Part shown: positions 1-32,539 of the stretch, piece after piece
Layout: each line of letters starts with the position of its first letter
Position numbering within the stretch: the stretch's first letter is position 1
Source: Actinomycetes bacterium
GTDB lineage: Bacteria; Actinomycetota; Actinomycetes; JAJZTN01
Assembly (NCBI GenBank): GCA_021848885.1
Contig: JAJZTN010000010.1
Coordinates: 1-32,539, forward strand
Length of the DNA: 32,539 bases
Direction of reading: 5' to 3'
Position numbers and translations under genes: made by a program
The notes under the pieces: generated by a model
The model's database searches: none
What the model was told of the DNA's origin: nothing
Seen by the model: only the letters and a program-made list of their open reading frames with translations

Positions 1-1242
1 CCATGCCTCGAAGGGTGAGGGGGGCAGATAGACCCCGCGCGCCAGCATCTCGTGGAAGAACGCCGGGTAGCGGAAGGTCTGCTGGGCCCGGGCGGCGGCG
101 TACTCGGAAACCTCGCCGTCGGTGAAGAACACCGAGAACAGGTTGCCGGCGGCCTGCACCCGGTGCTCGACCCCAGCCTCGGTCAAGGCAGCGGAGGCAA
201 GCCCGGCGATCTGGGCCGCAACCTTGTCGAGGTGGGCGTAGACCTCGTCGGTGGCCAGCCGCAGGGTGGCCAGCCCGGCGGCGGTCGCCACCGGGTTCCC
301 GGACAGCGTGCCGGCCTGGTAGACCGACCCGGACGGGGCCAGATGGTCCATCAGCTCCGCCCGTCCACCAAACGCGGCGGCCGGAAAGCCTCCGCCCATC
401 ACCTTGCCGAAAGTGAACAAGTCAGGGGTGACGCCCTCCAACCCCCACCACCCGGCCCGGGAAACCCGGAAGCCGGTCATGACCTCATCAGACACCAGCA
501 GCGCACCGTGCTCGGCGGTTATCCGGCGCAGCCCCGCGGTGAACCCCGGCCGCGGGGGTACGACGCCCATGTTGCCGGCGGCCGCCTCGGTGATCAGGCA
601 GGCGATCCGGCTGCCGTGCTGGGCGAAGACCGCCTCGACGGCCGCAAGGTCGTTGTAGGGCAGCACGATGGTGTCCGCGGTCGTGGCACCGGTCACTCCC
701 GGAGAGTCCGGCAGGCCGAAGGTGGCGACCCCGGAGCCCGCGGCAGCCAGCAGCGCGTCGACATGACCGTGGTAGTGGCCGGCGAACTTGACCACCAGGG
801 CGCGTCCCGTCACTGCCCGGGCCAGCCTGATCGCGCTCATCGTCGCCTCGGTGCCACTGGAGACCAGTCTCACCCGCTCGGCGGCCGGCACCCGAGCGAT
901 GATCTCCTCGGCCAGCAGCACCTCGCCCTCGGTTGGGGTGCCGTACGAGCTGCTTGCTGCGACCGCCTCCCCAACCGCCGCGAGCACCTCGGGATGGGCG
1001 TGGCCGAGCAGCATGGGCCCCCACGAACACACCAGGTCGACGTAACGGCGGCCATCGGCGTCGGTGAGCCAGGCCCCGGAGCCGGAGGTCATGAAACGCG
1101 GCGTTCCGCCCACCGACCTGAAGGCCCGCACCGGGGAGTTCACCCCGCCGGGGGTGACCGTGGTGGCGCGCGCGAACAGCTCGGCCGAGGCGGGGGCGTC
1201 GTACGGGTAGGGCTGTGGTAGCGAGCTCGGCGCGGATGTCAC
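1..1242 (-). CDS. hemL: Glutamate-1-semialdehyde 2,1-aminomutase, 3' end missing
   Basis: This PLP enzyme converts glutamate-1-semialdehyde to 5-aminolevulinate, the last step of the C5 route to ALA. Reading from a GTG at 1242 gives 414 codons without a stop up to the window edge. The family is usually about 430-450 residues, so only about 20-30 C-terminal residues should be missing. Family landmarks are [14 protein letters not shown] near residue 30, [29 protein letters not shown] and the PLP-lysine motif FGKVMGGG, with the lysine at about residue 280. No convincing Shine-Dalgarno sequence precedes the GTG, and in-frame upstream extension is blocked by a stop. It lies on the same strand as hemB but 123 bp beyond it, behind its own repeat-containing upstream region, so it is probably transcribed separately from the rex-hem operon. 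Confidence 0.95.
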
Positions 1243-1250
1243 CGCGCCAT

Positions 1251-1351
1251 TGTGGCAAGCCACACCAAGCGGGCCTGCCGCGCCCCGGTTGGGAACGCCA
1301 CGACGTCACACCGCGGCATCCCTATCGGCGCAACGTCACACCGTGGCATCC
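1251..1351. promoter_or_regulatory. Repeat-bearing upstream region of hemL
   Basis: The 123-bp gap between the hemB stop and the hemL start holds two near-identical 19-base direct repeats at 1303-1321 and 1333-1351. They share ACGTCACACCG and GGCATCC, differ at one base, and are spaced exactly 30 bp apart. A 14-base palindrome (TGTGGC-AA-GCCACA) lies at 1251-1264, next to the hemL start. Spacing of three helical turns fits operator half-sites on one face of DNA, but no known regulator consensus is recognised. I could not find a consensus -10 or -35. Confidence 0.4.
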
Positions 1352-1365
1352 GGGCCGCGCCGCCG

Positions 1366-2358
1366 TCACTGCCGGGCGAGCAGGCCTGCGGCGGTCACCG
1401 CCCAGTAGGTGAGCACGATGTCGGCACCGGCCCGGCGGATGGCGGTGAGGGACTCCAGCACCGCGCGATCATGATCTAGCCACCCGTTCGCCGCTGCCGC
1501 CGAGATCATCGAGTACTCCCCCGAGACCTGGTAGGCGGCCACCGGCACCCCGGCGGAGGAGAACGCGTCGGCGACCTGGCGCAGCACGTCGAGGTAGCCC
1601 AGCGCGGGTTTGACCATCACCATGTCGGCACCCTCGGCCACGTCCAGCGCGACCTCGCGCAGCGCCTCGCGGGCGTTGGCCGGGTCCTGCTGGTAGGACC
1701 GCCGGTCACCGGTGAGCGAGGACTCGACCGCCTCGCGGAACGGCCCGTAGAACGCCGAGGCGTACTTCGCCGAGTAGGCCAGAACCGCCACGTCGCTGCG
1801 CCCGGCACCGTCCAGCGCGGCCCGCACCACCCCGACCTGGCCGTCCATCATGCCGCTGGGCCCGACCACGTGGACCCCAGCCTCGGCCTGCGCCAGCGCC
1901 ATGTCGGCGTAGCGGGCCAGCGTCGCGTCGTTGTCGACCTCCCCGCGGGCGTCGAGCACCCCGCAGTGCCCGTGGTCGGTGAACTCGTCAAGGCACAGGT
2001 CGGCCATCACCACGGTGTCATCGCCCACCTCGGCGACCACGTCGCGGATCGCCCGGTTCAGGACCCCGTCCGGGTCGGTGGCGCCGGACCCGACCGCGTC
2101 CTTGCGGGACGGCACCGCGAAGAGCATCAGCCCGCCGACACCAGCCTGCACCGCCTCGACGGCGGCCTTGCGCAGCGAGTCGCGGTCGTGCTGGTGAACC
2201 CCGGGCATCGAGGCGATCGGCACGGGTGCCGTGGCACCCTCCTTGACGAACATCGGCAGCACCAGCTGTCGGGGTTCCACCGTGGTCTGGGCGACCAGCC
2301 GGCGGATCGCCTCGGTACGACGCAGCCGGCGTGGCCGCTGCGCCGGGAACCCGCTCAC
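1366..2358 (-). CDS. hemB: Porphobilinogen synthase (delta-aminolevulinic acid dehydratase)
   Basis: The enzyme condenses two 5-aminolevulinate molecules to porphobilinogen. The 330-residue length is normal. The two Schiff-base lysines are in YSAKYAS (K198) and MVMVKPAL (K250). The metal-loop segment is [14 protein letters not shown] at 121-134, with C122 and C132 but Asp at 124, where zinc-type enzymes have a third cysteine. This is a mixed loop, neither the all-Cys zinc type nor the Ala/Asp/Asp magnesium type. The GTG start at 2358 overlaps the TGA of the upstream cobA/hemD gene by four bases (GTGA), which fixes the start and implies translational coupling. It is the last gene of the rex-hemACDB run. 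Confidence 0.97.
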
Positions 2359-3959
2359 TTGGCCCGCCGCCGGGCCGACCCGCGCCGCTCGCTGGGCCGG
2401 CGGACCGGCTCACCGGCCTGCACGGCGGCCAACCGGTGCGCGGCGCCGTAGCCGGCCAGTGCCTCCACCAGCATCTCCACGGTGGGAGCCGGGGCCAGCA
2501 CGTCGACGGACAGCCCGTGCTCCTCGGCGGTCTTGGCGGTCTGCGGGCCGATACAGGCCACAACCGTCGTGGCGTGCGGCTTGCCGGCGATGCCCACCAG
2601 GTTGCGCACCGTGGAGGAGGAGGTGAAAAGCACCGCGTCGAAGCCGCCGCCCTTGATCGCCTCACGGATGTGCGGGGCCGGCGGGGCGGCCCGCACGGTG
2701 CGGTAGGCGGTGACGTCGTCGGCCTCCCAGCCCAGCTCGACCAGGCCGGCCACGAGGGTCTCGGTTGCGATGTCGGCGCGGGGCAGGAAGACCCGGTTGA
2801 TCGGGTCGAGCACCTCGTCGTACGGGGGCCAGTCGGCCAGAAGGCCCCGGGCGGACTGCTCCTCACGTGGCACCAGGTCGGGCTCGACACCCCAGGACCG
2901 CAGCGCGGCGGCGGTCTTCTCCCCGACCGCGGCGACCTTGAGCCCGCTCAGCGCCCGGGCGTCCAGGCCGTACTCGACGAACTTCTCCTGCACCGCGCGC
3001 AGCGCGTTGACCGAGGTGAAGGCAACCCACTCGTAGCGGCCCTCGACCAGCCCGCGGATGGCCTTCTCCATCTGGTGCGGGGTGCGCGGCGGCTCCACCG
3101 CGATGGTGGGAACCTCGACGGGTACGGCGCCGTGCGAGCGCAGCAGCGCGGAGACCGGGGCGGCCTGCTCCTTGGTGCGCGGCACCAGCACCCGCCAGCC
3201 GAAGAGCGGCTTGGTCTCGAACCAGCTGAGCACCTCACGGTCGTTGACCACCTCCCCGACCACGGTCACCGCCGGGGGCTGCATCCCGGCCGCCTTGGCC
3301 TCGGCCGCGATGCCGGCGAGGGTGGACACGATGGTGCGCTGCCCGGTGGTGGTGCCGGCCCGGGTCATCGCGACCGGGGTGTCGGCCGGGCGCCCAGCCG
3401 ACACCAGTGTCTGGGCGATCTCGCCGATCCGCTCGACCGCGGACAGCAGCACCAGGGTGGCCCGCCCGGCGGCCAGCCCCGCCCAGTCGAGGTCGCCCTC
3501 GGCCGTGTTGACGACCCGCACCTCGCGGTGCTTGCTGGTGGCCAGCGGGATCCCGGCGTAGGCGGGCACGGCCGAGACGGCCGAGACCCCCGGGACGACC
3601 TCGAAGGGGATACCGGCCTTGGCCAGCGCGGCGGCCTCCTCCGCACCGGTGGAGAACAGGAAGGGGTCACCCTCCAGCAGCCGGACCACCCGGCGTCCCG
3701 ACCGGGCCGCGTTGAGCACGAGCTTGGCCCGCTGGGCGTGTGCGAGCGGAGCGCCGTCCTCGCCGATGGAGCCGTCGAGCACCTCGGTCCCCTCGCCACA
3801 CAACCCTTCGAGCAGCTCGCTGGGCTGCCGGTCGCATATCACCACGTCGGCAGCGCGCAGCAGCTCGACGGCTCGCACCGTCAGCAGGCCGGGGTCGCCC
3901 GGCCCGGCACCGACGAAGGCGACCGATCCCAGGGGCGTGGGGTTCTTCGGAGTGGTCAC
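2355..3959 (-). CDS. hemD: Fused uroporphyrinogen-III methyltransferase-like / uroporphyrinogen-III synthase
   Basis: The protein has 534 residues in two parts. Residues 12-245 form a SUMT/CobA-type tetrapyrrole methylase fold, with [11 protein letters not shown] at 17-27, [12 protein letters not shown] near 98-109, [19 protein letters not shown] near 122-140 and AGTTTGQRT near 201-209. From about 255 to 515 is HemD, which cyclises hydroxymethylbilane to uroporphyrinogen III with D-ring inversion; landmarks include [32 protein letters not shown] and [11 protein letters not shown]. This fused form is, from memory, the usual actinobacterial arrangement. The methylase part departs from the canonical KGGDPFxFGRG signature (here [11 protein letters not shown]), so its methyltransferase activity is uncertain. 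Its GTG start at 3959 overlaps the hemC stop by four bases, and its stop overlaps the hemB start. Confidence 0.93.
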
Positions 3960-4924
3960 GGAACTCGCTCCCGGTGCAGGGCGGCCAGGAGGTCCCCGGC
4001 GCCGTCATCGATCATCTGGTGGGCTAGCTTCTCGCCGAGCACCCGGGCGTCGTCGAGGGAGTCGACCCGAGCAGTGGCGGACCGACGGACGTGCTGGGTG
4101 CCGTCGGGGGTCACGGCCACGGCGCGCAGGTAGATCTCCCCCGCGCCACCGGGGGCGCCATCAGCCGGGTCCGGCTCGGCCAGCACGGCCAGCGCCCCGA
4201 CCGGGGCCGAGCAGCCGGCCTCCAGGGTGGCCAGCAGCGCCCGCTCGGCGGTCACGGCCAGCCGGCTGGCCCGGTCCTCGAGGAGGGCGGACAGCCGCGC
4301 GGCCAGCTCGACGTCCTCGGCTCGGCACTCCACCGCCAGAGCACCCTGCCCCGGGGCAGGCAGCATGAGCAGCGGGTCGAGCACCTCGGAGACCTCACCG
4401 AGCCGGTCCAGCCGGGCCAACCCGGCCCGGGCCAGCACGACCGCGTCAAGTTCGGCCTCACTGACCATCCGCAGCCGCGTGTCGACGTTGCCCCGCACCG
4501 CGAGCACCCGCAGGCCCAGCCCGAGGGCGCGCAGCTGGGCGGCCCGGCGGGGTGAGCCTGTGCCGACCCGGGCACCGCTCCCAAGCTCGCCCAGGGTGCG
4601 GCCCCCGGCGCTGACCAGCACGTCGCGTGGATCTTCGCGGGCTGGCACGGCGGCCAGCACCAGCCCCTCCGGCGCGGCCGTGGGCAGGTCCTTGAGGGAG
4701 TGCACGACCAGGTCCACCTCACCGGCCAGCAGCGCCTCGCGCAGCGCGTTGACGAAGACCCCTGTGCCGCCCAGGCTGGCCAGCGGTGCGGCCGAGGTGT
4801 CCCCGTACGTCGTGATGGTGCGCAGCTCGACCGGACGGCCCAGCCCGGCGGCCAGCGCGTCGCAGACCGTGCCGGACTGGGCGCGCGCCAGCGCGCTGCC
4901 CCGGGTCCCCAGCCGCAGCCTCAT
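3956..4924 (-). CDS. hemC: Hydroxymethylbilane synthase (porphobilinogen deaminase)
   Basis: The enzyme polymerises four porphobilinogens into hydroxymethylbilane using a covalent dipyrromethane primer. The 322-residue protein starts MRLRLGTRGSALA, as the family does. The catalytic aspartate is D79 in HSLKDLPT, the polypyrrole-binding arginines lie in GTGSPRRAAQL and RGNVDTRL, and the primer cysteine is C238 in LEAGCSAPVGA. PGQGALAVECR near 191-201 is also typical. The ATG at 4924 overlaps the hemA stop (ATGA) and the stop overlaps cobA/hemD, so it sits mid-operon. Residues 248-263 form a Gly/Pro/Asp-rich loop, presumably a surface insertion. Confidence 0.97.
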   Translation of the reverse strand: MRLRLGTRGSALARAQSGTVCDALAAGLGRPVELRTITTYGDTSAAPLASLGGTGVFVNALREALLAGEVDLVVHSLKDLPTAAPEGLVLAAVPAREDPRDVLVSAGGRTLGELGSGARVGTGSPRRAAQLRALGLGLRVLAVRGNVDTRLRMVSEAELDAVVLARAGLARLDRLGEVSEVLDPLLMLPAPGQGALAVECRAEDVELAARLSALLEDRASRLAVTAERALLATLEAGCSAPVGALAVLAEPDPADGAPGGAGEIYLRAVAVTPDGTQHVRRSATARVDSLDDARVLGEKLAHQMIDDGAGDLLAALHRERVP

Positions 4925-6228
4925 GCCAGCTCCCCGTCCAGCTCCGGGCGGGTGACGGCCTCGACCCGCACCGGGTCCAGGTCGAACAGCTCGCGCAGGG
5001 CCTGGGCGTAACCCTGTCCGCCGGGCTCGCCGGCGAGTTGCTTGACCCGCACGGTGGGGGCGTGCAGCAGCTTGTCCACCACCCGGTGCACCGCCTGGCT
5101 GACCTCCTCGCGGGTGTGTTCGTCCATGCTCGGCAGGCGACCGGCCAGCCGGGTCAGCTCAGCGTCGACGACCTGCTCGGCCATGGCCCGCAACGCCACG
5201 ACGGTCGGGGCGACCGCGCTCGCACGCAGCCAGCCGAGGAAGCCGGCCACCTCCTCGGTGACGATCGCCTTGACCGCCTCGACGTCGGCGGCCCGCTCGT
5301 CACCGGCCAGCATCCGGCCCAGCCCGGCCAGGTCGAGCAGGCGCACCCCGCTCAGCTCGGCGATGTCCGGGTCGATGTCACGGGGCAGGGCCAGGTCGAG
5401 GAAGAACTGCGGCCGCGGCCCGCGCACGGCGCGGGCACGGGTCACCGCGGGTGCGGTGACCAACAGGGCCAGCGCCCCGGTGCAGGAGAGCACCAGGTCA
5501 GCACCGGGCAGCTCCTCCTCCAGCTGCTCCAGCCGGATCGCCCGCCCACCCAGCCGGGCGGCCAGGTCGACCCCGCGCTCGAAGGTGCGGTTGGCCACCA
5601 CGAGCTCGCCGATGCCCCCGCGAACCAGGGTCGTGGCGGCCAGCGCGCTCATCGACCCGGCGCCCACCACCAGCGCGCTACGACCGGACAGGTCCCCCAG
5701 CGACCGCCCGGCGTGCTCCAGCCCGACCGAGACGAGGCTGGCCCCGGCCCGGTCGATATCGGTGTCGGCGTGCACCCGCTTGCCGACCCGCAGCGCCTGC
5801 TGGAACGCCTCGTTGAGCAACCGGCCGGCGGCCCCGGCCTCCTGCGCCGCACGCAGTGCGGTGCGCACCTGGCCGAGGATCTGCCCCTCGCCGACCACCA
5901 TGGAGTCCAGGCCGCTGGCCACCGAGAACAGGTGGGCGACCGCGCGGTCCTCGTAGTGCACGTACAGATGCGCGGTGAGCTCGTCGTGGGCCACGCCGGT
6001 GTGGTCGGCCAGCAGCGAGGTGATCTCGGCGACTCCGGCGTGGAACTTGGCAGCATCGGCGTAGACCTCGACCCGGTTGCAGGTCGAGACCACCACGGCC
6101 TCCCCGATGTGGTCGGCGCTGGCCACGTCCGCGACGAGCTTGCCGACATGCTCGGGGCCAAGCGAAGTGCGCTCGAGAAGCTCCACCGGGGCGGAGCGGT
6201 GCGACAGACCGACGACGAGCAGGCTCAT
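4921..6228 (-). CDS. hemA: Glutamyl-tRNA reductase
   Basis: This NADPH enzyme reduces glutamyl-tRNA(Glu) to glutamate-1-semialdehyde and is the committed step of the C5 pathway. The start is the ATG at 6228, which forms an ATGA overlap with the rex stop. Further upstream in-frame sequence exists but lies inside rex and is not conserved-looking. The protein is 435 residues. The catalytic cysteine is C50 in VVVSTCNRVEVYAD; GEGQILGQVRTAL near 113-125 and the nucleotide-binding LVVGAGSMSALAA near 187-199 follow, with the dimerisation helices at the C-terminus. HemL at the window edge takes its product, so both ALA-forming steps are encoded here. Confidence 0.97.
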   Translation of the reverse strand: MSLLVVGLSHRSAPVELLERTSLGPEHVGKLVADVASADHIGEAVVVSTCNRVEVYADAAKFHAGVAEITSLLADHTGVAHDELTAHLYVHYEDRAVAHLFSVASGLDSMVVGEGQILGQVRTALRAAQEAGAAGRLLNEAFQQALRVGKRVHADTDIDRAGASLVSVGLEHAGRSLGDLSGRSALVVGAGSMSALAATTLVRGGIGELVVANRTFERGVDLAARLGGRAIRLEQLEEELPGADLVLSCTGALALLVTAPAVTRARAVRGPRPQFFLDLALPRDIDPDIAELSGVRLLDLAGLGRMLAGDERAADVEAVKAIVTEEVAGFLGWLRASAVAPTVVALRAMAEQVVDAELTRLAGRLPSMDEHTREEVSQAVHRVVDKLLHAPTVRVKQLAGEPGGQGYAQALRELFDLDPVRVEAVTRPELDGELA

Positions 6229-6944
6229 GCGCGCATCGCCCCCAGCACCCCTGCGGCGCGCCGGACGGCGTCCTTGCGCTGTTCGTGGAAAGCCAGGATC
6301 TGCAGCTCGAGGGACAGGTCGACCTTGCGCACGTCCACCCCGTCGGGCACCGAGAGGACCACGGGGGCGAAGTTGAGGATGCTGCTCACTCCCGCGGCGA
6401 CCAACCGGTCGCACATCCGCTGGGCGCTGCCGGCCGGGGTGGCCAGAACACCGATGCACACCCCGTGCTCGGCCACCACCCGCTCCAGCTCGGTGGCGGG
6501 ACGCACCACGGACCCGGCGACGATCTGGCCGACCCGGGCCGGGTCGGCGTCGAGCAGCCCGACGACGCGAAAGCCGCGGTCGGCGAAACCGGCGTAGTTG
6601 GCCAGAGCCTGACCGAGCTTGCCGACCCCGACGATGACGACCGGCCAGTCCTGGGTCAGCCCCAGCTGTCGGGCGATCTGCTCGGCCAGCGTCGCCACGT
6701 CGTAACCGACCCCTCGGGTGCCGTAGGAGCCCAGGCAGCTGAGGTCCTTGCGAAGCTTGGCCGGGCTCACCCCGGCGGCGCGGGCCAGCACCTGCGAGGC
6801 GACCGTGCCGACCCGACGCTCGGCCAGCTCGTGAAGCGCCCGAAGGTAGACCGGCAGCCTCGCGACCGTTGCCTGCGGGATGTCGCGGACGATGCCACGC
6901 AGCCTCGCGGGGTCGTCCACCCCCCGGTTTCGGTCCTGGGTCAC
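6225..6944 (-). CDS. rex: Redox-sensing transcriptional repressor Rex
   Basis: Rex is a dimeric repressor whose DNA binding is released by a high NADH/NAD+ ratio. Reading from the GTG at 6944 gives 239 residues: an N-terminal winged helix (PQATVARLPVYLRALHEL, then SPAKLRKDLSCLGSYGTRGV, where Rex contacts its operator) and a C-terminal Rossmann domain (VVIVGVGKLGQALANYAGF; VCIGVLATPAGSAQ; ILNFAPVVLSVPDGVDVRKV). The C-terminal ELQILAFHE domain-swapped helix is present. A possible Shine-Dalgarno GGGAG lies about 13 bases upstream, rather far, so an upstream GTG at about 6965 is an alternative start. Rex heads a chained run with hemA, hemC, cobA/hemD and hemB. I recall the same rex-hemACD operon from Streptomyces coelicolor, where Rex represses it. 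Confidence 0.96.
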   Translation of the reverse strand: MTQDRNRGVDDPARLRGIVRDIPQATVARLPVYLRALHELAERRVGTVASQVLARAAGVSPAKLRKDLSCLGSYGTRGVGYDVATLAEQIARQLGLTQDWPVVIVGVGKLGQALANYAGFADRGFRVVGLLDADPARVGQIVAGSVVRPATELERVVAEHGVCIGVLATPAGSAQRMCDRLVAAGVSSILNFAPVVLSVPDGVDVRKVDLSLELQILAFHEQRKDAVRRAAGVLGAMRA

Positions 6945-6996
6945 GGTGCTTCGTCGGCTCCCACGCACGGCCGCTGTGTCACCGGAAGGGTACGGC

Positions 6997-7018
6997 CTTT
7001 GTGAAGGAAGGCACAAAG
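6997..7018 (-). promoter_or_regulatory. Probable Rex operator and rex-hem promoter
   Basis: A perfect inverted repeat CTTTGTG/CACAAAG with an 8-base spacer lies 53 bp upstream of the rex start. Its core on the minus strand, TTGTGCCTTCCTTCACAA, matches the Rex consensus TTGTGAA-N4-TTCACAA except for two bases in one half. A candidate -35 TTGTGC inside it is followed after 18 bases by TACCCT, a plausible -10, so a bound repressor would cover the promoter. This supports Rex autoregulation of the whole heme operon. Confidence 0.7.
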
Positions 7019-7102
7019 CGAGCGATCCGGCCCGTGTCTGGCCGCTGCGTGCTAGCGGCCGAGCACGCCCGAATGCTGTGTTCTGGAGGCCACACCGCGC
7101 CC

Positions 7103-7120
7103 GTCCCGTCAAGACGGGAC
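7103..7120. repeat. 18-bp perfect palindrome upstream of rex
   Basis: GTCCCGTC-AA-GACGGGAC lies in the gap between the glutaredoxin-like gene and rex, about 85 bp upstream of the Rex operator. It has no T-tract on either side, and its two-base centre is too tight for a good terminator hairpin. It could be an operator for a second regulator or a remnant of transcription termination after the glutaredoxin-like gene. Confidence 0.35.
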
Positions 7121-7196
7121 CCGCCAGGCAGGTACGCCGCAGACCGTGCCGGAGCCGACCGCCGGGCCGCCGGGCCGGGCACGGGCCCCGACCGGG

Positions 7197-7466
7197 TCAG
7201 GTCGACGTGAGGGCGCTCAGGGCCGCGCGCAGCGCGTCCTCCTCGACCCGGTAGGCCGCGAGCTCCACCCCGTCGACGAGCAGCACCGGGATGCGATCCC
7301 AGTAGCGGTCGTGCAGGTCCTGCTCCACGTCGATGTTGCGCTCCCACCAGGCCTGGCCGGTCTCGGCGGTGACCCTGGCCACGACCTCGCGGGCGATGTC
7401 GCACAGGTGGCAGCCGGGCCGCCCCACCAGGGTGACCCGTGGCCGGTCCGCAGGCGCCGCAGCCAT
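7197..7466 (-). CDS. Glutaredoxin-like thiol protein (DUF836 type)
   Basis: This small 89-residue thioredoxin-fold protein has an N-terminal beta strand (RVTLVGRPGC) leading into the redox motif CHLC (C19, C22). It also has the cis-proline segment IPVLLVDGVEL near 59-69. It lacks the CPYC of classical glutaredoxins and the length of thioredoxin. The likely role is a cytoplasmic disulfide or metal-thiol reaction; its substrate is unknown. It lies upstream of rex on the same strand, separated by 252 bp that hold the Rex operator, so it is probably a separate transcription unit. The ATG at 7466 is the only sensible start. The redox theme fits its neighbour Rex, but that is inference. Confidence 0.85.
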   Translation of the reverse strand: MAAAPADRPRVTLVGRPGCHLCDIAREVVARVTAETGQAWWERNIDVEQDLHDRYWDRIPVLLVDGVELAAYRVEEDALRAALSALTST

Positions 7467-7589
7467 GACCGGAGTCTGGCACGTCCGCCAAGTCGGGTGC
7501 CCCAGCGCTTAAGCCGGCCGTCCGGCAGGCCGATCCCCCTGACAGGAACACCAAACGGGCTCGACCCGCCGGTCCACAGGGAGGGCAGC

Positions 7590-8330
7590 GTGCAGCGCAG
7601 CCACGAGGCAGTCGTCAGGGCCGTCGCGCGGCCGGCTCCGGCCGTGCCCGTCTGGGCCGCGGGCCTGCTCGCCGTGCTGCTCAGCATCGCCGGGGTGCTG
7701 GGCCTGGCCCACCCGGCCGCCGCCGCAGGCCCCAACACCGCCGAGATCCTGGCCGCGGTCAACTCCGCGCGGGCCCAGGCCGGGCTGGCGCCGTACACGC
7801 TGTCAAGCGACCTGTCCTCGGTGGCGCTGAGCTGGTCCAACCAGATGGCCGCCAACAACGCCCTGTCGCACAACCCGCGGCTGACCAGCCAGGTGAGCAA
7901 CTGGAGCTACCTCGGCGAGAACGTCGGGGTGGGCCCCACCTGGAGCGCCATCGAGACGGCCTTCATGAACTCCCCGGCGCACCGATCGAACATCCTCGAC
8001 CACGACTTCACCCAGATCGGCATCGGCGTCGTGGTGAGCGGCGACCGGGTCTGGATCACCCAGGACTTCCGCCGGCCTCAGACCGTGGCCCGCTCCGCGC
8101 CCACCAGCCGGATCGCCGCGACCCCTGCCCGACCGGTCGCCACCGGGTCGAGCAGCCGGGCCACGCCGAGCAGCCCGCCGCGTCCGGCTGCCAGCACACC
8201 GAGCCCGCAGGCCACTCTGACCGCCCGGATCGACCAGGCCAGCAGCCGCGTCCCAGCCAGTAACCGGGACGCTGACCCGCTGTCCCAGGCGGTCACCTTC
8301 CTGCAGACGATGCGCTCCATCGCCAGCTGA
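7590..8330 (+). CDS. Secreted or membrane-anchored CAP (SCP/PR1) domain protein
   Basis: Start is the GTG at 7590, with a strong Shine-Dalgarno AGGGAGGG ending five bases before it. The protein has 246 residues. Residues 21-46 form a hydrophobic segment ending in AHPAAAAG, a signal peptide or anchor. Residues 49-162 are the CAP domain: NTAEILAAVNSARAQAGL, an LSHNP histidine (H94), LGENVG (E110), MNSPAHRSNIL (H131) and WITQDF. This arrangement keeps the His/Glu cavity residues of the family. Residues 163-225 are a Ser/Pro/Ala/Arg-rich linker, and the last 20 residues may form a helix. Bacterial CAP proteins act outside the cytoplasm, but their reaction is mostly unknown. It is divergent from the glutaredoxin-like gene and has no close counterpart that I recall in the mycobacterial or Streptomyces version of this block. 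Confidence 0.88.
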   Translation: MQRSHEAVVRAVARPAPAVPVWAAGLLAVLLSIAGVLGLAHPAAAAGPNTAEILAAVNSARAQAGLAPYTLSSDLSSVALSWSNQMAANNALSHNPRLTSQVSNWSYLGENVGVGPTWSAIETAFMNSPAHRSNILDHDFTQIGIGVVVSGDRVWITQDFRRPQTVARSAPTSRIAATPARPVATGSSSRATPSSPPRPAASTPSPQATLTARIDQASSRVPASNRDADPLSQAVTFLQTMRSIAS

Positions 8331-8357
8331 GCCGGGCAGGACGACCCGCCCCGAGGC

Positions 8358-8363
8358 TAGTCT
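8358..8363 (+). promoter_or_regulatory. -10 element for leaderless HAD hydrolase gene
   Basis: TAGTCT (TANNNT) ends seven bases before the ATG at 8371, placing transcription start at or next to the start codon. It supports ATG 8371 over the in-frame GTG at 8365. No clear -35 is visible. Confidence 0.5.
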
Positions 8364-8370
8364 CGTGACC

Positions 8371-9288
8371 ATGGCACGGGCCTCCCGCAGCCGCGGACCC
8401 GCAGCGGAACAGACCGCAGCTCATGACCCCGTCCCGCAAGCTGAGCTGGGCACGCACCTTGCCGGCCCGCCGCAGCAAGCCGGCGCGGAGGTCGGCCCGA
8501 CGGGCCCGCTCGAACGGCAGCGTGGGTCCGCGGCCTTCTTCGACGTGGACAACACGCTGCTGCGCGGGGCCTCGATCTTCCACCTGGCCCGCGGGCTGTA
8601 CCGCCGGCACTTCTTCGCCTCCCGCGACCTTGCCCGCTTCGCCTGGCAGCAGGTGCGTTTCCGGGTGGTGGGCAGGGAGGATCCCGGCCACATGGACGCC
8701 GCCCGCGAGGCGGCGTTGACCTTCGTCAAAGGCCACCGGGTCGAGGAGCTGACCAGCCTCGGCGAGGAGATCTTCGACGAGATCATGGCAGCCAAGATCT
8801 GGCCGGGGACCCGGGCGCTGGCCCGGATGCACCTCGACGCCGGCCAGCAGGTCTGGCTGGTCACCGCCACACCGGTCGAGATCGCCACAGTGATCGCCGA
8901 GCGGCTCGAGCTCACCGGCGCCCTGGGCACCGTGTCGGAGACCGTCGAGGGGGTCTACACCGGCCGCCTGGTCAGCGAGCCGCTGCACGGGCCGGCCAAG
9001 GCCGAGGCGGTGGCCGCACTGGCCGCCAGGCAGGGTCTGGACCTGGCCCGCTGCTCGGCCTACTCCGACTCCGCCAACGACATCCCCATGCTGTCGCTGG
9101 TCGGGGACCCGTGCGCGGTCAACCCCGACGCGCGGTTGCGCGCGCACGCCAAGCGCAGCGGCTGGCGGATCCGGGACTACCGCCGGGCTCGGCGGGCCGC
9201 ACGGATCGGAGTGCCCACGGCCGCGGGGGTGGGCGCGGCCGCCGGTGCCGCGGTCGCGGCCGTGGCGATGCGCCGGCGCTCACGCTGA
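8371..9288 (+). CDS. HAD-IB family phosphatase (SerB1-like)
   Basis: This is a 305-residue haloacid-dehalogenase phosphohydrolase of the phosphoserine-phosphatase-like subfamily. All four HAD motifs are present: AFFDVDNTLL (nucleophile D58, acid D60), VTATP (motif II Thr), GPAKAEAV (motif III Lys) and SDSANDIPML (motif IV Asp pair). A helical cap lies between motifs I and II. The first 50 residues are Ala/Pro/Gln-rich and probably disordered. The last 25 residues are Ala-rich and end MRRRSR, perhaps membrane-associating. Position next to the acyltransferase/SDR/bS22 block matches mycobacterial serB1 (Rv0505c) as I recall. The substrate is unproven: small phosphoesters or lysophospholipid phosphates are possible. 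It is followed 26 bp later by the DUF5667 gene. Confidence 0.9.
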   Translation: MARASRSRGPAAEQTAAHDPVPQAELGTHLAGPPQQAGAEVGPTGPLERQRGSAAFFDVDNTLLRGASIFHLARGLYRRHFFASRDLARFAWQQVRFRVVGREDPGHMDAAREAALTFVKGHRVEELTSLGEEIFDEIMAAKIWPGTRALARMHLDAGQQVWLVTATPVEIATVIAERLELTGALGTVSETVEGVYTGRLVSEPLHGPAKAEAVAALAARQGLDLARCSAYSDSANDIPMLSLVGDPCAVNPDARLRAHAKRSGWRIRDYRRARRAARIGVPTAAGVGAAAGAAVAAVAMRRRSR

Positions 9289-9314
9289 GCCGCCCCAACC
9301 GCGAGGAGCAGCAG

Positions 9315-9989
9315 GTGCCCAGCCCCGACCACGACACCGCCACGGTGCCGCACAGTCAGCCCGTGCGAGCCCACCGGGCACCCAGGCGCCGCCGGCGACC
9401 CGGCCGGGGCACCACGTGGGTCAGCCTCGGGGTGCTGGTCGCGCTGGTGGCCGCGTCCATCGGCACCGGGCTGCTGGCCATGGGGTCACTACCGGGCCAG
9501 CGGCTCTACGGGCTCAAGCTCGACCTGCAACGCTGGAGCCTGGGCCTGACCCGCAGCGAGTCCGCGCACGGGCAACGGCTGCTCGGACAAGCCTCCGATC
9601 GGCTCCTCGAGGTGGACCGGCTGCTGGCCGAGCCCTCGTCGGGCACCCGCGACCGGCTGGTCGCGATCACCTACGGGCGGGCCCAGACCGAGCTGCTCGA
9701 CGCGATAGCCGAGCTGGAGGGCGCCTATCACGACCACCGGGACGGCATCGCGTTGCGCTCGATGGACGAGGCGCTGCCGACCGTGGCGGTCAGGCTCGCG
9801 GCTGTGCGCGCCGGGCTGGATGCCGTGCAGGCGGGGCAGGCCGGCGGGCTGCGCGATCAGGTGCTGGCGCTTCGTGCTCGGGTGCACACGATCCTGGTCA
9901 CCTGTGGGCTGCCCTGCGACACGGTCACCCCCAGCCCGACCCCCTCGCCGTACCCGACGATCGGGGTGCCCACCCTGCCCGGTGGCTGA
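9315..9989 (+). CDS. DUF5667 / RsbN-like single-pass membrane protein, no sigma partner
   Basis: The 224-residue protein starts at the GTG at 9315, behind GAGGAG six bases upstream. Residues 1-34 are short, basic and cytoplasmic (APRRRRRPGRG). Residues 35-57 are one membrane span. Residues 58-65 (SLPGQRLY) begin the DUF5667-like extracellular helical domain, about 60-185. The tail is Pro/Thr/Ser-rich with two cysteines (TCGLPC). In Streptomyces, as I recall, the equivalent position holds bldN, an ECF sigma gene, followed by rsbN, its anti-sigma factor with a longer cytoplasmic sigma-binding domain. Here the HAD gene runs straight into this gene with a 26-bp gap, so no sigma gene is present, and the cytoplasmic part looks too short to bind one. 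The function is therefore unknown; it may be a relic or have an envelope role. Confidence 0.75.
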   Translation: MPSPDHDTATVPHSQPVRAHRAPRRRRRPGRGTTWVSLGVLVALVAASIGTGLLAMGSLPGQRLYGLKLDLQRWSLGLTRSESAHGQRLLGQASDRLLEVDRLLAEPSSGTRDRLVAITYGRAQTELLDAIAELEGAYHDHRDGIALRSMDEALPTVAVRLAAVRAGLDAVQAGQAGGLRDQVLALRARVHTILVTCGLPCDTVTPSPTPSPYPTIGVPTLPGG

Positions 9990-10011
9990 GCCACCGCGCC
10001 GCCGCCGACGG

Positions 10012-10040
10012 GCCCGGGTGGGGTGCCGCGGCACCCGGGC
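10012..10040. terminator. Bidirectional hairpin between convergent genes
   Basis: GCCCGGGTG (10012-10020) pairs with CACCCGGGC (10032-10040): a 9-bp perfect stem with an 11-base loop that itself contains the palindrome GGTGCCGCGGCACC across 10022-10035. It fills the gap between the DUF5667 stop and the acyltransferase stop, touching the latter. There is no T-tract, as is common for actinobacterial terminators. Confidence 0.65.
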
Positions 10041-11429
10041 TCAGAAGAAGACCGACCGGCGGGCCATCAGCAACGAGTAGAGCGTGTGCTGGATCGTCTC
10101 GCGAACCCGGTCGGTGAGGTCGAAGACCAGCATCGGGTCCTCGGCGGCACCGTCGGGCAGGTCATGGGTCGGGATGGGCTCGGCGAACTCGATGACCCAC
10201 TTGGACGGTAGGGGCACCAGGCCGAGCACGCCCAGCCACGGGAACAGCGGGGTGACCGGGAGGTAGGGCAGCCCCAACAGCCGGGCCAGGGTCTTCAGGT
10301 TGCCGATCATCGGGTAGATCTCCTCGGCTCCGACGATCGCCGCCGGGACGATCGGCACGCCGGTGCGCAACGCCGCTGAGACGAACCCGCCGCGACCGAA
10401 GCGCTGCAGCTTGTAACGCTCGACGAACGGCTTGCCCAGTCCCTTGAAGCCTTCCGGCCACACCCCGACGACCTCGCCCCGGGCCAGCAGCCGCTCGGCG
10501 TCCTCGTTGCAGGCCAGCGTCGAACCGCCCTTGCGGGCGACCTCGCCCAGGAACGGGGTCTGGAAGAGCAGGTCGGCGCCGAGGGGACGCAAGAGCCGGT
10601 GCTCAGGGTGCTCGTCATGCACTGCCAGCTGGGTCATGAACGCATCGAGCGGCAGGGTGCCGGAATGGTTGGCCACGACCAGGGCACCACCCTCGGCGGG
10701 CACGTTCGTCACCCCGCGCACCTCTACACGGAACCAGGAGCGGTACAGCGGTCGCCCGAGTGCGAGCAGCACGTGCTGGGCCAGGTCCGCGTCGTAGCCG
10801 AAGTCGTCGACCTCGTACTGCCCAGTCAGCCGTCGGCGCAGGAAGGCCAGCATCTCGGCTGCCCGGGTGTCCCAGTCGGGGCCCAGCGACGAGGATGCCA
10901 GCCGGGCCAGCAGCGCCGCGATGGCCTCGCCTGCCTCGACCAGGTCCGGCCCGTCAGGCCCGGCGGGCTGGCTCCCACCGTCGAGTACGGCGAAGGACCC
11001 CGGCGGACCGACCGGGCCTGCCTCGGCTGGCCGCCCGGACTTGCGGCCCGCGGACCGGCCCGCACCGGCGGGAACGGCGCCCGGGCCGCTGGGAACCGGC
11101 CGCAGCCGCGGCGGCACCGACGGCGGAACCGACGGCGGAACCGACGGTGTCACCGCGGCGGAGCTGCGCGGCACCGACGGCGGAACCGATGGCGCCACCG
11201 CGGCGGCGGAGCTGTGCGGCTCGAGCTCGGCCTGCCCGACCTCGCTTATCAGCGGCGTCGGGCGACGACGTCTGCGCTCCCGCTCGCCACTGGCCCGATC
11301 CGCGGCCGCGGACACGGCGGCGGGCTGTCCACCCCGGCCTGCGCTGGGCCGTCCGGTGGACCGCAGGGACCGCGCGGGTGCTGCCGGTGGCCCGGGCGGC
11401 CCCGGCTGCCCGGGCTCTCGCTCAGCCAA
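10041..11429 (-). CDS. Lysophospholipid acyltransferase (PlsC family, Rv0502-like)
   Basis: The 462-residue protein has two parts. Residues 1-165 are low-complexity, Pro/Ser/Ala/Arg-rich and probably disordered. The catalytic domain begins about residue 205. Active-site elements are ANHSGTLPLD (H255, D262) and VWPEGFKGLG near 324-332, the substrate-phosphate Glu-Gly box; VPIVPAAIVGAEE follows. The His-to-Asp spacing is six residues, not the four of the textbook HX4D box. It probably acylates a glycerophosphate- or mannose-type acceptor at the inner membrane face. The TTG start at 11429 overlaps the upstream SDR gene's stop by eight bases; this start is uncertain because much of the N-terminus is unconserved-looking. 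SDR and acyltransferase are adjacent in Mycobacterium too (Rv0501-Rv0502). Confidence 0.87.
   Translation of the reverse strand: MAEREPGQPGPPGPPAAPARSLRSTGRPSAGRGGQPAAVSAAADRASGERERRRRRPTPLISEVGQAELEPHSSAAAVAPSVPPSVPRSSAAVTPSVPPSVPPSVPPRLRPVPSGPGAVPAGAGRSAGRKSGRPAEAGPVGPPGSFAVLDGGSQPAGPDGPDLVEAGEAIAALLARLASSSLGPDWDTRAAEMLAFLRRRLTGQYEVDDFGYDADLAQHVLLALGRPLYRSWFRVEVRGVTNVPAEGGALVVANHSGTLPLDAFMTQLAVHDEHPEHRLLRPLGADLLFQTPFLGEVARKGGSTLACNEDAERLLARGEVVGVWPEGFKGLGKPFVERYKLQRFGRGGFVSAALRTGVPIVPAAIVGAEEIYPMIGNLKTLARLLGLPYLPVTPLFPWLGVLGLVPLPSKWVIEFAEPIPTHDLPDGAAEDPMLVFDLTDRVRETIQHTLYSLLMARRSVFF
11110..11205. repeat. 12-bp coding repeats in the acyltransferase N-terminal region
   Basis: Units of GGCGGAACCGAC and close variants repeat from 11110 to about 11157. 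A related block from about 11168 repeats the same order and again ends in a CACCGCGGCGGAGCTG-like sequence. On the coding strand they give Ser-Val-Pro-Pro repeats (residues about 80-107). The unit is a multiple of three and keeps the frame, so copy number can vary without breaking the gene. Confidence 0.6.
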
Positions 11430-12462
11430 CGCGGGACCGCCCCGCCGCGGCAGCGAAGGCCCCGGAGAGCACCCTCTCGACCTGCTCGACGCGCTCGGGG
11501 TGGAGCACGGTGGCCCCTCGGCGGGCCTGCAGGAAGTCCTCCAGCGCGCCGGCCGTGGTGAATTTCGGGTCGAAACCGAGCGAGGTGCGCATCAGCGTGG
11601 TGTCCACCACCCGACCGAAGGTGAGCAGGTCCAGCTGCTCGGGCGAGAAGTCGGCCACCCCGGCCCGGCGGACCGCCTGCCCCACCCAGGCACCCAGCGA
11701 GCGGGGCACCGGCAGCGCGAGCCGACCGGCTCGCCGCAGGGCCTGGCTGAGAGTGACCACGCCGTCGCCCGCGACGTTGAAGGTCCCGGGGTGCTCCGCC
11801 ACGGTGGCCAGCCTGATCGCCTCGAGGGCGTCATCGGCGTGCACGAACTGCAGCCGGGGGTCGAAGCCCAGCGGGGTGGGCACCACCGGCATGGCCAGGA
11901 AGTCGGTCAAGGCGGTGCGCAGCTGTGGACCGACGACGTTGGCGAACCGCAGCATCGTCAGGGTGACATCGGGTCGGCGCCTGGCGAAGCCGCGAACGTA
12001 GCCCTCGACCTCGACGGAGTCCTTGGCGAACCCGCCGGAGGGCAGCCGCCGGGCTGACATGTCCTCGGTGAACATCGCCGGGTCGCGTGAGGACGTGCCG
12101 TACACCGTCGTGGAGGACTTGACCACGAGCTTGGACACCGTCGGGGACTTCTGGCAGGCGGCCAGCAGCTGCATCGTGCCGATGACGTTGATCTCCTTCA
12201 TCGACGCCCGGCCGCCGGCCGACAGGGGGGTGGCGATGACGTTCATGTGCACGACGGTGTCGACATCGGCCTGGGACATGACCCTGGCGATCACCGGGTT
12301 GCGGATGTCGGCGCGGACGAACTCGGTCCGGCCAAGGTCGAGCGTCGGCGGGATGACGTCGATGCCGATGACTCGCTCGACGGTCGGCTCAGCCTGCAGG
12401 ATCCGGGCGAAGCGCCCCCCGAGATCCCGGGAGACACCGGTGACGAGAACGACTCTGGCCAT
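11422..12462 (-). CDS. NAD-dependent epimerase/dehydratase-like SDR protein (Rv0501-like)
   Basis: The 346-residue extended SDR-fold protein starts at ATG 12462 behind GGAGGAGG. The N-terminal nucleotide-binding stretch VLVTGVSRDLGGRFA, then DIRNP and VVHMNV, are normal for the family. The segment that should carry the catalytic YxxxK instead reads GGFAKDSVEVEG. Phe145 stands where Tyr is expected and Ser149 where Lys is expected. Mycobacterial Rv0501 (named galE2) looks the same in memory, so this may be a family trait rather than damage. It may bind NAD(P) or a nucleotide sugar without being a normal oxidoreductase. Its stop overlaps the acyltransferase start, so the two are probably coupled. 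Confidence 0.85.
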   Translation of the reverse strand: MARVVLVTGVSRDLGGRFARILQAEPTVERVIGIDVIPPTLDLGRTEFVRADIRNPVIARVMSQADVDTVVHMNVIATPLSAGGRASMKEINVIGTMQLLAACQKSPTVSKLVVKSSTTVYGTSSRDPAMFTEDMSARRLPSGGFAKDSVEVEGYVRGFARRRPDVTLTMLRFANVVGPQLRTALTDFLAMPVVPTPLGFDPRLQFVHADDALEAIRLATVAEHPGTFNVAGDGVVTLSQALRRAGRLALPVPRSLGAWVGQAVRRAGVADFSPEQLDLLTFGRVVDTTLMRTSLGFDPKFTTAGALEDFLQARRGATVLHPERVEQVERVLSGAFAAAAGRSRVG

Positions 12463-12544
12463 GCGCCACCTCCTCCAGGTCGAGCGGGCCGCGCGAGGGC
12501 AATCCTAGGTCGATGCCTCCTCGCACACCCGCCCCTGGTGGCGG

Positions 12545-12643
12545 CTACTTCTTGTTACGACGCTGCACCCGAGTGCGCTTGAGCAGCTTGCGGTGCTTCT
12601 TCTTGGCCATGCGCTTGCGGCGCTTCTTGATGACGGAACCCAC
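12545..12643 (-). CDS. Small ribosomal protein bS22 (AURKAIP1/COX24-like), 32 residues
   Basis: A very short, extremely basic protein starting at GTG 12643 and ending in TAG. It begins [18 protein letters not shown] and ends in [10 protein letters not shown]. This is the actinobacterial bS22 protein found on mycobacterial 30S subunits (33 residues there; Rv0500B region, as I recall). A Shine-Dalgarno GAGGG lies six bases upstream. More than half of the residues are Lys or Arg, with none acidic, suiting insertion into rRNA. Its position between the HTH protein and the SDR gene matches the mycobacterial order. Confidence 0.92.
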
Positions 12644-12816
12644 GGCTGACCCTCATTCGGTTTCGCGCTGGGGCCGGGGACGGGACCCGGCCGGGATGGG
12701 CGACGCGCGCACGCGGCTCGCTCGGACTGCGCCGTGGCCAAGGCCCGGCGCCCGGCACAGCGTACCGGCGTGACGGCCCGGGCGCGGACGCAGCGTCAAC
12801 CCCGGGCCGGTCCAGG

Positions 12817-13017
12817 TCAGGCGGTCTCGGTGAAGGCGACCCTCAGGTAGTCGTGCACGGCCTGCTCGGGGACCCGGAAGGACCTGCCCACCCGAACCGA
12901 CGGGAGCTCACCGGCGTGCAGCAGCCGGTACACGGTCATCTTCGACACCCGCATCACGGCCGCCACCTCGGCAACCGTAAGGAGCCGCACCTCGGGCAAG
13001 GGTCGTTCCGTCCCCAT
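12817..13017 (-). CDS. Excisionase-type helix-turn-helix DNA-binding protein (BdtA-like)
   Basis: A 66-residue protein that is almost entirely a MerR/excisionase winged helix: LLTVAEVAAVMRVSKMTV (helix-turn-helix, about 15-32), YRLLHAGELPSVRVGRSF (wing, about 33-50), then RVPEQAVHDYL. The start is ATG 13017; a Shine-Dalgarno GGAGG lies ten bases upstream. Longer in-frame sequence upstream (to 13146) has no start signal and no family similarity. Its place beside bS22 matches Rv0500A in Mycobacterium and bdtA in Streptomyces, from memory. The target genes are unknown; it is not phage-linked here despite the excisionase name. Confidence 0.9.
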   Translation of the reverse strand: MGTERPLPEVRLLTVAEVAAVMRVSKMTVYRLLHAGELPSVRVGRSFRVPEQAVHDYLRVAFTETA

Positions 13018-13160
13018 CGCGCACCGGCCTCCAGCACGTGCCGGCTGCCGGCTTCCCCTCCGGCGGCGCAGACGGGCACATGCACTCTGCGTAAGCGTAG
13101 GGGCGGAAGTGAGCCACGCGAAGGGTGTTGCCGAAGTTCCCCCCATCCGGGCGCAGCCGG

Positions 13161-13260
13161 GCCGGTCCCTACGGCTGCGGGTCGGTCCCTGCGGCTGCGG
13201 GCCGGTCCCTACGGCTGCGGGTCGGTCCCTGCGGCTGCGGGTCGGTCCCTACGGCTGCGG
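13161..13260. repeat. Five 20-bp tandem repeats at the acuC 3' end
   Basis: Five units of GYCGGTCCCTRCGGCTGCGG sit head to tail. Units 1 and 3 are identical and units 2 and 4 are identical, so an exact 40-bp pair is duplicated, plus a fifth unit. The acuC stop codon lies in unit 5. Reading the minus strand, the alternating base makes TAG in units 1, 3 and 5 and CAG in units 2 and 4. An inverted copy of the unit end at 13152-13159 (CGCAGCCG) can pair with 13172-13179 (CGGCTGCG) to form an 8-bp stem with a 12-base loop. Confidence 0.9.
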
Positions 13261-14427
13261 GTCGAGCCCGTGGTGCGGGAACACCGCGGTCCGGGTGGCC
13301 ATCACCGCCCGGTCCAGCGGGTCGGCCGGGTCGTAGCCGTCCGACCACTCCCGCCAGGCCGGGTCGCGCCCGTCGGTCATCCGGGCCGGCCCCGGGCGAC
13401 CGAGCAGGTCGCGCACGTAGCCGCGCCAGTCCTCCGGCACGGCCATTGTCGGGTCTACCGGGTGCCCGACGGCCACCGCGATCAGGTGCGACCAGGCTCG
13501 CGGCACGACGTCGACGATCTCGTAGCCGCCGCCACCGGTGAGCACCCATCGGCCCTCGGCGTAGCGGTGCGCCATCTCGTGCAGCGCCTGGTAGGCCACC
13601 CGCTGAGCGTCGACGCTCAGCGCCAGGTTGGCCAGCGGGTCGAGCATGTGACTGTCGCAGCCGTGCTGGGAGACCAGCACCTGCGGGCGGAAGCTCTCCA
13701 GCAGCGCGGGCACGACCGAGTGGAAGGCCCGCAGCCAGCGGGAGTCCCCGGTGCCGGCCGGTAGGGCGAGGTTGACCGCGTAGCCGAGGGCGTCGGGGCC
13801 GCCGACCTCGTCGGCCCACCCGGTGCCCGGCCACAGCGTGCGACCGGACTCGTGCAGCGAGACGGTCAGCACCCGGGGGTCGTCCCAGAAGGCATGCTGC
13901 ACACCGTCGCCGTGGTGCACGTCGAGGTCGACGTAGGCGACCCGCTGCACACCGTGCTCGAGCAGCCAGCGGATCGCCACCACCAGGTCGTTGTAGACGC
14001 AGAAGCCCGACGCGTAGCCGGGCATGGCATGGTGCAGCCCGCCGGCGATGTTGACCGCATGGTCGGCCAGGCCCGAGTGCACCGCCCTGGCGCAGTCCAC
14101 GGTGGCCCCCACGACGTGCGCGCTCGCCTCGTGCATACGGGCGAAGACCGGGTTGTCGTCGGTGCCCAACCCGTAGGACAGGTCGGTGGCCAGTCCAGCC
14201 CCGGCGGCTCGGACGGCGTCGATGTAGCCCTGCTCGTGGGCCAGCCGCAGCGTGGCGTCATCCGCCGGGGCGCTGTCGACGATGCTGACCCCGGCATGGC
14301 CGAACAGCCCCAGCGAGCGGGCCAACCTGATGGTCAGGTCGACGCGAACCGGGGCCATCGGGTGGGCCGGGCCGAAGTTGTAGGCGGTGAAGGACTCGTC
14401 CCACACCACCCGCACGGCCCGGCTCAT
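13249..14427 (-). CDS. acuC: AcuC-type class I histone-deacetylase-fold protein
   Basis: The 392-residue protein is the usual length for AcuC. The active site is complete: GGLHHAMPG (H132, H133), VDLDVHHGDGVQ (metal ligands D169 and H171), QHGCDSHMLDPL (third ligand D258) and the transition-state tyrosine in GGGGYE (Y302). In Bacillus and related bacteria AcuC deacetylates and activates acetyl-CoA synthetase; the same job is plausible here, though no acs gene is near. The start ATG 14427 is preceded by TAGCGT exactly six bases upstream, and no Shine-Dalgarno is seen, so the mRNA is probably leaderless. The last codons and the stop fall in a 20-bp tandem repeat array. Confidence 0.92.
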   Translation of the reverse strand: MSRAVRVVWDESFTAYNFGPAHPMAPVRVDLTIRLARSLGLFGHAGVSIVDSAPADDATLRLAHEQGYIDAVRAAGAGLATDLSYGLGTDDNPVFARMHEASAHVVGATVDCARAVHSGLADHAVNIAGGLHHAMPGYASGFCVYNDLVVAIRWLLEHGVQRVAYVDLDVHHGDGVQHAFWDDPRVLTVSLHESGRTLWPGTGWADEVGGPDALGYAVNLALPAGTGDSRWLRAFHSVVPALLESFRPQVLVSQHGCDSHMLDPLANLALSVDAQRVAYQALHEMAHRYAEGRWVLTGGGGYEIVDVVPRAWSHLIAVAVGHPVDPTMAVPEDWRGYVRDLLGRPGPARMTDGRDPAWREWSDGYDPADPLDRAVMATRTAVFPHHGLDPQP

Positions 14428-14433
14428 GGCGGC

Positions 14434-14439
14434 ACGCTA
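14434..14439 (-). promoter_or_regulatory. -10 element for leaderless acuC
   Basis: On the minus strand this reads TAGCGT, six bases before the acuC ATG at 14427. No Shine-Dalgarno lies between, so transcription probably begins at the ATG. Confidence 0.55.
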
Positions 14440-14526
14440 CCGGTGCTGCCCGGACTCCCGGCGCCCCCGGGTCCAGGGTGGCTGCGGGACCACGAGGGTC
14501 ACTGGCACCCGAGCCGGTTGCCGGCG

Positions 14527-14570
14527 GGAGCGCGAACAGCCACCGACAGGAGCGCGATCAGCCACCGGAG
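14527..14570. repeat. 22-bp direct duplication at the proC stop
   Basis: Two copies of GGAGCGCGAWCAGCCACCG begin at 14527 and 14549. The second copy contains the proC stop (14558-14560) and last codons; the first lies just downstream. The outer copy reads AACA where the inner one has ATCA, so it carries no in-frame stop there. This is a small 3' end duplication. Confidence 0.6.
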
Positions 14571-15364
14571 GCGAGCTCGCGGGAACGGTCCCGGGCCGCC
14601 TCGAGGGCGGCCAGCAGCGCGGCGCGCACCCCGTGGCGCTCCAGCTCGCGGATGGCGTTGATCGTCGTACCGGCCGGGGAGGTGACCGCCTCGCGCAGCG
14701 TGACCGGGTGCTCGCCGGTGTCGCGCAGCATCACCGCGGCACCGATCGCGGTCTGCACGATGAGGTCGTGCGCAACCGCCCGAGGCAACCCGAGCAGAAT
14801 GCCCGCATCGGTCATCGCCTCAACGAGGTAGAAGAAGTACGCCGGCCCCGAGCCGGACAGCGCGGTCACCGCATCCTGCTGGGACTCCGGCACACGGATG
14901 GTCCGTCCCACTGCGGAGAAGACCGCCTCGGCGCGTCGCAGGTGCTCCTCCCCCGCGTGCGAGCCTGCCGATATGGCGCTCATCGCCTCGTCGACCAGCA
15001 TCGGGGTGTTGCTCATCACCCGCACCACGGGCGTGCCGGCCGGCAGCCGGGCCGCCAGGAACTCGGTGGTTATCCCGGCCGCGCCGGAGATGACCAGCTG
15101 TCCGGGGCGGACGTGCCCAGCCAGTGAGTCCAGCAGCGCGGCCATGTCCTGCGGCTTGACCGCCAGGACCAGGGTTTCGGCGCGTTCGGCGGCGTCCTCG
15201 GTGGACACGACCGACAACCCGTAGCGCTCCCGCAGCTGTGTGGCCCGCTCGGGGCGGCGGGCTGTTGCCAGCAGGTCCGCCGGGCTGCGACCGGCCCGGA
15301 TCAGCCCGGACAGCAGCGCCTCACCCATCTTGCCGGCACCGAGCACGGCGAGGACCTGCGCCAC
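14558..15364 (-). CDS. proC: Pyrroline-5-carboxylate reductase
   Basis: The enzyme reduces P5C to proline with NAD(P)H. The 268-residue protein starts at GTG 15364 behind GGAGGAGG, six to seven bases upstream. It has the N-terminal Rossmann motif VLGAGKMGEALLSG (8-21), the AVKPQDM loop, SNTPMLVDEAMSAI and the C-terminal P5CR signature (DAVTALSGSGPAYFF, then EAMTDAG, about 163-185). It lies 54 bp after the proline dehydrogenase gene on the same strand, so enzymes that make and break proline are neighbours and may share a transcript. Confidence 0.96.
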   Translation of the reverse strand: MAQVLAVLGAGKMGEALLSGLIRAGRSPADLLATARRPERATQLRERYGLSVVSTEDAAERAETLVLAVKPQDMAALLDSLAGHVRPGQLVISGAAGITTEFLAARLPAGTPVVRVMSNTPMLVDEAMSAISAGSHAGEEHLRRAEAVFSAVGRTIRVPESQQDAVTALSGSGPAYFFYLVEAMTDAGILLGLPRAVAHDLIVQTAIGAAVMLRDTGEHPVTLREAVTSPAGTTINAIRELERHGVRAALLAALEAARDRSRELASGG

Positions 15365-15418
15365 GGTGTTCCTCCTCCTCTGCTGGCGGGCACGACCGCC
15401 TGCACGACCGCGGGCGGG

Positions 15419-16351
15419 CTACGAGCGTGTCATGATCGAGCGCAGCGCGAAACCGAGATTGGCGGGGCGCTCGGCCAAGCGGCGGGCCAGGTAGCCGAAC
15501 CACTGGTCGCCGTAGGGCACGTACACCCGCACCGTCTCACCGGCGGCGACCAGCCGGGCCTGCTCGGCTGGGCGCACCCCGTAGAGCATCTGGAACTCGT
15601 AGCTGCCCGGCGCTCGACCGTTGGCCAACGCCAGGGTCCCGGCGATCTCGACCAGCCGGGGGTCGTGCGTGGCGACCATCGGGTAGCCCTCCCCGGACAT
15701 CAGGATCCGCAGGCATCGGACGTAGGACCGGTCCACGTCGGCGCGGCTCGTGAAGGCCACCGAGGCGGGCTCGTCGTAGGCCCCCTTGCACAGCCGGACC
15801 CGGCTGCCCGCCCCGGCCAGGTCGCGGCAGTCGCCCTCGGTGCGGCGCAGGTAGGCCTGCAGCACCGCCGCGACCCACGGGAAGTGCACCCGCAGCTGGT
15901 GCACGGTCCCCAGCGTGGCGTCGGTGGTCGTGTGGTCTTCCATGTCCAGGGTGACCGTCGTTGCGGCCGCCTCGGCCGCTGCGCATATGGCTGCGGCGTT
16001 GTCGGTGGCTAGGGCCGGGCCGTCCCCGGGCAACGCCTGACCGATCGCGGAGAGCTTGACCGAGACCTCCGCGGCCGGGGTGAGCCCGGCATCGGCGAGG
16101 CGGGCCAGCAACGTGAGGTAGGCGTCCCGGTTGGCCTCGGCGGCGGCCCGGTCCCGGGTGTCCTCGCCGAGGTGGTCCAGGGTCACCGTGAGCCCACCGG
16201 CGTGCAGCCGCTCGACGACCGCGACGGCGGCCTCGATGCTCTCTCCGGCCACGAACCGGGAGACGATGCCCGAGGTGACCGGCATGCCGGCCGCCATCCT
16301 GCCCAGCCGCCGGCTGCGAGCCAGAGCAAGCAGCGGGCGTCTGAGCATCAT
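15419..16351 (-). CDS. Proline dehydrogenase (monofunctional PRODH)
   Basis: This FAD enzyme oxidises proline to P5C and passes electrons to the quinone pool at the membrane. The 310-residue barrel shows VSVKLSAIG (K99), TLDMEDHTTTDATL (D136 region), LQAYLRRTEGD (169-170), VRLCKGAYDEP (R186, K189), FQMLYGVR and the substrate-binding YLARRLAERPAN near the C-terminus. The absence of a P5C dehydrogenase domain makes this the monofunctional Gram-positive type. Two adjacent ATG codons (16351 and 16348) follow GGAGGG by nine and twelve bases; the first is given. The P5C dehydrogenase partner is not in the window. Confidence 0.95.
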   Translation of the reverse strand: MMLRRPLLALARSRRLGRMAAGMPVTSGIVSRFVAGESIEAAVAVVERLHAGGLTVTLDHLGEDTRDRAAAEANRDAYLTLLARLADAGLTPAAEVSVKLSAIGQALPGDGPALATDNAAAICAAAEAAATTVTLDMEDHTTTDATLGTVHQLRVHFPWVAAVLQAYLRRTEGDCRDLAGAGSRVRLCKGAYDEPASVAFTSRADVDRSYVRCLRILMSGEGYPMVATHDPRLVEIAGTLALANGRAPGSYEFQMLYGVRPAEQARLVAAGETVRVYVPYGDQWFGYLARRLAERPANLGFALRSIMTRS

Positions 16352-16466
16352 GGGTGCGATCCCTCCATCCGGACAGCCTCGCGGGCCCCACGCCGGTGCC
16401 GACCCGCCCGCCGGTCAGCGTAGGGGCAGCCCCGCCCGCCCCCGCCGCGGCTCGCGGCCGAGCGGC

Positions 16467-17294
16467 TCAGCCCCGCTCGGCGCGGTCCAGGCAGGCCAGG
16501 TTGAGCCGGGCGAAGGCCAGCGACTCGGCCAGCATGCTCTCCCGGGCGTCCCGGTCGGCGGCGCGGCGGGTGGAGACCTCGACCACCACCGTGCCGGTGA
16601 ACCCCCGCTCGGCGAGCCGCTCCAGCACGCCCGCGCACGGCTGCCCGCCGCGACCGGGCACCAGGTGCTCATCACGAGGCGAACCCGACCCGTCCGCCAG
16701 GTGCAGGTGCGCGAGCCGGGCACCGACCCGGTCAAGCTGCTCGAGGGCGTCGGTTCCCGCGGTGGCGCAGTGCGAGAGGTCCAGCGTTATGTGGCGGTAG
16801 GGCTGACCGACCGGGTCCCAGTCCGGGGCATAGGCAGGCACCACCCGCCCACCCACCCGCCACGGGTACATGTTCTCCACCGCGAAGCGCACGTCGTCGT
16901 CGGTGAGCGCGGCCACCCCGTCGGCGAAGTCGCGGGCATAGTCGCGCTGCCAGCGGAACGGCGGGTGCACCACCACGACCTTGGCGCCCAGTGCCAGGGC
17001 CATCTCCCGGGACCGGCGCAGCTTCTCCCACGGGTCGGTGCTCCAGACCCGCTGGGTGACCAGCAGGGTGGGGGCGTGAACGGAGAGCACCGAGACGCCG
17101 TAGTGCTCGGCCAGCCGGCTCACCGCGGACGCGTCCTGGCTGACCGCGTCGGCCATCACCATGAGCTCGACCCCGTCGTAGCCGAGCCGGGCGGCCATCT
17201 CGAACGCCGCGGTCAGCGACTCCGGGTAGCACGATGCGGAGGACAGGGCCACCCGCGCCGCGGGCACCCGGATCCGCCGCCCGGCTGCTGCCAC
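16467..17294 (-). CDS. Sugar phosphate isomerase/epimerase family TIM barrel
   Basis: Reading from GTG 17294 gives 275 residues of an AP-endonuclease-2-type TIM barrel. Features are [87 protein letters not shown] and [10 protein letters not shown]. The His/Glu/Asp/His/Glu positions are those that bind a divalent metal in the family. The substrate is unknown. The place next to ppx and proC matches Rv0498 in Mycobacterium, as I recall. GTG 17294 is chosen because TAGGCT lies seven bases upstream, suggesting a leaderless mRNA. GTG 17267 is an alternative that fits the usual short N-terminus of homologues, and an in-frame extension to 17492 would overlap ppx and is rejected. Confidence 0.87.
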
Positions 17295-17301
17295 ATCGGC
17301 A

Positions 17302-17307
17302 AGCCTA
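17302..17307 (-). promoter_or_regulatory. -10 element for leaderless sugar isomerase gene
   Basis: TAGGCT on the minus strand is seven bases before GTG 17294, within the 28-bp gap after the ppx stop. It suggests an internal promoter even though ppx is close upstream on the same strand. Confidence 0.45.
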
Positions 17308-17322
17308 AGCCGGGCCCGCCGA

Positions 17323-18252
17323 TCACAGTCCCTGAACCCAGTCCAGCCGGCGCAGGATGATGCCCTCACGCAACGCCCAGGGCCCGATCTCGAGGTGGCT
17401 GATCCCGAGGAGCTCCATGGCGGCCTCGGCGACCAGCGCGCCGGCCAGCAGCTGGCCGGCCCGCCCGGGTGAGACCCCGGGAAGCTCGCCACGCTGCGCG
17501 GCCGAGAGCCGGGCCAGCCGCGGCACCCACGCCTTCAGCGCCGCCAGTTCCAAGGCGCGACGCACGTAGGGCCCCTCCGAGGATGGCGCCGCGCCGGCGA
17601 TGCGGGCCAGGGACCGGAAGGTCTTCGACGTACCGACACTGCGATCCATCCCGGCCAGCGCGAAGGGTCGCAGCTGCTTGGCGATCTCCGCGCGGACGAA
17701 CTTGCGCAACGCCTTGACGTCCTTGTCCCCCGGCGGGTCGGTGGGCAGCCAGTCCCGGGTCAGCCGGCCGGCACCCAGCGGAAGCGATATGGCCGCGTCA
17801 GGTTCCTCGTCGATGCCCACGGCCAGCTCCAGCGAGCCTCCGCCGATGTCGAGCACCAGCAACCGCCCGGCCGACCAGCCGAACCAGCGCCGCACGGCCA
17901 GGAAGGTCAGCCGGGCCTCGTCGAACCCGGAGAGCACCTCGAGGTCGACCCCGGTGCCGGCCCGGATGTCGTTGATCACCGCGTCGCCGTTGCTCGCCTC
18001 GCGCAGGGCCGAGGTGGCGAAGGCGATGAGCTCCTCACTGCCCTGGTCCTCGGCGACCTGCAGCGCCTCGGCGACCAGCCGCTGCAGCCGCGCCGCACCC
18101 TGGGCCCCGATGGTGCCGTCCGTCTCGACCAGCTCGGCCAGCCGCAGCTCGGTCTTGTGCGAGTACGCCGGCCAGGGCCGCGCACCCGGATGGGCGTCAA
18201 CGACCAGCAGGTGCACGGTGTTGGAGCCGACGTCGAGCACCCCCAGCCGCAT
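17323..18252 (-). CDS. ppx: Ppx/GppA-family exopolyphosphatase
   Basis: The 309-residue single-domain-pair member of the ASKHA superfamily resembles mycobacterial Ppx1 (Rv0496) more than the long E. coli enzyme. Motifs are [16 protein letters not shown] (phosphate 1 loop, residues 2-17), [38 protein letters not shown] (phosphate 2 loop, near 135-148) and [12 protein letters not shown] at the C-terminus. It hydrolyses short polyphosphate and/or pppGpp, linking it to the stringent response. The ATG at 18252 follows TAGGGT by six bases with no separate Shine-Dalgarno, so it is probably leaderless. It is divergent from the Cys-rich gene, which has a matching leaderless promoter. Confidence 0.93.
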
Positions 18253-18258
18253 GAGGCC

Positions 18259-18264
18259 ACCCTA
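18259..18264 (-). promoter_or_regulatory. -10 element for leaderless ppx
   Basis: TAGGGT on the minus strand ends six bases before ATG 18252. It is one half of a divergent pair with 18363-18368, sharing a 122-bp region. Confidence 0.55.
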
Positions 18265-18362
18265 GGGCGCGCCGGTCCCGGCCACCCGCGCCGTTCCCGG
18301 CCACGGCAGGCGCCGACCCCGCAGCCCCGGGAACCCGCGCTGTCCCCGGGCGCGCCCGTGCG

Positions 18363-18368
18363 TACCCT
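18363..18368 (+). promoter_or_regulatory. -10 element for leaderless Cys-rich gene
   Basis: TACCCT ends six bases before GTG 18375. A weak -35 candidate, CTGTCC at 18340-18345, is 17 bases upstream. Confidence 0.55.
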
Positions 18369-18374
18369 GGCGCG

Positions 18375-19151
18375 GTGCCCGAGGTTGGTCTGGACTTCCC
18401 GCGTGCGTGGGTGGAGTTCCCGGACCCCGCCGACCCTGACGGGGTCGTCTTCCGCGCCGACCTGACCTGGCTGACCTCGCGCTGGCAGTGCATCTTCGGG
18501 CGGGGCTGCTCGGGGATCTACGCCGAGCGCCCGGACGACGGCTGCTGCACGCTCGGGGCGCACTTCTCCGACCGCCAGGACGAACGCCGGGTGCGGGCTG
18601 CGGCCCGGGAGCTGGACGAGAGCACGTGGCAGCACGCCGCGGCGGCCGGGCCCAAGCGCACCAGGACGGTGCAGACCGATGAGGACGGGGCCCGCAAGAC
18701 CCGCGTCGTTGACGGGGCGTGCATATTCCTCAACCGCTCAGGCTTCCCCGGCGGCCCCGGTTGCGCGCTGCACGCCCTGGCGCTTCGCACCGGGCGCGAC
18801 ATCGTCGAGACCAAGCCCGACGTGTGCTGGCAGCTGCCGATCCGGCGCAGCTACCGCACCGCGGAACGGCCCGACGGGAGCAGCTACCTCGAGGTCAGCA
18901 TCGGTGAGTACGACCGGCGCGGTTGGGGGCCGGGCGGGCACGACCTGGACTGGTACTGCTCAGGTGACCCGGGGGCGCACGGGGCGGCCCGGCCGGTCTA
19001 CATCTCCGCCCGCCCGGAGCTGCAGGCCCTCATGGGGCAGCCGGCGTACGCCGTCCTCGCCGATCTGGCCGCAGCCCACCTGCGCGGCCCGAGGCTGGCC
19101 GAGCACCCCGCGACCCGGGCCGCCCGGCGGGCCGCGCGGCGGCGGGGCTGA
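18375..19151 (+). CDS. Conserved actinobacterial Cys-rich protein of unknown function
   Basis: The 258-residue soluble protein has no signal peptide or membrane span. Eight cysteines are clustered with conserved-looking aromatic neighbours: [18 protein letters not shown] (C39, C45), [11 protein letters not shown] (C57, C58, H63), [10 protein letters not shown] (C116), [11 protein letters not shown] (C130, H133), [12 protein letters not shown] (C151) and WYCSGDP (C195). The pattern suggests a bound metal or Fe-S cluster, loosely like YkgJ/DUF3109 proteins. I recall similar hypothetical proteins across Actinomycetes but no assigned function. The GTG at 18375 is supported by a leaderless -10 six bases upstream. 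The methyltransferase gene follows after 13 bp, so the two are probably cotranscribed. Confidence 0.8.
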
Positions 19152-19164
19152 GCCGGGCGGGGCG

Positions 19165-19866
19165 ATGGCGTTCGCCGGGGTCGTGCGCAGCCCCAACATC
19201 TGGGACCACCCGCGGGTCTACGAGCTGGAGAACCTGGCCGCCGACCCGGACCGGCTGATCGAGGCGGCCATGCTGCGGCTGCGCGACCCGCGCGGCGGGC
19301 ACGTGCTGGATATCGGGGCCGGCACCGGCTTCCACCTGCCCAGGTTGGCCGAGCTGGCCGGGCCGACCGGAAGGGTCACCGGGATCGAGCCGCACCGGCC
19401 GCTGGCGGCCGACGCCCGGCGTCGCTGCGCGGGACTGGCGGGGGTGCGGGTGCTGGAGGGCACCGCGCAGGCGCTGCCGCTGCCCGATGCCAGCGTGGAC
19501 GTGGTGCACGCCCGGTGGGCCTACTTCTTCGGGCCGGGCTGCGAACCCGGGCTGCGCGAGATGGCCCGGGTGCTGCGTCGGGGTGGGGCGGCGTTCGTCA
19601 TCGACAACGACACCACCCGGTCGACCTTCGGGCGCTGGTTCGCCCGGCACCTGCCCGAGCACGACCCAGTCGAGGTGGCGCGGTTCTGGGCCCGCAACGG
19701 GTTCACCCGCGAGCCGCTGACCATCCGCTGGGTCTTCCAGCGGCGCGCCGACCTTGAGGCGGTGCTGCGCATCGAGCTGCGCCCCGAGGTCGCCGAAGCG
19801 GCGCTGGCCGAGCACCGGAGTCTCGAGGTGGACTACGCGGTCAACCTGTTCTGGCGCAGGGTCTAG
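19165..19866 (+). CDS. Class I SAM-dependent methyltransferase
   Basis: The 233-residue protein starts at ATG 19165, 13 bp after the Cys-rich gene. Motif I is VLDIGAGTGFHLPRL (48-61), the acidic residue binding the ribose is in VTGIEPHRPL, motif IV is VDVVHARWAYFF and post-motif MARVLRRGGAAFVID follows. This is the Methyltransf_11/UbiE-like architecture. The C-terminal third (FQRRADLEAVLRIEL and beyond) is typical of small actinobacterial methyltransferases with unknown substrates. A weak purine-rich Shine-Dalgarno is present. It converges on the doxDA gene across 74 bp with no clear terminator hairpin. Confidence 0.85.
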   Translation: MAFAGVVRSPNIWDHPRVYELENLAADPDRLIEAAMLRLRDPRGGHVLDIGAGTGFHLPRLAELAGPTGRVTGIEPHRPLAADARRRCAGLAGVRVLEGTAQALPLPDASVDVVHARWAYFFGPGCEPGLREMARVLRRGGAAFVIDNDTTRSTFGRWFARHLPEHDPVEVARFWARNGFTREPLTIRWVFQRRADLEAVLRIELRPEVAEAALAEHRSLEVDYAVNLFWRRV

Positions 19867-19940
19867 CGCGAAAGAGACGAGCCAGGTGGGGAAACCGATG
19901 AGCAACCCTGGGAGAGTCCAGTGAGCGCGATCAGCTGGCG

Positions 19941-21029
19941 TCAGGACACCGTGGCGGTCGTGGTCCAGGCCGCCCCACTGACGTCGGTGAGCACGATGCG
20001 GTAGGTCCCTTCCGCCAACCGTGCTGGGCTGGCCGGGCTCAGCATGACATCAGCCTTCGCGGCCAACGGCACGACCAGCGCGCGGGCGCCGGGCTTGATC
20101 TTGTTGACGTAGTGGTTGGTGATCGCCGTGGCGGGCAGCGCGGCGAGCTGTGTGGCGTCGAAGGACTCGACGGTGGCCCCGCGGGAGTCGAGGACCTGCG
20201 CCTCGACGACGAAGGCACCGTAGGTGTCCGGACCCCCGTCCCGGTAGATCTCCAGTGACACGGTGCCGTCGGGGCGCAGGGCCGCGTGGCTGAGCGCCAG
20301 GTGCGGTGCCTTCGAGTCGTTGTGGAGCCGGCCCCACACACCCCCGGCGAAGACCTGGTTCGTCGCAAGCGTGACCAGCAGGCTTGCCGCGGCCAGGACG
20401 CCGGCCACCAGCATGACCGGCCGTGCGCTGCCCTCGCCTCCCAACCGCCCGCTGGAGACGAGCCGCAGCAGTGGCCCAGGGGTCGCACCCCCCGAGCGGG
20501 GAGACCAGAGTCGGTCCAGGGCCCATGGTCCGCCGCCCGCCAGCATCACGGTCAGGGACCCGGCGATCCCGGCGGCACCGATCTGCCACTCGTCGAGGCA
20601 GGTCGTGCCGATCCATCCTGCGCCGAGCAGGATGCCCAGCGAGAGCACGGCGGTCCCAAGCGCGGCAAGGCGTGTCATCAGGCCCAGCAGCAAGGCGAGG
20701 CCGACCAGGGCCTCGACCGCGGTGAAGCCCACAAGGAAGACCTGCAGCAGCGCGGGGTGGCTGACCAGCCACTCGAGGAGGTTTCCAATCCCCAGCGAGT
20801 GCGGCAGGAAGTCATTGATCTTCTTGCCGTTCCACGCCGGGCTGGTCGGGTCGAGCTTGGCCGGGGCGAGCACGACCCGGCGCCAGAAGGCGGAGAAGAA
20901 CAGCCACCCGGTCACCCATCGCAGCGGCGTCGCGATCACTCCGGCGAGCGTCCATGCCTCTGCGCTCCAGCCGGACTCTGGCGCCGCCCGGCCCGCGAGC
21001 CTGGCCCGGGCGTTCTCCAGCACTGTCAC
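19941..21029 (-). CDS. DoxD-DoxA fusion, thiosulfate:quinone oxidoreductase-like membrane protein
   Basis: The 362-residue protein starts at GTG 21029, five bases after GGAGGG. Residues 30-175 match the DoxD (TQO large-subunit) pattern with four membrane helices (about 32-48, 92-115, 122-142, 150-165). It has DPTSPAWNGKKINDFLPHS, VEALVGLALLLGLMTRLA and the diagnostic GAGWIGTTCLDEWQI. A fifth helix spans about 203-222. Residues 230-362 form a DoxA-like extracytoplasmic beta domain (HLALSHAALRPDGT; ITNHYVNKIKPGARALVVPL). In Acidianus these two are separate subunits that oxidise thiosulfate to tetrathionate and reduce quinone. Activity here is inferred only from this fold. The in-frame stretch from 21030 to 21239 lacks coding character and is excluded. 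Confidence 0.85.
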   Translation of the reverse strand: MTVLENARARLAGRAAPESGWSAEAWTLAGVIATPLRWVTGWLFFSAFWRRVVLAPAKLDPTSPAWNGKKINDFLPHSLGIGNLLEWLVSHPALLQVFLVGFTAVEALVGLALLLGLMTRLAALGTAVLSLGILLGAGWIGTTCLDEWQIGAAGIAGSLTVMLAGGGPWALDRLWSPRSGGATPGPLLRLVSSGRLGGEGSARPVMLVAGVLAAASLLVTLATNQVFAGGVWGRLHNDSKAPHLALSHAALRPDGTVSLEIYRDGGPDTYGAFVVEAQVLDSRGATVESFDATQLAALPATAITNHYVNKIKPGARALVVPLAAKADVMLSPASPARLAEGTYRIVLTDVSGAAWTTTATVS

Positions 21030-21209
21030 TTTCGCCCTCCGTTGATCCGATTCGACCCAGAAGGACGCTACGGGAGGGATTGCGGCGGACCGGTCGGGCC
21101 AACGTCCCCTTCGCTGGGGCCGAACGTCCCAAGCGACACACTGGTGGTTCTCGCGTCGGACTCGAGTGCCCTTCTCGCGCCGAGCACCATGCCCGTCGGA
21201 TTCGACACC

Positions 21210-21240
21210 CGTGGCGGGCGAGGGCAACCTGCCCGCCACG
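21210..21240. other. 10-bp stem-loop in the radA upstream region
   Basis: CGTGGCGGGC (21210-21219) pairs perfectly with GCCCGCCACG (21231-21240) around an 11-base loop. Since the flanking genes diverge, a terminator is not expected here; it could be an operator, or an RNA element if transcription starts further out. Confidence 0.5.
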
Positions 21241-21241
21241 C

Positions 21242-21312
21242 GTCGTACGCGGTCCGTCGTACGCGGTCCGTCGTAGACGGTCCGGTCCTGCGCGGTTCCG
21301 TCGTGCGCGGCC
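21242..21312. repeat. 14-bp tandem repeats upstream of radA
   Basis: GTCGTACGCGGTCC occurs twice exactly (21242-21255, 21256-21269), then GTCGTAGACGGTCC (21270-21283). Two decayed copies follow to about 21312, and CATACGTCGCC lies just after. Each core contains the palindrome GTAC in the first two units. The array starts directly after the stem-loop at 21210-21240. Confidence 0.75.
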
Positions 21313-21433
21313 TTGTCATACGTCGCCTTCGAGCCGCGCCACCCTCGAGTCGCACCGCTCGCCTGCCACCCCGTCCGGGCTCCCCCGCCGGCCCGACGGT
21401 GGTTCGCCGCCCGGATGTGTCGGTGCGCTGGCC

Positions 21434-21439
21434 TACCCT
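21434..21439 (+). promoter_or_regulatory. -10 element for leaderless radA
   Basis: TACCCT ends six bases before ATG 21446, with GCCGGC between and no Shine-Dalgarno. Confidence 0.55.
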
Positions 21440-21445
21440 GCCGGC

Positions 21446-22846
21446 ATGCCCCGAGCCTCCACCGCCCCGCGACCGTCGTTTCGCTGCTCGGAGTGCGGCT
21501 GGTCGGGGTCGAAGTGGGTGGGCCGCTGCCAGCAGTGCCAGGCCTGGGGCAGCATCACCGAGGTCGGCGCCGCCCCGGCCGGGCGGACCACCGCGGGTCC
21601 GGTCAGCACACCGGCCCGGCGGATCCACGATGTCGAGCAGCTTGGCGCGCGGGTCCGCCCGACCAGGGTCGGTGAGCTGGACCGGGTGCTCGGCGGCGGG
21701 CTCGTGCCCGGAGCCGTGGTGCTGCTGGCCGGTGAGCCGGGGGTCGGCAAGTCCACCCTGCTGCTCGACGTGGCGGCGCGGGCCGCGGCCGCGGGGCCGG
21801 TGCTCTATCTCACCGGCGAGGAGTCCGCGGCACAGGTGCGGATGCGGGCCGAGCGCATCGGGGCGTTGCACGAGCAGCTCTTCCTGGCCGCCGAGACCGA
21901 CCTGGCGGCCGTGCTCGGCCACGTCGAGGCGCTGACCCCGCGGCTGCTGGTCCTCGACTCGGTGCAGACGATCGCCTCGGCCCAGGTGGAGGGAAGCGCC
22001 GGCGGGGTGGCCCAGGTGCGCGAGGTGGCCACCACGCTGATCCGGGTGGCCAAGCAGACCGGGATGCCCACCGTGCTGGTCGGTCACGTGACCAAGGACG
22101 GTTCGGTCGCCGGGCCGCGCGTGCTCGAGCACCTCGTCGACGTGGTGGTCAGCTTCGAGGGAGAGCGGCACTCCCGGCTGCGGCTGGTGCGCGCCACGAA
22201 GAACCGCTTCGGCGCCACCGACGAGGTGGGCTGCTTCGACCTGTCCGAGACCGGCCTGGTCGGGCTGGCCGACCCGAGCGAGCTCTTCCGCACCCGGCGG
22301 GCCGCCCCGGTGTCCGGCAGCTGCGTCACCGTCACGCTGGAGGGCCGTCGCCCGCTGGTCACCGAGGTGCAGGCGCTTGTCGCCCCCAGCGGCGCGGCCA
22401 CCCCGCGCCGGGCGGTCAGCGGGCTGGACCCGGCGCGGGCGGCCATGGTGCTGGCCGTGCTGTCACGCCGGGCCGGGGTGGGGCTGAGTGACCAGGAGGT
22501 CTACCTGGCCACCGTCGGGGGAGCGCGCCTGACCGAGCCGGCCACCGACCTGGCGCTGGCTGTCGCGGTGGCCAGCGCGCGCGGCGACTGGCCGATCGGC
22601 CCCGGCCTGGCGGCCTTCGGGGAGGTCGGGTTGGCTGGCGAGGTTCGCCGGGTGCCCGGGGTGGCCCGCCGGCTTGCCGAGGCGGCCCGGCTGGGTTTCG
22701 ACCTCGCCCTGGTGCCGGTCGACTCCGGGGTCGCGCCGGGGGTCGTCGAAGGGCTGCGGGTTGTCGAGGTGGCCGACGTCATCGAGGCGGTCCGCCTGGC
22801 GCGGCGCACGGCCGGTCCGGTGGGTCTTGCCAGCGGGTCGGGCTGA
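21446..22846 (+). CDS. radA: DNA repair protein RadA (Sms)
   Basis: The 466-residue branch-migration ATPase/helicase of homologous recombination has all family parts in order. These are a zinc finger (C14, C17, C28, C31 in RCSECGWS and GRCQQCQAW), Walker [10 protein letters not shown] (96-104), Walker B region [10 protein letters not shown], the RadA-specific KNRFG (252-256) and a C-terminal Lon-like domain with [22 protein letters not shown] and [15 protein letters not shown]. The ATG at 21446 sits at the family's N-terminus and six bases after a TACCCT -10. disA follows after 76 bp, an order known from many Gram-positive bacteria, where RadA is reported to restrain DisA. Confidence 0.97.
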
Positions 22847-22862
22847 GCGGCGCGCGCCTCGA

Positions 22863-22868
22863 TACACT
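22863..22868 (+). promoter_or_regulatory. Possible -10 for the disA-mutY-methyltransferase operon
   Basis: TACACT lies in the radA-disA gap, 54 bp before the disA GTG. A -35 is not evident. If real, disA can be expressed apart from radA, with a short leader containing GGGGGA before the start. Confidence 0.35.
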
Positions 22869-22922
22869 CCCGCCGCACGCCGCACCAGCGCCGAAGCGAT
22901 CCGCCTCCCGATCGGGGGACAC

Positions 22923-24008
22923 GTGGCCGTCAGCGACCGAAACGTCGAGGACCTGCTGCGATCGACCCTTGCCGCGGCCGCACCCGGCACCGCGCTGCGC
23001 GACGGGCTGGAGCGCATCCTGCGGGGTAACACCGGTGCGCTCATCGTGCTCGGCTGGGACCGCACCGTGGAGTCGCTGTGCACCGGCGGCTTCGTGCTGG
23101 ACGTGGAGTTCGCCGCGACCCGGTTGCGTGAGCTGTGCAAGATGGATGGCGCGGTTGTGGTTGACGCGGACTGCTCCCGGCTGCTGCGCGCCGGGGTGCA
23201 GCTGGTGCCCGACCCCAGCATCCCGACCGACGAGACGGGCACCCGGCACCGCACCGCCGCGCGGGTGGCCCGCCAGACCGGTCACCCGGTGATCTCGGTG
23301 AGCCAGTCGATGCGCATCATCGCGATCTACGTGGGAGACCGCCGCTACGTGCTCGAGGACAGCAACCAGATCCTGTCCCGGGCCAACCAGGCCCTGGCCA
23401 CCCTGGAGCGCTACAAGCTGCGCCTGGACGAGGTGTCCGGCACGCTGTCCGCGCTGGAGATCGAGGACCTCGTCACCGTCCGGGACGTCGCCTCGGTGGC
23501 CCAGCGGCTGGAGATGGTGCGCCGCATCGCCAAGGAGATCGAGGGTTATGTCGTCGAGCTGGGCACCGACGGGCGACTTCTGGCCCTTCAGCTCGACGAG
23601 CTGATCGCCGGGGTCGACTCCGACCGGCAGCTGGTTGTGCGCGACTACATGTCGACCGGTTCGGGGCGCCGGCAGCGCACCGTCACCGATGCGCTTGCCG
23701 AGCTGGACGCGTTGAGCTCCTCCGAGCTGGTGGACCTGAGCTCGGTGGCGCGGGCCATCGGGCTGGGCAACGAGACGTTGGACTCGGCGGTCAACCCGCG
23801 CGGCTACCGGCTGCTGGCCCGCGTCCCGCGTTTGCCCAACGCCGTGGTGGAGCGGCTCATCGAGCACTTCGGCGGTCTGCAGAAGCTGCTCGCCGCCGGG
23901 ATCGACGACCTGCAGGCGGTCGAGGGTGTCGGGGAGTCCCGGGCCCGCACGGTGCGCGAGGGGCTGTCCCGGCTGGCTGAGTCAAGCATCCTCGAACGCT
24001 ACGTGTGA
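22923..24008 (+). CDS. disA: DNA integrity scanning diadenylate cyclase DisA
   Basis: The enzyme makes cyclic di-AMP from two ATP and binds branched DNA. The 361-residue protein begins at GTG 22923, after GGGGGA. The N-terminal DAC domain carries KMDGAVVVD (DGA 75-77) and the GTRHRTAAR motif (106-114). A linker of long helices spans about 150-290, and tandem helix-hairpin-helix elements lie at the C-terminus ([36 protein letters not shown]). The active site appears intact. The stop overlaps the mutY start by four bases (GTGA), coupling c-di-AMP synthesis to oxidative DNA repair. Confidence 0.97.
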
Positions 24009-24952
24009 GCGCCCCGGCCACCCCAGGAGCACGCCGGTCCCGCCCACCGGGCACAGGCCCCGACGTGGCCGCGCGACCCGAGGCGCTGCACGAGGCGGTG
24101 CTCGACTGGTACGCCGAGCAGGCCCGCGACCTGCCATGGCGGCGACCCGGGACCAGCCCGTGGGGAGTGCTGGTCAGCGAGGTGATGCTGCAGCAGACCC
24201 CCGTCGAGCGGGTCCGCCCGCTCTGGCAGGAATGGCTGGCGCGCTGGCCGGAGCCACCCGGGCTGGCCGGCGAACCGGCCGGCGAGGCGGTGCGCGCCTG
24301 GGGTCGGCTGGGCTACCCCCGCCGGGCGTTACGGCTGCACGCCGCCGCGACCCAGATCAGCACCGGTCACGGTGGGCAGGTGCCCAGCAGCTACGACGCG
24401 CTGCGGGCACTACCGGGGGTAGGCGACTACACCGCATCCGCGGTGCTCACCTTCGCCTTCGGGGCCCGCCACGTGGTGCTCGACACCAACGTCCGGCGGG
24501 TGCTGGCGCGCCTGCTGCACGCCCAGCCCGCGGCCCCGGCGTACCAGCGGGTCAGCGAGCGAGCCAGTGCGGCCGCACTGCTGCCCGGCCCGCAGCAGGC
24601 TCCGGTCTGGTCGGTTGCGCTCATGGAGCTCGGCGCGCTGGTCTGCACCCCCCGCCGCCCGGGCTGCGCGGTCTGCCCGGTGCGGGACTGGTGTGCCTGG
24701 CGGCTCGCCGGGCAGCCCGCTGCTGCCCGGCCCGAGCGGCGCCGGCAGCCATGGGCGGGCACCGACCGTCAGGCACGCGGCCGGCTGCTCGCGGTGCTGC
24801 GGGACCGACCGGCCGCCACCCCCGCGGTCAGCCAGGCCGAGCTGGACCTGGCGTGGCCGGACCCGGTGCAGCGCGAGAGGGCACTGCGCAGCCTGGTGGC
24901 CGACGGACTGGTCGAGGCGCTGGGCGGGCAGCGGTGGGGCCTCCCGCGGTGA
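24005..24952 (+). CDS. mutY: A/G-specific adenine glycosylase
   Basis: MutY removes adenine mispaired with 8-oxoguanine. The 315-residue protein shows LPWR near 43-46, the catalytic glutamate E59 in [13 protein letters not shown], the helix-hairpin-helix [12 protein letters not shown] (136-147), catalytic D160 in [10 protein letters not shown] and the [4Fe-4S] ligands C214, C221, C224 and C230 (C-X6-C-X2-C-X5-C). After the cluster only about 85 residues remain, less than the NUDIX-like 8-oxoG-recognition domain of E. coli MutY; short versions are, I believe, usual in Actinomycetes. It is coupled to disA upstream and to the methyltransferase gene downstream by GTGA overlaps. Confidence 0.95.
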
Positions 24953-25755
24953 ACCCGGCTGGCCACGCCCGGGCCGGTCGGCCGGAGGGGGTCCCCACCC
25001 GGGGCACGACCCACCCCAACCGGCTGCGCCGGGTGGACCGCTGGCTGCTGCGCGAGGCGCGCCGCAACCTGCTGCAGGCGGCGGACCCGCTGGTGGTCGA
25101 CCTCGGCTTCGGGCACGCGCACTGGACCACCAACGAGCTGGCTCATCGGCTGGCCCGGCTGCGCGCCGACGTCGAGGTGACCGGCCTGGAGATCGACCCG
25201 GCCCGGGTGGCCGCCGCGGCAGGGCATGCCGACCCGCCCCGGCTGCGTTTCGCCGTCGGCGGTTTCGAGCTGGACCTGGACGGGCGCCGGCCGGTCCTGG
25301 TGCGGGCCTTCAACGTGCTGCGTCAGTACGACGAGCCGGCCGCATGGGCGGCCTGGGCCCGGATGACCGGTCGGCTGGCACCGGGGGGGCTGCTGGTCGA
25401 GGGGACGTGTGACGAGCTCGGCCGGCGGGCCAGCTGGGTGGCGCTGGACCGGGACGGGCCGCGCAGTCTCACCCTGGCCGCGCACCTGGGCTCGCTGGGC
25501 AGCCCGGCGGAGCTGGCCGCCCGGCTGCCCAAGGTCCTCATCCACCGCAACGTCCCCGGCCGGCCGGTGCACGCGCTGCTGGCCGCCCTGCAGAGGGCCT
25601 GGGCCGCGGCCGCGCCGTACTCGGTCTTCGGGCCTCGGCAGCGCTGGGTGGCCGCCGTGGACCTGCTGCGGGTGGCCGGATGGCCGGTGCTCAGCGACTC
25701 CCGCGCCGCCCGGCACGGTGAGCTGACCGTGCCCTGGGAGGTGGTCGCTGACTGA
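24949..25755 (+). CDS. Class I SAM-dependent methyltransferase coupled to mutY
   Basis: The 268-residue protein starts at GTG 24949 in a GTGA overlap with the mutY stop. An N-terminal basic helix (NRLRRVDRWLLREARRNLL) precedes motif I VVDLGFGHAHWTTNEL (49-64). A ribose-binding acidic residue follows in VTGLEIDPARV, then RAFNVLRQYDE and GGLLVEGTCDELG. I cannot tie it to a named family; the substrate is unknown. Its operon with disA and mutY suggests a nucleic-acid or DNA-damage connection, but this is inference. The stop lies inside a repeated GCTGACTGAGC element shared with the facing macro-domain gene. Confidence 0.8.
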   Translation: MNPAGHARAGRPEGVPTRGTTHPNRLRRVDRWLLREARRNLLQAADPLVVDLGFGHAHWTTNELAHRLARLRADVEVTGLEIDPARVAAAAGHADPPRLRFAVGGFELDLDGRRPVLVRAFNVLRQYDEPAAWAAWARMTGRLAPGGLLVEGTCDELGRRASWVALDRDGPRSLTLAAHLGSLGSPAELAARLPKVLIHRNVPGRPVHALLAALQRAWAAAAPYSVFGPRQRWVAAVDLLRVAGWPVLSDSRAARHGELTVPWEVVAD

Positions 25756-25762
25756 GCGCCAC

Positions 25763-25789
25763 GCTGACTGAGCGCCACGCTCAGTCAGC
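25763..25789. terminator. Bidirectional hairpin between convergent genes
   Basis: GCTGACTGAGC (25763-25773) pairs perfectly with GCTCAGTCAGC (25779-25789): 11 bp with a five-base loop GCCAC. A third copy of GCTGACTGAGC lies directly upstream at 25747-25757, in a 16-bp tandem duplication. The methyltransferase stop is in that upstream copy, and the macro-domain gene's stop is in the right arm. No T-tract follows on either strand. Confidence 0.7.
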
Positions 25790-26317
25790 GGGCTCGAAGG
25801 CCGCGCGGAAGGCAGCCAGGACCGCCTCGCTGAACAGCACGAACCGGACCTCGCCGACGTGGGTCAGCCGGGGGCGGGCCTCGGCCAGCCCGTCGCGGGC
25901 GGCCAGCGCGGCATCCGGAAGCGGCCAGCCGTAGACGCCCGCCGAGACCGCCGGCAAGGCGACGCTGGCCGCGCCGAGGGAGTCGGCCAGCACCAGCGAC
26001 TCGCGGTAGCAGGACACCAGCAGCGAGCGGTCCCGCTGCCCGGCGTTCCAGTTCGGGCCCACGGTGTGCACCACCCAGCGGGCCTGCAGCCGGCCGGCCG
26101 TTGTGGCCACCGCGGCACCCACCGGCAGCCCGTCGGGCAGTGTGCTGCGCCGCAGCGCGCGGCAGGCTGCGAGGATCTCCGGCCCGCCGGCGGCGTGGAT
26201 CGCCCCGTCCACCCCGCCCCCGCCGAGCAGCGTGGAGTTGGCGGCGTTGACGATGACATCGACGTGCACTGTGGTGATGTCGCCGAGCTCGCAGCGCACT
26301 GTCAGCGGCTCACTCAT
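25781..26317 (-). CDS. Macro domain protein, probable O-acetyl-ADP-ribose deacetylase
   Basis: The 178-residue protein is a lone macro domain of the MacroD/YmdB type. Motifs are VDVIVNAANSTLLGGGGVDG (19-38) and AIHAAGG, holding the adenosine/ribose-contacting Asn and Asp. VVHTVGPNW follows, then ALPAVSAGVYGWP (121-133), the diphosphate loop. The family removes acetyl groups from O-acetyl-ADP-ribose or ADP-ribose from acidic side chains. The ATG at 26317 follows GGAGGAG by six bases. It converges on the methyltransferase gene and is 68 bp downstream of the AlaX-like gene on the same strand. Confidence 0.93.
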   Translation of the reverse strand: MSEPLTVRCELGDITTVHVDVIVNAANSTLLGGGGVDGAIHAAGGPEILAACRALRRSTLPDGLPVGAAVATTAGRLQARWVVHTVGPNWNAGQRDRSLLVSCYRESLVLADSLGAASVALPAVSAGVYGWPLPDAALAARDGLAEARPRLTHVGEVRFVLFSEAVLAAFRAAFEPAD

Positions 26318-26385
26318 CCGCGACTCCTCCCCGGGTCGGGCCGGTCCGGCGCCGGCAGGCTCTGCCCGGCGGCCGGTTCGGGCTC

Positions 26386-27144
26386 TCAGTCCCTGAGCCG
26401 GACCCGGATCCGGCGGAAGCCCTTGCCCTTGTTCTCCACCTTGACCACCTCGATGCGCCCGATCGCGGCGGTCGAGGCGACGTGGGTGCCACCGTCGGCC
26501 TGCACGTCCAGCCCGTTGATGTCGACGATGCGCACGACCTCGATCGCCGGGGGCAGCAGGTTCTTGGCGGTGCGGATGATGTCGGGGATGGCCAGCGCCT
26601 GCTCGCGCGGCAGCGAGTAGACGCTTATCGCGCGGTCGGCGAGCACCTCCTGCTCGCAGCGCGCCGCGACAGCCTCCTTGAATCCCTCCGGGACCGCGTC
26701 GAGGTTGAAGTCCAGCCGACCCTCCCCCGGCTCCATGTTCGACCCGGTCACCAGGGCCGCGAAGTCCCGGAAGACGACCCCGGAGAGCAGGTGCAGGGCC
26801 GAGTGGGTGCGCATGAGCGCGGTGCGGCGCTCATCGGCAATCGCCCCGCGGACCGCGGCACCGGGCACCGGCAGCGGATCCCCCTCGGCCGGGATGAGCT
26901 CCAGGTCATCGGCGCGACGGGCCCCGACGATGCGGGTCTGGACCCCACCCCACAAGAGAACTCCATGGTCGGGAGGCTGCCCGCCCCCACCGGGGTAGAA
27001 CGCGGACCGGTCCAGCACGATCCGCTCGGGGGTGGCGTCGAGGACGGTCGCGTCCCACTCCCGCAGCGTCGCATCGGCCAGCTCCAACCGCAGGGTGCGG
27101 CCGAGCCGGTCGCCCCCGGTGGGGCCGGGACGGGGCGGTGTCAC
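26386..27144 (-). CDS. Alanyl-tRNA editing protein (AlaX-like)
   Basis: The protein hydrolyses mischarged Ser- or Gly-tRNA(Ala) in trans. Residues run from a partial AlaRS-like barrel (FYPGGGGQPPDHG, 49-61) into the editing site: THSALHLLSG (zinc ligands H114 and H118) and VQADGGTHVASTAAIG (214-229). The usual cysteine of the CxxxH pair is Asp217 here, leaving D217-X3-H221; some AlaX-M proteins share this as I recall. The GTG start at 27144 overlaps the DUF2516 stop by four bases (GTGA) and is preferred to the TTG one codon earlier. The protein has 252 residues and no alanine-activating domain. Confidence 0.9.
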   Translation of the reverse strand: MTPPRPGPTGGDRLGRTLRLELADATLREWDATVLDATPERIVLDRSAFYPGGGGQPPDHGVLLWGGVQTRIVGARRADDLELIPAEGDPLPVPGAAVRGAIADERRTALMRTHSALHLLSGVVFRDFAALVTGSNMEPGEGRLDFNLDAVPEGFKEAVAARCEQEVLADRAISVYSLPREQALAIPDIIRTAKNLLPPAIEVVRIVDINGLDVQADGGTHVASTAAIGRIEVVKVENKGKGFRRIRVRLRD

Positions 27145-27476
27145 CAACGGCGGTAGCCACCGCCGGAGGAACCCCCGCGCCCACCGACCTCGCGCAGCGC
27201 CGGGCGAACGTCGGCGAGGTAGACCGCGCTGGCGACGAAGCCCACGATGTTGAGCATGGACAGCGGGCTCAGGATGACCACCTGGACCGCCAACGACACC
27301 CCGGTGAGGGCCAGCCAGAAGTTCTTGGTTCGCTTGCCTGCCGCGGCGTACACCGGGTTCTTGTGCCGCAGCGCGTCGACGAGGGCATAGATCTTCACCG
27401 CGAAGGAGACCGCGAGCAGGGCGTAGAAGACCAGCCCCTGCAGCTGCCCGAAGACCGACCCGAAGTTGCCGAACAC
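27141..27476 (-). CDS. DUF2516-family small membrane protein
   Basis: The 111-residue protein has membrane segments at about 12-35, 52-69 and 72-88, with an intervening charged loop (DALRHKNPVYAAAGKRTKNF) and a Gly/Arg-rich tail ending YRRW. The KNFW and LADVRP positions are typical of DUF2516. The function is unknown. The order HTH regulator, HbhA-like protein, DUF2516 matches Rv0474-Rv0476 as I recall. The GTG start at 27476 lies six bases after TAGGCT and has no Shine-Dalgarno, so it is probably leaderless. Its stop is coupled to the AlaX-like gene. Confidence 0.85.
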   Translation of the reverse strand: MFGNFGSVFGQLQGLVFYALLAVSFAVKIYALVDALRHKNPVYAAAGKRTKNFWLALTGVSLAVQVVILSPLSMLNIVGFVASAVYLADVRPALREVGGRGGSSGGGYRRW

Positions 27477-27482
27477 ACCGCC

Positions 27483-27488
27483 AGCCTA
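27483..27488 (-). promoter_or_regulatory. -10 element for leaderless DUF2516 gene
   Basis: TAGGCT on the minus strand ends six bases before GTG 27476. The strong hairpin at 27494-27531 lies immediately upstream and overlaps where a -35 would be. Confidence 0.5.
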
Positions 27489-27493
27489 GATCA

Positions 27494-27531
27494 CCCCGGA
27501 CCCGCCTGCGGGTGCGCGGAGGGGTCCGGGG
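27494..27531 (-). terminator. Hairpin after the HbhA-like gene
   Basis: CCCCGGACCC (27494-27503) pairs with GGGTCCGGGG (27522-27531): 10 bp with an 18-base loop. It lies downstream of the HbhA-like gene and upstream of the DUF2516 promoter, on the strand both use. No T-tract is present. A 12-bp palindrome GGACCCGGGTCC at 27559-27570 touches the HbhA-like stop. Confidence 0.6.
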
Positions 27532-27569
27532 TCAGGTCGAGCCGGTGAGGCCCGTGCCGGACCCGGGTC

Positions 27570-28085
27570 CTAGGCCTGCGGCTTGCTGGCGGATGCGGCC
27601 GGCTTGCTTGCCGCGGCGCGGCGCCGGGACGTCGCCGGCTTGCTCGCGGCCCGCGCCGGCTTGGCGGCCGAGCGCCGGGGACCACGCGCACCACTGGCCT
27701 TCTCGGCAGCCGGCGTCGCCGCGGCCCCAGGCCGCGAAGCACCCTGTACGACGGCACGCCCGCGCTTGGCCAGCTCCGAGTAGGTGTCCCCGGCCCTGGC
27801 GCCCAGCTCGAGGGCCAGGCCGGCCGCACGCAGCGGCAGGTGGGCAGCATCGGCCTGCAGTGCCCTGACCCGCTCGGTGACCGTGCCGGCCAGGGTCTTC
27901 GGCTCGGCGTGGCTACGCAGCTCGGCCACCCGGGCAGGAACCTCCGAGCGCAGCTGGGCAAGCCGGACCGGCGTCTCCCGCAAACGGGTCAGGGCCAGGT
28001 CGCCGAGGCCGGCGACGGCGTAGAGCGGCGTACTGTCGGTGAGCGCCGTACGCAGCTCGCCGGGCAGGGAGTTGGTTGTGGGCAC
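27570..28085 (-). CDS. Heparin-binding haemagglutinin (HbhA)-like protein
   Basis: The 171-residue protein starts at GTG 28085 after AAGGA. Residues 1-105 form helical, possibly coiled-coil, sequence (LYAVAGLGDLALTRLRETPV; LPLRAAGLALELGARAGDT). Residues 110-171 are a low-complexity Ala/Lys/Arg/Pro/Ser tail with SKPAAS-type repeats. Mycobacterial HbhA has the same plan, an N-terminal coiled coil plus a Lys/Ala/Pro tail that binds heparan sulfate, but with a longer coiled coil. Adhesion is therefore only one possibility; related proteins bind DNA or coat lipid bodies. There is no signal peptide. It sits between the HTH gene (23 bp upstream) and DUF2516, as in Mycobacterium. Confidence 0.8.
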   Translation of the reverse strand: MPTTNSLPGELRTALTDSTPLYAVAGLGDLALTRLRETPVRLAQLRSEVPARVAELRSHAEPKTLAGTVTERVRALQADAAHLPLRAAGLALELGARAGDTYSELAKRGRAVVQGASRPGAAATPAAEKASGARGPRRSAAKPARAASKPATSRRRAAASKPAASASKPQA

Positions 28086-28108
28086 TTCAGGTCCTTCCGT
28101 CTGAGGGA

Positions 28109-28639
28109 TCAGCCGCGCTGGGCGGCCGACGATTTGGTGCTCTTCGTCGTGGCGGGGCCCCCCGCGTGTCGGGTGCCGCGCGACGCCGGTGTCGCCCGGG
28201 CCGGTGTCGGAGCGGTCGCGTCGACGTTGACGTCGTCGCCGTCATCGGCTGCCGTGGGGGTGGCGCGCCGGGACGGTGCCAGGCCGGCGCTGGCGTTCTC
28301 CCGCTGGAACGACTCGTAGATGTCCAGCAGAACCCGCCGCTGCCGCTCGGTCAACGTGGGATCGGCATGCACGGCCGCGGCCACGTCCGAGGCGCCGTCG
28401 CGCTCCTCGAGGATGCCGGCACGCACATAGAGCGTCTCCGCGGAGATCCGCAGCCCCTTGGCTATCTGCCCGAGGATCTCGGCACTTGGCTTGCGCAGCC
28501 CACGCTCGATCTGGCTGAGGTAGGGGTTGGACACCCCGGCGAGGTCGGCGAGCTGGCGCAGCGAGATCCGCGCCGTGTGGCGCTGCGCCCGGATGTAGTC
28601 CCCGATCGACTCCATGCGGATACCGGTCATGACCTCCAT
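28109..28639 (-). CDS. XRE-family helix-turn-helix regulator (Rv0474-like)
   Basis: Residues about 12-76 are an XRE helix-turn-helix domain: IGDYIRAQRHTARISLRQLA, then DLAGVSNPYLSQIERGLRKP and LRISAETLYVRAGIL. A helical stretch TLTERQRRVLLDIYESFQRE follows. The remaining tail is Ala/Thr/Asp-rich and probably disordered. The start is uncertain: ATGs at 28639, 28630 and 28615 are all possible, and 28630 gives the N-terminus closest in length to homologues. The gene is followed 23 bp later by the HbhA-like gene, so they likely share a promoter. Four phased GCAAG elements directly upstream suggest autoregulation. Confidence 0.88.
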   Translation of the reverse strand: MEVMTGIRMESIGDYIRAQRHTARISLRQLADLAGVSNPYLSQIERGLRKPSAEILGQIAKGLRISAETLYVRAGILEERDGASDVAAAVHADPTLTERQRRVLLDIYESFQRENASAGLAPSRRATPTAADDGDDVNVDATAPTPARATPASRGTRHAGGPATTKSTKSSAAQRG

Positions 28640-28646
28640 GGTGCTA

Positions 28647-28678
28647 GCAAGAGCAAGCATTTCGCAAGCCCGGGCAAG
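28647..28678 (-). promoter_or_regulatory. Four phased GCAAG elements upstream of the XRE regulator
   Basis: GCAAG occurs at 28647, 28653, 28664 and 28674 on the plus strand (CTTGC on the gene's strand). The last three steps are 11 and 10 bp, matching one DNA turn. All lie within 40 bp of the regulator's start. The natural reading is an operator for the XRE protein itself. Confidence 0.5.
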
Positions 28679-28759
28679 CGTGGCGAGTCTCACCTGATCG
28701 TCTGGCAGCGGGCGAGGCCCCCGGACGTGGGGCGGGGTCGACGCCCGACCGGGCGAGGC

Positions 28760-29194
28760 TCAGGTCTCCAGCACGAGCGTGACCGGACCATCGTTGACCA
28801 GCTCGACCTGCATGTGCGCGCCGAACCGTCCGGTCGACACCACCGCCCCGGCCACCTGGAGCGCCTCGACCACCCGATGCACGAGCGGCTCGGCCACCGG
28901 CGAGGGGGCGGCGGCCGACCAGCTGGGCCGACGGCCTTTGTCGGTCTGGCCATAGAGGGTGAACTCGCTGACCACCAGCACCGGCAAGCCGAGGTCGCAC
29001 GCGCTGGCCTGCCCGGCCGGTCCGTCGAAGACGCGCAGCCCGAAGATCTTTGCGGCCATCCGGTCGGCCTGCGCCGGCCCGTCGTCGTGGGTCACCCCCA
29101 CCAGGGCCAGCAGCCCGGGTCCGTCGAGGGTCGCGACCGTCTCGCCATCGACCCGTACGGCGGCCCGGGCGACGCGCTGCAGCACGGCGCGCAC
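28760..29194 (-). CDS. dtd: D-aminoacyl-tRNA deacylase
   Basis: The 144-residue homodimeric enzyme removes D-amino acids and glycine from t[21 protein letters not shown] is the standard N-terminus. The first active-site motif reads [18 protein letters not shown]; the family normally has SQFTL, so Glu replaces Gln. The second motif [10 protein letters not shown] at the C-terminus carries the Gly-cis-Pro pair that selects chirality. The GTG at 29194 lies five bases after the rsiG stop, so it is probably the last gene of the glycosylphosphotransferase-BKACE-rsiG-dtd run. Confidence 0.95.
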
Positions 29195-29199
29195 GGCGA

Positions 29200-29757
29200 T
29201 CAGGCGTCGCGCAGCGCCTCGGCGATGTCGACGCCCCCCGCTGCGTAGCGCCGCCCCACCTCTGCGGTGAGCCGGTCCACCACGGCCTGCACCCGGGCAC
29301 GCTGCTCGGAGACGGCCCGCTCCAGGGCGCCGACCCGTTCGAGCGCCGCCTCGAGCCCGGTGTCGTCGAGGGCGGAGACGTCGGAGATCCCCACGTCGGA
29401 TATCACCTGCTCGACCGAGCGGCGGCGCTCGTCCAGCCGGGAAGGCTCACGGTCCAGGTGTCGACCCAGCCCACGGTCCTGGCGCACCGAGTCCGCCAGG
29501 ATGTCGGCGAGCCGGTCGACCAGAGACCCGGTGTCACCGCCAGCACGGCGCGCCCTCTCGGCGCGCAGGATGTCCAGCCGGCCCTGCAGCATCCGCCGGG
29601 TGAAGGACAGGTCTGTCTCCTCCTGCTCGGCCTCGCGGCGGCGCGAGCGAAGCTCGTCCATGCTCAGCTCGGCGAGGGCGTCGGCGTAACCGTCGGCCAG
29701 CACCCGGTCGATCCGGCGCCGCCCACCCGGCACCGGCTGGGCCGCACGTGCGCTCAT
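29200..29757 (-). CDS. rsiG: RsiG-type c-di-GMP-binding anti-sigma factor
   Basis: In Streptomyces, RsiG binds cyclic di-GMP and holds the sporulation sigma factor WhiG inactive. The signature is E-X3-S-X2-R-X3-Q-X3-D, present twice in an antiparallel coiled coil. This 185-residue protein has both perfectly: E47, S51, R54, Q58, D62 in [16 protein letters not shown], and E146, S150, R153, Q157, D161 in [16 protein letters not shown]. The sequence is almost wholly helical with no membrane span. Homologues are often labelled aerial mycelium formation protein. No whiG-type sigma gene is in the window. The ATG at 29757 overlaps the BKACE stop by one base (TGATG), a coupled arrangement. Confidence 0.88.
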
Positions 29758-30713
29758 CAGGCCTCCACTGCTCGCTCGTCCCGGCCGGGTGCGCCCGTGA
29801 CGGACCCGGATGTGCTCGTCCCGCCGCCGGGGTTCAGGTTGAGGAACTCCCTCGCCTGTTCGGTGGACATCGGAGGGCGTTGGGCGAGCACGGCGAGGGC
29901 CGCCGCCCGTTCCACCAGCTCGGCGTTGTCCCGGACCGGGCGACCCCGCGCGAAGGTCACGGTGTCCTCCAAGCCCACCCGCAGGTGCCCGCCCGCGGCC
30001 AGTGCGCTCAGGGCCACCGGCAAGGTGCTTCGTCCGATGCCGGTGGCCGACCAGGTGGCCTGCTCGGGAAGCGCGGCCACCGCGGCCACCAGCGTCGCGG
30101 CCGTGCCCGGCATCCCGCCGGGCACCCCCATCACCAGATCGGCGTGCACCCGGCCACCGGCCGGGGCGCCGTAGCCATCCAGCAGCCGGTGCAACGCGGC
30201 CACGTGGCCGAGGTCGAAGAGCTCGAACTCCGCCACGATGCCCATCGCCTGGGTGCGCTGGTAGAGCTCCACAATGAAGGGCCAGGAGTTCAGGAAGACG
30301 TCCTCACCGAAGTTGACCGTGCCGCAGGTCAACGAGCAGGAGTCCGGCTGCGCCTCCAGAACGCGCAGCCGCTGCTCATAGGGGTCGGTGACGGCACCGC
30401 CGGTGGACAGCTGGATGACCATGCTGGTCTGCTCGCGCAGCGCGGCGACCGTCTCACGCAGCCGACCGAGGTCCAGGGTTGGCAGGGCGTGCTCGTCCCG
30501 GATGTGCACGTGGACCAGCCCGGCACCGGCGGCTTCGCATGCCTTCGCGGCGGCCACCAGCTCCTCGAGAGTCACCGGCAGCGCGGGCACGTCCGCCTTG
30601 GTCGACTCAGCACCGGTCGGGGCAACCGTTATCAGCGTGCGGGTTCGCGCGAAGCCGGGCGGTGCGAGCACAGCGGCCGCGGGCGGGAACGGTGGGGCGG
30701 ACACGGGAGGCAT
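29757..30713 (-). CDS. Beta-keto acid cleavage enzyme (BKACE, DUF849/Kce family)
   Basis: The family cleaves beta-keto acids with acetyl-CoA in a zinc-dependent, retro-Claisen reaction; the founding member acts on 3-keto-5-aminohexanoate in lysine fermentation. Starting at ATG 30713 gives 318 residues. Features are LITVAPTGAESTKAD (27-41), the zinc-binding HVHIRDE (H68, H70), IQLSTGGAV, CGTVNFGEDVFLN, VAEFELFDLGHV, GVPGGMPGTAATL and VGLEDTVTFARG. Substrates vary widely, so the substrate is not predicted. No lysine-fermentation genes are nearby. It lies 26 bp after the glycosylphosphotransferase gene and overlaps rsiG by one base. The start is not backed by a strong Shine-Dalgarno. Confidence 0.88.
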   Translation of the reverse strand: MPPVSAPPFPPAAAVLAPPGFARTRTLITVAPTGAESTKADVPALPVTLEELVAAAKACEAAGAGLVHVHIRDEHALPTLDLGRLRETVAALREQTSMVIQLSTGGAVTDPYEQRLRVLEAQPDSCSLTCGTVNFGEDVFLNSWPFIVELYQRTQAMGIVAEFELFDLGHVAALHRLLDGYGAPAGGRVHADLVMGVPGGMPGTAATLVAAVAALPEQATWSATGIGRSTLPVALSALAAGGHLRVGLEDTVTFARGRPVRDNAELVERAAALAVLAQRPPMSTEQAREFLNLNPGGGTSTSGSVTGAPGRDERAVEA

Positions 30714-30739
30714 CGTGCCACGAAGTGCTCGCCGCCGGG

Positions 30740-32233
30740 TCAGTACGCCCCGCGGCCGCGTAGCACGGCGGAGGCCGTCTTCCACAAGATGAGAAGGTCG
30801 GCCACCAGCGACCAGTTCTCCACGTAGTAGAGGTCCAGCCGCACGCTGTCCTCCCACGACAGGTCGGCGCGTCCGCTGACCTGCCAGAGCCCGGTTATGC
30901 CCGGCTTGACGAGCAACCGGCGGCGCACGTCGTCGTGGTAGCGCGCAACCTCCTCCGGCAGCGGCGGGCGGGGCCCGACCAGGCTCATCTGCCCGCGCAG
31001 CACGTTGAAGAGCTGAGGAAGCTCGTCGACGGAGAGCCGACGCAGCCAGCGGCCCATCCGGGTTACCCGGGGGTCCTGGCGGATCTTGAACATCACGCCG
31101 TCCTGCTCGTTGAGCCCGGCCACCTTGCCGCGTTGCCGCTCCGCGTCATCGACCATGGAGCGGAACTTGTAGAGGACGAAGGTCTGCCCGTTGCGGCCCA
31201 CCCGGCGTTGCCGGAAGAGCACCGGCCCGGGGCTGTCCAGCTTGATCAGGATCGCCGCCAGGACCAGCACGGGCGAGCTGAGCAGCAGCAGCAGCGTGGC
31301 CCCGACCCGGTCGGAGAGCTCCTTGACCACCCGGGTCGGGCCCTCGTACTGCGGCGCCGCCACATGAAGCAGGGGCAGCCCCGCCACGGGCCGCACCTGA
31401 ACCCGCGGGCCGGCCACGTCGGTCAGCGCCGGGGCCACCACCAGCTCGATCCCGGTGCCCTCCAGCCGCCAGGCGAGCCGGCGAAGATCCTTGGCACCGA
31501 GCCCGGGCGAAGGAACGACAGCGACGGTGTCGGCGCCGATCTCTCCCGCGGCGGCGAGCACCCGGCTCATCCCGCCCAGCACCGGCACCCCGGCGACGGC
31601 TGCCACGACGGGGGCCCCGCCCGGCAGGCAGGCGCCCACCACCTGGTAGCCCGCGTGGCGCGCGTGCTGGAGCTCGCTGATGAGGTGCTCGGCGGTCTCG
31701 CAGCCCCCCACGACGAGGACCCGGTGGCCGTACTCCCCGGCCAACCGCCGGCGCTGCAGCCACTTGCGCGCCAACCAGCGCTCCAGCATCAGCAGGCCAA
31801 CGCCCACCGGGAACGCCACGGCCACGAAGACCCGGGACAGGCTGAGCCGACCCACATAGGACACCAGCGCCACGATGGCGAAGAGCCGGAAACTCGCGGC
31901 GATGACCCGCTTGTACTCCTCCGGGCCGGTGCCAAGGATGCGCCAGTCGCGGGTGTTGTGCACCGACAGGCTGACCAGCCAGGCCAGGACGACCGCGGTG
32001 GCCACCACCACATAGGAGCCGGTGAGCGTCCCGGCGGGCAGCCCGGAGACGCTCGCCGCCGTGAAGCCGAAGCGCAGCACCAGCCCGGTGCCGACCGCAA
32101 GACCGACAACGGCCGCGTCCAGGCCCGCCAGCACCCGAGTGAAGATCTTGGGCCGCCCTCGCTCGGCAACCGGCGGACTGGCAGCGCGCAAGCGAGGGAA
32201 CGCCGAGAGCGCCTCAGATGCCTCACTGACCAT
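30740..32233 (-). CDS. Polyprenyl glycosylphosphotransferase for exopolysaccharide initiation
   Basis: The protein transfers a sugar phosphate to undecaprenyl phosphate, starting an extracellular polysaccharide. From ATG 32233 it has 497 residues. Four N-terminal membrane helices lie at about 36-54, 73-92, 114-130 and 134-150. A CoA_binding_3-like Rossmann segment follows (RVLVVGGCETAEHLI, 171-185), then a further membrane helix (about 308-331) and the catalytic domain: SPGPVLFRQRRVGRNG, YKFRSMVDDAE, LSVDELPQLFNVLRGQMSLV, GPRPPLPEE and KPGITGLWQVSGR. An upstream in-frame ATG at 32320 would add 29 residues, but their codons lack the GC bias of the gene. It heads a probable operon with BKACE, rsiG and dtd. 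Confidence 0.92.
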   Translation of the reverse strand: MVSEASEALSAFPRLRAASPPVAERGRPKIFTRVLAGLDAAVVGLAVGTGLVLRFGFTAASVSGLPAGTLTGSYVVVATAVVLAWLVSLSVHNTRDWRILGTGPEEYKRVIAASFRLFAIVALVSYVGRLSLSRVFVAVAFPVGVGLLMLERWLARKWLQRRRLAGEYGHRVLVVGGCETAEHLISELQHARHAGYQVVGACLPGGAPVVAAVAGVPVLGGMSRVLAAAGEIGADTVAVVPSPGLGAKDLRRLAWRLEGTGIELVVAPALTDVAGPRVQVRPVAGLPLLHVAAPQYEGPTRVVKELSDRVGATLLLLLSSPVLVLAAILIKLDSPGPVLFRQRRVGRNGQTFVLYKFRSMVDDAERQRGKVAGLNEQDGVMFKIRQDPRVTRMGRWLRRLSVDELPQLFNVLRGQMSLVGPRPPLPEEVARYHDDVRRRLLVKPGITGLWQVSGRADLSWEDSVRLDLYYVENWSLVADLLILWKTASAVLRGRGAY

Positions 32234-32365
32234 AGATCCAGCCCCCGCGACCTGGACATCCCCGTGTGCGTGCTCCGCTCGCCCCAAGACCAGCTCGCCA
32301 CGAGCGACCGAACCGCGCATGCCGAGGTTATCGGCTCGCCACGGAGGGGTCTACACGAGGGTGGT

Positions 32366-32395
32366 CAAACTTTCATCCGCGAATGCTCGAGTTTG
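32366..32395. promoter_or_regulatory. AT-richer inverted repeat upstream of the glycosylphosphotransferase
   Basis: CAAACT (32366-32371) and AGTTTG (32390-32395) form an inverted repeat with 18 bases between, in the locally AT-richest stretch of the 199-bp gap. A minus-strand TTGACC at 32363-32368 could be a -35, but no good -10 follows at the right distance. It is a possible operator; its identity is unknown. Confidence 0.35.
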
Positions 32396-32432
32396 TCCCG
32401 ATCCACCCGTGGGAGGGCCCGACAGCCCCACA

Positions 32433-32539
32433 TCAGGCAGGTACGACGACCTCCTGCGCCGCACTGACCCGGCCCAGGTGCAGTGTCGCCTCGGTCGGCA
32501 CGCTCCGCCGGACCAGGCCCAACCCGATCGGGCCCAGCT
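32433..32539 (-). CDS. Probable 3' end of folate-binding protein YgfZ
   Basis: Only the last 34 codons and the TGA are in the window. The translation runs LGPIGLGLVRRSVPTE, then ATLHLGRVSAAQ and EVVVPA. The GPIGLGLVRR segment and the VVVPA end resemble the C-terminal barrel of YgfZ/GcvT-like proteins, which help Fe-S cluster enzymes. Codon choice fits a real gene. I recall ygfZ near dtd in several Actinomycetes. With so little sequence, another GcvT-fold protein cannot be excluded. Confidence 0.55.
   Translation of the reverse strand, partial: LGPIGLGLVRRSVPTEATLHLGRVSAAQEVVVPA

Follow-up and report, generated by a model that had tools for sequence, protein, structure and literature searches.

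Our main finding is that the protein encoded at positions 9315 to 9989 of the window, by which we mean the whole 32,539-nucleotide stretch of actinomycete DNA under analysis, is most probably a vestigial, still-translated remnant of an anti-sigma factor. An ancestral rsbN gene would have left its 3' half here once bldN, the rsbN promoter and the sigma-binding part had been lost; in many actinobacteria, bldN and rsbN encode a switch protein of the sporulation type and its inhibitor in the membrane. We assign this reading a probability of roughly 0.6. That the protein is orthologous to RsbN is well supported, and the truncation itself is shown by comparison with relatives; what the remaining part does, if anything, is where the readings diverge.

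The truncated gene and its address

Features of the locus are collected in Table 1. The gene opens with a GTG at 9315 and closes with a stop codon at 9987-9989, and the initial annotation, which had described a short basic cytoplasmic tail, one membrane span and an outer DUF5667-like domain just past a HAD-family gene, is borne out by sequence, hydropathy and profile. The distance from the HAD stop (9288) to the start is 26 bp, and the cytoplasmic residues (1-34) include eight arginines, no lysine and two acidic residues; by hydropathy the span that follows lies at about 36-56. Third-position G+C is 0.906 in the outer part, 0.909 in the HAD gene and 0.900 in the acyltransferase gene.

Table 1. 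Coordinates of the features at the truncated rsbN locus
Feature	Position	Strand	Basis
Hydrolase of the HAD-IB family; immediately precedes bldN in relatives	8365..9288	+	TIGR01490 E 1.5e-50; synteny
26-bp junction; in relatives this interval holds bldN, the promoter of rsbN and its 5' half	9289..9314	+	comparison
GAGGAG, Shine-Dalgarno-like, 6 nt 5' of the GTG start	9303..9308	+	sequence
RsbN orthologue, truncated; 224 codons and a stop	9315..9989	+	ORF, Pfam, homologue search, profile built without the window protein
34-residue basic cytoplasmic N-terminus without sigma-binding domain	9315..9416	+	composition; no sigma-binding profile match
Single membrane span, residues about 36-55	9420..9479	+	hydropathy 2.24
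Helical domain outside the membrane; residues 57-109 match DUF5667, and five helices are predicted at 62-196	9483..9902	+	Pfam, AlphaFold2, profile built without the window protein
CGLPC cysteine pair ending the helical domain	9903..9917	+	sequence and relatives
Short Pro/Thr/Ser tail, 23 residues	9918..9986	+	sequence
PlsC-type acyltransferase closing the conserved locus	10041..11429	-	PF01553 E 7.2e-17; conserved in relatives

The relationship to RsbN does not depend on Pfam, whose DUF5667 model (PF18915) matches residues 57-109 with 23.6 bits (E 7.1e-5), below its gathering cut-off of 27 bits. An outer-domain profile built from 21 relatives, from which the window protein was left out, matches residues 38-212 with E 1.7e-28, the best score among 2000 shuffles being E 0.76; this profile supersedes an earlier one (A1) that contained the window protein as a row and therefore gave an inflated E of 2.5e-44. 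All five invariant residues of the family (P, G, Y, K and A) are present. Of 41 relatives, 14 have a C-x(2-4)-C pair in the position corresponding to CGLPC, too few for it to be retained as a defining RsbN motif, and the tail that follows it measures 87 to 177 residues in those 14, compared with 23 here.

With an E-value threshold of 0.001, the window protein finds matches in 22 of 60 relatives and in 53 of 148 genomes of the class. We examined 41 homologous loci, 23 from the search of the 60 relatives and 18 from the class search, further weak class matches lying outside this set. In 40 of the 41, the gene immediately upstream encodes a BldN-type ECF factor, with 53 to 100% identity to the BldN of locus L018 (itself among the 41). 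The initial annotation had recognized this as the place of bldN and rsbN, and the comparison agrees: the conserved address formed by HAD, acyltransferase, epimerase and HTH genes is present in the window, and at L142, in a relative of group f8, the order is CAP, HAD, bldN, rsbN, followed by acyltransferase, epimerase and HTH on the opposite strand, that is, the order of the window with bldN added. Apart from the window, the only locus without an adjacent upstream bldN in this set of 41 is L014, in a genome of group f17, whose members we presume to be Frankia-like. The bldN-rsbN pair of G022, the genome with the RsbN closest to that of the window, sits in a different gene context. By eye, the low-complexity N-terminal part of the acyltransferase gene contains a short tandem repeat of the GGAACCGACGGC type (window 11100-11200).

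A survey of 393 genomes at least 90% complete, in which a BldN match meant E 1e-38 or better and the lists were compared by hand, places the case in a wider frame. The outer-domain profile matched in 150 genomes and BldN in 148; both were found in 143, the outer domain only in seven and BldN only in five. Those seven are the genome of the window and six weak matches (E 5.4e-17 to 3.6e-4), so that among the 393 genomes a strong outer-domain match lacking BldN is confined to that of the window. Among the 150 outer-domain matches listed, 126 have a co-directional BldN lying 294 to 900 bp upstream (median 429). The remaining 24 comprise the genome of the window, unlinked f17 genes, f10 paralogues, a split contig and two more loci (L152 and L153), at which BldN proved adjacent to RsbN when the DNA was read. 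Four f17 loci (L150, L151, L154 and L156) encode RsbN-like proteins that possess the N-terminal part and are unlinked from bldN, while in f10 a second RsbN-like gene lies beside an ECF gene only 31-35% identical to BldN (L148 and L149), forming a paralogous pair. According to a passage of PMC4255298, nearly all bldN genes have rsbN as a neighbour. No close relative sharing the truncation was found among the 60 relatives, which include no other member of the order, or in a single-protein scan of named genomes.

Anchoring the comparison on the HAD gene instead, we examined the best 80 named loci of a HAD scan, mostly from Streptomycetaceae and Rhodococcus. BldN is present in 65 of these and accompanied by the RsbN outer domain in 63; the 15 without BldN are ten Rhodococcus loci, one Frankiaceae metagenome-assembled genome (L082) and four contigs breaking off shortly past the HAD gene. 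The ten Rhodococcus loci resemble the window in that bldN is gone while the HAD and acyltransferase genes, there facing each other, are kept; unlike the window, they retain no remnant of RsbN.

What is missing between the HAD gene and the membrane span

The loss of both the sigma gene and the sigma-binding region, which the initial annotation had proposed, was confirmed, that of the sigma gene at the scale of the genome. The locus contains no bldN, and the best BldN match anywhere in the genome (97.7% complete), an ECF gene on contig C52, has 30% identity; partial weak matches reach 34% and cover less than half of the query. As for the sigma-binding region, residues 1-102 of the L018 RsbN match chain D of PDB 6dxo (91 residues, RsbN 1-91), which is the sigma-binding domain. 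A profile made from RsbN N-terminal parts, trained on one half of the relatives and tested on the other, recovered 20 of 21 and 20 of 20 (40/41 together), and it has no match in the window protein or in the six frames of positions 8801-9500. A search of the PDB with the window protein returned a sole match, an unrelated enzyme at E 0.46. The way in which RsbN holds sigma-BldN is treated in passages of PMC8103513 and PMC7406223; chain D of 6dxo is labelled BldN in the database although it is RsbN by sequence, and the two names are swapped in a passage of PMC7406223.

The promoter has disappeared as well. CGTAAC-N16/17-CGTT, which we took to be the BldN promoter consensus and then tested against the loci, occurs 5' of rsbN in 31 of 40 relatives and in one of 2000 shuffles, its exact form being missing in nine of the 40 true bldN-rsbN loci. 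It occurs nowhere in the 32.5-kb window, and neither CGTAAC nor CGTT is found within 9250-9420. A stricter form, CGTAAC-N15/16-TCGTT, appears once in the whole genome of the window and 36 times in ten relatives (one to eight times each), in nine of which it precedes rsbN; the reversed motif, used as a control, gave zero and four occurrences, respectively. A passage of PMC4255298 attributes to the rsbN of S. venezuelae a BldN-dependent promoter of its own.

The three losses are contiguous, and the distance from the HAD stop to the membrane span is 132 bp in the window versus 1169 (L141), 1269 (L142), 1376 (L143) and 1308 bp (L145) in relatives, which makes a single deletion the simplest account. 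The 'coordinated' loss suggested by the initial annotation thus stands insofar as both elements are gone, and is better worded as follows: one contiguous deletion probably took bldN, the rsbN promoter and the sigma-binding codons together. Comparison with relatives puts the stretch lost from between the HAD gene and the span of RsbN at about 1.0-1.25 kb. The breakpoints of the deletion are not visible in any close relative examined. What remained of rsbN would then have been re-started at the GTG behind the Shine-Dalgarno-like site, and the gene is probably now the last of the HAD transcription unit. The protein contains no known sigma-binding region, and BldN, the partner of such a region, is missing; it cannot therefore act in the manner of RsbN.

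Relic or surface module

The remaining outer domain evolves faster than the neighbouring genes. Its values to Streptomyces are 0.185 for the window and 0.294 for f8, unlike the near-even pairs obtained in the same order for HAD (0.706 and 0.722), BldM (0.723 and 0.704) and acyltransferase (0.704 and 0.715). In relative-rate tests with Streptomyces outgroups, 28.3 changes fell on the window only and 9.3 on f8 only (20 triplets; p from 1e-5 to 0.09, median 0.002), with the proviso that the triplets share sequences and so are non-independent, and that the test assumes a grouping of f8 with the window that is not firm. The imbalance is weaker with other outgroups (26.3 versus 16.4 changes, 28 triplets, median p 0.12), and little or none is seen in the controls, namely HAD, BldM, acyltransferase and G022 in place of the window. 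The HAD tree leaves the place of the window open, f8 being nearest by path; the outer-domain tree pairs the window with G022 as its sister (SH-aLRT 90), on a branch of 2.51 versus 0.48 for G022. A long outer-domain branch (2.09) is also found in G047, which has an intact bldN-rsbN pair and a long HAD branch too. Of the 29 columns that 70% or more of the other rows conserve, the window protein keeps 18, the third lowest count of 22 rows, with fewer kept in only two of the 21 others.

The main competitor of the relic reading holds that the outer domain already had an extracellular role of its own in RsbN and was kept for it, as a membrane-anchored helical module made together with the HAD enzyme, perhaps with a disulphide at CGLPC. 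We consider this possible but doubtful, and slightly more doubtful still the specific picture of a sensory half that was freed from its sigma factor and persists at the surface as an independent module, cysteine pair included, co-expressed with the HAD enzyme. Several features that speak against a relic speak for such a role: the intact 224-codon frame, the Shine-Dalgarno-like site, normal third-position composition, and retention of the invariant residues and the cysteine pair. The structural prediction may be counted with them, since AlphaFold2 (39 alignment rows; mean pLDDT 70.9) places five helices at residues 62-196, with pLDDT of about 84-91 at residues 81-170 and below 50 around the membrane span.

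The openness of the frame decides nothing between relic and function, because neutral survival is fairly frequent at this G+C: under simulated neutral substitution, the frame stays open in 66% of cases at 19 changes and in 13% at 100 of 166. Against an extracellular role stand the fast divergence, the poor retention of conserved columns accompanied by a shortened C-terminal tail, and the Rhodococcus loci, where the outer domain has been dispensable. Structure prediction, which the initial annotation had suggested for residues 58-185, gave a helical outer domain, and fold comparison returned generic matches only: the best Foldseek hit (E 0.069) is a generic helical bundle, and the best VIA-align hit (the STAT5 core, Z 11.5) is unremarkable for helical bundles by the tool's own note. 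The independent role envisaged by the initial annotation is therefore not supported so far, a second ECF/anti-sigma pair of the same genome being broken as well (see below), and the evidence leans towards a relic, short of proof. Most likely, the protein is a relic with a still-open frame, its constraint relaxed or shifted, and belongs to a lineage with eroding ECF/anti-sigma modules; its predicted topology has the basic tail inside the cell and the helical bundle outside.

The rest of the genome and the meaning of the locus

Despite the loss of BldN, a BldM-type response regulator is kept (L166, G000:C38:32655-33239), with 72-76% identity to its counterparts in f8 and Streptomyces; we name it presumptively, from its place beside an ECF gene and guaB. 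A BldN-type site within 1.5 kb 5' of bldM is present in Streptomyces and in none of five f8 genes, and retention of BldM thus does not require BldN. The ECF gene beside bldM and guaB, which we take to be of the ShbA type from its place next to guaB, lacks the whole of sigma region 2 (L164, G000:C38:29500-35941, at about 3700-5000), tblastn covering only ShbA residues 82-170. Its anti-sigma gene is split into a sigma-binding-like open reading frame, a frame break and an outer-domain remnant, without a membrane span. Both genes of the ShbA-type pair are intact at four f8 loci (L167, L168, L169 and L171), and no ShbA-type gene was found at the fifth, L170. The chaplin family (PF03777) has no match in the genome, and the control genomes likewise all fell below the cut-off, which gives this absence little weight. 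BldM is a known target of BldN in Streptomyces, according to a passage of PMC4255298.

The absent segments of this second locus are what an assembly artefact has in its favour, namely that the 233-contig assembly skipped about 1.1 kb present in the organism. We judge this improbable: the locus lies on a single 32.5-kb contig, its junction has a well-placed Shine-Dalgarno-like site, an open frame and normal codon bias, bldN is on no other contig, and fast evolution of the outer domain would be unexpected were RsbN intact. Far less probable is a sigma factor encoded at another place, whether in the 2.3% of the genome that is missing or as a diverged ECF such as that of C52, and regulated through another part of the protein. 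Completeness is indeed 97.72% rather than 100%, and bldN and rsbN are unlinked in the f17 genomes, but the RsbN-like proteins there keep, by eye, the N-terminal part that the window protein lacks. The C52 gene, considered as a BldN candidate, was rejected as ShbA-like (47% identity to ShbA versus 30% to BldN); it forms an intact pair with its own anti-sigma-like neighbour, and the single promoter-like site genome-wide, compared with one to eight in ten relatives, also counts against this reading. Hardly credible at all is an unrelated membrane protein that merely resembles RsbN, for although the Pfam score is under its cut-off, the profile made without the window largely refutes it, and the invariant residues and the shared HAD-acyltransferase address also speak against it.

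Compared with Streptomyces RsbN (class III anti-sigma domain, PDB 6dxo), the preferred anti-sigma remnant shares the address, the single span, the outer DUF5667 helices and the invariant residues, but lacks the sigma-binding domain, a bldN gene either adjacent or elsewhere in the genome, and the BldN-type promoter, and its tail is shorter. The C38 pair is likewise an ECF/anti-sigma module that has lost segments while keeping a conserved address, with the difference that at C38 it is sigma region 2 that was lost, while the anti-sigma gene is frame-broken and deprived of its span. To our knowledge, no signal sensed by RsbN is known, and no paper found in our literature search names DUF5667. The absence of the bldN module from simple actinobacteria is discussed in a passage of PMC4255298.

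The locus would capture the bldN module partway through its loss, in a genome that retains BldM after BldN has gone. It also presents the outer domain naturally detached from its sigma factor, and hence offers a clean test of that domain's own function; were it a stand-alone module after all, RsbN outer domains would act outside the cell independently of BldN.
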